Part shown: piece by piece, positions 1-64,000 of the stretch
Numbering within the stretch: the stretch's first letter is position 1
Layout of the letters: each line of letters begins with the position of its first letter
NCBI GenBank assembly: GCA_030156255.1
Contig: JASGMV010000004.1
Span: 1-64,000, forward strand
Length of the DNA stretch: 64,000 nucleotides
From: Desulfovibrionales bacterium
GTDB lineage: Bacteria > Desulfobacterota > Desulfovibrionia > Desulfovibrionales > Desulfovibrionaceae
Direction of reading: 5' to 3'
Notes under the pieces: generated by a model
Told to the model about the DNA's origin: nothing
What the model saw: the letters and a program-made list of their open reading frames with translations, nothing else
Databases searched by the model: none
Position numbers and translations under genes: made by a program

Positions 1-696
<696 letters not shown>

Positions 697-704
<8 letters not shown>

Positions 705-1800
705 TCAGAATGTCCTCCAACGTCTTGAGAAACAACTTGTTTTCGTCCTGCCGACCAATGCTGACCCGAAGGTGGTCGGGCAGGTGGAAGCTCGCCAGGA
801 GCCGGACGATGACGCCCTTGGCAAGGAGTTTCGCGAACACGTCTTCGGCGGGCGCCGGAGGCCGGAACATGATGAAGTTGGCTTGGCTCGGCGTGACTTC
901 GCAGCCTAGTTTGACCAGGGCCTTGGACATCCTTTCGCGCTCCTTGAGCACCAGATCCAGTGTGGCCAGATAGAATTCCTGGTCCTGCAAGGCGGCCACT
1001 CCTGCTTTTTCCGCCAGGATGTTTACCGAAAATGGGGATTTGGCCTTGAGCAGCACGTCGGCCAGCCAGTCGTCCATGATTCCGAAACCGACGCGCAGGC
1101 CGGCCAGGCCGTAGGCCTTGGAGAAGGTGCGCACAACGACGATGTTCGACAACTGCTCCTTGTATTGCAGCATGGTGTACTGTTCGATCGGCCAGGCGAA
1201 GTCGATGTAGGCCTCGTCCACGACCAGCAGCGTGGACGGCGGCAGCATGCCCCGCAAAATCGCTATCTCTTCGCCTTGGGAGGCCAGGCCCGTGGGATTG
1301 TCCGGGCTGGTGACGAAAACAACGGCCGTATTTTCGTCGCAGGCTTGCACCAGCTCCTCCAGCGGTTGGGTGAAGTCGGCCCGGCGGGGGACTTGCCGGT
1401 ACTCCACGCCGCAGACCTGGCAGACCTGGGAGTACATGCTGAAGTTGCTGGAGTAGGACAGCACGTGGTCGCGTCCCGGCACGGCCAGCGCACGGACGAT
1501 AAGGTCGATGATTTCGTCGGAGCCGTTGCCCACGACGATGCGCTCCTCCGGAATTTCAAACTCCCGCGCGATGGCCCGACGCAAATCGGGGCTGCCCGGC
1601 CGGGGATAGCGAAAGGCCATGGCCGCGTAGCCGGAAATGATTTTCTGGACCACGGGGGAGACGCCGAGGGGATTTTCGTTGCTGGCCAGCTTGATCACTT
1701 GGGCCAGCCCGTAGCGCCCTTTGATTTCCTCGATGGATAAACCGGGGCTGTATGGGTCCATGAGTCCTAAGGCGGGACGGATTCTGTCCGCAGTTTCCAT
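697..1800 (-). CDS. hisC: histidinol-phosphate aminotransferase
   Basis: PLP-dependent fold-type I aminotransferase that converts imidazole-acetol phosphate to histidinol phosphate in histidine synthesis. The 367-residue product has the substrate motif SNENPLG (about 40-46), the DEAYIDF segment (195-201) and the PLP-lysine motif TFSKAYGLAGLRVGFG with Lys about 228. I place the start at the ATG at 1800, preceded by AAAGGGGGCG. An upstream in-frame extension of 36 codons to 1908 has no good ribosome site and runs into the terminator of the preceding gene. It overlaps cmk by 8 bp. A closely related aromatic or phenylalanine aminotransferase is the main alternative. Confidence 0.92.
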
Positions 1801-1912
1801 GAGACGCCCCCTTTCGCTGCGATAGAAAACAGCGTCGCTGTCCAGGTGGCCACGGCTGCGCGCGACCTCGGCGTTCATCCGGCGGGACGTGCGCAGCAAT
1901 GGGATCAAAATA

Positions 1913-1941
1913 AAGAAAGACGGCCTGAGGCCGTCTTTCTT
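1913..1941 (-). terminator. rho-independent terminator of the usp gene
   Basis: A perfect 13-bp stem (1913-1925 with 1929-1941) closes on a 3-nt loop. Read on the minus strand it is followed by a T-rich tail (TTTATTTTG). It ends transcription from the universal stress gene before hisC. The two arms also favour termination of any plus-strand read-through. Confidence 0.85.
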
Positions 1942-1969
1942 ATAGGTTTTGCCGGTGCAGGTAAAGGCG

Positions 1970-2410
1970 TTAGTCGGGCCGAACGGTGAGGACCGGGCAA
2001 CGGGAGGTTTTGACCACCTTTTCCGCCACGGAGCCGAACAGGATGCGGTCGATGCCGCGCCGGCCGTGCGTGCCCATGACGATCATGTCTATTGCTTCTT
2101 CTTCGGCGAAGGTCAGGATTTCTTCGGCTGCGTAGCCGGTGACCACGCGGCCCTCAGCCTCCAGTCCCTGGAAGTTTTCGTCCATGAAGGCGGTCATGGT
2201 CGAGTCTGCGCCTGTGACGATTTCGCCAACGAAATTTTCAATGGTGCTTGCGGGAATGTGAAATCCGACATACTGGCTGAGAGACGGCGCCACGTATAGC
2301 ACGGAAATTTTCGCTCCGAGGGCCTCCCCCATCGTCTTGGCGTAATCCGCTACCTTGGAGCTCTGATCAGAAAAATCAACGGCGCACAGAATCTTTTTGA
2401 TAGCAGGCAT
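1970..2410 (-). CDS. universal stress protein (UspA family)
   Basis: Single-domain Usp of 146 residues, the normal length. The N-terminus KKILCAVDFSDQSSK is the typical first beta strand. The C-terminal ATP-binding signature G-x2-G-x9-G(S/T) appears as GTHGRRGIDRILFGSVAEKV (about residues 115-134), so this is probably the ATP-binding subclass. The ATG is preceded by AAAGGAGGAACC. It is a single-gene unit with its own terminator. The exact stress role cannot be read from the sequence. Confidence 0.93.
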   Translation of the reverse strand: MPAIKKILCAVDFSDQSSKVADYAKTMGEALGAKISVLYVAPSLSQYVGFHIPASTIENFVGEIVTGADSTMTAFMDENFQGLEAEGRVVTGYAAEEILTFAEEEAIDMIVMGTHGRRGIDRILFGSVAEKVVKTSRCPVLTVRPD

Positions 2411-2626
2411 TGGTTCCTCCTTTCACGCGGCGAAGGTCCGCGTAGCCATAGATTAAAGCGCAGATTATTCATACGCTACACCAAGGCTTCTCGAATAGAC
2501 AAGGTTTTTTTTTCGACGTATTGTCCGTGTACGCCGGAGGAAGGCTGTCAGGCGTCTGGGAAAATTTTTCCATCGCTGTTTTCGCCGGGGATAGTTATTT
2601 TAACATGTTAGATGAAGCCTGTCATT

Positions 2627-2642
2627 TGGCAGGCATTTTGCT
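2627..2642 (+). promoter_or_regulatory. sigma-54 (RpoN) promoter
   Basis: TGGCAGGCATTTTGCT matches the -24/-12 consensus TGGCACG-N4-TTGCW with the invariant GG and GC separated by exactly 10 nt. It lies 33 bp before the ATG at 2676, leaving room for a start near 2654 and the ribosome site GAGGTGG. The match is visual; no scoring was run. Confidence 0.7.
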
Positions 2643-2675
2643 TGGTTCCCGGCAAACCAGAGTGAGGTGGTTCCT

Positions 2676-3167
2676 ATGAAGATCCTCTCCAATTCGGACA
2701 TCGAGACCCTGCAACAGGGGCAGGCCGCGTCCTCCAAGGAGACGGAAGCGAAGAAGCCCTTCAGCGACTATCTGTTCGAGGAGGCCGCAAAGACCGGGAC
2801 TCCCGCGATGGAAGGCCAGGGCTCGGCGCCCCGGATCATGGCGGATCCCTTCCTTCAAATCGAGGGCATGGAGCAGGCGGAGGCGGTCCAATCCTCGGAG
2901 GCTGTGGACGGCCTTACGGAAGACAAGATCGCTTCGCATGTGGACGACGTGCTTTCCAAGTGGGAAGAATACGCCGAGCAGCTGGACTCGAACGGAGATC
3001 TGCGCGAGGCGTACGGCGCCTTGCAGGACATCACGGAGGATGTGGAGCGGTTGAAGAGCGCGACCAGCTCGGTCGGCGTCGGCGCCGGACTCCAGTCCAT
3101 GGTCGACGAGATCGAAGTGATGGCCGCTACGGAGCAGTTCAAGTTCAATCGCGGCGACTACGTCTAA
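2676..3167 (+). CDS. unknown 163-residue acidic protein under sigma-54 control
   Basis: I do not recognise a named family. The product is 163 residues, acidic, rich in Glu, Ala and Ser, and has no signal peptide or membrane segment. The region from about residue 85 to 150 looks mostly helical (DDVLSKWEEYAEQLDSNGD, then a run predicted to be coiled or helical). The first third is polar and likely disordered. The start chosen is the ATG at 2676 after GAGGTGG; a GTG three codons earlier is less likely because it sits in the ribosome site. The promoter upstream fits sigma-54, which in many deltaproteobacteria drives flagellar genes, so a flagellar or secreted substrate is possible but inferred. 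Confidence 0.85.
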   Translation: MKILSNSDIETLQQGQAASSKETEAKKPFSDYLFEEAAKTGTPAMEGQGSAPRIMADPFLQIEGMEQAEAVQSSEAVDGLTEDKIASHVDDVLSKWEEYAEQLDSNGDLREAYGALQDITEDVERLKSATSSVGVGAGLQSMVDEIEVMAATEQFKFNRGDYV

Positions 3168-3182
3168 GTTCTCCGCGCCGTT

Positions 3183-3207
3183 GCGCCGGCTCCCCTGGAG
3201 CCGGCGC
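3183..3207. terminator. GC-rich stem-loop between convergent genes
   Basis: An 11-bp perfect stem (3183-3193 with 3197-3207) with a 3-nt loop sits between the stop of the plus-strand unknown gene and the stop of thpR. No U-tract follows on either strand, so it may be an mRNA 3' end or a weak terminator. Confidence 0.55.
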
Positions 3208-3216
3208 GGCTTCGGG

Positions 3217-3777
3217 TCATTTCACATCGCTCGCCGCGATGCGCTGCAAGAGCGTGTAAGCCGGCCCATGGGGCGAGAGTTCGCTTTCGTAAAGCGCAAA
3301 AGAATCTATTTGGATTTGCGGCCATTGGATCGCCGCAATTTCTGAGGCGGCGTCCCTCCATGGATCGCGCCGGTCTTTTCGTATGCGGCCGAGCGTCAGA
3401 TGCGGCCGGAAGGCTTTCGTTTCCGGAGTGCAGCCTATGGGCGCAAGCGCTTGGTTCACCAGATGGGACAGCTCGGCGCACTCCGGGGCTCCTTGAGTCA
3501 GGCCAACCCAGATGACGCGGGGTCTTTGCAACCCCGGGAAGAATCCCGCGCCTCCGGCGCGCAAGGCGAAGCTCTCGAATCGTACGGTTTGAAGCGCTTG
3601 TTGGGTGAGCGCCATGGCGTCCGCCTTCGTCTCTCCGAGGAATTTCAAAGTCAAATGCCAGGCGCCGGGCTTGGTCCAGGTGATCTTGGAGTCCAATCGT
3701 TTGGATAACCGGCCGGTGAGTTCGGCCAGGCTTTTCTGATAGGCCTCGGGCAGGCCCAATGCTACGAACAGACGCAT
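3217..3777 (-). CDS. thpR: RNA 2',3'-cyclic phosphodiesterase (2H family)
   Basis: Member of the 2H phosphoesterase/LigT family, which hydrolyses RNA 2',3'-cyclic phosphates and was first named 2'-5' RNA ligase. Both catalytic HxT/S-x motifs are present as HLTL: the first at about residue 41, the second at about 126 within RPHLTLGR. The length of 186 residues is normal. It lies 10 bp downstream of pncC in the same direction, a pairing common in bacteria. The ATG at 3777 gives the typical MRLFVALGLP start. Confidence 0.92.
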   Translation of the reverse strand: MRLFVALGLPEAYQKSLAELTGRLSKRLDSKITWTKPGAWHLTLKFLGETKADAMALTQQALQTVRFESFALRAGGAGFFPGLQRPRVIWVGLTQGAPECAELSHLVNQALAPIGCTPETKAFRPHLTLGRIRKDRRDPWRDAASEIAAIQWPQIQIDSFALYESELSPHGPAYTLLQRIAASDVK

Positions 3778-3787
3778 GAAGGTTTTT

Positions 3788-4255
3788 TCAAGAGCAGAGA
3801 TCGGCCATACGTCGGATGGCCGCCTCCGCGCTCTGCGTTTTGATCGCCAGCCTGTCGCCTTGGAACAGCCGGACTTCGGCCTCGACCCCGAAGGGGCCGG
3901 CCCAGGCCAGCCAAACCGTGCCTACGGGCTTTTCCGGCGTTCCTCCCGTGGGCCCGGCCACGCCGGATATGGCCAGGGAAACGTCCGCGCCGAGCTTGAG
4001 GGCGCCCTGGGCCATGGCCCGGACCACGGGCTCGCTCACCGCGCCGTGCGCTTCCAGGGCTTCTGCGGAAACGCCCAGCAGCCGGCGTTTCAGTTCGTTG
4101 GAGTAGGAGACGACGCCTCCGAGGTACCACTCCGAACTGCCGGAGACGGTGGTCAAAAGATGTCCGACCAGCCCGCCGGTGCAGGATTCCGCCGTGGCCA
4201 GCATCCAGTTTTTAAGAATCAGGCGGTGGCCGAGCCCGTGAACGATCCGCTCCAT
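3788..4255 (-). CDS. pncC: CinA-C domain nicotinamide-nucleotide amidohydrolase
   Basis: Stand-alone CinA C-terminal domain, which deamidates NMN to NaMN in the pyridine nucleotide salvage cycle. The 155-residue product shows [15 protein letters not shown] (about 20-34), the [17 protein letters not shown] segment, and [20 protein letters not shown] (about 95-114), all diagnostic. The start used is the ATG at 4255 (MERIVHGLG). A much longer open frame upstream is a shadow of serS and is not used. It probably forms an operon with thpR. Confidence 0.92.
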
Positions 4256-4351
4256 GCCGTGTCTCCCGTCTCGCCGTCCGTTTGGACAATCGGTTGAAAA
4301 AACATTATTGGAGAATCCGCATTTGCGAACATCCATTCCAAGGAAGGCGCC

Positions 4352-5632
4352 ATGCTCGACATCAAATTCGTACGAAAAAATACCGCGTTTGTGCAAGAGG
4401 CTTTGGCGAAGAGGGGCTCGGCCCTGAGCGTTCAGGATTTTCTGGACCTTGACGCCAAACGCAGAGAGTTGATTGTGGAAACGGAAACCCTCAAGGCCGA
4501 GCGCAATGCGGCTTCCGCCGAGATCGCCAGGGCCAAACGAGAGGGCGGGGACGTTTCGGGGCGGATGGCCCGCATGTCCGAGGTCGCCGAGCGCGTCAAG
4601 GCGCTGGATGTATCGCTGCGCGAAGTGGACGCCCAGACCCAGGAGTGGTTGATGGGGGTCCCCAACATTCCTCACGAGTCCACGCCGGTGGGCGCCGACG
4701 AAAACGACAACCCCGTGGTTCGCGTTTGGGGCGAGCCGCCTTCCTTCGATTTCGAGCCCAAGGAGCATTTCGAGATCGCCGCCGCCCTGGGCGGACTGGA
4801 CCTCGAACGGGCCGCCAAACTGACCGGCGCCCGATTCAACGTGCTGTACGGCTGGGCCGCCAGGCTGGACCGGGCCCTGTCCGCATTCATGCTGGACGTC
4901 CATACGCAGGAGCACGGCTACACCGAAGTGCTTCCTCCCTATATCGTCAACAGCCAGAGCCTGCTCGGAACGGGCCAGTTGCCGAAGTTCACCGAAGACC
5001 TGTTCAAGCTGGAGAACTGGGACTATTACCTTATCCCCACGGCCGAGGTTCCGCTGACCAATCTGCACCGGGACGAGACCCTGGAGGAGGACGACCTGCC
5101 GCTGTCCTACTGCGCCCTGACGCCGTGCTTCCGGTCCGAGGCCGGCTCCCACGGCAAGGACACCAAGGGGCTCATCCGGCAGCACCAGTTCCACAAGGTC
5201 GAGCTGGTGCATCTCTGCCGTCCCGAAGAATCCTTCGAAGTGCTGGAGCGTTTGACCGCCAACGCGGAGTCCATTCTCCAGCGGCTCGGGCTGCCGTACC
5301 GCGTGGTGAGCTTGTGCACCGGGGATTTGGGCTTCGGCTCCTCCAAGACCTACGACCTGGAGGTTTGGCTTCCCGGCCAGGGCAAATACCGCGAGATTTC
5401 CTCCTGCTCGAACATGCTCGATTTTCAGGCCCGGCGCATGGGAGCGCGGTATCGGCCCAAGGGATCCAAGAAGGCCGCGCTGGTCCACACGCTCAACGGC
5501 TCCGGGTTGGCCGTGGGCCGCACGCTGGTGGCGGTGCTGGAGAACGGACAGCGCAAGGACGGATCCGTGGTCATTCCCGAGGCGTTGCGGCCGTATATGG
5601 GCGGGTTGGAGGCCATCAAGCTCAATTCCTGA
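4352..5632 (+). CDS. serS: seryl-tRNA synthetase
   Basis: Class II aminoacyl-tRNA synthetase that charges tRNA-Ser and tRNA-Sec. The N-terminal 110 residues form the expected long helical arm (heptad-like run rich in Glu, Arg and Ala). The catalytic core has motif 2 ([19 protein letters not shown]) and motif 3 ([18 protein letters not shown]). The length of 426 residues is normal. The ATG follows AAGGAAGGCGCC. It is transcribed alone, divergent from pncC; no T-box or other leader element was seen in the 96-bp gap. Confidence 0.97.
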
Positions 5633-5772
5633 GCGTGCTGAAAGGCGTGACAATTCCGTGCGTCGCTTGCAAAAACGCGTCCGGCGGGCTATTTGGGTGG
5701 GAGTGATCGAACTCGCCGTCTCCGAAGCGTGATTGGAGATGCGCCAACCATGTCCAACCGCAGGATGCGCCA

Positions 5773-7068
5773 ATGGAAAGCCTCAAGCCCCAGGATACGG
5801 TCATAGACGCCCTTGGACCGGCCAAGGTCGACAATCCCCTGGACGCCGGAAAGTTCACCCCGGAAGCCGGGGGCGTCCAGGTTTTCATCAACTCCCACAA
5901 AACGTCGGGAATCCATCCCGACATCCTTTTCGAAGAAGCCGGGCCCAGGGAGAAGCTCTACTTCGATCCCTCCAAGACCAAATGCGCCATTGTGACGTGC
6001 GGCGGCCTTTGTCCGGGCATCAACGACGTCATTCAGTCCATTGTGATGACCGCGCACTACAATTACCACGTGGCTTCGGTCCTCGGGATTCGCTACGGGC
6101 TGGAGGGCTTCATCCCCAAGTTCAAGCACGATCTCATGGACCTGACTCCCGGGACCGTGTCCAGAATTCACGAGTTCGGCGGTACGGTGCTGGGCTCCTC
6201 CCGCGGGCCGCAGCCGGCCGAGGACATCGTGGACGCCCTGGAGCGGATGAACGTCAGCATCCTGTTCATGATCGGCGGCGACGGCACCATGCGGGCGGCC
6301 TCGAGAGTTGTGGAGGAAATCCACGCCCGGGGTTGCAGGATTTCCGTTATCGGCGTGCCCAAGACCATCGACAACGACATCAATTTCGTCACCACCTCGT
6401 TCGGCTTTGACACCGCCGTGGCCAAGGCGACCGAGTCCATTCGCTGCGCCCACGTGGAGGCCATCGGCGCCCCCAACGGCGTCGGCGTGGTCAAGCTCAT
6501 GGGGAGAGAGTCCGGCTTCATTGCGGCGCAGGCCGCCCTGGCGCTCAAGGAGGTCAACTTCGTTCTCGTTCCCGAGGACCACTTCGAACTCCACGGAGAA
6601 AAGGGGCTCATCACGTCGGTATACAAGAGAGTCGTCGAACGCGGCCACGCCGTCATCGTCGTGGCCGAGGGCGCCGGCCAGCATCTGCTGCGGCAAAGCG
6701 GCCAGACCGACGCTTCGGGCAACAAGGTTTTGGGCGACATTTCCCATTTGGTCATCTCCGAAATCAAGAACATCTTCAACGAAAACGGCGTCGAGCTGGT
6801 TCTCAAGTTCATCGACCCCAGCTACATCATCCGGTCCATCCCGGCCAACTCCAACGATCGGGTCTACTGCGGATTTCTCGGGCAAAGCGCGGTGCACGCC
6901 GGCATGGCCGGAAAAACGGGCATGGTGGTGAGCAAATGGAACGGGTGCTATGTTCACATTCCGCTGGAGCTGGTCACCCTGAAGCGCAAGAAAATAGACT
7001 TGGACTCCAACTTCTGGCGCGCCGTGCTGGAAAGCACCGGCCAGCCGCGCTGCATGGCCGACGCATAA
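5773..7068 (+). CDS. pfkA: 6-phosphofructokinase (PfkA superfamily, group X-like)
   Basis: Phosphorylates fructose 6-phosphate in glycolysis. The 431-residue product carries an N-terminal extension of about 70 residues before the [11 protein letters not shown] nucleotide motif, as in the long plant/protist-like subfamily. The phosphoryl-donor signature is GGDGTM (Gly where PPi enzymes have Asp), combined with PKTIDNDI (Lys where classical bacterial ATP enzymes have Gly). That Gly/Lys combination is known in ATP-dependent members of the long subfamily, so ATP is the likely donor. The effector-site region ends with [10 protein letters not shown] strong terminator follows 47 bp after the stop. 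Confidence 0.92.
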
Positions 7069-7115
7069 AAAGGCGCCCGGCCGACGGCGTTCGGCTGTTG
7101 CATATGTAAGAGAAG

Positions 7116-7140
7116 CCCCGACCCCGGTCGGGGTTTTTTT
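7116..7140 (+). terminator. rho-independent terminator of pfkA
   Basis: A GC-rich stem (CCCCGA with TCGGGG, extendable by four pairs) is followed directly by seven T residues. It separates pfkA from cydA. Confidence 0.93.
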
Positions 7141-7170
7141 AAATTTTTTTCCATGTCTTTCGAAAATTCA

Positions 7171-7199
7171 TTGCAAAATCGATCTGCGAAGACTAACAT
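7171..7199 (+). promoter_or_regulatory. candidate sigma-70 promoter of cydAB
   Basis: TTGCAA at 7171-7176 and TAACAT at 7194-7199 are separated by 17 nt, in the AT-rich gap before cydA. Each box matches 4 of 6 consensus bases. Weak, by eye only. Confidence 0.4.
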
Positions 7200-7252
7200 T
7201 AGTAATCATTCTTTAATTAGGCCTCTCGGCCGCAAACCAAAGGAGACGAGGA

Positions 7253-8563
7253 ATGGACGTTGTATTGCTCTCCCGGCTGCAATTCGCGGCGGCCACCATG
7301 TTCCACTTCCTCTTCGTGCCCCTGACGCTGGGTTTGTCGGTGCTCATCGCCATCATGGAGACCAAATGGGTCAAAACGGGCGACGAGACCTACAAGCGCA
7401 TGGCCAAGTTCTGGGGGAAGCTGTTTTTGATCAATTTCGCCTTGGGGGTTGTCACCGGCATCACCTTGGAGTTCCAGTTCGGGACCAACTGGTCGCGGTA
7501 CTCCATATATGTGGGGGACATCTTCGGGTCGCTGCTGGCCATCGAAGCCACGGCGGCCTTTTTTCTGGAGTCCACCTTCGTCGCGGTTTGGGTTTTCGGG
7601 TGGGAGCGTCTTTCTCCCAAGCTGCATTGCCTAGCCATCTGGTTGGTGGCCGGAGCAGGCAATCTTTCGGCCATCTGGATTCTGTTGGCCAACGGCTTCA
7701 TGCAGCACCCTGTCGGTTTCGTGTTGCGCAACGGCCGCGCCGAATTGGAGAGCTTCTGGCCCGTACTCTTCAATTCCTTCGCATGGCAGCAGATTTTTCA
7801 TACGCTCTTCGCAGCCATGCTGCTGGGGGGATTTTTCGTCATGGGGATTTCGGCCTGGCATCTGCTGCGTAACTCCGACCGTGAGTTTTTCCAGCGTTCG
7901 TTCAACATCGGGGTCGTAACCTCCTTGATTTTCGCCGTACTGGTCGCCTTCCAGGGGCATGTCCACGGCAACGAGGTCGCGGCCATGCAGCCGGAGAAGC
8001 TGGCGGCCATGGAGTCCCACTGGGAGACGCAGAAGGGCGCGCCCATGTATCTGCTGCAGCTGCCCAATGTTTCCGGCCCCGGCAATATGGTGGAGGCCTT
8101 GCCAGTCCCCTATGCGCTTTCCATTCTGGCCTATAGCAATCCCAACGCCGAGGTGAAGGGGTTGAACGACTTCCCCGAAGCGGATCGGCCCCCGGTGATG
8201 CTGACCTTCTTGAGCTTCCGGGCCATGGTCGGGCTGGGCACGCTGTTCATTTTGATCGCCGCCTTCGGGGTGTGGCGTCGGCGCCGGCTGCAGGATTACC
8301 CCTGGTATCTGAAGATTCTTCCCTGGACTATTCCGCTGCCGTACATCGCCATGCAAACGGGCTGGATCGTGGCCGAGGTCGGCCGCCAACCTTGGATCGT
8401 CTATGGATTGATGCGCACCAGCGACGCTGTGTCGCCTATCTCGTCCGGACAGGTCGGGGTCAGTCTGGCGGCGTTGACCTTGCTGTACGCTCTGCTCGGC
8501 GTCGCGGGTTTCTGGCTCATGATTCGTTACGCCCGCCGCGGCCCGCAGCCGGCTGGCGCCTAA
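7253..8563 (+). CDS. cydA: cytochrome bd quinol oxidase subunit I
   Basis: Haem-bearing subunit of the membrane oxidase that reduces O2 with quinol. It begins with VVLLSRLQFAAATMFHFLF, holding the conserved first haem-ligand His near residue 18, and contains nine or so hydrophobic segments. The conserved GRQPW motif appears in EVGRQPWIVYGLMRTSDA near residue 377. At 436 residues it is clearly shorter than the E. coli type, which indicates the short Q-loop class. The ATG follows AAAGGAGACGAGGA. It is cotranscribed with cydB. In an anaerobe the likely role is oxygen scavenging. Confidence 0.96.
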   Translation: MDVVLLSRLQFAAATMFHFLFVPLTLGLSVLIAIMETKWVKTGDETYKRMAKFWGKLFLINFALGVVTGITLEFQFGTNWSRYSIYVGDIFGSLLAIEATAAFFLESTFVAVWVFGWERLSPKLHCLAIWLVAGAGNLSAIWILLANGFMQHPVGFVLRNGRAELESFWPVLFNSFAWQQIFHTLFAAMLLGGFFVMGISAWHLLRNSDREFFQRSFNIGVVTSLIFAVLVAFQGHVHGNEVAAMQPEKLAAMESHWETQKGAPMYLLQLPNVSGPGNMVEALPVPYALSILAYSNPNAEVKGLNDFPEADRPPVMLTFLSFRAMVGLGTLFILIAAFGVWRRRRLQDYPWYLKILPWTIPLPYIAMQTGWIVAEVGRQPWIVYGLMRTSDAVSPISSGQVGVSLAALTLLYALLGVAGFWLMIRYARRGPQPAGA

Positions 8564-8582
8564 TCCAAAGGAGGCCGACACC

Positions 8583-9608
8583 ATGCTCGAAACCATTTGG
8601 TTCATACTTTGGGGCGTGCTTTGGGCCGTTTATTTCATGCTGGACGGGTTCGACCTCGGCATGGGCATGCTGATGCCGTTTCTGGCCAAGAACGAAACCG
8701 AGAAACGCACGCTTTACAACGCGGCCGGGCCGTTCTGGGACGGCAACGAGGTTTGGTTGATCGCGGCTGGCGGCGTGACCTTCGCCGCCTTTCCGACGGC
8801 CTACGCCGTGATGTTCTCGGGCTTGTATTCCGCGCTGTTGCTGTTGCTCTTCGCCTTGATCCTGCGCGGCGTGTCCTTCGAGTTCCGCTCCAAGGTGGAC
8901 TCTCCGGCCTGGCGCTCCGTCTGGGATTTCTGTCAGGTTGTGGGAGGCTTCCTGCCGGCCTTGCTGTTGGGTGTGGCCTTCGCCAACATCTTCAAAGGTC
9001 TGCCTTTGGACGCGCAAGGCGTGAACCAGGGCGGCTTCTTCTCCCTGCTCAACCCGTACGGGCTGCTTGGAGGCGTGCTGTTCGTGTTGCTGTTCGCCGT
9101 GCACGGCTGCCTGTGGCTGGGGATCAAGTCCGGGGGAGCGCTTCAGGGCAGAGCCGACCGCATGGCCGCGAGGCTTTGGCCGGTCCTGGCCGTGGTGGTG
9201 GTGCTGTTTTTGGCCTATACCAGCGCGGCGACGCAGTTGTTCGGCAACTATTTGAACAATCCGGCGCTGTTCCTGATCCTGGCGGGCGCCGTAGCCGGAC
9301 TCGTGTTTCAGCGCTCCTGGATGGGAACGGCTAGGCGCTGGGCCGCTTGGGGGGCTTCGGCGTTGATGATCGTTTGCGTGACCATGTTCGGCGTGATCGG
9401 CCTGTATCCGGCCATCATCCCGTCCAGTCTGGACCCCGGCGCCAGCCTGACCATCTACAACGCCTCCTCAAGCCCGCTGACCCTGAAAATCATGCTCGGC
9501 GTGGCGCTGGTTTTCGTGCCCATCGTGCTGCTCTACCAGGCCTGGGTCTATAAGACCTTCAGCCATCGCATCACGGACGAAGATTTGCGTTCGGAAGAAG
9601 CCTATTGA
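8583..9608 (+). CDS. cydB: cytochrome bd quinol oxidase subunit II
   Basis: Partner subunit of CydA. The 341-residue protein has eight or nine membrane segments and the conserved start (WFILWGVLWAVYFMLDGFDL) followed by GPFWDGNEVWLI, a family hallmark. The ATG at 8583 follows AAAGGAGGCCGACACC, 19 bp after the cydA stop, so the two are one transcript. No cydX-like or cydDC gene is visible next to it. Confidence 0.96.
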   Translation: MLETIWFILWGVLWAVYFMLDGFDLGMGMLMPFLAKNETEKRTLYNAAGPFWDGNEVWLIAAGGVTFAAFPTAYAVMFSGLYSALLLLLFALILRGVSFEFRSKVDSPAWRSVWDFCQVVGGFLPALLLGVAFANIFKGLPLDAQGVNQGGFFSLLNPYGLLGGVLFVLLFAVHGCLWLGIKSGGALQGRADRMAARLWPVLAVVVVLFLAYTSAATQLFGNYLNNPALFLILAGAVAGLVFQRSWMGTARRWAAWGASALMIVCVTMFGVIGLYPAIIPSSLDPGASLTIYNASSSPLTLKIMLGVALVFVPIVLLYQAWVYKTFSHRITDEDLRSEEAY

Positions 9609-9642
9609 TCTTTTGGCCGCGTCCGATCTCCCGCCTTTTTCG

Positions 9643-9686
9643 ATGAAATCGACGCCGCCGGCGCATGCCGGCGGCGTCGATTTCAT
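9643..9686. terminator. 20-bp perfect inverted repeat after cydB
   Basis: ATGAAATCGACGCCGCCGGC and its exact complement flank a GCAT loop. The U-tract is short, but the stem is very strong and sits 34 bp after the cydB stop, so it most likely ends the cydAB transcript. Confidence 0.75.
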
Positions 9687-9855
9687 TTGCGGAGCGAAAT
9701 GTCTCGAACGTTTCGTCCCGTAAGGCGGCGTAAGCTTGCAGCGCTGCAGCTGCTTCAAGCTCTGTGTTCTCGCCACGCCGAGCGCTTCAGCTTGCGTTCC
9801 CCATATCGGTTTGCTAACTGCAAATGAGATTTTTTACTGCAGGAAGTTCTTCAAA

Positions 9856-11049
9856 ATGAAAATTCGATATGTTGCGCTCGCGGCGGCCATCTGCTGCGCA
9901 GCTGCCTTGCTCTTGCTGCTGTCGACACACAGGCGTTCCGGACTCGGCAAGTACGGCCTTGGGGAATTCAAGGATTTTTCTCCCATGGAAGTCTACGACA
10001 TGGTCCTTCCCGTGCTGACGAAGTATTACTTGTTGCGGCAAGATACTGGGGGGACTCTGCTGGAAAAGACGATCGACCATGTCAACTTTTATGCAACGCC
10101 TGGAAATTTTACGAGGATTTCCGGATTGGGAAGCGGAGGAAAATCTTTTTTTGACCATGTCAGTTTGATGTTTACGTCAGGGAATCTCTATTGCAGCGAG
10201 CAGGCGGTGTTCGCCTCCATGTTGCTCAATAGGGAAGCGCATATGCGGAGCACGGACGTTGTGGGGCATACGTTTTTTGAGGCCAAACAGAACGGCCACT
10301 GGTCCATCGTTGATCCCATGTACGATATGAAGATCAAAAATAAAAACGGGAGCATCGCTTCTTTTGACGACATGGCGGCCTATGTCGGTGGGGATAAATC
10401 CGTTTTGCAGCTGCCAGAGCGGATATCGAATCGAACGCTTTCCTATTTGCAGAAATTTAATAGCACTCGCTTTACGGTGTCCGGGCAGGGAAGAAAGACG
10501 ACGTTCGGAGAGCATCATTACTTTTTGAAGTTTGACTGCACTCCATGCGCCGGACAAAGCTATGAGGCTTTTATGGAAACACAATATAAAACGTATAAAA
10601 ATGTAAACAGATTGTTTTTTAAAAACAAGGCGTTTATCTATTATTCATGCCGGTTGGATAGCGATCTTTCCAAAGGAAAAAATTCTTTAAAGGATGTTTA
10701 CGCCGTTCAAGATGAATTTATGAAACGTATTGAAAAATCGTATGATGGGCCTTTCCCATGGGATGTATACAAGGCGAGGCAATTGCAGTTTCTGGGAAGA
10801 TACGCCGAGGCGCGGAGCATTATGGAAAAATTGCCGAAAGCAACGGATGTCCAGTTCTATTTGTCTCAGATCTACTACAAACAAAAAGACAAGGACGCTT
10901 TTGCAAGCCTCGAAAATGCGTTACGCAGCGACATTTATTACAGGTATCTGTACTACCAGCTGATGGGATCGTTTCTGGACGCCAACGATTCCATCGCCTT
11001 TTCGAATTTCGATTACAGGGACATCCGCTTCGCTGCGCCACAGCCCTGA
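9856..11049 (+). CDS. membrane-anchored transglutaminase-like protein, unknown role
   Basis: The 397-residue product starts with a short basic stretch and one hydrophobic segment (about residues 6-22), so it is probably anchored in the inner membrane and exported. A transglutaminase-core-like triad can be read: Cys113 in NLYCSEQAVF, His138 in VVGHTFFEA and Asp153 in SIVDPMYD, in the order and spacing expected of the papain-like transglutaminase fold. The C-terminal quarter looks like TPR-type helices (YAEARSIMEKLPKATDVQFY). The ATG at 9856 follows AGGAAG; an upstream in-frame ATG lacks a site. The DNA is clearly AT-richer than its neighbours, which suggests recent acquisition, possibly with surface polysaccharide functions. 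The family assignment is my inference from motifs. Confidence 0.75.
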   Translation: MKIRYVALAAAICCAAALLLLLSTHRRSGLGKYGLGEFKDFSPMEVYDMVLPVLTKYYLLRQDTGGTLLEKTIDHVNFYATPGNFTRISGLGSGGKSFFDHVSLMFTSGNLYCSEQAVFASMLLNREAHMRSTDVVGHTFFEAKQNGHWSIVDPMYDMKIKNKNGSIASFDDMAAYVGGDKSVLQLPERISNRTLSYLQKFNSTRFTVSGQGRKTTFGEHHYFLKFDCTPCAGQSYEAFMETQYKTYKNVNRLFFKNKAFIYYSCRLDSDLSKGKNSLKDVYAVQDEFMKRIEKSYDGPFPWDVYKARQLQFLGRYAEARSIMEKLPKATDVQFYLSQIYYKQKDKDAFASLENALRSDIYYRYLYYQLMGSFLDANDSIAFSNFDYRDIRFAAPQP

Positions 11050-11215
11050 CACGGCTTCGACGCAAGGACCGTTTTTTCTCCCAGCCCTTATCGAACGAAA
11101 CTCGTTCGAGTTCGCCCTCCCGCCTTTTTCCCTCGCGACCAAGCCGGGCCGCCGGGGCGTGCGCTTTTGCAGCGGCCTCGAGAAGTGCCGCCATTGCGCA
11201 CGGGCTGGATGTCCG

Positions 11216-11240
11216 AAAAAAAGCCCCCGGACCAAGGGGG
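11216..11240 (-). terminator. rho-independent terminator of nrdD
   Basis: On the minus strand a 5-bp C/G stem with a 7-nt loop is followed by CTTTTTTT. A longer, less regular pairing with the segment near 11250-11265 is possible. It lies 39 bp past the nrdD stop. Confidence 0.7.
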
Positions 11241-11278
11241 AGGAGGTCCCTCGATCCGGAGGCTGTGAGAAATGCTAT

Positions 11279-13324
11279 TTAAAGGCCGGCGTAGACCATC
11301 CGGTCGTGGTACTCGGCTTGTTTCCCCTTGTTCCACTGGCTGACGGGACGGTAGTAGCCCACGATGCGGGTGTAGACCTCGGCCGGATCGCCGCACGTGG
11401 GGCAGGTGTGGTGCTCCCCGTAGATGTACCCGTCGCGTTTGCAGATCGAGAAGGTCGGCGTGATCGACAGGTAGGGGATTTTTGTCTCCGTGAAGGCCTT
11501 GATGATAAAGCTTTTGAGGCCGTTGAGGTCCGATACGGCTTCGCCGAGATAGGTGTGGAAGACCGTGCCGCCCGTGTACATGGGTTGCAATTTGTTCTGG
11601 TGCTCCAGGCAGAAGTGCACGTCGCTGGACAATCCCACGGGGAGGTAGGTGGAATTGGTGTAGTAGGGCGTTCCGTTTCCCGATGTCGTGATCTCGGAGT
11701 AGAGCGCTTTGTCGATTTTCGCCAGGCGATAGCTGGTTCCTTCGGCCGGAGTGGCCTCCAGGTTGTACAGGTTGCCGGTCTCCTCCTGGAAGCGGGCGGT
11801 GAGCTGGCGCAGATGATTCAAGGCGCGTTGCATCAGCCGGACGCCGGAATCGGTCTCGATGCCCTTGCCCAACAGGTTCAGGCAGGCCTCGTGGCCGCCG
11901 ACGATGCCGATGGTGGAGAAGTGGGCCCGGTAGCCGTTTTTGAGATAGCGGCGCGTCCAGGGGAACATGCCGCGCTCCAGATTGCTGTTGATCAACTTGC
12001 GCTTGTATTCGAGGGTCTGCTTGGCCATCTCCGCGTATTCGGTGATCAGGTCGATGAAGTCTTCCTCGCTCTGGGACAGGAAGGCCAGTTTGGGAAGGTT
12101 CAAGGTGACCACGCCGATGGAGCCGGTGAGGTCCCCGGCGCCGAACAGGCCGCCGACCTTTTTCCTGAGTTCGCGCAGGTCCATTTGGAGGCGGCAGCAC
12201 ATGGAGCGCACGTCTTCGGGCGAGAGGTCGGAGTTGACGAAGTTCTGGAAATATGGGGCGCCGTACTTGGCGGTCAGCTTGAGCAGCAGGTCGCCGATCT
12301 CCGTGTCCCAGGGAAAATCCTTGGTGATATTGTAGGTGGGAATCGGGAACGAAAAGATGCGGCCGTGATAGTCGCCTTCGAGCATGACTTCGAGGAAGGC
12401 CTTGTTGATCATGGCCATCTCTTCTTCGTAGTCGCCGTAGGTGTTGTCTTGCAGCTCCCCGCCCACGATCACCGCCTCGTTGGCCAGGTGCGTCGGAGGC
12501 TTGAGGTCGAAGGTCAGGTTGGTGAACGGCGACTGCCCGCCCCAGCGCGAAGTCGTGTTCAGGTTGAACACGAATTTTTGCATTTGCTGGCGGACCTGAT
12601 CGTAGCTCAGGCCGTCATGGCGTATGAAGGGCGCCAAATAGGTGTCCACGTTGTTGAAGGCCTGGGCGCCGGCCCACTCGTTTTGCAGGGTGCCCAGGAA
12701 ATTGACCATCTGGCCCATGGCCGCGTCCATGTGGTTGGCCGGGCCGGCGCAGGAGCGTCCTTCGAGGTTGAATCCCTCGAGGAGCAGGTCGCGCAGGCTC
12801 CAGCCGGAGCAATAGCCGGCCAAGCCGAAGGACAGGTCGTGGATGTGGTAATAGCCGTGCTCGTGGGCCGCGCGCAGCTCCTCGGGATACTTCTCCAGGG
12901 CGTAGCGGGCTTGGATGGTGCCGGAGAGGTGGAGCATGAGGCCCTGGAACGAATGGGTCATGTTGGCGTTTTCCGCCACCCGCCAGTCGCTCTTGTCCAG
13001 GTATTCGTCGATGGTTTCCTTGACGTTGAGGAAGGCGGCCTTCTGGTTGCGCAGTTCGCGGCGTTTTTCGCGGTACATGATGTAGCGCTTGGCCACGTTG
13101 TAGAGTCGGGACTCCATCAGCACCAGTTCGACCAAATCCTGCACGGACTCCTGGTCCGGCGTATCTACGCCCTCAAGCTTGGTTTCGACCTTTCTAGCAA
13201 GCCTCGTTGACAGCAGCGGATCCTTGATCCCGCTCGGCGCCAGGGCCTTGAGTATGGCCTGGGCGATGCGCTCCGTGGACCATGTCTCCAGCCGGCCGTC
13301 GCGTTTCCTGATGTGAGAGGGCAT
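11279..13324 (-). CDS. nrdD: anaerobic ribonucleoside-triphosphate reductase (class III)
   Basis: Glycyl-radical enzyme that makes dNTPs without oxygen. The 681-residue protein has an N-terminal ATP-cone (RKRDGRLETWSTERIAQAI). Its C-terminal zinc region includes ICKRDGYIYGEHHTCPTCG, followed by RIVGYYRPVSQWNKGK, in which the Gly of RIVGY is the radical site. The ATG at 13324 follows AGGAGGAAGC. It is preceded by its activase gene nrdG, whose reading frame runs past this start. The normal length and intact motifs indicate a functional protein. Confidence 0.96.
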   Translation of the reverse strand: MPSHIRKRDGRLETWSTERIAQAILKALAPSGIKDPLLSTRLARKVETKLEGVDTPDQESVQDLVELVLMESRLYNVAKRYIMYREKRRELRNQKAAFLNVKETIDEYLDKSDWRVAENANMTHSFQGLMLHLSGTIQARYALEKYPEELRAAHEHGYYHIHDLSFGLAGYCSGWSLRDLLLEGFNLEGRSCAGPANHMDAAMGQMVNFLGTLQNEWAGAQAFNNVDTYLAPFIRHDGLSYDQVRQQMQKFVFNLNTTSRWGGQSPFTNLTFDLKPPTHLANEAVIVGGELQDNTYGDYEEEMAMINKAFLEVMLEGDYHGRIFSFPIPTYNITKDFPWDTEIGDLLLKLTAKYGAPYFQNFVNSDLSPEDVRSMCCRLQMDLRELRKKVGGLFGAGDLTGSIGVVTLNLPKLAFLSQSEEDFIDLITEYAEMAKQTLEYKRKLINSNLERGMFPWTRRYLKNGYRAHFSTIGIVGGHEACLNLLGKGIETDSGVRLMQRALNHLRQLTARFQEETGNLYNLEATPAEGTSYRLAKIDKALYSEITTSGNGTPYYTNSTYLPVGLSSDVHFCLEHQNKLQPMYTGGTVFHTYLGEAVSDLNGLKSFIIKAFTETKIPYLSITPTFSICKRDGYIYGEHHTCPTCGDPAEVYTRIVGYYRPVSQWNKGKQAEYHDRMVYAGL

Positions 13325-14015
13325 GCTTCCTCCTAGGGGGTTTGTAATCTTGCATGAGTAACTCGAAGCAGTGGGGTATTTGCGCTCGGGTTCTTCGTAT
13401 ATCCTCGTCATCAAGCGACGGCACACGGGTGCAGCGGAAATAGAAACGCTCAGGCGCAGCTTCGGCCAACTCGAAGATCGACGTGAGGCGGCGGGCGGCG
13501 CTCTCGGCGTCGACGCTTCCGCCTGTGAGTTCGAGGTATTTGGAGTAAGGCCCCTTGACGTCCACCGCGAACTGGTCCACCAGGCCTTTTTCCAACAGGG
13601 TTGCGACCACGTCCGGCCGCATTCCGTTGGTGTCGAGCTTGATGGGCAGGCCGAATTCGCGGAGGTCGCGCAGGAAATCGGCGAGGCCGGGAGCAATGGT
13701 GGGCTCTCCGCCCGTGACGGTCACCCCGTCCAGCCATTTTTTGCGTTCGGCCAGGAACACCTTGGCTTTGTACGCCGGGGTCTGGGGAAGCTCCTCCATG
13801 GACCAAGCCAACTCGAAGTTGTGGCAGGTCGGGCACCGCAGGTTGCAGCCTCCTAAAAAGAGCACCGTGCAAACCTTGCCGGGCCAGTCGCAGAGGCTCA
13901 TGGGTTCGACGCCCCGCAAGTGGGACCAAGCTCCTGCTGGTTGGGCTGCGGACAGCGGCGCGGAGACTGTTGGGCGACGGAAAGCTTTCCAGTCAAGATC
14001 AGGAGATGGATGCAT
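13194..14015 (-). CDS. nrdG: anaerobic RNR activating radical-SAM protein, frame extended into nrdD
   Basis: Generates the glycyl radical on NrdD using S-adenosylmethionine and a 4Fe-4S cluster. The cluster motif C-x3-C-x2-C is CNLRCPTC (Cys57, 61, 64). The SAM motif VTGGEPT and the segment LDTNGMRPD follow. The ATG at 14015 has AAGGAAGC upstream. A normal end would be near QDYKPP at about residue 227. Here the frame reads on through the nrdD ribosome site and 131 bp into nrdD as unrelated sequence (46 extra residues). One additional C in a run of five at 13336-13340 would give a TAG stop directly in front of GAGG. I suspect an indel, real or technical. Confidence 0.88.
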   Translation of the reverse strand: MHPSPDLDWKAFRRPTVSAPLSAAQPAGAWSHLRGVEPMSLCDWPGKVCTVLFLGGCNLRCPTCHNFELAWSMEELPQTPAYKAKVFLAERKKWLDGVTVTGGEPTIAPGLADFLRDLREFGLPIKLDTNGMRPDVVATLLEKGLVDQFAVDVKGPYSKYLELTGGSVDAESAARRLTSIFELAEAAPERFYFRCTRVPSLDDEDIRRTRAQIPHCFELLMQDYKPPRRKHALSHQETRRPAGDMVHGAHRPGHTQGPGAERDQGSAAVNEAC

Positions 14016-14729
14016 GCTTCCTTCGTTATCGCTTGCCGTGATTGTTTACGACGGATGCGCTGGCGCGCGTCGGCAGGTTTTACAGCGGCCAAACGCCTGT
14101 GGACCAATGGGCGAACAGACGCCATCAGATGTACTTCAAGCAAAACGTTTTGTACAGGGGGCGTTTCTCCATTATATGAGTCTTTTCCTTGTAAAACGCG
14201 ATTAGGGGTGACTGTGTGGAATTAGAAAAAATCTAGAGAAGTTTTCCACATCCATGTTGTTTTCTAGCAGACCGAAATCCCATGCCTTTCATTTAGATAA
14301 AGTTTAGAAAAAGATGCCGGTCCCTCGGGGCATCGCTTCGGAAGGTCGAGTTTCAACGAGTTGTCGACAAGCTGGGGACTCGCAGAAAAAAACAAAACAA
14401 CGAGCGACATTTTTGCAGTATGGGATTTTTCGTCGGAATATCATATTATCCTGCTAAATAAGTGGGTTGTCCGGCCACGCGGTTTGCTGCGGACAACTGG
14501 GAGCGGTCCTTGCGCCCTGCGGCCTTCACGTCATGACAAGAATAGAACACGAACCGTCGTGCAAATGCGTCGTCCGCGTCGGCGGTTGGATTACTTGATC
14601 ATTCGGACTTGGTCGCGGCCCGGGTTTTGCCAAGGCTGCGGAAATACCGTAACGTCACACCCCAACGCCGCAAGGGCTGATCGGCTTTGTTGCTTGGAGT
14701 CTTTGTCGGCGATCAGGACTGTTTTTGTC
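14016..14729. other. AT-rich regulatory gap upstream of nrdG
   Basis: About 700 bp with no convincing gene. The part next to nrdG must hold its promoter. It contains AT-rich patches and a TTTTCCACA at 14242-14250 that resembles a DnaA box, but no clear NrdR or FNR box was found. A long TTG-started frame crosses the region but has no typical codon character before about 14730. Confidence 0.5.
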
Positions 14730-15029
14730 ATGCGCGCCGCCGAATCGGCGGTGGAGGAAATGTCTGGCGTGGAGAGCGAAGCCGTGGTGCGGGATCAAGG
14801 TTACAGACCCTACTCGGGCGTTGTCGACCAATGGGTGTACGAGTCCCTGGCCTGTCCTTGGCCGGAGCGGGCCAAGTGGGGCATAAAACCGGGCGAGCTG
14901 GCCTGCGCCGGTTGCGAGCAAGGTTGCCGCCGCGACAGTCCTTTGGGGTTCCAGACTTGCCTTGATCCGGATATGGATTTTAACGAACTGTTTCCCTGCA
15001 TTCTCAAGACTGCGGAGGGTGGGGCGTGA
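14730..15029 (+). CDS. unknown Cys-rich small protein, coupled to the next gene
   Basis: Not recognised. From the ATG at 14730 the product is 99 residues; an ATG at 14760 right after GGAGGAA is an alternative start. The C-terminal half carries five Cys (LACPWPERAKWG, ELACAGCEQGC, GFQTCLD, FPCILK), suggesting metal binding or disulfides. No signal peptide is obvious. Its TGA overlaps the ATG of the following gene (TGATG), which supports translation in this frame. Function unknown. Confidence 0.55.
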   Translation: MRAAESAVEEMSGVESEAVVRDQGYRPYSGVVDQWVYESLACPWPERAKWGIKPGELACAGCEQGCRRDSPLGFQTCLDPDMDFNELFPCILKTAEGGA

Positions 15030-15568
15030 TGCGTTTGTCTCTTGGAAAACAGGGTTTGGCGCTGGCGCTGCTCGGATGGCTGGCGGCGTACGGCGCCGTG
15101 TGCCCCGGCCCCGTTGCGGCTCAAGGAGCCTTGCCTGCGGAATTGGAGATTTGCCTGTGCAGGCAATTGCTGGCTCGCTTTCTCTGCAAACCCGCCGCGG
15201 GAGTTGAACTCATCGGACGCCAACGGACCGGAATCTACGTGTTCAACGTGTTTTACGGCTCCAAATACTCCAATTTTCTCTGCGGAGTTCAAGGCGACAT
15301 CATACGGGTCAGCAGTCGGGATATTTTGCGGCAGCAGGGCGCCATGCAGTTCCGCTACGACGAGGGCGACGGATGCGCCGTGGGGGAGCACGTAAATCTC
15401 GAGTGCCGGTTGTTCGACCCCAAGATCAGATGCTGCAAGCAGAACATGCAGCAGGACCAACGCAAGCGGTTGGAGGATCAATTCTGGGATCGGCCCGTGC
15501 CCAAGGATCTACCGCCTCCGGCCGGGGGGAGTGGGCAGACGCCCGGCGCCGAGGGCGCAGCGCCCTGA
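15029..15568 (+). CDS. unknown secreted Cys-rich protein
   Basis: The 179-residue product begins with a clear signal peptide (basic start, hydrophobic run LALALLGWLAAYGAV, likely cleavage near VAAQG). The mature part has ten or so Cys, including ICLCRQLLARFLCK, FLCGVQ, DGCAVGEHVNLECR and RCCKQNM, so disulfides in the periplasm are likely. The tail is Pro/Gly-rich. The ribosome site is GGAGGGTGGGG. It overlaps the upstream Cys-rich gene by one base, so the two probably work together. I recognise no family. Confidence 0.75.
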   Translation: MRLSLGKQGLALALLGWLAAYGAVCPGPVAAQGALPAELEICLCRQLLARFLCKPAAGVELIGRQRTGIYVFNVFYGSKYSNFLCGVQGDIIRVSSRDILRQQGAMQFRYDEGDGCAVGEHVNLECRLFDPKIRCCKQNMQQDQRKRLEDQFWDRPVPKDLPPPAGGSGQTPGAEGAAP

Positions 15569-15571
15569 GGA

Positions 15572-15886
15572 TCAGATCTTGCGCCAGCGAAACAGAAAGT
15601 AGGCCGCCGGCGCCAGGAGATAGAGCGGCCAGTAGACGCCCTTCATGAGCAGAATGACCGTGGCGGCGATGAGCGTCAGAACATAGGCCCAGGCCTCGAT
15701 GTAGGGGCGCAGCAACGTGGGCAGGCGGCTGCGTCGGGAGTCGCCGATGGACTGGAGGGTCAGGCGCCCCGGCGCGGGCGAAGCGCCGTCGGACTCCCGT
15801 CGCACGGATTGGAGCTTATGTCCGCATTTGGCGCAGATCGGGGCTTCTTCTTCGTTGGGGGCGCCGCATTTCGTGCAAATGATCAT
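15572..15886 (-). CDS. zinc-ribbon membrane protein, unknown role
   Basis: The 104-residue protein starts with a double-Cys zinc ribbon, MIICTKCGAPNEEEAPICAK plus CG, as in many small bacterial zinc-ribbon proteins. A polar linker of about 40 residues follows, then two hydrophobic segments (AYVLTLIAATVILLM and YWPLYLLAPAAYFLF) ending in RWRKI. The ATG at 15886 follows GAGGTGGGC. The protein is convergent with the secreted gene (3 bp apart) and lies downstream of lpxB on the same strand. No known function. Confidence 0.8.
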   Translation of the reverse strand: MIICTKCGAPNEEEAPICAKCGHKLQSVRRESDGASPAPGRLTLQSIGDSRRSRLPTLLRPYIEAWAYVLTLIAATVILLMKGVYWPLYLLAPAAYFLFRWRKI

Positions 15887-15969
15887 GCCCACCTCGAGGC
15901 GCGTCGACCGTTTCGCTGCATCTTGCTGCGGAGTTTTCCTTCCATCTTTATATAATATGAAGCGAACCA

Positions 15970-15994
15970 CGTCCAAAGGCAACGCCTTTGGACG
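15970..15994. terminator. stem-loop between lpxB and the zinc-ribbon gene
   Basis: GTCCAAAGGC, loop AAC, GCCTTTGGAC, extendable by one pair each side. No strong U-tract, so it is either a weak terminator of lpxB or a processing or stability site between the two minus-strand genes. Confidence 0.5.
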
Positions 15995-16075
15995 AGTTCG
16001 GCGCCGGCGCTGGAGATTTTGGCGAGCGACGCCGAGTGTTGCGGCGATGGCGTTCGCTTTTCTGTGGAGCGGTCT

Positions 16076-17230
16076 TCAGGCGCCGATCCGCGCGACGTCC
16101 TCCGCGATCATTCGCGCCGTGCGCTCCGCAGCTCCAGGCCGCCCCAACAACTCGCGCATCAGGGCCAGGTCTTTGCGGATGGCGGCCGTCGCCTCCGGCC
16201 CGTCCAGCCACTGGGCGCCCACCGCGCCCAACTCGGCCGCATTGGCGCGCTCCAAAATGAGCTCCGGAAAAACCTCCCGGTCCAGCAACAGGTTGGGCAG
16301 AGAGATGTAACGGATCTTGACCAGCTTTTTAGCGAAGAAGGCGGTCAGGGCGGAGACTTTGTAGCAAATAGCCGTAGGAACTCCGGCCAGGGCCAATTCC
16401 AAGGCCACGGTGCCGGAGGCGGCCAAGGCGATGGCGCACCTCCCCATGCCGTCGTAGCGGCGCTCCGGGGGAACGATTTCCACGGGAATGTCGGAGTCCC
16501 ACCGCTCCAGTAAGAACTCTTCACGCAGGTTCGGCGCATTGAACAGCGCGAAGCGTGCATGAGGGAAGCGATCCAGAATGATCCGCGCAGCGCCCGCCAG
16601 TTCGGGCGCCAGGGTATTCACTTCTTTGGAGCGGCTGCCCGGGAAAATGCCGACAAGGTTGGGATCGCGCGGCCGGTCCGGCAGGTCGGCGGGCAGTTCG
16701 TCCAGCAGGGGGTGTCCCACGAATTCCGCGGCCACTCCGTGGTCCGCGTAGAACTTCTGTTCGAAAGGAAGGATGCAGAACACCTTGCGGACGTTTTTCT
16801 CCAAAAATTTCACGCGGCCCGCCCGCCAGGCCCACACCTGGGGGCTGATATAGTAATAGGCGGGAATTCCGAGGGATTTCGCCATGCTCGCCAACCGAAA
16901 GTTGAAATCCGGACAGTCGATGAGCACCACGGCCTTGGGCGGCGCAGCTTTCCATTGCCGGCGGATGCTCCGCAGCATAGCCACGATTCGCGGCAGCCCC
17001 GGAAGAACCTCGGTCAGGCCGACCAGGGAAATGGCGTCCATGGACCAGACCAGCCGGCATCCTGCAGCCTCCATGGCCGGCCCGCCCATGCCGGTGATGC
17101 GCCAATCCGGTTTGAGGGCGAGCATCCGGCGGGCGAGGCTGGCGCCGTGCAGGTCCCCGGAGGCCTCGCCGGCGTTGATCCAAATGGCGCCGCCGGATTC
17201 GGCGCGTGGTTTATCCGATTCGGCGATCAT
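16076..17230 (-). CDS. lpxB: lipid-A-disaccharide synthase
   Basis: Joins UDP-2,3-diacylglucosamine and lipid X into the lipid A disaccharide at the inner membrane. The 384-residue length is normal. Diagnostic segments are INAGEASGDLHGA (about 18-30), FNFRLASMAK, YYISPQVWAWR (about 125-135), FVGHPLLDE and GIFPGSRSKEV. The C-terminal glycosyltransferase part holds ALAASGTVALELALAGVP. The ribosome site at 17230 is weak. It indicates a Gram-negative outer membrane and lies divergent from a sugar-nucleotide oxidoreductase. Confidence 0.95.
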   Translation of the reverse strand: MIAESDKPRAESGGAIWINAGEASGDLHGASLARRMLALKPDWRITGMGGPAMEAAGCRLVWSMDAISLVGLTEVLPGLPRIVAMLRSIRRQWKAAPPKAVVLIDCPDFNFRLASMAKSLGIPAYYYISPQVWAWRAGRVKFLEKNVRKVFCILPFEQKFYADHGVAAEFVGHPLLDELPADLPDRPRDPNLVGIFPGSRSKEVNTLAPELAGAARIILDRFPHARFALFNAPNLREEFLLERWDSDIPVEIVPPERRYDGMGRCAIALAASGTVALELALAGVPTAICYKVSALTAFFAKKLVKIRYISLPNLLLDREVFPELILERANAAELGAVGAQWLDGPEATAAIRKDLALMRELLGRPGAAERTARMIAEDVARIGA

Positions 17231-17732
17231 GGGCGCACCATAGGGGCTGGGCCGGCAAAAGGCAATCGAGGCGCGAGGCTTCGCCGGGTCGGGACGCGCA
17301 GCAACGTGCGCGGGAACGTTGAAAGTCTCGGAATGAAAAAACCTTGAATATCGGTATGATGTGTTTGCTCGGCAGAAGCCGGCGACGTGCGGTTTCGCTG
17401 CGCAATATGCGGCGCTTTATCTGCAAAAGCCGGAGAGGCTTGCTTCGAAAAATAATGAAAAGTGTGTTGAAAGCTATCAAATAGTGTCCTTTTTGATGCC
17501 AAAACACCGATTTTATGAAAAACGCACAAGAAAGAATTGCGGAATGGATGCGGAAACATGCAGCCGGGCGCAGGCGCGCCGGCGGGGCGCGAATGGATTC
17601 CGGCGCTTCGACGCGCCGAAGCGCCGGAATCCGGCCGCCTCGGGGGAGGGAGGCGGGCTTGCAATGGCGCGGGCGACAGAGTACGAATCCACAAATTCGG
17701 CCCGCCACGGGCGAGAAACTCAAGGGGCAAAC
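17231..17732. other. intergenic region, lpxB and Gfo/Idh/MocA gene divergent
   Basis: About 500 bp without a gene. It must contain both promoters; the AT-rich patch near 17445-17525 is the likeliest place. The notable structure is the perfect hairpin at 17595-17632, listed separately. Open frames through it lack ribosome sites. Confidence 0.5.
17595..17632. repeat. perfect 16-bp inverted repeat
   Basis: GGATTCCGGCGCTTCG and its exact complement flank a 6-nt loop (ACGCGC). There is no T-tract. It sits about 100 bp before the Gfo/Idh/MocA start and would lie in that mRNA leader if the promoter is upstream. REP-like element or leader structure; no second copy was noticed. Confidence 0.7.
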
Positions 17733-18650
17733 ATGATGCGAGTAGGAGTTGTCGGATTGGGCTGGATGGGTAGGCTGCATTTGCGGGTCTACTCGGAAAC
17801 CCCCAAAGTGGAGTTGGTGGGTGTGGCGGACGTTGATCGCTCCGCCCTGGAAAAAGTCAAAGAATCCTACGAGATTTCTGTATATTCCGATCTGACGGAC
17901 CTTTTGGACCAAAACCTGGACGCGGTGAGCGTTTGCGTGCCGACCAGCCAGCACTACGAAGTAGGCATGGCGGTTATGCAGCGGGGCGTCGCGCTGATCA
18001 TCGAGAAACCCTTGGCCGCAACCGTAGCCGAAGGCGAGGCGCTGGTCGCCGAGGCGAAGAAGCGCGGCCTGCCGCTCATGGTGGGCCATATCGAGCGCTT
18101 CAACCCGGCGGTGCAGCGCGTCAAGGATTTGATCGAGGAAGACGAGGCCATCTCCATCCAGATCGAACGGGTGGGGCCGTATCCTCCGCGGATTCAGGAC
18201 GTGGGCGTCATCAAGGACCTCGGCTCCCACGACATCGACCTGATCCGCCACCTCTCGGGGTCGGAGTTTCGACAGGTCTTCGCCGTGACGTCCACAACCA
18301 TCGGCAAGCACGAGGACACGGCCATCATCAGCGCGGAAATGGAGAATGGCGTGCTCGGACAGATCACCACGAACTGGGTGACTCCGTACAAGTCCAGAAA
18401 CATTCGCGTGGCCACGAAAAACGGCTACATCGAGGCCAATCTGATCACGCAGCAAGTCAAACAGTACAGTAAATTCACCACGTATGACGCCAGCTACAAT
18501 GTCCGGGAGTGGCCTTTGGTTTACAAGGAGCCGGTCAAGGAAGAGTTGAGCACGTTTTTGCAGGCCGTGCGCGACAAGAAGCCCGTGCCGATCAGTGGTG
18601 AGGACGGACTGGCGGTTTTGCGCACCATCGAGCAACTGTTGCAGGAGTGA
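17733..18650 (+). CDS. Gfo/Idh/MocA family oxidoreductase, possibly nucleotide-sugar dehydrogenase
   Basis: NAD(P)-dependent sugar or nucleotide-sugar oxidoreductase of 305 residues. The Rossmann motif is VGVVGLGWMGRLH, followed by CVPTSQHYEV and EKPLAATVAE, the family Lys motif. The catalytic-domain His occurs in DLGSHDIDLIRHL. The start is one of two adjacent ATGs (17733/17736) after CAAGGGGC. Its place next to lpxB suggests lipid A or surface sugar synthesis, for example a GnnA-like UDP-GlcNAc 3-dehydrogenase, but no aminotransferase partner is adjacent, so the substrate remains open. Confidence 0.85.
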   Translation: MMRVGVVGLGWMGRLHLRVYSETPKVELVGVADVDRSALEKVKESYEISVYSDLTDLLDQNLDAVSVCVPTSQHYEVGMAVMQRGVALIIEKPLAATVAEGEALVAEAKKRGLPLMVGHIERFNPAVQRVKDLIEEDEAISIQIERVGPYPPRIQDVGVIKDLGSHDIDLIRHLSGSEFRQVFAVTSTTIGKHEDTAIISAEMENGVLGQITTNWVTPYKSRNIRVATKNGYIEANLITQQVKQYSKFTTYDASYNVREWPLVYKEPVKEELSTFLQAVRDKKPVPISGEDGLAVLRTIEQLLQE

Positions 18651-18738
18651 CGCTGCATGCCGCTGAAGTTGCAAACCCCCTTCGGATGCGTTACAAGACT
18701 GCGCGCTCCAGAAAACCAAATTTTCTAAGGAGAGTCCC

Positions 18739-19005
18739 ATGGCCAAAGAGAACGTGAAGAAAATCAACGGCGTCATCGCCAGCATTTTCGCCCATACGGG
18801 GCATTTGACCAAAGATGAGGCGAAGGAAATGTCCGGCCTCGATGATCGCGAGTTCGACGAAGTGTACGCGAAAGCCGCCAAGGTGGTGAAGAAGATCACC
18901 TCCCATGAGAACGTCGAAGAGCGATACGATAAATTCGCCGAGCACCTTTATGAAGAGATTGAGGTTTTCGTGAAAAAATTTGGTCCGTTTGATATGGGGC
19001 TGTAA
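18739..19005 (+). CDS. unknown 88-residue helical protein
   Basis: No family recognised. The 88 residues are highly charged and predicted mostly helical, with motifs such as GHLTKDEAKEMSGLDDREFD and HLYEEIEVFVKKFGPF. No Cys, signal or membrane segment. The ATG follows AAGGAGAGTCCC, an excellent site. A GC-rich stem-loop follows. It may be cotranscribed with the preceding oxidoreductase, 88 bp upstream. Confidence 0.85.
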   Translation: MAKENVKKINGVIASIFAHTGHLTKDEAKEMSGLDDREFDEVYAKAAKVVKKITSHENVEERYDKFAEHLYEEIEVFVKKFGPFDMGL

Positions 19006-19047
19006 TTCCTAGCGCTTTTTATTCGAAAGCTTTTGAGAAAACAGCTT

Positions 19048-19073
19048 CGGCCGCCGGGATTTCCCGGCGGCCG
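19048..19073 (+). terminator. stem-loop after the 88-residue protein gene
   Basis: A 12-bp perfect stem of CGGCCGCCGGGA with its complement and a 2-nt centre. The tail is only mildly T-rich, so termination is likely but not certain. Confidence 0.6.
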
Positions 19074-19182
19074 TGAGCTATTTCCCGCTGGCTGAAAAAA
19101 TTTGACTTTACATTAATTGACGCGTTATTTATAGTTAAAGTGACAAAGTTATTTCAAGAATAATGGTTCGAGGGCGACGGTC

Positions 19183-19479
19183 ATGAAAGGGTGTCAAAGA
19201 TTAAAACAGTATCTGCGACAACAGATGGAAGACCTTCAGCACGACGACCACTTCCTCAAGCACAAGTGGTATCGTAGCGAGGAGGCCTGCCGCGATATAG
19301 GATTGGGCGGGGCCATCCAATCCTTTGCGGAGCTTCCGTACTACAGCTCCTTCGCCATGGAATTTCGCGAGCGGTATTGCGGCGAGATATGCGACAAGCG
19401 ATTCGAGTGCTGCCTGCGAACGCTGCGCGAAGAATGCAATAAGAAGAAGATAAGCGAAAATTCCGTTGCGCCGCTCTAG
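19183..19479 (+). CDS. unknown 98-residue Cys-containing protein
   Basis: Small basic protein of 98 residues with a C-terminal Cys group, RYCGEICDKRFECCLRTLRE (five Cys), which could bind metal. The N-terminus is amphipathic and helical (LKQYLRQQMEDLQHDDHFLK). The ATG follows GAGGGCGACGGTC. An AT-rich stretch before it (19090-19160) contains TTGACT about 17 nt before TTATTT and could be the promoter. It ends 37 bp before the convergent glycosyltransferase gene. Confidence 0.75.
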   Translation: MKGCQRLKQYLRQQMEDLQHDDHFLKHKWYRSEEACRDIGLGGAIQSFAELPYYSSFAMEFRERYCGEICDKRFECCLRTLREECNKKKISENSVAPL

Positions 19480-19516
19480 CGGTTGTCCTTGACCTCAAGC
19501 CTTCTCTCGAGCCCCT

Positions 19517-21214
19517 CTATTCCCCTTCTCCCGCCGCATGTTTTGAAGACGACGATTCCGGCCCGGATTCGGCTGGCGCTTCGTCTTTTGGATCCTGAAG
19601 CAACAGCGCGTAAGCCCGGTCCGCGATGAATTGTTCGTGGACGACGCGCAGTCCGGGCAACTCGCCGCGCCATTGTCTCCAATACTTCTCCGGCAGTCCG
19701 ACCACGGCCTTGGGGTGGGTGGCCAGGAAGGCCTTCAGATCCTCCAGGCTCTCCATTTCCGTGATGTTGCGGCCGGCGTAGTAGCTGTACAGGCCCGAAT
19801 AGATGCGGCAGGCGGCCGGGGCGTAGCCCGCGTCGGCGTATTCGCCCATGATGCTCGCCTGGGCCTTGGGGCTCATGACCGGATCGAAGGAGGGAGCCGT
19901 GAGCAGCGCCGCGGGCAGCACCCAAAGCGTGGCGCCGAGGACCACGCCGGCCAGCACGGACTTGGGCTGAGGACGGCGTATGGCGAGCCATGCGCCCAAT
20001 CCGCCGAGAATCAGGGTGGTGAATCCCAGGCCGCGGATCGGAATGTCGAAAGGCAGGAAGATTTCAGCGAAAGGCGCCGCGACGGCGAGGGCCAGATAGA
20101 CGACACCCACGGCTAAAGCGCAGGCCCGCGCTTTTTTCGCGTCCAGGCGAAGCAGGCGCAGCCCGGCCAGCGCGGCCATGGGAGGCAGCAGCGGCAGAAT
20201 GTAGACGAGCACTTTGGTGGACAGGCTGGTCAGCAGAGCGAAACCGGCCAGGAACAGAATCCAGAGATAGGCCTCCCCGCCCGCCTTGCGGCGGTTGCCC
20301 CACGCCTCGGACCAGAAATCAACGGACAGGACCTTGCGCCAGGGCGCGAAGAACAGCAGCACGGCCCACGGCAAAAACGCGAGCGGCAGGGCGATGAAAT
20401 AGTATTGAAGAGGCTCTTTGTGGTGCCATGAGTTCACCGCCCGCAGATAGATCTGGTCGATGAACACGGCGTGCATGAACCCGGGGCCTTCCTTGACCAG
20501 CGCGGCGACGAGCCATGCGGCCAGCAGGCCGAGGCAAACCAGCGCGCCGTGCAGCATTTGCCGGCTCGCCATCTTGCGAAGTTCGCCTCTCCAAAGCAGA
20601 AAGACGACGCCCGTGACCAGGGGAAAGACAAGGCCCAAGGGTCCTTTGGTCAATACCGCGACGCCGGCCAGGCCGAGGCCGACCATGGGCCAGCGCCCGG
20701 GCGTCTTCTCGGTCCAGGCCTTGTACAGGGCCGTCTGAGCGCCGATGATGAGCGCGGAAAACAGCAGGTCCATGCGCGCGTAATGGGTGATGAGCAGGAA
20801 AAAGAGGCTGGAGAGCAAGGCCAGCAGGCCGGCGAGCGTCGAACGTTTGTCGCCGAGGGTCGTCCGGAAGAGCAGCCAGGAGGCGATGAGGAGGAGTCCG
20901 GCGGATACCGCGGCGCCGAGAAGGAACAGTCCCGGTTCGCCGATTCCGGTCACGGCGTCCAACAGCCGCAGCAGCCAGAAATAGACCGGAGGCTTGTCCG
21001 GATACGGTTGGCCGTTGAGGTCCAGCACCAGCCATTTGCCGGCGTCGCGTACGTGTTGATATACGTTCGCGTGGCGGATTTCATCGGAATACCACAGCGC
21101 CCTCGCCTGCAGCGTGAAACAGGACTGCACGGCGAAAATCGTCAGGGCCGCGATCAGAGGATGTTTTTCCAGGAGTGTATAGATTCTTTCCAGCAGTTTC
21201 TCAGCGGTGGGCAT
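19517..21214 (-). CDS. ArnT/PMT-family glycosyltransferase, polytopic membrane protein
   Basis: GT-C glycosyltransferase of 565 residues with about 12 membrane segments. It probably transfers a lipid-linked sugar to lipid A, glycan or protein on the periplasmic side. The first periplasmic loop carries the family acid motif ALWYSDEIRHANVYQHV and is followed by DLNGQPYPDKPPVYFWL, characteristic of ArnT-like enzymes. The soluble C-terminal domain is about 100 residues. The ATG at 21214 overlaps the PAP2 gene by 14 bp, so the two are coupled. Substrate unknown; aminoarabinose transfer is only one possibility because no arn operon is present. Confidence 0.87.
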   Translation of the reverse strand: MPTAEKLLERIYTLLEKHPLIAALTIFAVQSCFTLQARALWYSDEIRHANVYQHVRDAGKWLVLDLNGQPYPDKPPVYFWLLRLLDAVTGIGEPGLFLLGAAVSAGLLLIASWLLFRTTLGDKRSTLAGLLALLSSLFFLLITHYARMDLLFSALIIGAQTALYKAWTEKTPGRWPMVGLGLAGVAVLTKGPLGLVFPLVTGVVFLLWRGELRKMASRQMLHGALVCLGLLAAWLVAALVKEGPGFMHAVFIDQIYLRAVNSWHHKEPLQYYFIALPLAFLPWAVLLFFAPWRKVLSVDFWSEAWGNRRKAGGEAYLWILFLAGFALLTSLSTKVLVYILPLLPPMAALAGLRLLRLDAKKARACALAVGVVYLALAVAAPFAEIFLPFDIPIRGLGFTTLILGGLGAWLAIRRPQPKSVLAGVVLGATLWVLPAALLTAPSFDPVMSPKAQASIMGEYADAGYAPAACRIYSGLYSYYAGRNITEMESLEDLKAFLATHPKAVVGLPEKYWRQWRGELPGLRVVHEQFIADRAYALLLQDPKDEAPAESGPESSSSKHAAGEGE

Positions 21215-21812
21215 GTCGCACTCCAAAGAGGTAAATGGCCAGTCCGCCCACCATGCCGAGCAGCCAGCCGAAAAAGACGTCGCTGATGTGATGCCACCCC
21301 AGGATGACACGGCTCGCGCCCACGGCGGCGGTAAGGACTCCGATGGCCAGGGACAACAGCAGATTTCTGCGCCACAACGAAAGCGGCAGCGAGGCCGCCG
21401 TGATTTCGCAGGTGTGTCCCGAAGGCAGGGAGTGGTGGGACGGCTCCAGGGTCATGGGGTGGTAGAGAAATCCTTCGCCCGGTCGGGGGCGGCCCAGGCT
21501 GATCTTCAGCAACCGGACGAGCAGCAGGCTGACAACCAGCTGTACCGCCAGATAGACCAGGGCCGTGCGGGTGAGATCACGGCGCTTGCCGAAGATCCCC
21601 CGCAACAGGATGGCCGCGTACACCGCATAAAAAATGGGATTGCCAACGGCCGAGACCGCCTTGAAAAAGCTTTTGAGCGCCGGGGCGGCCGCCAGCACGG
21701 TTTGGTAGTGCGCCGTGGCCGCGGCCTCCGTTCCGAAGGTGAGCATGGCCCAGGCCAGCCAGGCCAGCAGAGGGCCGGACGCCAGCGAGGCGTGAATCCA
21801 AAAGGCGCGCAT
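21201..21812 (-). CDS. PAP2-family membrane phosphatase
   Basis: Type 2 phosphatidic acid phosphatase of 203 residues with about six membrane segments. All three catalytic motifs are present: KISLGRPRPG (K-x6-RP), SLPSGHTCE (PSGH) and SRVILGWHHISD (SR-x5-H-x3-D). Such enzymes dephosphorylate undecaprenyl pyrophosphate or lipid phosphates, which fits recycling of the lipid carrier used by the coupled glycosyltransferase. The start has only a weak AGG site. Confidence 0.9.
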   Translation of the reverse strand: MRAFWIHASLASGPLLAWLAWAMLTFGTEAAATAHYQTVLAAAPALKSFFKAVSAVGNPIFYAVYAAILLRGIFGKRRDLTRTALVYLAVQLVVSLLLVRLLKISLGRPRPGEGFLYHPMTLEPSHHSLPSGHTCEITAASLPLSLWRRNLLLSLAIGVLTAAVGASRVILGWHHISDVFFGWLLGMVGGLAIYLFGVRHAHR

Positions 21813-21864
21813 GTGGCCTCATAGCCTTGTGGGTTCGTTCTGGCAACCTTTCGCCAGCCTAGGC

Positions 21865-23628
21865 TCAGGCCGCTTTGTGCTCTTCCGAGAAGACCTGGTC
21901 GACCTCCCTGACTTTGCTGACGATGCGCTTGGCTATTTGCTTGAAGGCCGCGAAGTCCTTCGGTTCGTAATAGGAGCGAACCCTGGCGAGGCCGGACATG
22001 TCGACGATCTCGTTGTACAGGTACGGAGCGTACAGTTGGTCCTGCTTGACGAAAAGCAGCGTCCTGTCGAAAATCTTGTGTATTTCATCCTGGTTGCGGT
22101 TGCATTTGCGGAACAGCTTTTCGAGTTTCTTTTCGACGTTGCGCATGGACTTGGCCCAAGAACTCCGCCGCGACTCGAAAACCGGTCGGGGGGTCGGCCG
22201 CCGGGCGTAGGCGAGCGCTTCCATGAACGCCTCCTTGGCGCCGGGGTCGGACCGGAAAACACCCAGCTCTCCGGCCTGGTCGAGCTTGACGTTCTCCGCG
22301 CCGAGGATGGGCGAATAGCCGCCGTACAGATTGAAGACCGAGAAAGGCGTTTTTTTGATGTCCGCCTCGATGTCGCGTTTGGCGGCCTGGTATTGCATGG
22401 TGGTGACGATTTCCTCGCCTTCCAGGTTTTTGATGCGCTGGTGCCGTTTCGGATTGAAAGCTTGCTTGGCGGCGTGGGCGTGGTGTCCCTCGGCGTGGGA
22501 GTGGTCGCCCTTCCAGGCGAAGTCCTGGCCGACGAGGGTGATCTGTTTGACGTTGCACCAGGTCAGGAATCGAAGCAGGCTGAGGCTGACGTTGCCGCCG
22601 GCGTCCAGCACGAAATCCCGGCCGCGCATGACGTAGGTGGCCATGCCTCCCACGGTCCACAACGGCAGCGTGGGGCCGGGGTAGCGTTCGACGACTCTGG
22701 GGTCCAGCTTGGTCGAGTAGATGAGCGGGATGTCTCGGACCCACTCCAGGTCGAGTTGGCGATACAGATTGAGCATGCCTTCGCTGTAGTCGATGGCCAG
22801 GCAGAAATCCGGTTTGAAGTCGTAGCGTTGCAGGACGGGCAACGTCTGCATGGAGGTGGCGTAGAGGGCGTTCCCCCGATTTTCTTTAAGCAAGGGGGCT
22901 TGTTCGGCCAGGGACGGACCGGCGCCGAGGATCACGGCCGAGACGCCCTCGCCGCAGCCTTCCAGCCGTTTCAGGCTGCCGTCCTGGAGGGATCGCTCGA
23001 AATTCGCCAACTCGTGCTGGACCATGGTGTCCTGTTTGTGTCGCAGGGTGGTCAGTTCAACGGTGAAGTTCTCCATGAGCCCGCGGACGAGCTGGGTCAT
23101 GCGGGCGTATTCAGGCCCGATTTGCGTACTGGGGGTGTCGCTTCGCACGAGGATGGAGCCGAAGATGAACTGGAGATCCATCTGCTGGATGATTGCGGTC
23201 AGGTATTCCTTGGTGGGGATGCTGAAATGGATTTTTTTGGCTTCGATGAAGGGCCTGAAATCGGTCTGGCCCAGACAGGCCGCCAACATGTTCGGATCCG
23301 GCTCCACCACCAGGACCTTGTGCGTGTCCGGCGTGTTTTGCAGAACGGTGGTGATTCCGTACCCCAGGTTGGACCCGACGATGATGCTGGCGCTCGTTTC
23401 GGGTTTTTTCATCTTGGTCCAGGGGTGGTAGAGTCCGCGGGGAGGGATGTTGTCGAACAGACCGGAGCCGTTGTCCATGCGCCAATCGATCATGCCCCAA
23501 CGGTTGATGAAGATACGGCTGTTGAGAGCCTCGGCCGAGGTGGACTGCTGGGAGAGCCAAGGGTAAATAGGATGCTTGTGAGCGCTCAAGACGTGTAAAT
23601 TGGCGAGCAGGTGAGGGCAGATTTTCAT
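21865..23628 (-). CDS. DUF115 / MAF-type motility accessory protein
   Basis: The 587-residue soluble protein contains the DUF115 (MptE-like) domain in its centre, with AVILGAGPSLAEQAPLL (about 235-251), CLAIDYSEGML and TLVGQDFAWKGDHSHAEG (about 360-377). N- and C-terminal extensions are typical of the motility accessory factor family, members of which act in glycosylating flagellin with nonulosonic acids. The ATG follows AAAGGATTCG. It lies upstream of the PAP2/glycosyltransferase pair on the same strand, so a surface glycan role is consistent. No flagellin is in the window. Confidence 0.88.
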   Translation of the reverse strand: MKICPHLLANLHVLSAHKHPIYPWLSQQSTSAEALNSRIFINRWGMIDWRMDNGSGLFDNIPPRGLYHPWTKMKKPETSASIIVGSNLGYGITTVLQNTPDTHKVLVVEPDPNMLAACLGQTDFRPFIEAKKIHFSIPTKEYLTAIIQQMDLQFIFGSILVRSDTPSTQIGPEYARMTQLVRGLMENFTVELTTLRHKQDTMVQHELANFERSLQDGSLKRLEGCGEGVSAVILGAGPSLAEQAPLLKENRGNALYATSMQTLPVLQRYDFKPDFCLAIDYSEGMLNLYRQLDLEWVRDIPLIYSTKLDPRVVERYPGPTLPLWTVGGMATYVMRGRDFVLDAGGNVSLSLLRFLTWCNVKQITLVGQDFAWKGDHSHAEGHHAHAAKQAFNPKRHQRIKNLEGEEIVTTMQYQAAKRDIEADIKKTPFSVFNLYGGYSPILGAENVKLDQAGELGVFRSDPGAKEAFMEALAYARRPTPRPVFESRRSSWAKSMRNVEKKLEKLFRKCNRNQDEIHKIFDRTLLFVKQDQLYAPYLYNEIVDMSGLARVRSYYEPKDFAAFKQIAKRIVSKVREVDQVFSEEHKAA

Positions 23629-23746
23629 GGGACGAATCCTTTGTTTTCTGGCCGATCAGGCGTCAAACCACAGGTTGCGCCAGGAAGGGATTTCCCCTAC
23701 ATCCAAGACGTGAAGCAGAATGCAGATACAGTGCCAGGTGATAACT

Positions 23747-26038
23747 ATGCGATATGATTTATTGTCTTTGGTTGGGAATACGCCCCTGGTGGAGATTCGA
23801 AGGCTGAATCCCCATGCCAATGTCAAAATATTGGCTAAACTGGAGTCCAAAAATCCCGGCGGCTCCATCAAGGACCGGGTGGCTTTGGCCATGATCGAGC
23901 GAGCCGAAGCGAACGGCGAGCTGACGCCGGAAAAGACCGTCATCGAGGCCACGTCGGGCAATACCGGCATCGGCCTGGCCATGGTCTGCGCGGTCAAGGG
24001 GTACCGGCTGCTGTTGCTTATGGCCGACAATGTCTCGGAGGAGCGCAAACGGATTTTGCGGGCCTACGGCGCCGAGATCATGCACACCCCGGGCCGGCTC
24101 GGCACGGACGGGGCCATCGAGAAGGCCTACCGCATGGCTCGGGAGAATCCGGACGCTTACGTCCTCGTGGACCAGTACAACAATCCGGCCAGCATCGAAG
24201 CCCACCGCAAAGGAACGGCGGCCGAGATATGGCGCGACACCGGGGGGACGGTAACCCACGCCGTGGCCAGCCTGGGAACATCCGGCACGGCCATGGGGCT
24301 GGTCAAAGGACTCAAGGAGTTCGATCCGAAGATCCAGGTCGCGGCCGTGGAGCCCTCGGCCGGGCACAAGATTCAGGGACTCAAAAACATGCACGAGTCC
24401 TATCCTCCCGGCATTTTCGACCGCAAGGCCCTGGACGCCATCCTTCGGGTGGGAGACGAAGAGGCTTTCGAAAACTGCCGCCTGTTGGCCCGCGAGGAGG
24501 GGCTGCTGGTGGGCATGAGCTCCGGAGCGGCGCTGGCGGGCGCTTTGAGACTGGCGGAGGGCCTGGAGTCGGGCGTCGTCGTGGTCATTTTCCCGGACAG
24601 CGGAGAACGCTACCTGAGCACTCCGCTTTTCGTACAGCCCGAGCAGCATGGACTCGGCCTGGTCAACATCGCCTCCATGAAAAAGGTCCACGTCGAGGCC
24701 TCCGGAGGCCGGGCCGGTTTGTTCACCATGGGGCCGAGCCTGGACGATCTCCAGGACCTGGATGCGTGGCGGCGTATCGTCCTGCTGGACGTTTTGGCCC
24801 GCCGGCTCGAAAGCCGGGGCATGGACGCGACTATAGGCGTAGGTTTGGCGGACCTGGACGACCGCGCCCTGGAGGCCGCCCGCGCGGCGGGAATGGGGCG
24901 CGCGGCGTTCGCGGAGCAGGCCGCCGCCGAACTCGAAAGGCTCGCCGTTCTGCTGCGCATCGCCCCCCGGGCCCGGTTCACTCTGGCCGGGAATTGCGTG
25001 GACACCGCCTTGGGGTTGTGCCGCAAGCTGCTGGCCAAGGGGCTGGGCTACGAAAAATTGCGCTCCGTGTACTTCGACGTGCTGCGAGACGACCATTACG
25101 GCGAACTGGCGCGGGTGGACGTGGAGAAGCTCTCCGTCGGCAAGACCGTGGACATGGAGGCCTACGTCAAGGAGCACGACCGCGACTTCACGCTGCTCAA
25201 GCGGGCCAGCCTCCAGGATCTCAAGCTTGGCGACGTGCTGGAGACCGAGTGGGGCAATGTCCGGCCGAGTTGGTTTTTGCAGATGGCCGCGGCCGGCCTG
25301 GACGGGCTCGGCGCCGTGGACGTGCTCCTCGCCGGCGAGACCCACCAGTTCCCGCACCTGGAGAACCTGCGGGCCATTTGGGCCGCGGACGGGGTTGCGC
25401 CGCTGGTCTGGATGATCTCCAAATCCGTGGGCCGACCTTCCAAGGACCATCTCGGCTTGGAGCAGGCCGCGGAGCTGGCGGGCGGCCCTTGCGCCCTTCG
25501 CCTGTGGCTGCTTTCGGCCTCCTATCGCAAGCCCCTGGCGGCCACGGAAGAGAATCTGGCCATGTGGTCCCGCAACTGGCGCAAGCTGCAGGAGCTGGTC
25601 GCCGGGCTTCGCTCCGAAACCGACTGGCCCGCCCAGGAGGACCCGGCTGTCGCGGGCGCCGAGGCCGAGGCTTTGGAGAGAGCGTTGGCCAAAGCCCTGG
25701 AGGACGATCTTTCGCTCCACCGTTTCTGGCCGGAGCTTTTCCTGTTCATCAAGACGGTCAATAGCTTGGCCTCGGAAGGCCGACTGGGGGCCGAGGGCGC
25801 GAAGCTCTGTCTGGAGAGCATCGCCCGAGTGGATGCGATTCTTGGCGTCGTGGACGAAGCACAGCTGCCGGCGCCGGCCGACTCCCTGAGCCCCGAGGCC
25901 GCCCGGCTGGTGCAGGAGCGGGAGCAGGCCCGGAAATCGAAGGATTTCGCCCGCGCCGACGCCTTGCGCGCCGCGCTGGCCGAGGAAGGCTACAGGGTGG
26001 AGGACACCCCGTCGGGGGCAAGAATTTTTCCGGTTTGA
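23747..26038 (+). CDS. cysteine synthase fused to degenerate cysteinyl-tRNA synthetase
   Basis: Two-domain protein of 763 residues. Residues 1-310 are an O-acetylserine sulfhydrylase (CysK type) with PLP Lys42 in NPGGSIKDR, the TSGNTGIG substrate loop (69-76) and GTSGTAMG. Residues 311-763 align by eye with class I CysRS but the active site is ruined: no HIGH motif, MGPS in place of CGPT, SWFLQMA in place of WHIECS, FPHLEN in place of FPHHEN and MISKS in place of KMSKS. Later segments such as LLSASYRKPLAATEENL and the C-terminal helical motif RKSKDFARADALRAALAEEG are well kept. The start is the ATG after CCAGGTGATAACT; an ATG at 23720 is an alternative. A sensing or channelling role for the second domain is inference. 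Confidence 0.9.
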   Translation: MRYDLLSLVGNTPLVEIRRLNPHANVKILAKLESKNPGGSIKDRVALAMIERAEANGELTPEKTVIEATSGNTGIGLAMVCAVKGYRLLLLMADNVSEERKRILRAYGAEIMHTPGRLGTDGAIEKAYRMARENPDAYVLVDQYNNPASIEAHRKGTAAEIWRDTGGTVTHAVASLGTSGTAMGLVKGLKEFDPKIQVAAVEPSAGHKIQGLKNMHESYPPGIFDRKALDAILRVGDEEAFENCRLLAREEGLLVGMSSGAALAGALRLAEGLESGVVVVIFPDSGERYLSTPLFVQPEQHGLGLVNIASMKKVHVEASGGRAGLFTMGPSLDDLQDLDAWRRIVLLDVLARRLESRGMDATIGVGLADLDDRALEAARAAGMGRAAFAEQAAAELERLAVLLRIAPRARFTLAGNCVDTALGLCRKLLAKGLGYEKLRSVYFDVLRDDHYGELARVDVEKLSVGKTVDMEAYVKEHDRDFTLLKRASLQDLKLGDVLETEWGNVRPSWFLQMAAAGLDGLGAVDVLLAGETHQFPHLENLRAIWAADGVAPLVWMISKSVGRPSKDHLGLEQAAELAGGPCALRLWLLSASYRKPLAATEENLAMWSRNWRKLQELVAGLRSETDWPAQEDPAVAGAEAEALERALAKALEDDLSLHRFWPELFLFIKTVNSLASEGRLGAEGAKLCLESIARVDAILGVVDEAQLPAPADSLSPEAARLVQEREQARKSKDFARADALRAALAEEGYRVEDTPSGARIFPV

Positions 26039-26167
26039 GTCGTTCGCCCGCCGGCCCGATGTTGCGGCACGGCCGGGGCGGCCATCTCCGGGGGAATTCA
26101 CCGGTGATGTTTCCGGAAAAGCGCGCTCTCGGCCGCAAGGCGATGCTTCCCGTCGAAGCGATGATGC

Positions 26168-26204
26168 GCATTTGTCGTCCCGGTCCGGCCGGGACGACAA
26201 ATGC
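26168..26204. terminator. 16-bp inverted repeat between convergent genes
   Basis: GCATTTGTCGTCCCGG and its exact complement flank a 5-nt loop. It lies between the stops of two convergent genes (26038 and 26267). No U-tract follows on either strand, so it may be a bidirectional mRNA end rather than a classical terminator. Confidence 0.6.
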
Positions 26205-26266
26205 GGGGAGCCCCCATCTCCCTCAGACGAAAATTCGAGACGCCGATTTCGGCGTGGCCTTGCCGG

Positions 26267-26749
26267 CTATTTTTTAGCCTTGGCCGCCGCGGTTTTTTTC
26301 GACGCGGACTTCGGTTCTTCCGGTTTCGGAGCGGCTTCGGCCTTGGCGGGAGCCTCGACTTTGGTCTCTTCGGCGGCCAGCCCCTTGGCCTCGCAGGCGG
26401 CCGGGGACTCCTCGGCGGGGGCGGACTGCTCCGGAAGCTCCGCCGGAGCGGCCAACTCTTCGATCACGGGCAATTCCGGTTCGGTGTCGGAGATTTTGAA
26501 CCCTTTGGAGGCGTCTTCCCCGGGAAGCGCTTCGCGCCAGGAGAGTTCGATCTCGATTTTCTGTTTGCCTTTCTTGTTGGCGGCCTTGATCTCGAAATCC
26601 ATCTGGTCGGACGGCTGCAGGGTCACGAAGACTTCGTTGTGTTCGATGCAAATCTTGCCGGCGTCAATGGACTTCATCAGGTCCTTCAGCACGGCGCTGA
26701 CGCCATCGACCGTTAAGACGCCTTTGACGTTCACTTCATTCTTTTTCAT
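26267..26749 (-). CDS. amphi-Trp domain protein with histone-like tail
   Basis: The first 75 residues (MKKNEVNVKGVLT through IEIELSWRE) match the small amphi-Trp domain family as I recall it. The last 80 residues are low-complexity Ala/Glu/Pro/Lys, ending in ASKKTAAAKAKK, like a histone H1-type or nucleoid-binding tail. The ATG at 26749 follows GGAGGACACCGAC. The total is 160 residues. It lies 25 bp downstream of the ribbon-helix-helix-like gene and is probably in its operon. The molecular function of amphi-Trp proteins is not known. Confidence 0.82.
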   Translation of the reverse strand: MKKNEVNVKGVLTVDGVSAVLKDLMKSIDAGKICIEHNEVFVTLQPSDQMDFEIKAANKKGKQKIEIELSWREALPGEDASKGFKISDTEPELPVIEELAAPAELPEQSAPAEESPAACEAKGLAAEETKVEAPAKAEAAPKPEEPKSASKKTAAAKAKK

Positions 26750-26774
26750 GTCGGTGTCCTCCGTGTGGTAATGG

Positions 26775-27086
26775 TTAGGCGACATCCTCGGACACGTCTG
26801 CGTCTTCGGGGGCGCCGGGTTCGGCGTCTGGCTGGGGAGCTGTTTGAGGAGCGGTCTCCTGCTTTTCCGTGTGTTTTCCCTGCTTTTTCTCTTGGATTTC
26901 TTGAAGTTTTTTTTCGGCTTTTTTCAGAAACCGCTCGATGGCTTTGTCCACGGCGGAATCCACGTCCAATTTTTTCCCCATGCACTTTGCGGTTTCTTTT
27001 GCAGATTCAAGCCGTTCTGCGAGATCAAGTCTGACATTGAAGATAACGCGTTTTGTTTCGGTATCTTCTTTGAAAATTCCCATCAT
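26775..27086 (-). CDS. ribbon-helix-helix-like small protein
   Basis: The 103-residue product starts with ETKRVIFNVRLDLAERLE and continues into two helices (SAKETAKCMGKKLDVDSAVD, then KAIERFLKKAEKKL). This is the strand-helix-helix plan of RHH DNA-binding proteins. The tail is Gln/Pro/Glu-rich and disordered. The ATG at 27086 follows AAGGATGGGGAA. An inverted repeat lies just upstream in the leader, which suggests autoregulation. The RHH assignment is by eye and not certain. Confidence 0.72.
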   Translation of the reverse strand: MMGIFKEDTETKRVIFNVRLDLAERLESAKETAKCMGKKLDVDSAVDKAIERFLKKAEKKLQEIQEKKQGKHTEKQETAPQTAPQPDAEPGAPEDADVSEDVA

Positions 27087-27109
27087 TTCCCCATCCTTAT
27101 GAAAATATT

Positions 27110-27128
27110 TTGTACAAATTACGTACAA
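27110..27128. promoter_or_regulatory. candidate operator TTGTAC-N7-GTACAA
   Basis: A perfect 6-bp inverted repeat with a 7-nt AT-rich spacer lies 24 bp upstream of the RHH-like gene start, just downstream of its putative promoter. The size and position suit a dimeric repressor that blocks its own transcription. Confidence 0.55.
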
Positions 27129-27137
27129 CTTTTGTTT

Positions 27138-27168
27138 TAGATATCATTGGATAGACGTACATGGTCAA
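27138..27168 (-). promoter_or_regulatory. candidate sigma-70 promoter of the RHH-like gene
   Basis: On the minus strand TTGACC (27168-27163) and TATCTA (27143-27138) are spaced by 19 nt. The spacing is slightly long. It lies in an AT-rich patch directly before the operator-like repeat. Confidence 0.45.
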
Positions 27169-27337
27169 TGTTTTTTTTGTGACAATCCACCCGTTGGCCA
27201 ATCGAAGTCTTGGGAGATAACGCGGCCGGTGCGCGGGATACGCGTCCAGGCGGACGGAGGAGGCGGGGAGCGCCGCGTTTTTTTCTGAACAGGGCTTGCA
27301 ATGCAGGGCGCATTGCAACCTGGCGACGCCATGGACG

Positions 27338-27370
27338 AAAAAAGCCCGCCTTCCGGAAGGAGAGCGGGCT
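27338..27370 (-). terminator. rho-independent terminator of the FKBP gene
   Basis: On the minus strand AGCCCGC pairs with GCGGGCT and is followed by a run of six T. It is 28 bp past the FKBP stop. Confidence 0.88.
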
Positions 27371-27397
27371 CTGTTCGGAGCGAGGATGGTTTCGAGG

Positions 27398-28129
27398 TTA
27401 GTTGGACGGTTTTTTCACGTTCAGCATTTCCACCTCGAAAACCAGGGTGGACCCGGGCAGGATTTCGGGGCCCGCCTGACGGTCGCCGTAGGCCAGGTCC
27501 GGCGGAATGACCATCCGGGCCTTGCCGCCTTCTTTCATGAGCTGCAGCCCTTCGCTGAAGCCGGGAATGACGCCCTTGACCGGGAAGACGGCGGCCTTGT
27601 TGCGGTCGTAGGAGCTGTCGAAGACGGTTCCGTTGACCAATTCGCCCTTGTAATTGATTTCGACCACGTCGTCCGATCCGGGCTGCGGGCCTTCGCCTTC
27701 TACGATCACTTCGAACTGAAGCCCGCTGGGCAAGGTTTTGACGCCCTCGCGCTTGGCGTTTTCTTCAAGATAGGCTTTACCGGCCGCGATGGTTTTGTTC
27801 ATTTGCGCCTGCATTTGTTCTATTTGCTCCTGCATCCGCTTTTGCTGCTCGGCCTGCATCTCTTGCTGGAGTTTGCTCAAAGCCGCCTGCATGTCTTCGG
27901 GCGTCATGGCCAGATCGGCTCCGGAGGCGGAGTCGCTCAGGCCTTTGGCCACCACGGCGAAGTCCAGGTCCGCCGCGCTTTGGCTCAAGGATGTACCGAT
28001 ATCCACACCCAAGGCGTAGCTGATTTTTTGCTTATCGGTTTCAATTTTGACGTCCTTTTTTTGGTTGCCGGAGCAGGCCGGGACCAGCATGAGCGCCAAG
28101 GCCAGAAAGACGAAGAAAAGACGATTCAT
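27398..28129 (-). CDS. FKBP-type peptidyl-prolyl isomerase lipoprotein
   Basis: Periplasmic or outer-membrane-anchored folding factor of 243 residues. The signal peptide ends in the lipobox LVPAC. A dimerising FKBP_N-type helical domain follows (SYALGVDIGTSL, then the long Gln/Glu/Met-rich helix). The C-terminal FKBP domain has VEINYKGELVNGTVFDSSYD and VIPGFSEGLQLMKEGGKARM, ending VEMLNVKKPSN. This plan is that of FkpA/Mip. The ATG at 28129 follows AAGGAGAAACC. Confidence 0.93.
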   Translation of the reverse strand: MNRLFFVFLALALMLVPACSGNQKKDVKIETDKQKISYALGVDIGTSLSQSAADLDFAVVAKGLSDSASGADLAMTPEDMQAALSKLQQEMQAEQQKRMQEQIEQMQAQMNKTIAAGKAYLEENAKREGVKTLPSGLQFEVIVEGEGPQPGSDDVVEINYKGELVNGTVFDSSYDRNKAAVFPVKGVIPGFSEGLQLMKEGGKARMVIPPDLAYGDRQAGPEILPGSTLVFEVEMLNVKKPSN

Positions 28130-28316
28130 GGTTTCTCCTTGTGCCATGGAAATTTTTCCATCGGAAATTGAAGCAGAAGCGACCATAGATGAGCCCGACG
28201 GTTCTGGCAAGACGGATTGGAGGTGTTTGTGGAGCGCTTCCCTTTACGGACGCAAGCGCGGGTGCTACGAGAGAGAAAACGGCGATTTCCGTCGCCCAGG
28301 AAGGGGGCGCAACGTT

Positions 28317-29978
28317 ATGTATCTCGGCATTGACGTGGGGGGAACCCACACCGACGCTGTGGCTGTGGAGAACGGCGCTGTCAGGGCGTCGTGCAAAATT
28401 GTCACCCGGCACGAAGATTTACTCGCATCCATCAATGGAGCGCTTGAAGAGATTTTGGCCCAAGTGGACGCCGGCGCCGTCCGCCAGCTGAACCTGAGCA
28501 CCACCCTGTCCACCAACGCCCTGGTTCAGGGGCGCATCGACGATGTGGGGGTTCTGGTTTCCTGCGGACCGGGGGTCGATCCCGCCTCTTTCGCGCCGGG
28601 CCGCCATTTTTACATCATCGACGGCGCTATCGACCATCGCGGCGTCGAGTCCCGGGCCTTGGACAAGGCCGCGGCGGCGCGGGCCGTGGACGACTGCCGT
28701 AAGCAGGGAGTGAACGTCTTCGCCGCAGTGACCAAGTTTAGCATCCGCAACCCGTCGCAGGAAATCGCCCTGAAAGAGGCGGCCCAGGACGCGGACTTCG
28801 TGACCATGGGCCATACCCTGGCCGGACGGCTGGGATTCCCTCGGCGTGTCGCCACGGCCTATTTCAACTGCGCGGTCTGGCGGCTGTACAACGGGTTCGT
28901 GAACGCCGTGAGCGAGAGCATCCGGGCCATGGGCCTGAACTGCCCGGTGGGCATGCTCAAGGCGGACGGCGGCACTTTGCCGCTGGACGTTTCCAGAAGC
29001 TTTCCCGTGCAATCCATTTTCTCGGGTCCGGCCGCCAGCGTCATGGGCATCATCGCCCTGTGCGACATCCGCCAGGACTCCGTCATTTTCGACATCGGCG
29101 GGACCACCACGGACATCGCCGTTTTCGCCGAAGGGGCGCCGCTCATCGAGCGGGACGGCATTTCCATTGGCGGGCATCCCACGCTGGTGCGCGCGCTTCG
29201 GGTGCGCTCCATCGCCGTGGGCGGAGATTCGGCGCTCAGCGTGGCGGGCGGTTTGGTGCGGGTCGGCCCCCAGCGCGAAGGCCCGTCCATGGCCGCCGGG
29301 GGCGGCCGCCCCACCCTGACCGACGCCTTGAACGCGGCCGGCCGCAGCGCTTATGGCGACGTGGCCGCCTCCGAAAAAGGCATCGCGGACATGGCCCGGG
29401 ATTACGGCGTGGATGCGCGGAAATTCGCCGAAACCGCCATTCGCTCCGCGGTGGACCATATCCATCAGGAGACCCGCGCCTTTCTGGCGGAGATCAACGA
29501 GCGCCCCGTATACACCATTCATGAGATGCTGGAGGACCGGCGCATCGTCCCGAACAGGGTCTACCTCATGGGCGGGCCGTCCCACTCCATGAGCGGAGAT
29601 GTCCGAGAGGCTTTCAAAACGCCGGTGATCGTGCCGGAGAACGCCTCCGTGGCCAACGCCGTGGGCGCGGCCTTGACCCGCACGACCCACGACGTCCACC
29701 TTTTCGCGGACACGCAACGGGGCTTCTTGCTCATTCCTTCTCTGGAGCTGAGCGAAGAGGTCGGGAAAAATTTCGATTTGAAGGCCGCCGAGGCCGAAGC
29801 GAAAAGAAGGCTTGGCGAGCGCTTGAGGGAAATCGACGCCAGCACCGGTTTCGACGACGTGGAGATAACCGAGTCCAGCTCGTTCAACATGGTGTCCGGA
29901 TACGGAACCGTCGGCAGAAATATCCGGGTCAAGGCCCAGGTCAAGCCGGGCGTGTTGGAGCGGATCAACCAGAGCTGA
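28317..29978 (+). CDS. hydantoinase/oxoprolinase (HyuA-like) ASKHA protein
   Basis: The 553-residue protein is of the HyuA/HyuA_N type. It opens with the ATP-binding MYLGIDVGGTHTDAV, has the NLSTTLSTNALVQGR segment and a second phosphate motif IFDIGGTTTDIAVF near residue 255-270. VYLMGGPSHSM and VANAVGAAL near the end complete the ASKHA fold. The family includes ATP-dependent hydantoin, oxoproline and acetone-carboxylase subunits. No HyuB partner is adjacent, so the reaction is open. The ATG follows GGAAGGGGGCG. The deacetylase-family gene follows after 46 bp. Confidence 0.9.
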   Translation: MYLGIDVGGTHTDAVAVENGAVRASCKIVTRHEDLLASINGALEEILAQVDAGAVRQLNLSTTLSTNALVQGRIDDVGVLVSCGPGVDPASFAPGRHFYIIDGAIDHRGVESRALDKAAAARAVDDCRKQGVNVFAAVTKFSIRNPSQEIALKEAAQDADFVTMGHTLAGRLGFPRRVATAYFNCAVWRLYNGFVNAVSESIRAMGLNCPVGMLKADGGTLPLDVSRSFPVQSIFSGPAASVMGIIALCDIRQDSVIFDIGGTTTDIAVFAEGAPLIERDGISIGGHPTLVRALRVRSIAVGGDSALSVAGGLVRVGPQREGPSMAAGGGRPTLTDALNAAGRSAYGDVAASEKGIADMARDYGVDARKFAETAIRSAVDHIHQETRAFLAEINERPVYTIHEMLEDRRIVPNRVYLMGGPSHSMSGDVREAFKTPVIVPENASVANAVGAALTRTTHDVHLFADTQRGFLLIPSLELSEEVGKNFDLKAAEAEAKRRLGERLREIDASTGFDDVEITESSSFNMVSGYGTVGRNIRVKAQVKPGVLERINQS

Positions 29979-30024
29979 ACCGGAGAGCAAACCTTGGATC
30001 GATTGGCTAATTAGAGGTCCAGCC

Positions 30025-31344
30025 ATGCATAACGATAAGAATAAATTAGGAATTATTTTTTTCCCGGCCTTTGATTGGGCCATTTCGCCCACCCACCCGG
30101 AGCGCGAAGAGCGGTTGTTGTACACCCAGGACCAGCTTTGGGAGGAGGGGGTCTTCGACATCAAGGGCGTGTGCGAATACAAGCCGGACGTCGCCGAACG
30201 CACGGACGTGGAGCGCGCCCATTTCTGTTTTCCGGACGTGGACGCCGTGACCACGCGCTCCCACATGATCGCCGCCGGCGGCGCCATCCGCGCCGCCCGG
30301 CTGGTTCTGGAGAACGAATGCGACAAGGCCTTCGCCTTGGTCCGGCCTCCGGGACACCACGCCATGAAAGTGGTCCACGGATCGCGCGGTTTCTGCAACA
30401 TCAACAACGAAGCCGTCATGATCGAATACGCCCGGGAGCATTACGGGATCAAGCGCGTGGCCGTGGTGGACACCGACTGCCATCACGGCGACGGCAGCCA
30501 GGACGTTTTTTGGCACGACCCCGACGTGTTGTTCATCTCCCTGCACCAGGACGGGCGGACGTTGTACCCCGGCTCAGGCTTCCCGACGGAGTGCGGCGGC
30601 CCTAAAGCTCTCGGCAGGACCATCAACATCCCGCTGCCTCCGAGGACTTCGGATGAAGGCTTCCTCACCGTTCTGGACAGGGTGGTGCTGCCCATTCTGG
30701 ACGATTTCAAGCCTGAGCTGATCGTCAACTCCGCAGGCCAGGACAATCACTATTCCGACCCCATCACCAACATGAACTTCTCGGCCCAGGGCTACGCGCT
30801 GCTCAACCAAAGACTCTCCCCGCATATCGCGGTGCTGGAGGGCGGTTACTCCATTCAGGGCGCCTTGCCGTACGTGAACCTGGGCATCATCCTGGCCATG
30901 GCCGGGCAGGACTTCTCCCATGTCCGGGAACCCGACTACAACGCGGAAGCCATTCGCCAGGACCGCCGCATCGACGATTACGTCGACGCTTTGTGCGACC
31001 AACTGCCCGCGCTTTATTTCGATCCGCCCAGCACTCCGGAGGATGGTTCGTTCTCCAACGGGTGCTACGTGCGCAAGAAAAACATCTACTACGACACGGA
31101 CGGCATTACCGAAACGCAGGTGGAGTCGCTCCACCTGTGCGACGACTGCCTGGGCGTTCTGAAAGTGGAGAGCAAGTCTTCGGTGAACCCGAAGAGCCTG
31201 GGCGTGCAGCTTTACGCCGGCGCCTGCGAGTCCTGCCGGAGCCTGGCCCTCGACATGGTCGAGCAGGCGCGGCTCAAGGGCGATTACCGGTTCATCCAGT
31301 TCATCAACCGCTGCGACAAAGAGTACTCCCGCTACGGTTATTGA
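30025..31344 (+). CDS. histone-deacetylase-family amidohydrolase with Cys4 tail
   Basis: Zinc amidohydrolase of the HDAC/acetylpolyamine amidohydrolase/AcuC superfamily. Key motifs are VRPPGHHAM (106-114), DTDCHHGDG with zinc ligands Asp151 and His153, the third ligand Asp240 in NSAGQDNH, and the catalytic Tyr275 in LEGGYSI. Bacterial members deacetylate polyamines, acetoin-related or protein substrates. Unusually it carries about 100 extra C-terminal residues with two Cys pairs (CDDC at 372-375, CESC at 401-404) likely to bind a second metal. It is probably cotranscribed with the HyuA-like gene. Its last 7 bp overlap the convergent binding-protein gene. Confidence 0.92.
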   Translation: MHNDKNKLGIIFFPAFDWAISPTHPEREERLLYTQDQLWEEGVFDIKGVCEYKPDVAERTDVERAHFCFPDVDAVTTRSHMIAAGGAIRAARLVLENECDKAFALVRPPGHHAMKVVHGSRGFCNINNEAVMIEYAREHYGIKRVAVVDTDCHHGDGSQDVFWHDPDVLFISLHQDGRTLYPGSGFPTECGGPKALGRTINIPLPPRTSDEGFLTVLDRVVLPILDDFKPELIVNSAGQDNHYSDPITNMNFSAQGYALLNQRLSPHIAVLEGGYSIQGALPYVNLGIILAMAGQDFSHVREPDYNAEAIRQDRRIDDYVDALCDQLPALYFDPPSTPEDGSFSNGCYVRKKNIYYDTDGITETQVESLHLCDDCLGVLKVESKSSVNPKSLGVQLYAGACESCRSLALDMVEQARLKGDYRFIQFINRCDKEYSRYGY

Positions 31345-32534
31345 TCGGAGGACGGGTCGGCCTTCTGCTGCAACTCCGTGGGGCAGAAGCGGGTGATGCT
31401 CGTTTCGCCGTTCGGGTCGATGCGCACCATGAAGATCTCCGTCACGGGATCGCCCGTCACGTTGAACTCCACCAGCCCGGTCACTCCCTGGTAGGGCGGC
31501 ATGTCCACCAGGGCCTGGGCGATCTTTTGCGGATTGGCGTCGCCGGCGCGGCGCACGGCCGCGAACAGCGCTCCGAAGGCGTCGTAGGTCAGGGCGGCCA
31601 TTTCCGTGGGCGGGTGGTTGTACATTTTTTCATACGCGGCCACGAACGCCTTGTTGCCGGGAGTGGGCATGTCCGGCAGCCAGTGGTCGATGAAAACCGT
31701 GTTGCGGAACTCCCGGGCGCCGAACAGCTCGCGCCCTTTCCAGGAATCCGGGCCGATAACCACCTTCTTGAACCCGAGTTTGCGAAGCTCCCGCACCTGG
31801 ATCATGACTTCCTTGTACGCATTGGGCAGGAAGACGGTGTCCGGCGCGCCGGCGACGATGTCCCGCAGCAAGGCTCCAAAGTTGCGTTCGGCCTTGCCGT
31901 AGGGCGCGTTGGCGGTGATTTTTCCGCCGAACGCCGTGAAGTCCTTGGTGAAAACCTGATCGAACTCCCGGGCGTAGACGTCGGATGCGTCGAAGAGCAC
32001 GGCGGCCGTGGAGATTTTGAGCTCGTTGAAAGCATACCAGGCCAAGGCTTGCCCCTGGACGTTGTTGTTGTCCGGGATGCGGAACACGTACTTCTTGCCG
32101 TGGGTGAGGCTGCTCACCGTGGCGAAGGGGGTGATCATGGGCGTGCGCAACCGCTGGGCCACGCTGGCGACGTCTTCGGCCAGCGTGCTGAAGACCGGGC
32201 CGATAATGGCGGCCGCGCCGTCTTTTTCAATGAGCTTGGCGGCCGCGTCGGCCGCTGTTTGAGGATCGTGGCGACTGTCTTCGGTCAGCAGCCGGACTTT
32301 CAACCGGGGAGCGTCAGAGGCCGGCCCCAGGGGAACGCCTCCCTGGTCGTTCGCCTCCTTGGCCGCGAATCTGGCGGCCTCCACGGCGTCCTGCCCGTAG
32401 CGAAAAAGTTCGCCGCTCATGACGGCGATGAGCCCGACGGTCAGTTCTCCGGACGGCTTTTGATCCCCTCCGGAGCACCCCGCGAAGAGGACTAGGACGA
32501 GAAGACCCGTGTAAATCCATCGGCGCTGCAACAT
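31338..32534 (-). CDS. periplasmic branched-chain-type binding lipoprotein
   Basis: ABC-transporter substrate-binding protein of the Leu/Ile/Val receptor type (Peripla_BP_6). The signal sequence IYTGLLVLVLFAGC ends in a lipobox. The mature domain begins with LTVGLIAVMSGELFRYGQDA and contains AAIIGPVFSTLAEDVASVAQ, a typical ligand-cleft loop. The 398-residue length fits. The start is uncertain: the ATG at 32534 has no clear ribosome site, and upstream candidates at 32558 and 32573 are possible. No permease or ATPase gene is next to it, so it may be an orphan receptor. Confidence 0.88.
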   Translation of the reverse strand: MLQRRWIYTGLLVLVLFAGCSGGDQKPSGELTVGLIAVMSGELFRYGQDAVEAARFAAKEANDQGGVPLGPASDAPRLKVRLLTEDSRHDPQTAADAAAKLIEKDGAAAIIGPVFSTLAEDVASVAQRLRTPMITPFATVSSLTHGKKYVFRIPDNNNVQGQALAWYAFNELKISTAAVLFDASDVYAREFDQVFTKDFTAFGGKITANAPYGKAERNFGALLRDIVAGAPDTVFLPNAYKEVMIQVRELRKLGFKKVVIGPDSWKGRELFGAREFRNTVFIDHWLPDMPTPGNKAFVAAYEKMYNHPPTEMAALTYDAFGALFAAVRRAGDANPQKIAQALVDMPPYQGVTGLVEFNVTGDPVTEIFMVRIDPNGETSITRFCPTELQQKADPSSDQ

Positions 32535-32676
32535 GGCCGTCCGAGAACAATTTCGCATATCGGCAATCCCCACAACGGAAAGGCGCGTTTTTTCGACTTA
32601 CAATTCGTCCCCCATAAAAAATGTTTTTGGGAAAGGGGATGGGGTTCCCCCTTCCCCCGGTTCGCACAAGCGAAAT

Positions 32677-32868
32677 CTATATGCCCTTCATGCAGGCGTC
32701 CATCTCCTCGGAGATTTCAAGGGCCAGTTTGCCATCGCCCAGGTCCACCAACTGGACGTTGCGCTCCGGGATCAAGGCCATGTCCTCGGCGACGTTTTCG
32801 AATTTGGCGCGCTCGCTTTGCGCGTCCGCGTCGCCGGGTTGAAAGACTTCAAGGCGCACCCAGCTCAT
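32677..32868 (-). CDS. unknown 63-residue protein in the alr operon
   Basis: Not recognised. The 63 residues (MSWVRLEVFQPGDADAQSER at the start) are acidic and have no Cys pair, signal or membrane segment. The ATG is preceded by AAGGAGTCGAACC, and the gene follows alr by 21 bp, so it is probably translated from the same mRNA. Confidence 0.72.
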   Translation of the reverse strand: MSWVRLEVFQPGDADAQSERAKFENVAEDMALIPERNVQLVDLGDGKLALEISEEMDACMKGI

Positions 32869-32889
32869 GGTTCGACTCCTTGTCGGGGT

Positions 32890-34017
32890 TCAATTCCCGT
32901 GGGTTTTTCTGTTCAGGCCGAGCAGACAAAAGACCTCGTAGGGGATGGTGCCCCACCAGCCGGCCAGCTCTTCGGGCCGAATGGCCTGCGGTCCTTCGCC
33001 GCCGAGGAGCGCGGCCTGTACGCCGGGGCGCACGCCGCTTATTTCCGTGACGTCGAGGATGCAGAGCTGCATGCAGACCCTGCCCAGAATGTTGGCGCGT
33101 TTCCCGGCGACGAGCGCTTGGCCTTTGTTGGACAGCCCGCGCGAATAGCCGTCGGCGTAGCCTGCGGCCGCCACGGCCACGCGCATGTCGCGGTCCGCCG
33201 TGTAGGACGCCCCGTAGCTGATGGTGCGGCCTTTGGGCAGATCGCGGACCTGGACCACCGGGGCGAAGACGTCCATGGCCGGAGTCAGCTCCCGGCCCAT
33301 GTCCTCCATCGGCGTTTTGTGGAAGGGATTGACGCCGTACAGAGCGATTCCGGGTCGCTGGGCCTCGTGATGCAGCGCGCCGTGGGCCAGCAGGCCTGCG
33401 GAATTGGCCAGGCAGCCCTGTATGTTGAGGCCGGCCCGGCGCAGGGCGTCGAGAATAGCCTGGAACCTGGCCCCTTGCTTTCGGACGTGCTCGAAATGCT
33501 CCGGCTCGTCGGCGCAGGCCAAGTGCGAGCTGGCCATGACCGGCCGCAGCTTGGGCGTTTGCTTGAGCCTGTCCAGCAATGCGGGGACGTCGTCCAGGGT
33601 GAATCCGAGCCGGGACATGCCCGTGTCGAACTTCAGGCAGACGTCCAGGGGCGCCGTACGGCGGCCCGCGGCCTCGGCGGCCAGGTCCATCTGCTCCGCG
33701 GATCCCACGAAGGGGACCACGCCGTTTTTGGCCAGCAGGTCCGCGTCGACGCCGTCCACGGGGCCGAGCAGGGACACGATGCGCGCGTCCGGCAGGACTT
33801 CGGCGAGTTCGCAGCTTTCTTCGATGGTCCCCGCCGCAAAGGTCCGGGCTCCCTCGTCATGCAGGGCCTGCGCCACGGGCGCCATGCCATGGCCGTAGGC
33901 GTCGGCTTTGACCACCGGGATGATCTCGCCGCCGCTTTTGGAGGAGAGGAGGCGGTAGTTGGCCCGAATGGCGCCCAGCCGGACGTGGACGTGAATTTTA
34001 TTGTAGGTAATGCTCAT
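32890..34017 (-). CDS. alr: alanine racemase
   Basis: PLP enzyme that makes D-alanine for peptidoglycan. The 375-residue protein has the PLP-lysine motif PVVKADAYGHGM (about 34-45), SSHLACADEP, RPGIALYGVNPF and the catalytic Tyr segment TISYGASYTA near residue 265. Normal length. The start ATG at 34017 is not preceded by a strong site. It is the first gene of a two-gene unit with the 63-residue protein. Confidence 0.95.
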   Translation of the reverse strand: MSITYNKIHVHVRLGAIRANYRLLSSKSGGEIIPVVKADAYGHGMAPVAQALHDEGARTFAAGTIEESCELAEVLPDARIVSLLGPVDGVDADLLAKNGVVPFVGSAEQMDLAAEAAGRRTAPLDVCLKFDTGMSRLGFTLDDVPALLDRLKQTPKLRPVMASSHLACADEPEHFEHVRKQGARFQAILDALRRAGLNIQGCLANSAGLLAHGALHHEAQRPGIALYGVNPFHKTPMEDMGRELTPAMDVFAPVVQVRDLPKGRTISYGASYTADRDMRVAVAAAGYADGYSRGLSNKGQALVAGKRANILGRVCMQLCILDVTEISGVRPGVQAALLGGEGPQAIRPEELAGWWGTIPYEVFCLLGLNRKTHGN

Positions 34018-34108
34018 AGGTTGTTCTCGCCGGAACGATAGGACAAGCTCGCAGCTTTGCCAACCATCAAAAAGGCGGGCCTGCGGCGGCGAACGAAGAA
34101 AAAGGCCT

Positions 34109-35650
34109 TCAGGCGCTGTTGTCGGAGTTTTTTTGGATGCCCAGCCGCTTGAGGCGGGAGTCGAAGGTGGAGCGATTCACTTGGGCCTCCCGGGCGGCGC
34201 TGGAAATGTTCCAGCGGTGCTTCTCCAGTAGATAGCCGATGTAGGCGCGCTCCATGTCCTCCCAGCTTTTGCCTTCGAAGGACGGTTCCGGCGGTCCGGG
34301 AGCTTCGGAAAGCAGCGGAGCAAGGGAGGGGCCGGATGGATTCTTGCGGGGTTCGGCCAGGAAATGCTCGGGGAAGTCCCGTAGTTCGATGACCTCGAAG
34401 TGCACCACCACCATCAGCTGCTTGATGATGTTTTCCAACTCGCGGATATTTCCGGGCCAGGGATAGGCCATCAGAAATTCAAGGGCCTCGCGGGAGATGA
34501 TTTTGGGCTTGAGCCGCATGTGCTCGGCCTCCCGTTTGAGAAAATGCCGGGCCAGCAGCGGCACGTCTTCGGCTCGTTCGCGCAGCGGGGGAAGGCGCAG
34601 GGGCAGCACGTTGAGGCGATAGAACAGATCCTGGCGGAAGTCCTTGTCCCGGATCGCGGCCTGCAAATCGCGGTTGGTGGCGGTGATGATCCTGACGTCC
34701 ACGGTCTTGGTGCGGGAGTCTCCCAACGGCTTGATCTCGTGCTCCTGGAGGACGCGCAGCAGTTTTGCCTGGAGATTGAAGGGCATCTCCCCGACTTCGT
34801 CCAGAAACAGGGTTCCCCCGTCCGCGGCTTCGAACAGGCCCATCTTGTCGCGGTCCGCTCCGGTGAAAGCGCCTTTTTTGTAGCCGAACAGCTCGCTTTC
34901 GAGCAGGGTGTCGGGGATGGCGCTGCAGTTTTGGGTCAGGAACGGTTTGTTTCGGCGCGGGCTGCGACTGTGGATTTCCCTCGCCAGCAGTTCCTTGCCC
35001 GTGCCGGACTCTCCGTAAATAAACACGGGATAGTCGGTGGCCGCGTAGTTGCGCACGATTTTCATGACCTGCTGGAAGGCGGGGCTTGCGCCGAGCACCA
35101 GTTCGCTGGACGAGCTTTCGCCCGAAGCCGGCGCCCGGGCGCCCTCCAGCAGGCCGGCCGCGGCCAGCGAGCGCCCCAAGGCCGAGGCGCCGACGTCGAT
35201 CAACTCCTGCAGCAGCTTCAGATAGTCCGGGTCCAGGTTGAGCCGGTCGCCTTGGGCGCTGGTGTCGATGATCTGCACGGCCCCGTAGACCGAGCCGTCC
35301 TCGTGAAATAGAGGGAAGCACAGAATCAGTTTGCTTTTGACCTTGGGGCCGTACTCCACGTCTCCGGAGCGCCGGGAGTCGAGGTCGGCTTCGGCCATGG
35401 TCATGCGGCCCTTGTCGATGACCCAGCTCACCACGCTGGGTTTGCCTTTGGGCAGCACCATGCCTTTGATCTGGCCGCTTTGCTTGCCCAGGGCCTCAAT
35501 GCAGGTGTCGCCGGCCTTGGTTCGAATCCAGACCGAGCCCCGCTCCACGTTTTGGAACCCCATGAGCAACAGCAAAAATTTCCGGCGAAGCTTTTCCGGG
35601 GTCTGCTCTTCGGAGAGCAAGGCTAAGAAGTCCATGCGGGCTTGTTTCAT
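34109..35650 (-). CDS. sigma-54-dependent activator with GAF domain
   Basis: Bacterial enhancer-binding protein of 513 residues. Residues 1-170 form a GAF-like sensor (GSVWIRTKAGDTC, CFPLFHEDGSVYGAVQIID). The AAA+ core has Walker A GESGTGKE (213-220), canonical GAFTGA (260-265) for sigma-54 contact and Walker B TLFLDEVGEM. The C-terminus is a Fis-type helix-turn-helix (WNISSAAREAQVNRSTFDSR). The start at 35650 is chosen because the upstream extension needs a TTG in the operator-like repeats; the ribosome site is poor. The divergent gene has a sigma-54 promoter and is the obvious candidate target. Confidence 0.92.
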   Translation of the reverse strand: MKQARMDFLALLSEEQTPEKLRRKFLLLLMGFQNVERGSVWIRTKAGDTCIEALGKQSGQIKGMVLPKGKPSVVSWVIDKGRMTMAEADLDSRRSGDVEYGPKVKSKLILCFPLFHEDGSVYGAVQIIDTSAQGDRLNLDPDYLKLLQELIDVGASALGRSLAAAGLLEGARAPASGESSSSELVLGASPAFQQVMKIVRNYAATDYPVFIYGESGTGKELLAREIHSRSPRRNKPFLTQNCSAIPDTLLESELFGYKKGAFTGADRDKMGLFEAADGGTLFLDEVGEMPFNLQAKLLRVLQEHEIKPLGDSRTKTVDVRIITATNRDLQAAIRDKDFRQDLFYRLNVLPLRLPPLRERAEDVPLLARHFLKREAEHMRLKPKIISREALEFLMAYPWPGNIRELENIIKQLMVVVHFEVIELRDFPEHFLAEPRKNPSGPSLAPLLSEAPGPPEPSFEGKSWEDMERAYIGYLLEKHRWNISSAAREAQVNRSTFDSRLKRLGIQKNSDNSA

Positions 35651-35687
35651 AGAAGCGTTTGGTCCGAGGAGGATTAAAAAAGATATT

Positions 35688-35714
35688 TGACGACATATCG
35701 ACAATATGACGACA
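35688..35714. promoter_or_regulatory. candidate activator site, TGACGACA repeats
   Basis: Two exact TGACGACA octamers (35688-35695, 35707-35714) flank a third CGACA at 35699-35703. They lie between the activator start and the divergent sigma-54 promoter, about 100 bp upstream of it, the usual distance for an enhancer. Confidence 0.5.
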
Positions 35715-35808
35715 GGTCAAGGCGATTGTCTCGTTAAATAGTGAATCCGGATCCATTGCAGACTCGCCAACCCGCCCAACCCCCGCTCTCTTTCACCTTT
35801 TATTGGCG

Positions 35809-35824
35809 CGGCACGAAATATGCT
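35809..35824 (+). promoter_or_regulatory. sigma-54 promoter of the small membrane gene
   Basis: CGGCACGAAATATGCT matches TGGCACG-N4-TTGCW at all but two positions, with GG and GC 10 nt apart. It is 41 bp before the ATG at 35866. Confidence 0.65.
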
Positions 35825-35865
35825 GAACGAGAGGCATTCATCGTTATCCCAAGGGAGCTTTAAGC

Positions 35866-36105
35866 ATGTACTCAATCGACCATTTGCTGAAACAGCATCA
35901 GGATGAAATTCGAATGCTGCGACGGGACTCAGCTCTTCGTTGGAAGCAACGCAAACGTCAAGATCGGGCGATGCTCAACGCCTTCAAGGAGCGCAGGCGC
36001 GAGTTCGCCGTGCCGCGCGACTCTTCCCGTTTTCATACGGTCAGCAAGCTGTTCGGGGCCATGGCCGCCGCCGTGGTCGCAGGGATGGTCATCCTGGTCG
36101 GTTGA
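35866..36105 (+). CDS. small single-pass membrane protein, sigma-54 regulated
   Basis: The 79-residue protein is strongly basic over its first 55 residues (LRRDSALRWKQRKRQDRAML and similar). It ends in one hydrophobic segment, LFGAMAAAVVAGMVILVG, so it is tail-anchored with a cytoplasmic charged domain. The ATG follows CCAAGGGAG. It is transcribed divergently from the GAF-type sigma-54 activator and followed by a terminator, so it is a single-gene unit. No family known to me. Confidence 0.78.
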   Translation: MYSIDHLLKQHQDEIRMLRRDSALRWKQRKRQDRAMLNAFKERRREFAVPRDSSRFHTVSKLFGAMAAAVVAGMVILVG

Positions 36106-36128
36106 TTCCGCGTCGAAGTTTCAAGCAA

Positions 36129-36162
36129 GAAGGGGGAGCGACTTTTCGGCCGCTCCCCCTTC
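36129..36162 (+). terminator. rho-independent terminator after the small membrane gene
   Basis: A 12-bp perfect stem GAAGGGGGAGCG with its complement and a 10-nt loop, followed by ATCTTGTCTTTT. It may serve the convergent htpG mRNA as well. Confidence 0.8.
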
Positions 36163-36227
36163 ATCTTGTCTTTTGAGGAAATCCTTCGGGGGAAAAACGT
36201 TTCTCCCCCGGCTCGCATCAAATCAGA

Positions 36228-38135
36228 TTATTTCTTCGCCGCTTCCGCCTGCAATCTCCACTCGCCCGCCTTGGTCAGCAGGTCCTGGATTCGCCCGACC
36301 AGCGCGTGCGGGTCTGTCAGGTATCCCTCAAGCAGCAGACTGGACTCGTAGAGTTGCTCCACCGCCTGACGCACAAAGGGGTCCTCTGGATTTTGCGCGT
36401 GGATTTTGACGAGGTTGCGCACCAGCGGATGGTCGGGATTCAATTCCATGACCTTGGTCGGCACGCTCGCGTCCTTGCTGATGACGCGCATGATCTTGTC
36501 CATGGACGAGGTCATCTGGCCGTCGGGGTTCACCAGGCAGGCCGGGCTTTGCCGCAGGCGGCTGGACAGCCGCGCCTCCTGGATTTTGTCGCCGAGGATG
36601 GACTTGATGTCCGCCAGCAACTTGTCCAGCTCCTGGCGTTCGCCGTCCTCCAGGGGCTCGGGCTTCTTCGTCTCCTCGACCTTGGACTCCAGGGATTTGA
36701 GAGCCTCGATGTCCGCGTGCTCCGCGGCCGTGAGTTTTTTGTCTTTGAACGAACCCAGGGCGTCCATGAGGAATTCATCCACCGGCTCGTAAAGGTAGAG
36801 CACTTCGACGCCTTTTTCGCGGAAGATTTCCAGGTGCGGATTGAGCTCCGCCGCCGCCCGGCTCTGCACGAAGCAATAGTAGACGTCCTTCTGGGAGACC
36901 GGCATGCGGCCCACGTACTCCTCCAGGGAGACAAGGCCGTTTGCATCGTCGCAGGACGAGGCGTTGAAGCGGACCAGTTCGGCCACGGCGTCCCGGTTGG
37001 CGTAGTCCCCGTAACCCAGCTTGAAGGTCTTGCCGTGTTCGCGCCAGAACTTCTCGTAGTCCTCGGGGGCGTCCGCGGCCATTTTTTTCAGGTCCGTCAG
37101 AACGTGCTTGGCGAGGGTGGTCGCGATCTTGCGCAGCAGGATGTTGTCCTGCAGCGTCTCGCGGGAGATGTTCAGGGGCAAATCCTCCGTATCCACCACG
37201 CCGCTGATGAAGCTGAGGTATTGGGGCAGAAGCTCCTTGGCCTGGCGCTCGATGAGCACCCTGCGCACGTACAGGTCCGGGCCCCATTCGTCCTTATTCA
37301 TGAAAAGGAGGTCGTGGCTGTGCGCGGGGGTGAACAACAGGGCCTGGAACTGGACCGGCGCATCCACGGACACGTGCAGGGTCCGCAAGGGGCCTTCCGT
37401 GTCCAGGGTCAGGAACTTGTAGAATTCCTCGTATTGCTCGGGCTTGATGTTGAACTTGGGTTCGCGCCACAGGGCGGGCACGGTGTTCACGCGCTCGCCG
37501 TCCACGAAAATGGGGAAGGAGACGAAGTTGGAGTGCCGTTTGATGATGGCCTTGATGCGCTCGGAGTCGGTGAACTCCGCGGCCATGTCCTCTTTGAGGT
37601 AGACGGTGATGGTCGCGCCGCGCGGCCTGTCTTCGACCTCGGCGAGATCGTAGGAGCCCCGGCCGTCCGAATCCCAGGCCATGGCCGGCTGGCCGGGCAG
37701 GTAGGATTTGGTGGTCAGATGGACTTTGTCGGCGACCATGTAGACGGAGTAGAAGCCCACGCCGAAACGGCCGATGAGGTTATCCAGGGCCTTACCGTCC
37801 TGCTGGGCCTGGCGGAGGAACTCGGCCGAGCCCGAATGGGCGATGGAGCCGATGTTCTGCATGATTTCGTCTTTGGTCATGCCGACGCCGGTGTCGGCGA
37901 TGGTCAAGGTCTTGGCTTCCTTGTCCGTGGAGATGCGAATCTCCAGGGGGATATCCGAATCGGCGACCTCCGTTCCGCGGCCGGTCTCGAATCGAACCTT
38001 CTCCAATGCGTCCGAGGCGTTGGAGGTCAGTTCGCGCAGGAATATCTCCCGGTTGGTGTACAAAGAATGTACTAGAATATCAAGAAGTTGGCGGATTTCA
38101 GCCTTGAATTCGTGGGTAGAGCTGGATTCCGGCAT
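36228..38135 (-). CDS. htpG: chaperone HtpG (Hsp90)
   Basis: ATP-dependent Hsp90-family chaperone of 635 residues. The GHKL ATPase motifs are ELTSNASDALEKVRFE, IADTGVGMTKDEI, GSIAHSGSAEF and GRFGVGFYSVYMVADKV. The middle and dimerisation domains follow and the length is standard. The ATG at 38135 follows AAGGAGGACCACCC. It stands alone between a terminator and a MerR-like gene, and no heat-shock promoter was identified by eye. Confidence 0.97.
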   Translation of the reverse strand: MPESSSTHEFKAEIRQLLDILVHSLYTNREIFLRELTSNASDALEKVRFETGRGTEVADSDIPLEIRISTDKEAKTLTIADTGVGMTKDEIMQNIGSIAHSGSAEFLRQAQQDGKALDNLIGRFGVGFYSVYMVADKVHLTTKSYLPGQPAMAWDSDGRGSYDLAEVEDRPRGATITVYLKEDMAAEFTDSERIKAIIKRHSNFVSFPIFVDGERVNTVPALWREPKFNIKPEQYEEFYKFLTLDTEGPLRTLHVSVDAPVQFQALLFTPAHSHDLLFMNKDEWGPDLYVRRVLIERQAKELLPQYLSFISGVVDTEDLPLNISRETLQDNILLRKIATTLAKHVLTDLKKMAADAPEDYEKFWREHGKTFKLGYGDYANRDAVAELVRFNASSCDDANGLVSLEEYVGRMPVSQKDVYYCFVQSRAAAELNPHLEIFREKGVEVLYLYEPVDEFLMDALGSFKDKKLTAAEHADIEALKSLESKVEETKKPEPLEDGERQELDKLLADIKSILGDKIQEARLSSRLRQSPACLVNPDGQMTSSMDKIMRVISKDASVPTKVMELNPDHPLVRNLVKIHAQNPEDPFVRQAVEQLYESSLLLEGYLTDPHALVGRIQDLLTKAGEWRLQAEAAKK

Positions 38136-38266
38136 GGGTGGTCCTCCTTGCAGGATTTTGCGCGAGCGTCGAGCCGGCCACAAGAGCAGGCGCACGCCCG
38201 GCGAAAGCCCGGATGAATGGAAATAAATGCGAGGCAGCCTTGAAAAGGCTCGCCTATGCTGGTGGG

Positions 38267-38863
38267 TTAGCTAGTAATTTTTTTGATCTTGTCAAGAAGG
38301 AATTTTTCCATCTCCCGGCGGTCCTTGCGCAGGCGGACGAGTTCGGCTTCGAGGACGGAGAGCTTGGAGCGCAAATCCTGGTTTTCGGTCTTGAGCGTTT
38401 CCACCCGTTCGCCTTGCTCCTTGATGGCGCGGGAATGCTCCTCCATCGCCTGGCTGGGCAGGGCGGCTTTGGGCTGGAGGTTGGCGGCCAGGGTTTGGAG
38501 GGTTTCGGCGAGGGCCTTGGCGATCTCCGTTCCGATGGCCGCGCCGATCTCGGCCGGGGTCTGCTGCACACGCTGGGGGCCGGTCGGCAGGGTTTCGGCC
38601 GGCGCATTGAAGGAGGGTTCGGCGTTCACCGGATAACGGTGCGACAGCTCGGTCATGATGTCCTGGGAAGGGTGGCCGCTGCGGAGTCTCTGGGCGATAA
38701 GGCGGAATACGTCCACCGCCTCGGGCTTGAATCGCTTTTGCCGATTGCGCCCCACGCTCGGTAAGTAGGGAGCAAAGCGGTTTTTCCAGTAATGAAGGGT
38801 GGATTCGGGAAGCTCCAGGTCTCTTGCAATTTCCGCAATGGCGAGAAGCTTCTTGTCGGCCAT
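38267..38863 (-). CDS. MerR-type helix-turn-helix regulator with coiled coil
   Basis: The 198-residue protein starts with a MerR-like winged helix: LAIAEIARDLELPESTLHYW, then NRQKRFKPEAVDVFRLI, the typical wing. It has no Cys-based metal site. The C-terminal 60 residues form a coiled coil (EEHSRAIKEQGERVETLKTE through RRDRREMEKFLLDKIKK). The ATG at 38863 follows AAGGAC; two earlier ATGs at 38890 and 38896 are alternatives. The DNA target is unknown. It lies upstream of htpG on the same strand. Confidence 0.85.
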   Translation of the reverse strand: MADKKLLAIAEIARDLELPESTLHYWKNRFAPYLPSVGRNRQKRFKPEAVDVFRLIAQRLRSGHPSQDIMTELSHRYPVNAEPSFNAPAETLPTGPQRVQQTPAEIGAAIGTEIAKALAETLQTLAANLQPKAALPSQAMEEHSRAIKEQGERVETLKTENQDLRSKLSVLEAELVRLRKDRREMEKFLLDKIKKITS

Positions 38864-39247
38864 GTCCTCTTGTCCTTGGCTGGCTGTCATGAGCAACGGC
38901 TCTTCCCCCTTCCCAGGTTAGACTTTCTCTAGAGTTTATCTTGTGCATCGCCTATCGTCAAGTCTGTTTTTGCTACTTTTTTGGAAAGCCCGAGACTGTG
39001 TTCGGATCGGCGACGCCGTAGCCCTGTTCCGTCGTTGGATATCGCAGGGGCGGCGATGCACGGCGGCCTTTCCGCTCCGGGCGCCGGTTTCGTAAAAGGC
39101 CGGATTTCGGCTGCGCCGGGGCATGTTTTCCATGGCCTCGACAACACGATGGAATTCCTATTATGAAAGGTCGCGGATCGGCGGTCGCGCCGACCCGGAG
39201 CGCCGGGGGCGAGCCCCCCACCCAAACAGTACGACGGAGGACAGTGC
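38864..39247. other. intergenic region, nothing recognised
   Basis: 384 bp between the divergent MerR-like and thioesterase genes. It includes an AT-rich patch near 38930-38980 likely to hold the promoter. No hairpin, repeat or small gene with a ribosome site was seen. Confidence 0.4.
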
Positions 39248-39736
39248 ATGGATCCCAAACCGCCCTCGCAAAGCAAGGTCGTCATGCCGCAGCGCATGTT
39301 TCCCCAGGACACCAACCCGGCTGGCAGCGTCTTCGGCGGGGTCATTCTCAAATACATCGATTTGGCCGGCTCCGCGGCGGCGATGCGGCACGCCCGCAAA
39401 GCGGTGGTCACGGTGTCCATCGACCGCATCGACTTCATCCGGCCGGCCTATGTGGGTGAATTGGTCATTTTCAACGCTTGCGTGAACTACGTGGGGAAGA
39501 CCTCCATCGAAGTAGGCGTTCGGGTCGAGGCGGAAAATTTGCTCACGGGAGAGCTTCGGCGCACCGCCTCGGCCTACGTGACGTTCGTGGCCATGGACGA
39601 GAATCGCAATCCCGCTCCCGTTCCGCCGCTGTTGTTGGAGACCGATGAAGAGAAACGCAGGGCCCGCGAGGCGGTGGAGCGGAGAAAAATGCGGCTTGCA
39701 GAGCGGCAACGGGAAAAGGATTCCCAACATAGATAA
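39248..39736 (+). CDS. acyl-CoA thioesterase, hotdog fold
   Basis: YciA/BFIT-type acyl-CoA hydrolase of 162 residues. The family signature MFPQDTNPAGSVFGGVIL places the catalytic Asn and Gly region near residues 16-33, followed by YIDLAGSAAAMRHA, VSIDRIDFIRPAYVGE and TASAYVTFVAMDE. The C-terminus is a charged helix. The ATG follows CGGAGGACAGTGC. The acyl substrate cannot be inferred. Confidence 0.92.
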   Translation: MDPKPPSQSKVVMPQRMFPQDTNPAGSVFGGVILKYIDLAGSAAAMRHARKAVVTVSIDRIDFIRPAYVGELVIFNACVNYVGKTSIEVGVRVEAENLLTGELRRTASAYVTFVAMDENRNPAPVPPLLLETDEEKRRAREAVERRKMRLAERQREKDSQHR

Positions 39737-39747
39737 CGCGTTCCAGG

Positions 39748-39867
39748 GCGTCTTACGCTTGAAATGCTTGCTTCACGGCGACGTAGCTCGCCTACAAGCA
39801 TTTCGCGGCAATGCGTTGCGAGCAAATCATTGCCGAGCAGTCGAACTTTTTTAAAGTTGAACTGCTC
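39748..39867 (+). repeat. composite palindromic repeat, copy 1 (complete)
   Basis: Three consecutive hairpins. C: GAAATGCTTG pairs with CAAGCATTTC (39761-39804), with an inner GGCGA/TCGCC stem. B: CGGCAATG pairs with CATTGCCG (39806-39835). A: GAGCAGT to ACTGCTC (39835-39867, two mismatches). The left edge carries the family core GCTTGAAATGCTTGCTTCAC. It starts 12 bp after the thioesterase stop and ends 21 bp before the next ATG, so it probably forms that gene's leader. Confidence 0.82.
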
Positions 39868-39888
39868 TCATCCGAACAGGGGGCGATC

Positions 39889-40170
39889 ATGGCGGAAACA
39901 GTAGAAGATTTGACCATGCAGTACGAGGAGGACGGCGTTGTCGTCGTGAAGGAGCTGGACAAGGTCGTTTTGTCCAAGGGCGCCTGGGCCACGGTGCTCT
40001 TTCGCTACGAGCAATTGGACCGTCGAAGCGGCGACTACAAAGAGGCCTACTCCATTCGCAGGTATCAGAAATCGGGCGGCGAGTATCGCCAGAAATCGAA
40101 GTTCAACATCTCCAGCCGCAAACAGGCGCAACAGCTTGTCGAGGCGTTGGGCCAATGGATTGAAGATTGA
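39889..40170 (+). CDS. small protein resembling PC4/YdbC nucleic-acid binders
   Basis: The 93-residue protein has the pattern of a short beta-rich domain: LSKGAWATVLFRYEQLDRR, then YSIRRYQKSGGEYRQKSKFN, then a terminal helix ISSRKQAQQLVEALGQWIED. This recalls small PC4-like single-strand nucleic-acid-binding proteins, but the match is by eye and weak. The ATG follows CAGGGGGCGATC. An upstream in-frame extension to 39811 runs through the repeat and is not used. Confidence 0.75.
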   Translation: MAETVEDLTMQYEEDGVVVVKELDKVVLSKGAWATVLFRYEQLDRRSGDYKEAYSIRRYQKSGGEYRQKSKFNISSRKQAQQLVEALGQWIED

Positions 40171-40357
40171 GCATTCGTTCGATCCGCAATCATTGCGGCG
40201 AGGATGATTCGCTGGCGATTGACCGGATTATTGTTTTTGAGTAGGTCTGTGAGCAACCGCTCCACGGAAAAGGGGGCCGGGTGTAATTTTGACGACCTCC
40301 GCTTCCGGCGTTTCTGTTTGCTGGAAAGGCGCAGGCCGTCTTTTGACGGTGTAAGCG

Positions 40358-41035
40358 ATGCACATTACGGTGAAGGTGTCTGCGCGGGGTAAGCAGGACT
40401 TGACGTGTTCCTTCTATCAAGAAACAGGAATCGCGGAAAGCAATTTACCGATCTTTGAGAACGACGTCAGTTTGCCTCGCTGCCTTCAATCGAACAATGG
40501 AGCGCCTTGCCGTTGCGTTCTCGGCATGATTCCCATCATCACCTGGTTCAAGGATCTGAAGTCGACGGAAGTCGTGCATCTCTCTATCATCAGGGGCGGA
40601 CACAATTTTAACGGCGCCCTGAAGACGACGCTGGCGGCGAACATGCTGGAAAGTTTTGCGACCGTGTACGCCGGCTGCCCGTTTTTCTCCAAATTCAAGC
40701 TTTTTGTGGATAACGCGTTCATTCCTTTGGACGAACGGCAGTTTTTCTTTATGTTGTTGTCCAGCTCCGTTATCGAGCGCCTCTTTCAAAATGGGACGGT
40801 TCAGTTGGAGGAGACGGTCGCCGACATCAAACATACGGTGCGTCGGGCCAGGGAATGCCTTTGGAATGTCCTGCGCTATTCCCGATGCGTCGTGAGCCGG
40901 GACGCCATACTAAACTCGTTGAATATGACGTTCACCATATACAGCTTGATCGACGGTTCGTATGACGAGATTGTCAGCGAGTACAAGAAGCTTTTTCAGA
41001 AGCAGGAGCGCATCACTCCGGACGCCGCGAAATAA
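40358..41035 (+). CDS. unknown 225-residue protein
   Basis: Not recognised. It is a soluble protein with no signal peptide, a mixed alpha/beta N-terminus (MHITVKVSARGKQDLTCSFY) and a helical C-terminus (EETVADIKHTVRRARECLWN). Six Cys are scattered without a motif. The ATG is preceded only by a weak site (GACGGTGTAAGCG). Base composition is slightly AT-richer than neighbours. The preceding 187 bp hold nothing recognisable. Confidence 0.7.
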   Translation: MHITVKVSARGKQDLTCSFYQETGIAESNLPIFENDVSLPRCLQSNNGAPCRCVLGMIPIITWFKDLKSTEVVHLSIIRGGHNFNGALKTTLAANMLESFATVYAGCPFFSKFKLFVDNAFIPLDERQFFFMLLSSSVIERLFQNGTVQLEETVADIKHTVRRARECLWNVLRYSRCVVSRDAILNSLNMTFTIYSLIDGSYDEIVSEYKKLFQKQERITPDAAK

Positions 41036-41151
41036 AATCCGCTCGCTTTGCATCGCCCGGCCGGCGCTAGGCTTCGTCTCCTACGAAATCGAATTGCTTG
41101 AAAAGTTGCGCGGATGTTCGCGTCAAAGGGAAGGGCGGCCGCTGCTCATGC

Positions 41152-41475
41152 TCATGAAAGAGGATCTCGCAACAGGGGAGAGTCCTGGGGCGGTTCCTTT
41201 GTGAAGCGCACGCCCAGAAGATCGCCTCGAACCCAGACGATTTCTCCCTGGGCGTCTTTCAACATTTCCTCCAGGCGATCCGGCGGCGTCTCGATGGAGA
41301 TGAGGTCGCCGACTTCAAAGTCCGTCGCTTCGTCCAGCAGGCTCAACTCCAGCATCAGGCCGGAGGCGCTGATGTTGCGCACCCGACACAGGTGCCGGTA
41401 GCCCCCGGGGGCGGTGAGAGTGCCGGTGTTGGGGTCCAGCGTGAATCGCGGGTGCTGTCTTTTTTCGCTTCCCAT
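41152..41475 (-). CDS. PilZ-domain protein (c-di-GMP receptor)
   Basis: Single PilZ domain of 107 residues. The c-di-GMP motifs are EKRQHPRF (R-x3-R type, residues 4-11) and RNISASGLML (D/N-x-S-x-x-G, 33-42). The end of the domain includes VWVRGDLLGVRFTK. The ATG at 41475 follows GGAGAAGCCCC. It would act as a small adaptor; the partner is not evident from the neighbours. Confidence 0.9.
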   Translation of the reverse strand: MGSEKRQHPRFTLDPNTGTLTAPGGYRHLCRVRNISASGLMLELSLLDEATDFEVGDLISIETPPDRLEEMLKDAQGEIVWVRGDLLGVRFTKEPPQDSPLLRDPLS

Positions 41476-41664
41476 GGGGCTTCTCCGATCCTTGTGCAGT
41501 TCATTGGAATGTATCGCAAGACGTTGGCCCGCACAACCCGGGAGCTTGCGGCCGCACCGGCGCTTGCGCGTCGTCCGAAATGTTGCGGTGGGGCTCTTGA
41601 CTTGGCGTTTGCCCGTCAGCATCATCATAGAGCCAAATGATGCGCCCAATACAAAGGAGTTCGT

Positions 41665-41865
41665 ATGAAGCAAGTCAAAGTGAACGGTATGTCCTGCCAG
41701 CATTGCGTGGCCTCGGTAACCGACGCGTTGAACAAGGTGGACGGAGTCTCTACGGTCTCCGTGGACCTCGATTCCGGCATGGCCAGCTTTGAAGCCCCGG
41801 ACAGCGTCAGCATGGACGCCGTCAAGGCCGCCATCGAGCAGATCGGATTTACGGTGGAGTCGTAA
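41665..41865 (+). CDS. copZ: copper chaperone, HMA domain
   Basis: A 66-residue heavy-metal-associated domain with the metal motif GMSCQHC (residues 8-14) and the terminal IEQIGFTVES. It delivers Cu(I) to the copper ATPase encoded convergently 158 bp away. The ribosome site is AAAGGAG. The two genes share the terminator between them. Confidence 0.92.
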   Translation: MKQVKVNGMSCQHCVASVTDALNKVDGVSTVSVDLDSGMASFEAPDSVSMDAVKAAIEQIGFTVES

Positions 41866-41938
41866 CCCGCTGTGGCCGGCTGAAGCCGGCCGCAACGGAC
41901 GGAAGCCTGGAGCAGGCTGTTGAAAACACGGAAAAAAG

Positions 41939-41976
41939 CAAGGCCGGCGCGCATCCAACAATGCGCGCCGGCCTTG
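41939..41976. terminator. bidirectional terminator between copZ and copA
   Basis: A perfect stem of about 16 bp rich in GC (arms 41939-41954 and 41961-41976) with a CCAACA loop. The minus strand has a T-run (CTTTTTTCC), the plus strand a short one (GACTTTCCC). Confidence 0.88.
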
Positions 41977-42023
41977 ACTTTCCCGCAGCAACGAAGCGGA
42001 TACGGTTTCCCAGCAGGCCGCTG

Positions 42024-44507
42024 TCAAGGTTTGAACAGTTTCAATCTCAGGGCGTTGGACACCACGCTCACCGAGCTGGCGGCCATGGCCCCGCCGGCGA
42101 TCATGGGGCTCAGGGCCGGTCCGCCGAACGGAATCAGCAATCCGGCGGCGACGGGAATGCCGAGGATGTTGTAGCCGAAGGCCCAACCCAAATTTTGCTT
42201 CACGTTGCGCAGGGTCGCCCGGGAGAGTTTCAGCGCCGTAACCAGGGCGCGTAGGTCCGAGCGCATGAGCACCACGTCGCCGGACTCCATGGCCACGTGC
42301 GTTCCCGAGCCCATGGCCACGCCGAGGTCGGCCTCGGCCAGGGCCGGGGCGTCGTTGACGCCGTCGCCCACCATGGCGGTGATGCGTCCTTCTTCGCGCA
42401 GCTTGCGGATTTCCTCGGCCTTCTTGTCCGGCGCTACGCGGGCCTTGACCCGGTCGACGCCGACGGCTTCGGCCACGGCTCGGGCCGTGCGCTCCTCGTC
42501 GCCGGTGAGCAGCACCACCTGGACGCCGAATGCGTGCAAATCGCGGATCACCTCGGCGGATTCCTCCCGTATCGGGTCGGCCATGGCGATCAGGCCTGCC
42601 AGTTCTCCGTCCATGGCTACGTGAATAACGCTCCGGCCCGCTCCGGCCATCTCCGCGGCCGCGGCTTCCGCCGCATCCACGCCGGAAACGCCGTTTTGCC
42701 GCATCCAGACCTCGCTGCCCGCCAGCACCGCGCGGCCGCGGGCCTCGGCCCGCAGCCCGAGGCCCGGCGCGGCTTCGAAATTCGAGGCGTCCTCCAGGGA
42801 CAGGCCGCGGTCCTTGGCCGCCTCCACCACGGCGGCGCCCAAGGGATGCTCGGACAGGGCTTCGGCCGAGGCGGCGAGGCGCAGCAGCTCCTCCTCCGAT
42901 ACGCCGGCGCCCAGGACCCGGATTTCCACCACTGTGGGTTTGCCGACGGTAAGGGTGCCGGTTTTGTCGAAGACGATGGTCTGGACGGACTGGGCGGCCT
43001 GCAGGGCTTGCGCGCTTTTGAACAGCACGCCGAGCTCCGCCCCGCGGCCCGTGGCCACCATGATGGACGTCGGCGTCGCCAGCCCCATGGCGCAGGGGCA
43101 GGCGATGACCATCACCGAGATGAGGATGCGCAGGGCGAAGGAGAACTCCGCCCCGGCGGCCAGCCAGACGACGCCCGCCGCGACGGCCGCGGCCATGACC
43201 GCGGGCACGAAGTAGTAGCTCACCTGGTCGGCCAAACTGGCGATGGGCGCCTTGGATCCCTGGGCCTGCTGCACCATGCGGATGATCTGCGCCAGCACCG
43301 TGTCCCGTCCGACTCTCGATGCGCGGATGGTCAGTGATCCGTTGGCGTTCAGCGTGCCGCCGGTGACCGTGTCTCCCACGGTTTTGGTCACGGGCAAGGG
43401 TTCGCCCGTGAGCATGGATTCATCGACGCTGGAGCGGCCTTCCGTCACCTCCGCGTCCACGGGAACGCGTTCCCCCGGCCGCACCAGGAGCAGATCGCCC
43501 ACCTGGACGGCGGCAAGGGATATCTCTTCGCGCTCGCCGTCCTTCAGCCGGAGAGCGGTGTCCGGGGCAAGGTGCATGAGTCCGCGAATGGCGTCCGACG
43601 TGCGCAGCTTGGCGCGGGCCTCGAAAAATTTGCCCAGGCTCACCAACGCGATGAGCACGGCCGCGGATTCGAAGTAGAGGTCGTGGGCGTAGGCCGCCGG
43701 GGTCGCGCTGAAGAGCACCCCGGACAGGGACCACAAGCTGTAGACCAGGGCCGCGCCCGTGCCCACGGCGATGAGGGAGTCCATGTTCGGATTTTTCCTC
43801 CACAAGGCCGGCAGTCCGAGGACGTAAAACATGCGCCCGGCCCAGACCACCGGCAGGGTGAGGCACAGCTGGACCAGGGCGAACGTCGCGGGGGAGGTCT
43901 CCGGCGCCAGCCATGCGGGCAGCGTCAGGCCGATCATCGGCCCCATGGACACCACCAGCAGGGCGGCTGCGAAGATCATCGCCGGGATGAGCCGGCGGCG
44001 CATGGTGCGGATGTTCTCGCGGGCCTCGGCCTGCTGGCGTTCGAACATGTTCTGTTCGTTTTGCGCATCTTCGGCGGAGAACCCCAGCTCTTTGATGCGT
44101 GAGAGAATCGCCTCCACGGAGATGACGGAGGGGTCGATATCGAATTGTCCGGTGGACGTGGCCAGATTGACGCTGGCCGAAGAAACGCCCTCCATGCCGC
44201 CGACCACGCGTTCGATGCGTGAGGAGCAGGCCGCGCAGTGCATGCCGGAAATGGCCAGCTCCAATTTGGACGCGTCCGGCGGCGGCTCCATTTCGAATCC
44301 GAGTTGCTTGACGCGGTCGGCGATGTCTTCGAATTGCAGTCGGGACGGGTCCCAGGAAACGTCCATGGACTCGTTCGCCAGGTTGACGCTGGCCGAAGAG
44401 ACGCCCTCCATGCCGCCGACCACGCGCTCGATGCGTGTGGAGCAGGCCGCGCAATGCATGCCTTTGACCGGAGTGTGGAGCTTTTTCAATTCCTTGTCTT
44501 CGTTCAT
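42024..44507 (-). CDS. copA: Cu(I)-exporting P1B-type ATPase with two HMA domains
   Basis: Copper-exporting ATPase of the inner membrane, 827 residues. Two N-terminal HMA domains carry GMHCAAC (Cys19/22 and Cys91/94). The membrane metal motif is [12 protein letters not shown]. The phosphorylation motif [11 protein letters not shown] and the hinge [14 protein letters not shown] are intact. The two HMA domains are nearly identical over about 60 bp at DNA level. The ATG follows GGGGAGAATCCC. Convergent with copZ. Confidence 0.96.
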
Positions 44508-45119
44508 GGGATTCTCCCCGCGCTAAACTGTCGTCCTTGCCTCCGGCCGTATCGCCGGAAAGGTTTTCTCCCCGAAAAAACTCACGAACCCTTCGGCGCC
44601 AGGGTCCGGGGCGTCCGCGATGTTTCCGGGGATGGAGGCCTTTACGGTCGCAACCTCCCGCTGGAAAGAAGGCGGGTTCGCTTGAGGCGCAGGCGTGATG
44701 CGGACGGAGGGATACGGAGTTCGAGCATCTTCCGGCCGGCGCGGCGGCCTCCTTTACGCGGTTGGCTTGCCTGCCGCGTCGACCGCGCCGGACGGGTCGG
44801 CGCCGCTCCAGACGGAAACAAGCTTGTCGACGCCGATCCCGTTAGATTGGTTGATCTTCCGCATCGCCAAGTCAAGGGATTTTTCGACGCCTCCGGATTT
44901 CCCGAAGAAGGGAGCGCTGCGCCAGCTTTTCGCTTTCCCTGCGCAAAACGGTTTTCTACGCTTACCCAAGATGAAAGGTCGGAGAAATATTGTCAAGAAA
45001 TGTGGGAAAAGTGGAGCGCCGCAACGGTGTTGCGAGTGAGCATTCGGTGAAGACTGCAGCCCGAAAGTAAAGCAGGCGCAAAACCCTCTGGGCTCGCAAA
45101 CAACCGGTTGCGAAACATA
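44508..45119. other. intergenic region, nothing recognised
   Basis: About 610 bp between copA and a repeat element. Open frames on both strands lack ribosome sites and family resemblance. A copper-responsive operator would be expected just upstream of copA but no clear dyad was picked out by eye. Confidence 0.4.
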
Positions 45120-45211
45120 GAGCAGTTGAATTTTGAAAGGGTTCAACTGCTCGGCAAGGATTTGCGGACAAATCCTTGCCGTGAAGCAAGCATTTCAAGC
45201 GCCATATGCTC
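45120..45211 (-). repeat. composite palindromic repeat, copy 2 (inverted)
   Basis: Two perfect hairpins. A: GAGCAGTTGAA/TTCAACTGCTC (45120-45152). B: GGCAAGGATTTG/CAAATCCTTGCC (45153-45180). Then the reverse complement of the family core (GTGAAGCAAGCATTTCAAGC) ending in CATATGCTC. It has the opposite orientation to copy 1 and lacks the inner arm of hairpin C. Confidence 0.82.
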
Positions 45212-45215
45212 TAAA

Positions 45216-45248
45216 AGAAGCGCCGCCGGAAAAAACGGCGGCGCTTCT
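45216..45248 (-). terminator. rho-independent terminator of thiE
   Basis: A 13-bp perfect stem AGAAGCGCCGCCG with its complement and a 7-nt loop. On the minus strand it is followed by TTTTAGAGC. It is 33 bp past the thiE stop and abuts repeat copy 2. Confidence 0.85.
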
Positions 45249-45281
45249 CTTGAGGTCTTTCTTTTAGGGAACGGCCGATCG

Positions 45282-45917
45282 TTACGCCTGTTGGACTTTT
45301 CGCAGCAAGTCGCGGGCCGCGGATTCCGGGTCGTCGGCCGAACAGATGGCCGAAACCACGGCCACGCCGGCCGGTTTGGCCGCCAGGACCTGCTTGATGT
45401 TGTGGGATTTGACGCCGCCGATGGCGACCACCGGGTGGCGGGAGGCGCGCACGGCTTCGGCCAGTTTCTCCGGGCCCCAGACCGGGGCGGGATTTTCATG
45501 GGTCTTGGTTGCGAAGACCGGCCCCACGCCCAGATAGTCCACGTCGGCCTCTTCGGCTTCGTAAACTTCGTGCATGTGGTCGATGGTCAATCCGAGCAGG
45601 GCGTCGGGCCCTAGAATGCGGCGGGCGTCGCGCCAGTGCATGTCGCTTTGGCCGACGTGGGCGCCGTCGGCGCCCACGGCCAGGGCCACGTCCACCCGGT
45701 CGTCGATGATGAGCGGAACGCCCGTCGGCTCGAGGACTTTCTTGAGCGCCCGGCCAAGCTCCACCATCTCCCGGGACGAGCAATGCTTCTCCCGCAGTTG
45801 GACCACGGTTGCGCCCCCGCGCACTGCGGCCGCCACGACGTCCGCCAGGTCCCGCCCCAGGCTCAGGGGGCGGTCCGTGACTAGGTAGACGCTCAAATCC
45901 AGGCAAGGACGGGGCAT
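45282..45917 (-). CDS. thiE: thiamine-phosphate synthase
   Basis: Couples HMP-pyrophosphate with thiazole phosphate to form thiamine phosphate. The 211-residue TIM barrel has VYLVTDRPL, VVQLREKHCSSREM, PLIIDDRVDVALAVGADGAH, VGQSDM, DYLGVGPVFATKTHE and VVAIGGVKSHNI, all standard. The ATG at 45917 overlaps the thi4 stop (TAATG), so it is translationally coupled. Confidence 0.95.
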   Translation of the reverse strand: MPRPCLDLSVYLVTDRPLSLGRDLADVVAAAVRGGATVVQLREKHCSSREMVELGRALKKVLEPTGVPLIIDDRVDVALAVGADGAHVGQSDMHWRDARRILGPDALLGLTIDHMHEVYEAEEADVDYLGVGPVFATKTHENPAPVWGPEKLAEAVRASRHPVVAIGGVKSHNIKQVLAAKPAGVAVVSAICSADDPESAARDLLRKVQQA

Positions 45918-46705
45918 TAGCCTAACCGCTCGTTGATCTCTTCGGCGATTTTTACGCCGGACATGAGCATGCCGCCGAAAATGGGGCCCATGCGATAGGC
46001 GCCGAAGGCCGCGTTGGCGGCCATGCCGACGACGTAGACGCCGGGGAAGATTTCGCGGCTGTTTTCCATGGTGGAGATCTCGGCGCGCTCCGCCCACATG
46101 GACTGCTCGCCCTCGATGCCGCCCGAAGGCGTGTTCAGGGAGACGTCGTTTTTGCGCACCAGGGTTTTCAGCAGCTCGGTGGGGTGCCCGGTGGCTTCAA
46201 TGACGTACTTGGTGTGCAGAACCAGGGGGTCTACATGCAAGCCGGCCATCTCCACGGGGGAGGAGTTGATGACCAGGCCGGTGACGTGGGAAACGCCGTC
46301 CACGTCGCGCAGGCAGACGTCCTCGACCGTGGTGCAGTTGAAGACTTTGGCGCCGGCCAGGCAGGCCTTGGAGGCCAGGGTCGTGGTGGCGGTCACGGCG
46401 TCCACGGTCCAGTAGTTGGGCTTGAACTGCTTCAGCGTCAGGCCGGCGTCCTCCAGGATGCCCTTGCTTTCGTCCTGGACGACGATGTAGTTCCAGGTCA
46501 TGCCTCCGCCCCACATGCCTCCGCCGATGGACAGCTTGCGTTCGAACAAAGCCACGTTGCGACCCTTCTCCGCCAGCTTCCAGGCTGCCGTGAGGCCGGA
46601 AGGTCCGCCGCCCACGATGGCCACGTCGAGGCTCAGGCTGGAGAGGAATTTCTTGTAGTATTCGGTAACGATTGCTTCTGAAATAGTCCGTTCATCCAAA
46701 GACAT
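45917..46705 (-). CDS. thi4: sulfide-dependent thiazole synthase, Thi4 type with active-site His
   Basis: Forms the thiazole half of thiamine from NAD, glycine and sulfur. The 262-residue Rossmann protein has VAIVGGGPSGLTAAWKLAEK and FERKLSIGGGMWGGGM. At the position of the sulfur-donor Cys of eukaryotic suicide Thi4 it has His157 in AGLHVDP, as in methanogen enzymes that use free sulfide catalytically. The start at 46705 follows AAGGAGCAACC; a longer frame to 46921 has no support. No TPP riboswitch sequence was seen in the 293-bp leader region. Confidence 0.93.
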   Translation of the reverse strand: MSLDERTISEAIVTEYYKKFLSSLSLDVAIVGGGPSGLTAAWKLAEKGRNVALFERKLSIGGGMWGGGMTWNYIVVQDESKGILEDAGLTLKQFKPNYWTVDAVTATTTLASKACLAGAKVFNCTTVEDVCLRDVDGVSHVTGLVINSSPVEMAGLHVDPLVLHTKYVIEATGHPTELLKTLVRKNDVSLNTPSGGIEGEQSMWAERAEISTMENSREIFPGVYVVGMAANAAFGAYRMGPIFGGMLMSGVKIAEEINERLG

Positions 46706-46998
46706 TGGTTGCTCCTTCTGGGTGTGATTCGAGGCGTCGTCTGACGCCGCATCAGCCGCACAAATGCTCGCTGCTCCACAAGGGGCGCGCGCATGGCGCG
46801 AAAAAAGGCTGGACCGGACGTATGGGCATACGGAAGGGTCAGGTCTCTCCAAAGCGACGCAGGGCCCGCCTTCGGCGGCGATTCTTCGGCGCACGCCAGT
46901 GCGACGTTTTATAGCCCTCAACGCAACGTTTGTCCATGCGCCGACCCGCTTGGCGGGCGGGGCTTCCTGTCCTGCGCCGGCTCTGCTATGACACGCTC

Positions 46999-48333
46999 AT
47001 GCCTGAACGTTTCGATTTGCCTTGCGAGGCGATTCTGGACTCCACCGCCGACGGCGTGTTCACGGTGGACCGGGATTGGAGCATTACTTCCTTCAACGCA
47101 GCGGCCGAGCGCATCACCGGCATCCCCCGGGACGAGGCTCTGGGACGCAAGTGCTGGGAGGTGTTCCGGTCCAGCCTGTGCGACGGCGAGTGCGCCATGC
47201 GCGCCTGCCTGGCCAAGGACATCCGGCTGTCCAACAAATCCATCTTCATCGTCCGCCCGGACGGCGAGAAGGTGCCGGTCTCCATCAGCGCCGCGCCGCT
47301 CAAGAACTCGGACGGCGTCGTGATCGGCGGAGTGGAGACTTTCCGCGACCTCACCGAAATTCAGATCATGCGCAGCAAGGTCGAGGAGACGTACACTTTC
47401 GAGGACATCGTCGGCAAAAGCCGGGCTTTGACGAAAATTTTCCGCATCATGCCGCAGATCGGCAAAAGCGAGGCCACCGTGCTGCTTTTGGGCGAATCCG
47501 GCACGGGCAAGGAGCTTTTCGCCAGGGCGCTGCACCATCTCAGCGACAGGAAAAACGGTCCGTTCGTGGCCGTGAACTGCGGCGCCTTGCCCGACACCCT
47601 CCTGGAGTCCGAACTGTTCGGCTACAAGGCCGGCGCCTTTACCGACGCCAAGCGCGACAAGCCCGGACGGTTCGAGCTGGCGTCGGGCGGCGTGATTTTT
47701 CTGGATGAAATCGGCGACCTGCCGGGAAAGCTCCAGGTCAAGCTGTTGCGGGTGCTTCAGGAAAAGACCTACGAACCCCTGGGCTCGGTGACGCCCGTGG
47801 CGACCGACGCCCGGGTGGTGGCCGCGACCAATCGCGACCTGGAGGCGCTGGTCGCCTCGGGAGAATTTCGCCAGGACCTGTATTACCGGCTCAACGTGGT
47901 CACCCTGCGCTTGCCGCCTCTGCGCGAGCGCCGGGAGGACGTCGGGCTGCTCATTCAGCACTTCGTGCGCCGACTGAACGCCATGCAGGGCAAGAACGTG
48001 GAGGGGCTCTCCGAAGACGCCATGCAGATTCTCATGCGCCACGATTTTCCGGGCAACGTTCGCGAGCTGGAGAATATTCTGGAGTTCGCCTTCATTCTCT
48101 GCCCCGGGGGCTTCATCCAGGTGGAGCATTTGCCCGAGCATTTGCAGCCGGAAAGCAGGAGTTCGGCGGACTTCAGCGAACCGAGAACCCTGGAGGAAAT
48201 CAAATGCCGGGCCGTTCTCGAATCCCTGGCCCGCAACCAGGGCCGCCGTATGGCCGTCTGCCGGGAGCTCGGCGTGTCCAAGGACACTCTGCGCCGAATG
48301 CTGGCCCGTTGCGAAAAGATGGGCGAAAAATAA
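46999..48333 (+). CDS. sigma-54-dependent PAS activator with GAFTDA loop
   Basis: Enhancer-binding protein of 444 residues. A PAS domain covers about 8-120 and includes KCWEVFRSSLCDGECAMRAC. The AAA+ core has Walker A GESGTGKE (165-172) and Walker B VIFLDEIGDL. The sigma-54 loop is GAFTDA (212-217) rather than GAFTGA, a variant that I recall in PAS-type activators. The C-terminal helix-turn-helix ends CRELGVSKDTLRRML. It lies directly upstream of a sigma-54 promoter and the NifX/Mrp genes, the arrangement known for orange-protein clusters in Desulfovibrio. The ribosome site is weak. Confidence 0.92.
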   Translation: MPERFDLPCEAILDSTADGVFTVDRDWSITSFNAAAERITGIPRDEALGRKCWEVFRSSLCDGECAMRACLAKDIRLSNKSIFIVRPDGEKVPVSISAAPLKNSDGVVIGGVETFRDLTEIQIMRSKVEETYTFEDIVGKSRALTKIFRIMPQIGKSEATVLLLGESGTGKELFARALHHLSDRKNGPFVAVNCGALPDTLLESELFGYKAGAFTDAKRDKPGRFELASGGVIFLDEIGDLPGKLQVKLLRVLQEKTYEPLGSVTPVATDARVVAATNRDLEALVASGEFRQDLYYRLNVVTLRLPPLRERREDVGLLIQHFVRRLNAMQGKNVEGLSEDAMQILMRHDFPGNVRELENILEFAFILCPGGFIQVEHLPEHLQPESRSSADFSEPRTLEEIKCRAVLESLARNQGRRMAVCRELGVSKDTLRRMLARCEKMGEK

Positions 48334-48367
48334 GTCCGCCCCCTAGCCTTTCGGGCGCATTGCACGT

Positions 48368-48390
48368 CCTTTTTTGAACGACTCAAAAGG
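48368..48390. promoter_or_regulatory. candidate activator site upstream of the ORP-like cluster
   Basis: An interrupted palindrome CCTTTTTTGA-ACGAC-TCAAAAGG, 43 bp upstream of the sigma-54 promoter. It could be the binding site of the neighbouring PAS activator. Single copy. Confidence 0.45.
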
Positions 48391-48433
48391 CCGCTTTTCA
48401 GTAATCTATTGAAAATATTTCGTAAAGTTCGAT

Positions 48434-48449
48434 TGGCGCCGGGGTTGCT
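48434..48449 (+). promoter_or_regulatory. sigma-54 promoter of the ORP-like cluster
   Basis: TGGCGCCGGGGTTGCT keeps GG and GC 10 nt apart and the TTGCT of the -12 element. It is 56 bp upstream of the first ATG (48506) and downstream of the adjacent activator gene. Confidence 0.7.
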
Positions 48450-48505
48450 TTGGAGAAGCGAGTTTGCGGCAATATCCTTCGTCTACGCCGCCGGGAAGTG
48501 ACAAG

Positions 48506-48952
48506 ATGGAAGTTTGTTTAGCGTGCTACGAGGACCGGCTGGCGTCGGTCTTTGAAAATTCGACCGATCTGAGATTCTATCAGTGCGACGGTCTTGAGAT
48601 TTGCCCCGCGGGCCGCCTATCCCTTCCCTCAAAGGACCCGATGGACAGGACATCCGCCATATTGGCCCGCGGGGTAAAATTTTTGGTCTGCGGCGCCATT
48701 TGTCGGTGCGCCTACCAAGTGCTGCGTTCGGCGGGCGTTCAGGTGGCCTGCTGGCGTTGCGGGGAGGTGAGGGATGTTCTGCAGGCTTTGCAAGACGACG
48801 CTTTGGATAAGCTCGCCATGCCGGGATGCCCCGGAAGGCCGTGCTGCAGCCCGGGACAAGGCGCGGGTTGGCGGCGCGGGCGCAGGGCGGGCCTTGCGCG
48901 GGGAGATTTTTCTCTGCTCGAACGATCCAGCAGCAAAGGAGAAAAGAAATGA
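48506..48952 (+). CDS. NifX/NifB-C-like Cys-rich cluster protein
   Basis: The 148-residue protein has the dinitrogenase iron-molybdenum cofactor (NifX-like) fold pattern: RLASVFENSTDLRFY, then LARGVKFLVCGAICRCAYQV, then SAGVQVACWRCGEVRDVLQ. It carries 12 Cys, including CLAC at the start and CPGRPCC near the end, followed by a basic tail. It may bind a metal-sulfur cluster. The start follows GGGAAGTG. Its TGA overlaps the ATG of the next gene (ATGA), so the two are coupled. Confidence 0.83.
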   Translation: MEVCLACYEDRLASVFENSTDLRFYQCDGLEICPAGRLSLPSKDPMDRTSAILARGVKFLVCGAICRCAYQVLRSAGVQVACWRCGEVRDVLQALQDDALDKLAMPGCPGRPCCSPGQGAGWRRGRRAGLARGDFSLLERSSSKGEKK

Positions 48953-49308
48953 AGATCGCAGTTAGTTGCCAGGGCGAGACCCCGGACAGCCCGGTGGACC
49001 CGCGTTTTGGCCGCACCAGCGGATTTTTGGTCTATGATTCGGAAACCAAGGCGTATGAGCGAGTGAATAATACGCAGAATCTGTCGCTGCCCCAGGGCGC
49101 GGGATTGCAGACCGCCCAGAACGTCTACCAGAGCGGCGCCAAGGCCGTTGTCTCCGGCCACGTCGGCCCCAAGGCGTATCTTGCGTTGGAGAAGGGCGGC
49201 GTCAAAATCTATCTGGCGGACGGCATGACCGTGCAGCAGGCCGTGGACAAGGTGCTGGCCGGCGAACTGAAGCCTGCGGACGGCGCGGATAAAGACGGCC
49301 ATTGGTAA
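48949..49308 (+). CDS. NifX-like small cluster protein, ORP family
   Basis: A single NifX-type domain of 119 residues: MKIAVSCQGETPDSPVDPRF, GFLVYDSETKAYE, TAQNVYQSGAKAVVSGHVGP, and IYLADGMTVQQAVDKVLAGE. These proteins are related to the Mo-Cu orange protein of Desulfovibrio and to NifX/NifB. The ATG follows AAAGGAG. Second gene of the sigma-54 operon. Its exact cofactor cannot be read from sequence. Confidence 0.9.
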   Translation: MKIAVSCQGETPDSPVDPRFGRTSGFLVYDSETKAYERVNNTQNLSLPQGAGLQTAQNVYQSGAKAVVSGHVGPKAYLALEKGGVKIYLADGMTVQQAVDKVLAGELKPADGADKDGHW

Positions 49309-49396
49309 ACCGGATGTTTTTTCATTGACTTGACGGCCGGGGTGATTATTCCTTGGCCTGGACCCTCGAGTCCAAATTTAACGACAGGAGCATCAT

Positions 49397-50668
49397 ATGA
49401 GCAATTCTGGCTGCGGCAGCTGTTCCTCCTCGGGAGAGGGCTGCTCGTCCTCGGGCTGCGGAGCGGATCCGCGGGAGGCGAAACTGATCCAACAGGTTGG
49501 CCGGATCAAGAACAAGATCGTGGTTCTTTCGGGCAAAGGCGGCGTGGGCAAGAGCACTGTGGCCGCGAATATCGCCGTGGCGTTGTCCCTGGCCGGCAAG
49601 AAGGTCGGTCTGCTGGACGTGGACGTGCACGGTCCGTCCATTCCCCGGCTGTTGAGTTTGTCCGACAAGAAGCCCCACATTGAAACGGATTGCATGGAGC
49701 CGGTGCCCTGGAGCCAGAATCTGTCGGTCATGTCTTTGGGCTTTTTGCTGCCCAGCGCCGAGGACGCCGTGATTTGGCGCGGTCCCATGAAAATCGGGAT
49801 GATCAAGCAGTTCGTCACCGACGTCGCCTGGGGCGACCTTGACTTCCTGGTGGTCGACTGCCCTCCGGGCACGGGTGATGAACCGCTTTCCGCCCTGCAG
49901 ACCATGGGTCAGGACGCCCAGGCCGTCATCGTGACCACGCCCCAGGGCTTGGCCGTGGACGACGTGCGGCGCTCCGTGACCTTCTGCCGCCAGGTCGGCA
50001 ACCCTGTTCTGGGCATTGTCGAAAACATGAGCGGTTTTGTCTGCCCCGATTGCGGCAAGCGGCACGACATTTTCAACGCCGGCGGCGGCGAGCGGCTGGC
50101 CAAGGAGATGGGCGTGACGTTCCTGGGCGCCATTCCCATGGACCCGGAGATGGTCCGCGCCGCGGATGAAGGCTATCCTTTCCTGAAGGTCCACGAGCAC
50201 GGCCCCACGGCCGAAGCCTTGCTGACCATCATCAAGCCTATGCTGGCGCTGTCCGGCTCCCTGCAGGAGACCAAAGGAGGCTCCCAGGAATTGCCCGAGC
50301 TGAAAGATTTGTCCAACTCCGACGGCGTGGCGCGTATCGCCGTGCCCTGCGCCCAGGGCCGGCTGTGCATGCACTTCGGCCACTGCGAGCAGTTCGCCCT
50401 GGTGGACGTCGATCTGAAGGACCGCTCCATCAAGAATGTCACCATGGAGACGCCTCCTCCGCACGAACCCGGGCTGTACCCGACTTGGATCGCGGAAAGG
50501 GGCGTCGGGTTGGTGCTGGCCGGCGGCATGGGCGCGCGGGCCCAGTCGATGTTCACGGACAAGGGCGTCCGGGTGCTGGTCGGCGCGCCGGCCGAGGAGC
50601 CGGACGCCGTGGTTCGCAAATATCTGGAGGGTTCGCTGCAGTTGGGCTCCAACACCTGCGACCACTAG
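49397..50668 (+). CDS. Mrp ATPase fused to ORP/NifX domain (MrpORP-like)
   Basis: The 423-residue fusion starts with a Cys/Ser/Gly-rich segment, NSGCGSCSSSGEGCSSSGCG, a possible cluster site. The Mrp/NBP35 P-loop ATPase follows (SGKGGVGKSTVA at 45-56, DVDVHGPSIPRLL, CPPGTGDEP, and the cluster motif VCPDC near 217). From about 305 there is a NifX/ORP domain (ARIAVPCAQGRLCMHFGHCE). This layout matches the MrpORP fusions of Desulfovibrio. The function is likely Fe-S or metal-cluster assembly or delivery. The ribosome site is GACAGGAGC. Third gene of the cluster. Confidence 0.92.
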   Translation: MSNSGCGSCSSSGEGCSSSGCGADPREAKLIQQVGRIKNKIVVLSGKGGVGKSTVAANIAVALSLAGKKVGLLDVDVHGPSIPRLLSLSDKKPHIETDCMEPVPWSQNLSVMSLGFLLPSAEDAVIWRGPMKIGMIKQFVTDVAWGDLDFLVVDCPPGTGDEPLSALQTMGQDAQAVIVTTPQGLAVDDVRRSVTFCRQVGNPVLGIVENMSGFVCPDCGKRHDIFNAGGGERLAKEMGVTFLGAIPMDPEMVRAADEGYPFLKVHEHGPTAEALLTIIKPMLALSGSLQETKGGSQELPELKDLSNSDGVARIAVPCAQGRLCMHFGHCEQFALVDVDLKDRSIKNVTMETPPPHEPGLYPTWIAERGVGLVLAGGMGARAQSMFTDKGVRVLVGAPAEEPDAVVRKYLEGSLQLGSNTCDH

Positions 50669-50735
50669 AGTATTTTACGCTTGAAATGCTTGTTGCACGG
50701 CGGGCGCAGCCCGTCTGCAAGCATTTCAACGTCTT
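50668..50735 (+). repeat. composite palindromic repeat, copy 3 (hairpin C only)
   Basis: TTGAAATGCTTG (50681-50692) pairs perfectly with CAAGCATTTCAA (50718-50729), with an inner CGGGC/GCCCG stem. The preceding GAGTATTTTACGC matches the family edge. The first G of the element is the last base of the TAG stop of the Mrp fusion. Confidence 0.8.
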
Positions 50736-50885
50736 CTGAATGCGTTAGAATGGTCGGAGGGGCCGCTCTCCCTTCACCAGACGATGCATAAGCGGCGGGT
50801 TCGGTATGTTCCGGGCTCGCCGTTTTTTATGGAGCGGGCTGCGCAAGCACTCTGAAGAATAAGTCTGCACTGTCGTTCGTTTTGC

Positions 50886-51000
50886 TTTGCAGAGCATTTC
50901 ACCTTTGTCAAAGGTGAAATGCTCTGCAAAGATTTGCTCGCAACTCTTTGTTGCGAAATGTTTGCTGAACGGCTGGCGCAGTCAGCATCTCAACCGTATC
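50886..51000 (-). repeat. composite palindromic repeat, copy 4 (inverted, diverged)
   Basis: It begins with a perfect 22-bp palindrome (50886-50907 with 50909-50930; core GCATTTCACCTTTG). A hairpin-B-like segment GATTTGCTCGCAAC (50931-50944) follows, then TTGCGAAATG and a diverged hairpin C ending near 51000. The order A-B-C equals copy 2. Confidence 0.7.
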
Positions 51001-51514
51001 CCTACATCTCCAGGAAGCGTCGCCCGTTCCGTGGAAAATGAACACTAGGTCGTAGACACCGGATTCTACTGTTACGTTTTTCACAAGTTTCGTGTCGTAG
51101 AGGCGAAGCGTACGCTTTTTCCGACATCCTGCGTTGGACGCCGATACACGATCTTCATATTTGAGTTTGTCTGTTGAAAATTATCATTCCAACACGATGA
51201 TGATCCTGCGATGCCTGGACAAGCAAGGCCCGTTGCGGCAATGAAAGCAGCGCCGGAGCAAGAAGTTGCGCGATGAAACGGAATAGAGCGTTTCATCGCG
51301 ATGACGTCTTGATTAAGGTTCTCGCGAAACTTACTTGTTTGAGTGGAAAAAAAGGGAGTTCCAGCTTGGCGCGCTGTTTCGTTGGACATGATTAAGGATG
51401 CAGCCGATTCTGCGGAGTCCCCTCGCAGGGCCTAGCCCTTGGGCGCCGCCTATGGTAGCGTTTTACCGTTAAGGGGCGATGCTGCGGAATTTTTTGAAGA
51501 AAATTGGAGCGTTC
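51001..51514. other. intergenic region upstream of rocD
   Basis: About 510 bp with no convincing gene. It contains a perfect 12-bp hairpin CGCGATGAAACG/CGTTTCATCGCG at 51269-51300 (8-nt loop). The 102-codon frame on the minus strand at 51081-51389 has no ribosome site. The promoter of rocD must lie here. Confidence 0.5.
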
Positions 51515-52738
51515 ATGAAGGCCGAAGACTACATCGCCCTGGAAGACCGGTATGGGGCGCACAATTACAGCCCGTTGGACGTGGTGCTGGCGAAGGGCCG
51601 GGGCGTCTGGGTTTGGGACGTGGAAGGGCGGCGCTACATGGACTGTCTGTCCGCCTATTCGGCCTTGAACCAGGGTCATTGCCATCCCGCCATCCTCAAG
51701 GCCTTGACCGAGCAGGCCGCGAAGCTGACCTTGACCTCGCGGGCTTTCCGAAACGACCAGCTGGGGCCATTCTATCAAGAGATTTGCGAGCTGACCCGGT
51801 CGCACAAGGTGTTGCCTATGAACTCCGGCGCCGAGGCCGTGGAGACGGCCGTCAAGGCGGTGCGCAAATGGGGCTACTCCATCAAGGGCGTTGGGCTGGA
51901 TCAGGCCGAGATCATCGTGTGCGAGAACAATTTTCACGGACGGACCATCACCATCGTGGGATTTTCCAGCCACGAGAGTTATAAGGAGGGATTCGGTCCG
52001 TTCACGCCGGGATTTCGCATGGTTCCTTTCGGCGACGCGGAGGCTGTCGAACAGGCCGTCAATGAGAACACCGTGGGAATTCTGGTCGAGCCCATCCAGG
52101 GAGAAGGCGGCATTGTCATTCCTCCGGACGGTTATTTGCGGGCGTTGCGGCGGATTTGCGACGAGAACCGGATGGTGTTGGTGCTGGATGAGATTCAGAC
52201 GGGACTTGGCCGGACGGGGAAGCTGTTCGCCGAGGAGCACGAAGGGATCGAGGCCGACGCCACATTGGTGGGCAAGGCTCTGTCCGGCGGATTTTATCCG
52301 GTGTCGGCCGTGCTTTCCAACTCGGAAGTCCTGAGCGTCTTCATGCCCGGCGAGCACGGCAGCACGTTCGGCGGCAATCCGCTGGGCTGCGCCGTGGCCC
52401 GGGCGGCCCTCCGGGTGCTGACGGAGGAAGGGCTCATCGACAACGCCCGGCGCATGGGCGGGCGTTTCATGGATGCGCTCTCCCGGATGAACAGCCCGGT
52501 GGTCGCCGAGGTCCGCGGCAGAGGGTTGCTTATCGGCCTGGAGTTGATTCCCGAAGCCGGCGGCGCCCGCCGGTATTGCGAGGCGCTTCGAGAACGCGGT
52601 CTGCTGTGCAACGCCACCCGGGAGCATGTCCTCCGTTTGGCGCCGCCGCTCATCATCACTGAGGAGGAAACGGACTGGGCGCTGGAGCAACTCGGCGAGG
52701 TCCTTGGCAAAGAGGCGGGAGTGTCGCCGGATGTCTGA
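51515..52738 (+). CDS. rocD: ornithine-oxo-acid aminotransferase
   Basis: Class III PLP aminotransferase of 407 residues that converts ornithine to glutamate semialdehyde. Motifs: [77 protein letters not shown] and the PLP-Lys segment [15 protein letters not shown]. The start at 51515 follows GGAGCGTTC; an in-frame ATG at 51479 is less likely. Its end overlaps the PilZ gene by 8 bp. Confidence 0.94.
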
Positions 52739-53624
52739 ATCCTACCGCCGCCGACTGTCGTTTTTTTTGACGCGGGCAATGGACCGGATGCGCAACAAGC
52801 GCCTCCGCCGGGCCGTGATCAATCGCCTTTGCGAGGGACGCTTCGTCTTGAGCGTCTATCTCTGCACCTCCACCAGCGACAAGCATCTGGCCGAAGCCCA
52901 GCTTATCGACTTTGCGGGTGGCGAACTGGTTTTGGGGGTGTTTTCCTCGAACAAACGCATGTCCATGGTGAATCCGAAGGGTCGGCGGGTCCGGGTGTAT
53001 TTTCGTCCTTTTGGCGTGGCCGGGCGGAAGATCAACGTTTTCGAGACCTACGTTGCGGACGTCTTTTGGCCGGAGCCCAGCCGGAAGGCCATGACCCTGC
53101 TCGCGCCCATGAATTTCGGATATCTGCCCCGCAGGCGATTCGACCGGCGCAAACTCAAGAGCACGCGGGCCTTCCAGTGCAAGGTCTGGCTTGACCCGGA
53201 GAAATACAACTTCTGGACTTCTCCGGCGGACATCGGGGCCGGCTCGCACGTGGGAAACGGAGCCGGCGCCGCGAAGATCGTGAACATCTCCCAGGGCGGG
53301 CTGAGCGTGGCCGTGCATCCCGTCCAGTTGCGGCGGCCCGTCCGCCGCGGGACCTCGCTGGGATTGGCGCTCAAGGCGTATGATACGCAACGCGGAGAGT
53401 ACAATACGTTTTTGCTCAAAGGCCGGGCCGTGAGCATTCGCAGAGACCCCAGCGGCATGTTGCTGGTGGGGGTGGAGTTTCGTTCCCAGGCCCGACGACC
53501 GTCCAAGGGGGGGCTTCTGAGCTGGACTCGCACGTTGGACGGCTTGCCGGAACTGGGGCGGATGATCCAGGCCATGGAAAACCGCAGCCGCAGCAAATCC
53601 GAAGACAAAGATCCGACCGCCTAG
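52731..53624 (+). CDS. YcgR-like PilZ-domain protein
   Basis: The 297-residue protein has an N-terminal beta domain ([19 protein letters not shown] onward) like YcgR-N, and a C-terminal PilZ domain from about residue 138 with RRRFDRRKL and [13 protein letters not shown] (N-x-S-x-G-G). A basic tail follows. It probably senses c-di-GMP and acts on motility or secretion. The ATG at 52731 is translated from within the rocD end. It overlaps rocD by 8 bp, so the genes are coupled although unrelated in function. Confidence 0.83.
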
Positions 53625-53670
53625 AGCGTATTGCGTTTGCAATGCTTGCTTAACGGCAAGCATTGCTCTG
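53624..53670 (+). repeat. composite palindromic repeat, copy 5 (short)
   Basis: GAGCGTATTGCGTTT, then a perfect hairpin GCAATGCTTGC/GCAAGCATTGC (53639-53649 with 53656-53666; loop TTAACG). Starts on the last base of the PilZ stop codon, as copy 3 does for its gene. Confidence 0.78.
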
Positions 53671-53817
53671 GAGCCTGTTCACGCCGCAGAGCGCTTGCGC
53701 GATCTCCACCTTTTTCGCCCTTCCCGAACGCCGCCACCCCGTTGGCCGGCCGCGCCTCGCCGGTTTTCTTGTACGTTCTTCGGAATGTCTTGTTCTTCGC
53801 AGCCTGGACGAAAAAAA

Positions 53818-53845
53818 AGGAGGCGGCCCGATCGGGCCGCCTCCT
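53818..53845 (-). terminator. rho-independent terminator of sat
   Basis: A fully palindromic 28-bp GC stem (AGGAGGCGGCCCGA and its complement), followed on the minus strand by a T-run of eight (TTTTTTTTCG). It lies 33 bp past the sat stop. Confidence 0.92.
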
Positions 53846-53877
53846 GGCGAATCAACGCAACGAAGCGAAAGGCGGTT

Positions 53878-55179
53878 CTATTTCATGTCGGCGCCGCTGG
53901 CGGCCTTCTGCATCTTGATCTCGACTTTTTCGGTCAGACCTTCGTAGTAGGCGCGCAGAATCGTAAGGACCTCTTCGCGGCCGAAGTGATCCGGAACCTC
54001 GGCGCCTTCGGACAGAGCCTTGCGCAGCTTGGTGCCGGACAGGATGACGCGGTCTTCCTTGGTGTGGGGGCAGGTGCGCATGGAGGCCATGCCGTCGCAC
54101 TTGAAGCAGTAGAACGTCCAGTCGATCTTCAGGGGCTCGCAAAGCAGGGCCTTGCCGCCGACCTTCTGCTTCTCCTCAGGAGTGCTGTAAGGGATGCGGT
54201 CGAAGATTTCCTGGGCTTCGAACAAGGTGTAGAAGTCGCCCACGCCAGCGTGGTCGCGGCCGATGATCATCTTGTTGACGCCGTAGTTCTGGCGGAAGGT
54301 GGCGTGCAGCAGGGCCTCGCGGGGACCGGCGTAACGCATGTCCAGAGGATAGCCGCCCTGGACCACTTTCTCTTCCACGAAGTAGCCTTTCACCAGGGTG
54401 TCGATGCATTTCAGGCGGACTTCCGCCGGAATGTCGCCGGGCTTCAGGTTACCGATGAGGGAGTGGATGATGACGCCGTCGCACACATCAATGGCGATCT
54501 TGCACAGGTGCTCGTGGGAGCGGTGCATGGGGTTGCGCAGCTGCAGGGCGGCGACGTTCTTCCAACCGCGTTCGTCGAAGATCTTGCGGGTTTCGGCGGG
54601 GCGGAGGTAGGTTCCCATGTACTTGGGATTGGTGGGGTAGTCGCCCTCGGAAAGCACTTTGATGGGGCCGGCCAGGCAGAACTCTTTGCGGGCCATGACC
54701 ATCTGGACTCCGGGGTGGTCTTCCAATGCGATCTTCATGAAGTCGCCCTGGCTGTCTTCGCCGGCGCCTTTGTAGACCATCTCGGATTCCCATTTCTTCT
54801 CATCTTCGGTCAGCTCGAAGATGTCGGTCACCTGCATGGTGGCGTAGATTTCACCGTTGCGCTCGAGAGTGACTTCCTGGCCGGCTTTGATCTCGGCGGC
54901 GTCTTCTTTCGAGCAGGAAAGCATGACCGGGACGGGCCAGAAGGTGCCGTCGGCCAGGGTGAAGTTCTCGCAAACGCTCTTCCAGTCAGCCTTGGTCATG
55001 AAGCCTTCCAGCGGGCTGAAGCCGCCGATGCCGATCATGATGGCGTCACCTTTCTCCTGAGCGGTGATCTCAACTTTTTTCAGGCTGGCCGCCTTCTTGA
55101 GTTCCGCTTCGCGCTCAGCGCCTTCCAGAAGACGAATAACGAGGCCTTTACCTCCGTGGGGGGGTACCAACTGGGACAT
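53878..55179 (-). CDS. sat: sulfate adenylyltransferase (ATP sulfurylase)
   Basis: First enzyme of sulfate activation: ATP plus sulfate gives APS, the substrate of Apr in sulfate respiration. The 433-residue protein has the nucleotide motif QLRNPMHRSHEH (about 215-226), IIGRDHAGVGDFY, GGYPLDMRYAGPREALLHA, and the Cys segment FYCFKCDGMASMRTCPH, as in dissimilatory zinc-type Sat. The ATG follows AAGGAGGAGAAGC. A single-gene unit with a strong terminator, and the best marker that this is a sulfate reducer. Confidence 0.97.
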   Translation of the reverse strand: MSQLVPPHGGKGLVIRLLEGAEREAELKKAASLKKVEITAQEKGDAIMIGIGGFSPLEGFMTKADWKSVCENFTLADGTFWPVPVMLSCSKEDAAEIKAGQEVTLERNGEIYATMQVTDIFELTEDEKKWESEMVYKGAGEDSQGDFMKIALEDHPGVQMVMARKEFCLAGPIKVLSEGDYPTNPKYMGTYLRPAETRKIFDERGWKNVAALQLRNPMHRSHEHLCKIAIDVCDGVIIHSLIGNLKPGDIPAEVRLKCIDTLVKGYFVEEKVVQGGYPLDMRYAGPREALLHATFRQNYGVNKMIIGRDHAGVGDFYTLFEAQEIFDRIPYSTPEEKQKVGGKALLCEPLKIDWTFYCFKCDGMASMRTCPHTKEDRVILSGTKLRKALSEGAEVPDHFGREEVLTILRAYYEGLTEKVEIKMQKAASGADMK

Positions 55180-55393
55180 GCTTCTCCTCCTTATGGATAT
55201 TTTACCTTGATGCGTGCTTGTCGGCCCTGTTTGTCAAGGGCCAGCCCTGCATGCCATCTTTTTCACAAATTGGCAAGAGTATGCGGCGCGGCGGACCGCG
55301 GCGTCGACTCTCTTGCGTCGCGCCGTCCTGGCGCAGGAATCAATTCAAGGCGGCGGGAGCCAGCGCACTGTTCAACCGGCGGAGCCGCAGCGG

Positions 55394-55564
55394 CTATTCC
55401 TTGTCCGGAGACCACAGCGGATCGTGGTATTTCTTCGGATTGTATAAACGCCAATCCCGGTGCCCGTTGTCGTACTTTTCATCCGCTCCGGGGTAGGGCG
55501 TGAACACATGACCTTCTTCATTCTGGCCGTTTTTGGCTTTCGGTTGCGTCTGATCCTGGGACAC
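55394..55564 (-). CDS. 56-residue GTG-start small protein
   Basis: From a GTG at 55564 preceded by AAGGAGGATTTCAAG, a textbook ribosome site at correct spacing. The product is very polar and aromatic at its end (HVFTPYPGADEKYDNGHRDW, then RLYNPKKYHDPLWSPDKE). Longer open frame upstream lacks a site. No family known. It is on the same strand as sat, upstream of it. Confidence 0.65.
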   Translation of the reverse strand: MSQDQTQPKAKNGQNEEGHVFTPYPGADEKYDNGHRDWRLYNPKKYHDPLWSPDKE

Positions 55565-56467
55565 CTTGAAATCCTCCTTGCTGAAAAGCGTCTTCAACTT
55601 ACGCCTCCCCAGGCCGTCCTGGGGTCGATGCACGAACTCCTCGGAGAAGAGGAGACATTGCAGGCAATGGGAGTCCGGCCGTCGCCGGAATCGAATCGCC
55701 GAAATTTTGTCCATGAAGGCTGCTGGTTGCGCGCCGCCTTGTGGAAGATGCGTTGGATGGCGGCCTCCATTGTGCGGAGCAGGAATCCGCGCTGCAGAGA
55801 GAGCGGCTTTCGCACCGGTTCTTTGCCTGCGAGCAGGTCCATGCGGCCGGACATTCCTTCATCGTCGTGACAATTTTGTGATCACCCCTGTTCATGCGCT
55901 CGTTCCACGGATCGGCTGCGAAGCGGGCGGGGCAACGGCGTCCTGCATCCCGAAAAAACGTCGCGCATGCGGGCCGTTCGGCGGGCCCCCGCGCCGCGGC
56001 TGCGCCGACGTTGCGCTTCGACTCGTATACCGCGTCCGCCGCCCCCTTGTCCATGCGCTCTTCCATGATTTTTGAGACGGACGTCTTGGCCGTATGCGCC
56101 GCCGTGAAGCAAGTACTTCAAGAGTAATATGCTCGACTGGCGCTGGAGACCGGAAGAAGGCGGCGCTGCAAGAAGAGAGTGAACAGGCTGCGAACAGCAT
56201 TCGAAAGGCGCCCCGGAGCGTCGAGCCGGGCTCCCATGGCCGGCGTCGTCGCCTCTACGGCCATGGCGTTCTCCTGGGCGGGGCGTTGGAAGGCTCCAGC
56301 GCCAACCGAGGCCGTTTTGGCCTTTGGTCCGGGTTTTGTCAATCAACGCCTTCACGGGAGCTGTGGAGCTTGTGGTTCCGATTTGCAAAATTTTATTCGC
56401 TTGGCAAGTATAGTGTTGGCAAAAATCGGTCGCTGTGGTAGTTTTTTCCCAAGCTGGGGGAGTGGAG
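55565..56467. other. long intergenic region with repeat copy 6
   Basis: About 900 bp with no gene that I trust; open frames on both strands are Arg/Pro-rich shadows without ribosome sites. The only structure recognised is a diverged repeat at 56101-56134. The last 100 bp is AT-richer and probably holds the promoter of the next gene. Confidence 0.45.
56101..56134 (-). repeat. composite palindromic repeat, copy 6 (edge fragment)
   Basis: GCCGTGAAGCAAG-tac-TTCAAG-agta-ATATGCTC matches the corresponding edge of copy 2 at 29 of 34 positions. Hairpins A and B are not clearly kept upstream. Confidence 0.62.
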
Positions 56468-57388
56468 TTGAACGGAGGTTTCGTTTGCCAGGGGGGCAAG
56501 ATCCTTTTCCTTATCTTATGCGCGGCGTGGCTGGCTTCCCACACCGCGGCCCAGGCCGCGGAGGAAGAGGAGGCGCCCACCGTGTACTGGCCGTACCTGT
56601 ACGTAGAGCCGTTGTGCGTCACGGAGGACGGCCGCCTGAGTGGAATCGCGATCGCCATCCAGGACATGCTTTTTCCCCGGATCAAAGGAGTCCGGAACCG
56701 GCGTATTTATGCGCCTCCCGCGCGTTGCGCCGTTTTGGCGGAAGGCAACATCACCCTTTGCGTGACGGGGTTGTTGAAAAAAAGCGGCCGGGCGCAACGC
56801 TACCTTTATAGCGATATTCCGGCCCTCCTGTTGCCGCCCGTGGAGATCACCGCGCTGAAGGGCCGCTTGAGCGCCATGGCGCAAAACGGCGCCATTTCGC
56901 TTGAGAAACTGCTCCAGCATCCCGATCTAAGCCTCGGGGTGAACAAATTTTTCAGCTACGGCGAGAAGGTTGACGATTTGCTCTCCCGTTACAAGGATCG
57001 GGCGCGGATCGTTTCGGCGTACAGTCCCGAATTCTCCAAGCAGGTTTTGCGGATGCTCAAGGCGGGGCGCATCGACTACACGCTGCTGGGCGCCTCCGAG
57101 GCCAAACGCGCCGCCGAGGAGCTCGGTCTGGCCCAGGATTTCGAGAGCTTTACTTTGGCCGAGGGGCTTTCGTTCGACCCGGGATACATCGCCTGCACCC
57201 GCAACGAACTCGGGAAGGAGGTCATACGCCGCGTCAACGCGCTCCTCTGGAACATGACGCAGACGCACAGCTATCTGGAGTTGTTCTCGCCTTGGATTCC
57301 GGCGCAATCCTGGGAGGCGTTCCAACACGAATACAAGGCGGCCATGTTCGGCCGGCCCGACGAGCCCGCCGCCGCTTCTTCTCCTTAA
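56468..57388 (+). CDS. periplasmic solute-binding-like protein
   Basis: The protein of about 306 residues starts with a signal peptide (KILFLILCAAWLASHTAAQAA). The mature domain resembles family-3 extracellular binding proteins: YWPYLYVEPLCVTEDGRLSG, IAIQDMLFPRIKG, and FSKQVLRMLKAGRIDYTLLG. It could be an orphan receptor rather than a transporter part. The start is uncertain: a TTG at 56468 has a good GGGGGA site, while GTGs at 56435 or 56462 are alternatives. It lies 99 bp upstream of dnaE. Confidence 0.75.
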   Translation: MNGGFVCQGGKILFLILCAAWLASHTAAQAAEEEEAPTVYWPYLYVEPLCVTEDGRLSGIAIAIQDMLFPRIKGVRNRRIYAPPARCAVLAEGNITLCVTGLLKKSGRAQRYLYSDIPALLLPPVEITALKGRLSAMAQNGAISLEKLLQHPDLSLGVNKFFSYGEKVDDLLSRYKDRARIVSAYSPEFSKQVLRMLKAGRIDYTLLGASEAKRAAEELGLAQDFESFTLAEGLSFDPGYIACTRNELGKEVIRRVNALLWNMTQTHSYLELFSPWIPAQSWEAFQHEYKAAMFGRPDEPAAASSP

Positions 57389-57487
57389 CCTTCTTCCGAT
57401 ATTCGTTTTTTCTCCGATTTCCTTTTGCCCGGACCGCCGCCGTTTCCATTCGCCGCCTATTCGGTTAAGGTCGCGGCAGGAGGGGCT

Positions 57488-60400
57488 ATGGCTGATTTTG
57501 TGCATTTGCATTGCCACACCGAATACAGTCTGCTGGACGGCGCCATTCGCATCAACGATCTGTGCAGCCGGGCCAAGGATTACGGCATGCCCGCCGCGGC
57601 GATCACGGACCACGGCAATATGTACGGGGCGGTGACGTTCTACACCACTGCCCGCGACGTGGGGATCAAACCCATCATCGGATGCGAAGCCTACGTCGCT
57701 CCCGGCAGCAGATTGGAGAAAACCGGCCGCTCTCCGTCCGAGGCCGGCTACCACTTGGTCCTTCTGGCCAAGAACGGCGCCGGCTACCGCAACCTGGTCA
57801 AGATGGTTTCCGAGGGGTTTTTGTCGGGCTTCCACTACAAACCGCGCATGGACAAGGATCTCTTGCGCAGCCACAGCGAAGGGATCATCGCGCTTTCCGC
57901 CTGCCTGGGCGGAGAGGTGAACCAGGCGTTGTTGAAGCAGGGCTTCGACGCGGGCCTGGAGGTCGCTCGGGAGTATGCGGACATTTTTCCCGGCGCATTC
58001 TATCTGGAGCTGCAGGAGAACGGCCTCGCCGAGCAGAACCAGGTGAACGGCATGCTGCTCGACATCGCCAAAAAGACCGGCCTGCCCCTGGTCGCCACCA
58101 ATGACTGCCACTACCTGGAGAAGGACGACTACGAGGCCCACGACATTCTGTTGTGCATCCAGACCGCCTCCTGCGTGGACCAGAAGAAGCGCATGCGCAT
58201 GGAGACGGAGGAGTTGTACTTCAAGCCTCCGGAAAAAATGGAGGCGGACTTCTCCTACGCGCCGCAGGCCGTGGAGAACACCTTCGCCATCGCCGAGCAG
58301 TGCAACGTGGAGATTGAACTGGGCAAGCACCACTTCCCCGTCTACGAACTGCCCGAGGGCGTGTCCATCGACGATGAGTTTCGCCGGTTGGCCGTGGAAG
58401 GATTGGAGAAACGTCTGGCGGCGAAACCGGAGTTGAGCGAAGCCAAGAAGCAGGAATACTGGGACCGCCTGAATCGGGAGATGGACGTTATCTCGGAAAT
58501 GGAATTCCCGGCGTACTTTCTCATCGTCCAGGATTTCATCAACTGGTCCAAGAACAACGGCATCCCCGTCGGCCCCGGCCGAGGCTCCGCAGCGGGGTCG
58601 CTTGTTGCCTACGCCCTGCGCATCACCAACCTGGACCCGATTCCGTACAATCTCTTCTTCGAGCGCTTCCTGAACGTGGAGCGCGTCTCCATGCCGGATA
58701 TCGACGTGGACTTCTGCGAACGTCGGCGCAGCGAGGCCATTCGGTACGTTTCGCAAAAGTACGGCGAAGACTCCGTGGCGCAGATCACCACCTTCGGGAC
58801 CATGAAGGCCAAGGCCGTGGTCCGGGACGTGGGCCGGGCTCTGGGCATGACCTTCTCCGAGACGGATAAGATCGCCAAGCTCATTCCGGACGACCATAAG
58901 ATGACCATCGACAAGGCCCTGGAACAGGAGCCGGAGCTGTCCAACCTGGCCCTGGCCGACCCCAAGGTGGAGAAGCTGCTGCACATCTCCAAGCGGTTGG
59001 AGGGCCTGTGCCGCCACGCCTCCACCCATGCGGCCGGGGTGGTCATCTCGGATAAGCCCATGACCGAGTATCTCCCCCTGTACCGCGGGAAAAAGGGTGA
59101 AGTCGTCACCCAGTACGACGGAAAGCGGGTGGAGAAGGTCGGGCTCATCAAGTTCGACTTTTTGGGCCTGCGGACCATGACCGTGATCGAGGACTGCCTG
59201 AAGCTCATCGGACAGCAGGGCAAGCCCGTTCCGGACCTGGACTCCCTGTCCCTGGACGATCCCAAGGCCTATGAGATTTTCGCCGCGGGCGATACGGACG
59301 GCATCTTCCAGGTGGAAAGCGCGGGCATGCGCCGCTACCTCCGGATGCTCAAGCCGAGCTGCTTCGAGGACGTCATCGCCATGCTGGCCCTGTACCGGCC
59401 GGGGCCGCTGGAGTCCGGCATGGTCGAGGACTTCATTCAACGCAAGCAGGGACTCAAGCCGGTCACCTACCCGCACCCTTCCCTGGAGGATACGCTCAAG
59501 GCCACCTACGGGGTCATCGTGTACCAGGAGCAGGTCATGAGGATCGCCCAGGTCATGGGCAATTATTCCTTGGGAGAAGGCGACCTGCTCCGCCGGGCCA
59601 TGGGCAAGAAGGTCGCCGCGGAGATGGCGGCCCAGCGGCAAAGATTTCTGTCCGGCGCCCGGGAGAACGGCATCCCCGAGTCCAAGGCCAACGAGGTCTT
59701 CGACCTGATGGAGTTGTTCGCCAAGTACGGCTTCAACAAGTCCCACAGCGCGGCCTACGCCCTCATTTCCTATTACACCGCCTACCTCAAGGCCCACTAT
59801 CCCGTGGAGTTCATGGCCGCGCTCATCTCTTCGGAGCTTTCCAACCCGGACAAGGTGTTCCGCTACATGAACTCCTGCCGGGAGATGAAAGTGGCTGTGG
59901 ATTCGCCCAACGTGAACGACAGCCATCGGGACTTCTCCATCCACGGCGGCCGGATCGTTTTCGGCCTGGGAGGCGTGAAGAACGTGGGCGACGAAGCCAT
60001 TCGGGAGATCATTCGGGAGCGCGAGGCAAACGGCCCCTATACGGACCTGATGGACTTCTGCTCCCGGGTGAATTTGCGCAAAGTCACCAAGCGGGTCATC
60101 GAGTATCTGATCAAGAGCGGTTCGATGGACTGCCTTGGCGTCAGCCGGGCCGGGCTGCACGCCGCCCTGGAGAAGGCGGTGGCCTACGGCCAGAAGCGGG
60201 CCAAAGAGAAGGCCTGCGGCCAGTTGTCCATGCTGGACATGATGGGCGGGAGCGGAAACGGCGGTTTGCCCGGCTGCGTTGATCTGATGCGCGAGGAGCG
60301 CGAGCTGCCGGAATGGCCGGATGACGAAAAGCTCAAGCTGGAGAAGGAGGCGCTCGGCTTCTTTTTGTCCAGCCATCCGCTGCTCGCCTACCGTCGGGAG

Positions 60401-61000
60401 ATGGCTCGCCTGCACCTGACGTCCCTGGACGAATGCAAGGAATTCGGCAAGGGGGCGGCGGTCAAGGTCGGGCTCATCGTGACGGCGGTCAAGGAGTATA
60501 TCAACAAGCGCGGCGAAAAGATGGCTTTTTGCCAGGTGGAGGATTTGACCGGCTCCGGCGAGTTGACCATGTTCGCCGACGTGTATCAGGCGGCCAAACC
60601 CCTCATCGCCGAGGACGCGCCGCTGCTCGTTCAGGCCAAGGTGGACGTGCGCGATCAAAACGACGGGGACGACGAAGGGCCCAAGCAGGCCAAGCTGCTG
60701 GCGGAGGAAGTCTCCAGACTGGCCGAGGTGCTGCAGAACGCCGACGCGCCGGTGGTGCTGGAGCTGGAGCTGGAGGAGGGCGAGGGCCTGCAGGCCCATC
60801 TGGCCGCCCTCAAGGACTTGCTGGTCGGTTGTCCCGGCAAGGCGCCGGTGTCGCTCCAGGTGCGTTTGCCGGGCTGCCTCTGCACTCTGAAACTGGCGGA
60901 CACGTTCAAGGTCGGGCCATGCCCCGACTTTTGGAAAGATTTCGAGGCGTGGCGGGACAAGGCCAGGACTTCCTCGGCGGGGGAGGAGCAGGCGGCATGA
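57488..61000 (+). CDS. dnaE: DNA polymerase III alpha subunit
   Basis: Replicative polymerase, 1170 residues. Order: PHP domain (FVHLHCHTEYSLLDGA, ITDHGNMYGA), palm (GPGRGSAAGSLVAYALRIT and the catalytic aspartates in MPDIDVDFCERRR), fingers, HhH and OB-fold (AAVKVGLIVTAVKEYINKRG), and a C-terminal tau-binding tail. The ATG at 57488 follows GGCAGGAGGGGCT. Its TGA overlaps the ATG of the TIM-barrel gene. Length is normal. Confidence 0.97.
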   Translation: MADFVHLHCHTEYSLLDGAIRINDLCSRAKDYGMPAAAITDHGNMYGAVTFYTTARDVGIKPIIGCEAYVAPGSRLEKTGRSPSEAGYHLVLLAKNGAGYRNLVKMVSEGFLSGFHYKPRMDKDLLRSHSEGIIALSACLGGEVNQALLKQGFDAGLEVAREYADIFPGAFYLELQENGLAEQNQVNGMLLDIAKKTGLPLVATNDCHYLEKDDYEAHDILLCIQTASCVDQKKRMRMETEELYFKPPEKMEADFSYAPQAVENTFAIAEQCNVEIELGKHHFPVYELPEGVSIDDEFRRLAVEGLEKRLAAKPELSEAKKQEYWDRLNREMDVISEMEFPAYFLIVQDFINWSKNNGIPVGPGRGSAAGSLVAYALRITNLDPIPYNLFFERFLNVERVSMPDIDVDFCERRRSEAIRYVSQKYGEDSVAQITTFGTMKAKAVVRDVGRALGMTFSETDKIAKLIPDDHKMTIDKALEQEPELSNLALADPKVEKLLHISKRLEGLCRHASTHAAGVVISDKPMTEYLPLYRGKKGEVVTQYDGKRVEKVGLIKFDFLGLRTMTVIEDCLKLIGQQGKPVPDLDSLSLDDPKAYEIFAAGDTDGIFQVESAGMRRYLRMLKPSCFEDVIAMLALYRPGPLESGMVEDFIQRKQGLKPVTYPHPSLEDTLKATYGVIVYQEQVMRIAQVMGNYSLGEGDLLRRAMGKKVAAEMAAQRQRFLSGARENGIPESKANEVFDLMELFAKYGFNKSHSAAYALISYYTAYLKAHYPVEFMAALISSELSNPDKVFRYMNSCREMKVAVDSPNVNDSHRDFSIHGGRIVFGLGGVKNVGDEAIREIIREREANGPYTDLMDFCSRVNLRKVTKRVIEYLIKSGSMDCLGVSRAGLHAALEKAVAYGQKRAKEKACGQLSMLDMMGGSGNGGLPGCVDLMREERELPEWPDDEKLKLEKEALGFFLSSHPLLAYRREMARLHLTSLDECKEFGKGAAVKVGLIVTAVKEYINKRGEKMAFCQVEDLTGSGELTMFADVYQAAKPLIAEDAPLLVQAKVDVRDQNDGDDEGPKQAKLLAEEVSRLAEVLQNADAPVVLELELEEGEGLQAHLAALKDLLVGCPGKAPVSLQVRLPGCLCTLKLADTFKVGPCPDFWKDFEAWRDKARTSSAGEEQAA

Positions 61001-61818
61001 CGCCGTATTTTGTAAACTTGCCGTTGGGATACGCCTTTCAGGGAATGTACATCGATTTGTTTCTGGAGCAGAAGGTCTGCCCCGAACTCGGCCTGGAGGG
61101 CGTGGACCTGGAAGACCCCGCCGTATTCAAGCGCATTGAAAACATGGCCGGCCGGATACGCGAAGCCGGACTGGTCTGCAGCGTCCATTTGCCCTGGACT
61201 GGACTCTCCATGTTCGCCCACGGCGCCTCGCTGGAGAGTCGCCTGGACGCGGCCAGCCGCGCTTTGGAGGCGGCGCAGGCGTTCAATCCCGTCCGGCTTG
61301 TGGCCCACCCCGACATTCCCTCCGGAAGCCTGGAGGAGCGCCGGGCGGATGTCGGCCTGTGCGCCGAGTTGTGGCGGAGGGTCGCGGAGACATGGCCCGG
61401 GCATCCGCCCTTGGCCTTGGAGAATACTTTCGAGGACGATCCCCGGACGCTTGCAGCCCTGGCCGCCGAGATCGATCGGGCCGACGTGGGGCTTTGTTTT
61501 GACGTGGGGCATTGGCGCGCTTTTGCGCGGGGCGCGGTTCGCAAGAATCTTTCCGTCTGGATGGAAACGCTGGCGCCGTACCTGTCGCACGTACATCTTC
61601 ACGACAACAACGGCTGGGAGGATGAACACCTGGGACTGGGCGCCGGTGGCGTGGATTGGGGGGAGTTCGCCGAGACCCTGGCGTTCGCCGTCGGCCCGGT
61701 TACGGCCGCGCTGGAGCCCCACAGCCTGAAGGACTACAACACGACGCTGCGCTATCTCGAAGGCAATCCGATGATTTTAAGCCGCATCAAGCCCGCCCGC
61801 CATATTGACAGACCTTGA
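60997..61818 (+). CDS. TIM-barrel sugar-phosphate isomerase/epimerase-like protein
   Basis: Xylose-isomerase-like TIM-barrel protein (AP endonuclease family 2 fold) of 273 residues. Metal-binding segments can be read: CSVHLPW, LALENTFEDD, LCFDVGHW and HVHLHDNNGWEDEHLGLGAG. The start overlaps dnaE by ATGA, so it is translated from the dnaE message. The substrate is unknown; endonuclease IV is less likely because the typical HxSY series is absent. Confidence 0.86.
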   Translation: MTPYFVNLPLGYAFQGMYIDLFLEQKVCPELGLEGVDLEDPAVFKRIENMAGRIREAGLVCSVHLPWTGLSMFAHGASLESRLDAASRALEAAQAFNPVRLVAHPDIPSGSLEERRADVGLCAELWRRVAETWPGHPPLALENTFEDDPRTLAALAAEIDRADVGLCFDVGHWRAFARGAVRKNLSVWMETLAPYLSHVHLHDNNGWEDEHLGLGAGGVDWGEFAETLAFAVGPVTAALEPHSLKDYNTTLRYLEGNPMILSRIKPARHIDRP

Positions 61819-61929
61819 TAAACCCGTTGGAATACGTTCAATCAGCAATGACTGTATTGCCGGGAGATCTCTGGCGCCATGCCGGGCATGGCGCCCGACG
61901 CCATCATTGAACCAGATAAGGAGATCGTG

Positions 61930-63033
61930 ATGCGAATCGGAGTCCCCAGGGAAATCAAGCAGATGGAGAACCGGGTTTCTTTGACGCCCGGAGCTGTGGA
62001 GACATTGGTCCGGCGCGGCCGCGAGGTTGTTGTCGAGCAGGGCGCCGGCGAGGGAAGCGGCTTTTCGGATGAGGAGTACGCCGCCGCCGGGGCCGTCATC
62101 GCTGATGCGGCCGAAGCCTGGGCCTGCCGGATGGTGGTCAAGGTCAAGGAGCCGACGCCCGCGGAGTACGGCTTCTTGCGCGACGACCTGATTTTATTCA
62201 CTTACCTGCACCTGGCGGCCAACGAGAGCCTGACCAGGGCGCTGCTCGACAGCCGAACCGCCGCCATCGCCTACGAGACGGTGCAGCTGCCGGACAAGAG
62301 CCTTCCGTTGCTGACGCCCATGAGCGAGGTGGCGGGGCGCATGGCCACGCAAGTGGGGGCGCAATATCTGGAAAAACCCAACGGCGGGCGCGGCGTGCTT
62401 CTTTCGGGCGCCCCGGGCGTGCCCCCGGCGTCCGTGGTCATTATCGGCTGCGGGGTGGTGGGGGCCAACGCGGCGAAAATCGCCGTGGGCATGGGCGCCA
62501 TGGTGACGGTTTTCGACGTCAACCACCACCGGCTCATGTACCTGGACGATCTGTACCGGGGGCGGTTGATCACCATGAACTCGACGGAGCCCAACATTCG
62601 GGAGGCCGTACGGCAGGCCGACCTTGTCATCGGCGCCGTGCTCATCCCAGGGGCCAAGGCCCCTCGGCTGGTCTCCAGAGAAATGGTGGCCGCCATGAAG
62701 GAAGGGGCGGTCATCGTGGACGTGGCGGTGGACCAGGGCGGTTGCGTGGAGACCACCCGGGCCACCACGCACGACGCCCCCACCTACGTGGTGGACGGCG
62801 TCGTTCATTATGGCGTGGCCAACATGCCCGGGGCCGTTCCCCGCACCTCGACCTTCGCTCTGGTCAACCAGACCATGCCGTACATCCAACGCATCGCGGA
62901 CAAGGGGTTGGCGGCTCTGTCCGACGACCCGGCCCTGGCCTTGGGCTTGAACGCCTGGCGCGGCAGACTGACATATCAGGCCGTGGCCGAGGCTTTCGAC
63001 CTGCCCTGTTGCTCTCCCGGCGAAGTGTTGTGA
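61930..63033 (+). CDS. ald: alanine dehydrogenase
   Basis: NAD-dependent L-alanine oxidation to pyruvate and ammonia. The 367-residue protein has MRIGVPREIKQMENRVSLTP, the substrate Lys in VKVKEPTPAEY, YLHLAANESLT, the Rossmann loop VVIIGCGVVGANAAKIAVGM and NMPGAVPRTSTFAL. The ATG follows AAGGAGATCGTG. A terminator follows. Alanine is a usable carbon source in some sulfate reducers. Confidence 0.95.
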   Translation: MRIGVPREIKQMENRVSLTPGAVETLVRRGREVVVEQGAGEGSGFSDEEYAAAGAVIADAAEAWACRMVVKVKEPTPAEYGFLRDDLILFTYLHLAANESLTRALLDSRTAAIAYETVQLPDKSLPLLTPMSEVAGRMATQVGAQYLEKPNGGRGVLLSGAPGVPPASVVIIGCGVVGANAAKIAVGMGAMVTVFDVNHHRLMYLDDLYRGRLITMNSTEPNIREAVRQADLVIGAVLIPGAKAPRLVSREMVAAMKEGAVIVDVAVDQGGCVETTRATTHDAPTYVVDGVVHYGVANMPGAVPRTSTFALVNQTMPYIQRIADKGLAALSDDPALALGLNAWRGRLTYQAVAEAFDLPCCSPGEVL

Positions 63034-63071
63034 TGCGCAAGGCCGAATAAACGCGGCCTCGGTCGAAACGA

Positions 63072-63101
63072 AAGCCGGAGCGGCACACCCCGCTCCGGCT
63101 T
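63072..63101 (+). terminator. stem-loop terminator after ald
   Basis: A 12-bp perfect stem AAGCCGGAGCGG with its complement and a 6-nt loop, with a short T tail. It lies 38 bp past the ald stop and may also end the convergent mucR-like gene. Confidence 0.72.
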
Positions 63102-63150
63102 CATACGCAACGCGCCCCCCCAGAAGCGGTGCGAACAATCAGCCCGGTTC

Positions 63151-63546
63151 TCAATCTTTTTTACGACGCTCCCACAGCTTCATGTCCTTCATCTTTTTGC
63201 GGCGATCCCGCTGCAGGGATTTGCAGACGAGCGGCATGCCTTTCGGATATCCCCACTTTTCGCGGTATTCGTCCGGAGTCAATCCGAACTTGGCCAGATG
63301 CCGTTTGGTCAGGATTTTGAAGGCCTTGCCGGACTCCAGACAGATGATGGATTTTTCCCTGACGGCCTTCTTGGGATCAACCGGCGGATTTTTGGTTTCC
63401 GGCCCTTGCACTTCCAGGCCTTCGCCAATGTTTTTGATGTCGTCAGCGAGTTTTTGCACCATGGAGGTGATTTCCTCCTCGGTCATGCTGCGCACGCTCG
63501 CTTGCGCCTTGACGATCTCTAACGCTTGTTTGAGATGGTCTTCCAT
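63151..63546 (-). CDS. MucR/Ros-family zinc-finger regulator
   Basis: The 131-residue protein has the Ros/MucR C-terminal zinc-finger-like core IICLESGKAFKILTKRHLAK followed by GLTPDEYREKWGYPKGMPLV, with the family residues around Cys and His kept. The N-terminus is a helical dimerisation region (EITSMVQKLADDIKNI). A basic tail ends the protein. The ATG follows AAAGGAGGACGT. A candidate promoter is just upstream. In related bacteria this family acts as a broad repressor or nucleoid factor. Confidence 0.9.
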   Translation of the reverse strand: MEDHLKQALEIVKAQASVRSMTEEEITSMVQKLADDIKNIGEGLEVQGPETKNPPVDPKKAVREKSIICLESGKAFKILTKRHLAKFGLTPDEYREKWGYPKGMPLVCKSLQRDRRKKMKDMKLWERRKKD

Positions 63547-63570
63547 ACGTCCTCCTTTATTGGTCTCGCG

Positions 63571-63600
63571 TAATTAAGCATGTGCGTCCCGGGTTGTCAA
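63571..63600 (-). promoter_or_regulatory. candidate sigma-70 promoter of the MucR-like gene
   Basis: On the minus strand TTGACA (63600-63595) and TAATTA (63576-63571) are spaced by 18 nt. The -35 box is perfect. It is 24 bp upstream of the start codon. Confidence 0.6.
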
Positions 63601-64000
63601 TTTGATTTCGGGTGTGGTGCAGTTGTGCGACATGTTCCTTGCGAATGGAGCTATGCCCTGGCTTCACAGCGCATAATTGTATGGACGCTTGATGCGATGT
63701 TTGCGTTACATCGCAATGTACAAAACATTTCGGAGAGGAACGACGCTTCGAGCGGGCAAAAGCCGCGAGGGACGATTCTAAAATAGCGCTGCATATTCAT
63801 GCAAGCGGAATATTTAAAACATTTGTTTCACATGAATGAAATTTTCTTTAAAAGCACTCCAGTTGGAAACGTTGCAGGATGAAGGTGGTTGCCTTGGACT
63901 CCGGCCGGCCGCTGTCTCTCTAAGCGCGCGCTGAAATTTCAGGCGGGGACGACGCAACGTCGGGCTGGAGGTGTTTTTGAGGAGGGAAGCGGCGAAGTTG
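63601..64000. other. terminal intergenic region, nothing recognised
   Basis: The last 400 bp is AT-richer than average, with no gene, hairpin or repeat that I can support. It may belong to the regulatory region of a gene beyond the window. Confidence 0.4.

Follow-up and report, generated by a model that had tools for sequence, protein, structure and literature searches.

We conclude that a HyuA-like ASKHA gene and the histone deacetylase (HDAC)-family gene that follows it form a functional pair, as supported by their linkage, joint occurrence and co-inheritance. We propose, with a probability of roughly two in five, that their products constitute an ATP-dependent pair that cleaves amides or lactams, in which an HDAC-fold enzyme would take the place of HyuB. 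The two genes lie within a window of 64,000 nucleotides from the genome of a bacterium of the Desulfovibrionales, which is the whole stretch of DNA that was analyzed. To our knowledge, no cooperation between the HyuA and HDAC families has been described, and no publication about such a pair was found in the open-access subset of the literature. The terms "desulfo", "hydantoin" and "spirochaet" are absent from the main text of PMC11532494, and a D. vulgaris fitness study (PMC10102598) contains none of "deacetylase", "hydantoin", "oxoprolin", "amidohydrolase" or "histone", with "polyamine" occurring once.

Linkage and co-inheritance of the two genes

The HyuA-like open reading frame (28317..29978, plus strand) begins with MYLGIDVGGTHTDAV at 28317 and encodes 553 aa, with its last codon extending to 29975 and its stop codon to 29978. 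The mechanically called frame is longer, from 28047, and the start at 28317 is backed by relatives. The HDAC-family open reading frame (30025..31344, plus strand, 439 aa) follows after a spacer of 46 nt, and the coordinates confirm the observation in the earlier note that the two genes sit 46 bp apart on the same strand.

The same order was found in most of the loci retrieved. In 122 of the 138 loci that were fetched, a set that was not de-duplicated, HyuA is located immediately 5′ of the HDAC gene and on its strand, and the two genes overlap in 46 of these 122 linked loci and are separated by no more than 20 nt in 99, counts that depend on start codons chosen by a script. Very long open frames that resembled HyuA-HDAC fusions were interpreted as shadow frames, with the genes in different frames in two such loci (L013 and L030), and no fusion was seen among the loci examined, which were some of these long-frame cases.

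A census of 296 other genomes in the phylum of the window identified both genes in 82, HyuA alone in one, the HDAC gene alone in none, and neither gene in 213. Because 82 genomes have both genes and only one has a single gene, the two share a function, one that is as yet undescribed. Both genes were found in 35 of 58 other relatives, unlinked in some, and co-occurrence persists in genomes where the genes are unlinked. The exceptions are two genomes (G356 and G360) that carry the HDAC gene with no detectable HyuA, plus two cases represented by fragments only. In mirror trees built from 66 pairs, the distance correlation was 0.876 compared with a maximum of 0.157 in 1000 label permutations, with this value and the Fisher value both inflated by shared descent and the baseline set without a control gene. 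The pair is distributed across anaerobic deltaproteobacterial lineages and Spirochaetes. Both families are broad and the genes stand apart in some genomes, but linkage, mirror trees and the co-occurrence of unlinked copies contradict the idea that these are chance neighbors with no joint function, which we find hardly credible. The same linkage and co-occurrence speak against random pairing in relatives, the outcome that the earlier note had named as fatal to its proposal.

The HyuA-like protein and its relatives

The first protein belongs to the HyuA/OplA superfamily, matching PF05378 with 90.2 bits (cut-off 25.2) and PF01968 with 135.7 bits (cut-off 22.9). Its phosphate-1 motif DVGGT (residues 6-10; 28332..28346, plus strand) and phosphate-2 motif DIGGTTTD (residues 259-266; 29091..29114, plus strand) are conserved, with D6, G8, G9, T10, D259, G261, G262, T263 and D266 invariant in 70 of 70 HyuA proteins of the pair. 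The AF2 model (pLDDT 91.8, pTM 0.89) was searched with Foldseek, and the best matches were N-methylhydantoinase, acetone carboxylase, acetophenone carboxylase and the caprolactamase subunit CapA, with TM-scores by query of 0.66-0.76 and rmsd of 6.2-8.5 Å. The seven top structural matches are all HyuA-type subunits from lactamases or carboxylases.

The pair is like CapAB, N-methylhydantoinase HyuAB and 5-oxoprolinase OplAB in its ASKHA subunit, phosphate-1 and phosphate-2 motifs and overall fold, and also in having a zinc hydrolase as the partner. Acetone and acetophenone carboxylases have a kinase subunit homologous to HyuA as well. The partner itself is different: it is HyuB or CapB in HyuAB and CapAB, and a HyuB-type subunit in the two carboxylases, whereas in the pair it is an HDAC-type hydrolase, and no PF02538 match was obtained among the eight window proteins scanned, which were the pair and its neighbors. 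The earlier description of a HyuA without HyuB holds for the proteins scanned at this locus, and the genome encodes an ordinary HyuAB-type pair elsewhere (contig G000:C62). According to PMC8453981, CapA is 696 aa long, compared with 553 aa for HyuA of the pair, and GxxPGP is the adenosine motif of the lactamase alpha subunit. This loop is absent from 70 of 70 HyuA proteins of the pair and present in L208_4, a HyuAB-type protein from this genome, and its absence casts doubt on phosphorylation of a small molecule by HyuA.

The missing loop, strict co-occurrence, and profile matches to MutL, GlmL and BcrAD-type ASKHA proteins that are weak and fall short of the cut-offs would each fit a role in which HyuA uses ATP to activate, assemble or reactivate the HDAC protein, in the manner of GlmL or BcrAD-type proteins. 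We consider this role unlikely given that the seven best structural matches are lactamase and carboxylase subunits, and we know of no HDAC-fold enzyme that requires an activator.

The relatedness of HyuA to 5-oxoprolinases also raised the idea that the pair is a third type of this enzyme, replacing OplAB/HyuAB or PxpABC. In line with this, 38 of 82 bearers have neither HyuB nor PxpA, and bearers encode HyuB (PF02538) somewhat less often (30 of 82) than non-bearers do (107 of 214; p = 0.05). On the other side, 44 of the 82 bearers have at least one known type, the tests of the pair against PxpA and against either known type gave p = 0.22 and Fisher p = 1.0, respectively, and a HyuAB-type pair is present in the window's own genome. 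With no complementary pattern overall, the distribution speaks against replacement, and a 5-oxoprolinase of a third type is very improbable.

The HDAC-family protein and its C-terminal region

The second protein is a classical HDAC-fold zinc deacylase by family match (PF00850, E 2e-67, 228.1 bits) and by its six signature residues, H111, H112, D151, H153, D240 and Y275, which are present in 77 of 77 sequences. Its AF2 model (pLDDT 90.4, pTM 0.92) aligns with Bordetella HDAH (2vcg) with a Z of 39.7 in VIA-align. The His pair H111-H112 lies in RPPGHH (30355..30360), the zinc ligands D151 and H153 lie in DTDCHHG (30475..30483), the zinc ligand D240 and a PIT motif (residues 246-248) span 30742..30768, and Tyr275 ends EGGY (30838..30849). 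All of these are on the plus strand and invariant in the 77 sequences, with the catalytic roles of the His pair and Tyr275 and the metal-binding roles of D151 and H153 taken from the family.

As we read the sequence, PIT would occupy the gatekeeper position, which according to PMC11532494 (Graf et al. 2024) is PIS in bacterial acetylpolyamine deacetylases (cluster 4, ApaH) and PEG in HDAC10; by the same paper, RPP and EGGY are compatible with plain removal of acetyl groups. The protein resembles the bacterial classical deacylases HdaH, Kdac1 and ApaH, which belong to the clusters defined there, in its fold, its His pair, its Asp-His-Asp zinc site and its RPP and EGGY motifs, and differs from them in its extra Cys4 region, its invariant QDNH and PIT segments and its near-constant HyuA partner.

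Past the HDAC fold is a C-terminal region (approximately residues 337-439; 31033..31341, plus strand) that contains YYDTD and two cysteine pairs, C372-x2-C375 (31138..31149) and C401-x2-C404 (31225..31236), both on the plus strand and both invariant in 77 of 77 sequences. Alignments to solved HDACs span residues ~5-336 and leave Cys372, Cys375, Cys401 and Cys404 beyond their end, which bears out the earlier claim of an additional Cys4 region outside the catalytic fold, and the region is modeled with high confidence (AF2, pLDDT 88-98 in 10-residue blocks). The spacing of the cysteines suggests that it may be a second metal site. Among four representatives scanned, no Pfam family exceeded its cut-off in the C-terminal region; the best zinc-ribbon match reached 18.3 bits (cut-off 22) in one of the four, with none listed for the region in the window. 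The Cys4 region probably functions in substrate recognition, oligomerization or docking. In L008 and G026, matches 3′ of the HDAC gene had suggested a free-standing C-terminal domain; the L008 match looks like a leftover duplicate of the 3′ end of that gene, and for that locus the free-domain reading was dropped.

Neighboring genes and the proposed joint function

Neighborhoods were clustered for 80 named loci and then again after adding 40 fetched regions together with part of the window, and no family beyond the pair appeared in more than 14 loci. Since no third conserved neighbor was found, whatever HyuA phosphorylates would need to be used by the HDAC protein or by a housekeeping enzyme. 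The commonest neighbor families (f2, f3 and f4, 14 loci each) are surE-like and tmk-like, both by sequence reading, and YhaM-like; these mark the site of unlinked HDAC genes in a single bacterial family, and their frequency is raised because those loci were fetched deliberately. Convergent to the pair is a Peripla_BP_6 protein (31338-32549, minus strand), a real gene by Pfam, which had been proposed to import the substrate. A tblastn match to it was found in one of 138 other loci (L083; 29%, ~127 aa), with flanks of up to ~1.5 kb in part of the loci and up to 5 kb in the rest, which leaves the proposed import unsupported.

A carboxynorspermidine synthase-like gene is found near an unlinked HDAC gene in seven loci, adjoining it in five, and one member has NF043000 as its best NCBIfam match (E 2e-121, below cut-off). 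Further along in three loci is an NspC-like gene, one member of which scores 378 bits against TIGR01047 (cut-off 409). A gene of the EpmA family, whose product handles lysine-type amines, adjoins the HDAC gene in nine loci and is one gene off in two, and one member passes TIGR00462. RlmN-like and MnmA-like genes are also neighbors in some lineages, as judged from sequence reading. The polyamine and EpmA neighborhoods look lineage-specific. NspC exceeds its cut-off in 3 of 17 other pair-bearing genomes, with the remaining matches at 40 bits or less, and for this reason a polyamine link was dropped as the general function and retained as a lead. EpmA exceeds its cut-off in 111 of 297 genomes but in none of 11 searched members of the family to which the window belongs, and an EF-P link with EpmA as a required partner was rejected for this reason.

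These genes bear on two further explanations. The first is a sequential pathway, where the HDAC protein removes the acetyl group from a small N-acetylated amine (an acetylpolyamine or an N-acetyl-lysine-like compound) without using ATP and HyuA carries out a separate ATP-dependent step, after or before, on the same carbon skeleton. RPP, EGGY, the closeness of PIT to PIS of bacterial acetylpolyamine deacetylases, and the carboxynorspermidine synthase-like, NspC-like and EpmA-family neighbors are all consistent with such a pathway, but the narrow distributions of NspC and EpmA are not, and HDAC6 and HdaH rank above acetylpolyamine enzymes in a sequence search; we regard it as possible, though on the unlikely side. 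In the second, the HDAC protein would remove acyl groups from lysines of another protein, either HyuA or a translation factor. Its nearest folds, HdaH and Kdac1, are protein deacylases and some lineages have the translation-related neighbors described above, but no neighbor was found to be conserved across lineages and EpmA stays below its cut-off in the genomes searched from the window's family, making this explanation quite unlikely.

We favor the reading in which the products of the two genes work together as a single enzyme system made of two proteins. HyuA would spend ATP to activate the carbonyl of an amide or lactam (phospho-lactim type), as is thought for the alpha subunit of HyuAB and CapAB, and the HDAC-fold zinc hydrolase would then cut the activated bond, standing in for the metal subunit HyuB. 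As for the substrate, the most natural guess would be either a small N-acyl amine or a lysine- or diamine-like compound in the form of its cyclic amide. For CapAB, the authors of PMC8453981 ascribe phosphorylation to the alpha subunit, whereas the Zn beta subunit is given the hydrolytic role. Bicarbonate is required by CapAB. We count against a single enzyme that RPP and EGGY fit plain deacetylation and that two genomes have the HDAC gene without HyuA, and a tight complex is disfavored because several genomes carry the two genes apart from each other. Furthermore, HDAC-fold enzymes hydrolyze ordinary amides without ATP, so that activation by HyuA would be unnecessary for a linear amide. The amide or acyl pathway claimed in the earlier note is plausible. 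More tentatively, the pair could represent one more way of building an ATP-dependent hydrolase of amides or lactams, in which a HyuA kinase works with an HDAC-fold zinc hydrolase that carries an undescribed Cys4 region and replaces HyuB.

The names "histone deacetylase" and "hydantoinase" likely misname what these two proteins do together. If they are one enzyme, two large families would be joined, and the pair would offer a concrete entry to the roles of the HDAC family in bacteria. We know of no earlier case of an HDAC-superfamily enzyme that depends on an ATP-consuming partner, and the HDAC protein of the pair would, if our proposal is true, be the first to rely on one.

A HyuA–HDAC gene pair conserved in relatives

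In the 64 kb window on contig C63, part of a 3.84 Mb genome split into 106 contigs, a HyuA-like gene (28317-29978; 553 aa; Pfam PF05378 and PF01968 over cut-off) and an HDAC-family gene (30025-31344; 439 aa; PF00850 over cut-off) lie on the same strand, separated by a spacer of 46 nt. Against NCBIfam, the HyuA had no family over cut-off and the HDAC protein no match at E 0.01. Searching genome contigs with the HDAC protein yielded 295 confirmed relatives. The best 80 of these ("named loci"), 58-70% identical to the window protein, are labelled as Desulfovibrio and its relatives, Desulfobacterales, other Deltaproteobacteria, Spirochaetes and a few unplaced bacteria. Loci from genome searches brought the total to 138, not de-duplicated, so a genome may count twice. 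The earlier note had treated the two genes as a pair, and their pairing in relatives is indeed non-random: a HyuA ortholog was immediately upstream of the HDAC gene, on the same strand, at 122 of the 138 loci (71/80 among the named loci only). With script-chosen start codons, gaps across the 122 linked loci ran from -20 to 282 nt, were ≤20 nt in 99 and were overlaps in 46. HyuA was missing from the locus in the other 16 (L007, L016, L017, L024, L042, L053, L063, L065, L066, L089, L090, L123, L131, L135, L136 and L138), including a truncated HyuA at a contig end (L042) and a contig end (L065).

Both proteins were also used as queries against the same genomes. In the phylum set a score gap sets the orthologs apart: HDAC orthologs scored at least 497 bits, above a 256-bit fragment in G198 (a genome that also carries the full gene) and then 175, and HyuA orthologs at least 305 bits, followed by 168. 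Orthologs that were split or truncated were scored present (e.g. HyuA in G247, G329, G192 and G322, HDAC in G332), as was the stop-containing HDAC gene of G094. Among 296 phylum genomes besides the window's own, 82 had both genes, 213 neither, none HDAC only and one HyuA only (G295, 89% complete), for a Fisher value of ~1e-73 with the total taken as 297 and shared descent ignored. Of 58 other relatives, 35 had both, 21 neither, and the last two just a fragment of one gene (HyuA in G014, HDAC in G029); among the 35, HyuA was in pieces in G022, G026 and G050 and carried an in-frame stop in G010. G028 was counted in both sets. In G021, G034, G003, G025, G006 and G276, and in seven genomes from genus g48, both genes were kept though on separate contigs or distant; in G002 (apparently the same genome as G354) 5 kb separates them. 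Nine genomes stand behind the named loci that lack a complete HyuA next to the HDAC gene. Seven of them hold a HyuA ortholog (the truncated copy in the case of G362) and G356 and G360 have none despite their HDAC gene, so an HDAC gene without HyuA is rare but does occur.

Trees of both proteins covered 66 pairs, the window's own and those of 65 named loci. Their path distances correlated at 0.876, to which shared species history contributes, with at most 0.157 in 1000 label permutations; topologies were alike, not identical (L045, for example, is placed differently). Because Spirochaetes sequences are nested among deltaproteobacterial ones in both midpoint-rooted trees, we suggest that the genes were transferred as one unit.

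At L008:5778-5978 and G026:C95:4963-5085, the 3' end of the HDAC gene recurs as an incomplete second copy after the intact gene; this copy, read at the sequence level in L008 only, looks like a scar of insertion or duplication. C63 of the window's genome (G000) encodes a second, distant HDAC-family protein near 80772-82040 (L215:3773-5041), ~28-31% identical over part and ~50 kb from the pair. At 23720-26038 (+), a single 772-aa protein carries a PALP domain resembling cysteine synthase together with a catalytic and a C-terminal domain resembling those of cysteinyl-tRNA synthetase (PF00291, PF01406 and PF23493, all over cut-off); by eye its HIGH and KMSKS signatures appear degenerate. At 26267-27128 (-), a protein with an amphi-Trp domain (PF20068, TIGR04354) adjoins a small protein that had no family over cut-off.

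Features of the two proteins

In an alignment of 77 HDAC proteins (the window's and 76 of those from the 80 named loci), the H111/H112 pair, D151, H153, D240 and Y275 are invariant, with roles that we take to be those of the HDAC family; RPP (107-109), QDNH (239-242), PIT (246-248) and EGGY (272-275) are invariant too. The Fig. 1 legend of PMC11532494 also gives the family's residue roles, and in passages of that paper acetyl preference goes with RPP and EGGY, the polyamine preference of HDAC10 with PEG, and bacterial polyamine deacetylases with PIS. Of the motifs in those passages PIT is closest to PIS, a likeness that proves nothing. In the AF2 model (mean pLDDT 90.4, pTM 0.92; weakest block, residues 21-30), residues 1-336 match HdaH-type deacylases (2vcg; VIA-align Z 39.7, 2.7 A over 326 residues). 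The Cys4 region lies beyond this match, outside the HDAC fold as earlier proposed, in an added region (~337-439) that contains YYDTD and two C-x2-C pairs, whose four Cys are invariant. Searched at E up to 10, four representatives of the region gave no Pfam family over cut-off and sub-threshold matches mostly to zinc ribbons; the Cys4 region probably holds a structural zinc.

The HyuA model (AF2, pLDDT 91.8) resembles the caprolactamase subunit CapA as well as subunits of N-methylhydantoinase and of acetone and acetophenone carboxylases, with TM-scores by query of 0.66-0.76 and an rmsd of 6.2-8.5 A. Among the pair HyuAs, the phosphate motifs are invariant (70/70). GxxPGP, the adenosine-binding motif according to a passage of PMC8453981, occurs in 0/70 and is present in the HyuAB-type protein of the window's genome, whose HyuAB-type pair sits on contig C62; the pair HyuA is thus a divergent subfamily and no displaced half of HyuAB. 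The missing motif is not peculiar to the pair, because it is equally absent from six further HyuA-like proteins that were examined. A second HyuA-like group (L209:5060-7062, L210:4277-6282, L212:4974-6964 and L213:5211-7373; ~542-667 aa) is 32-36% identical to the window HyuA over ~320-345 columns. In 4/6 examined loci it adjoins a small protein (98-120 aa; similar to one another by eye). Inspection by eye showed no HyuB next to the group, which may be another HyuA-only two-gene unit.

Neighbours and a candidate function

Neighbourhood comparison of the loci found no conserved neighbour besides the partner. Two lineage-specific links hint at amines. In 7 loci, all with HyuA elsewhere, the HDAC gene has a carboxynorspermidine synthase-like gene nearby (directly adjacent in 5), and 3 of these 7 also have an NspC-like gene; in 11 loci the HDAC gene has an EpmA-family gene nearby (directly adjacent in 9). 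One EpmA-family member exceeded its NCBIfam cut-off; one carboxynorspermidine synthase-like and one NspC-like member fell below theirs despite E 2e-121 and 3e-113. Neither link held generally, with NspC over cut-off in just 3/17 other bearers of the pair and EpmA in 0/11 searched genomes of the window's family. Replacement of 5-oxoprolinase by the pair was likewise unsupported across 296 genomes: PxpA, part of the known enzyme PxpABC, occurred in 23/82 bearers vs 45/214 others (p=0.22), HyuB (PF02538) in 30/82 vs 107/214 (p=0.05), and either of them gave p=1.0.

The HDAC and HyuA folds themselves are already known. Searches of the literature for the pair gave no paper recognisable by its listing as describing a HyuA–HDAC partnership, and as far as these searches go the partnership and the Cys4 region are undescribed. 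A sequential pathway, with deacetylation plus a separate kinase step, is a rather unlikely account of the pair, and a HyuA serving as an ATP-driven activator is considerably more doubtful. From homology, near-strict co-inheritance and the lack of a third conserved gene we infer, with a probability of about 0.4, a closed two-protein system: HyuA would activate an amide or lactam at the expense of ATP, and the HDAC-fold enzyme would then hydrolyse it, taking the role that a passage of PMC8453981 assigns in caprolactamase CapAB to the HyuB-type subunit.
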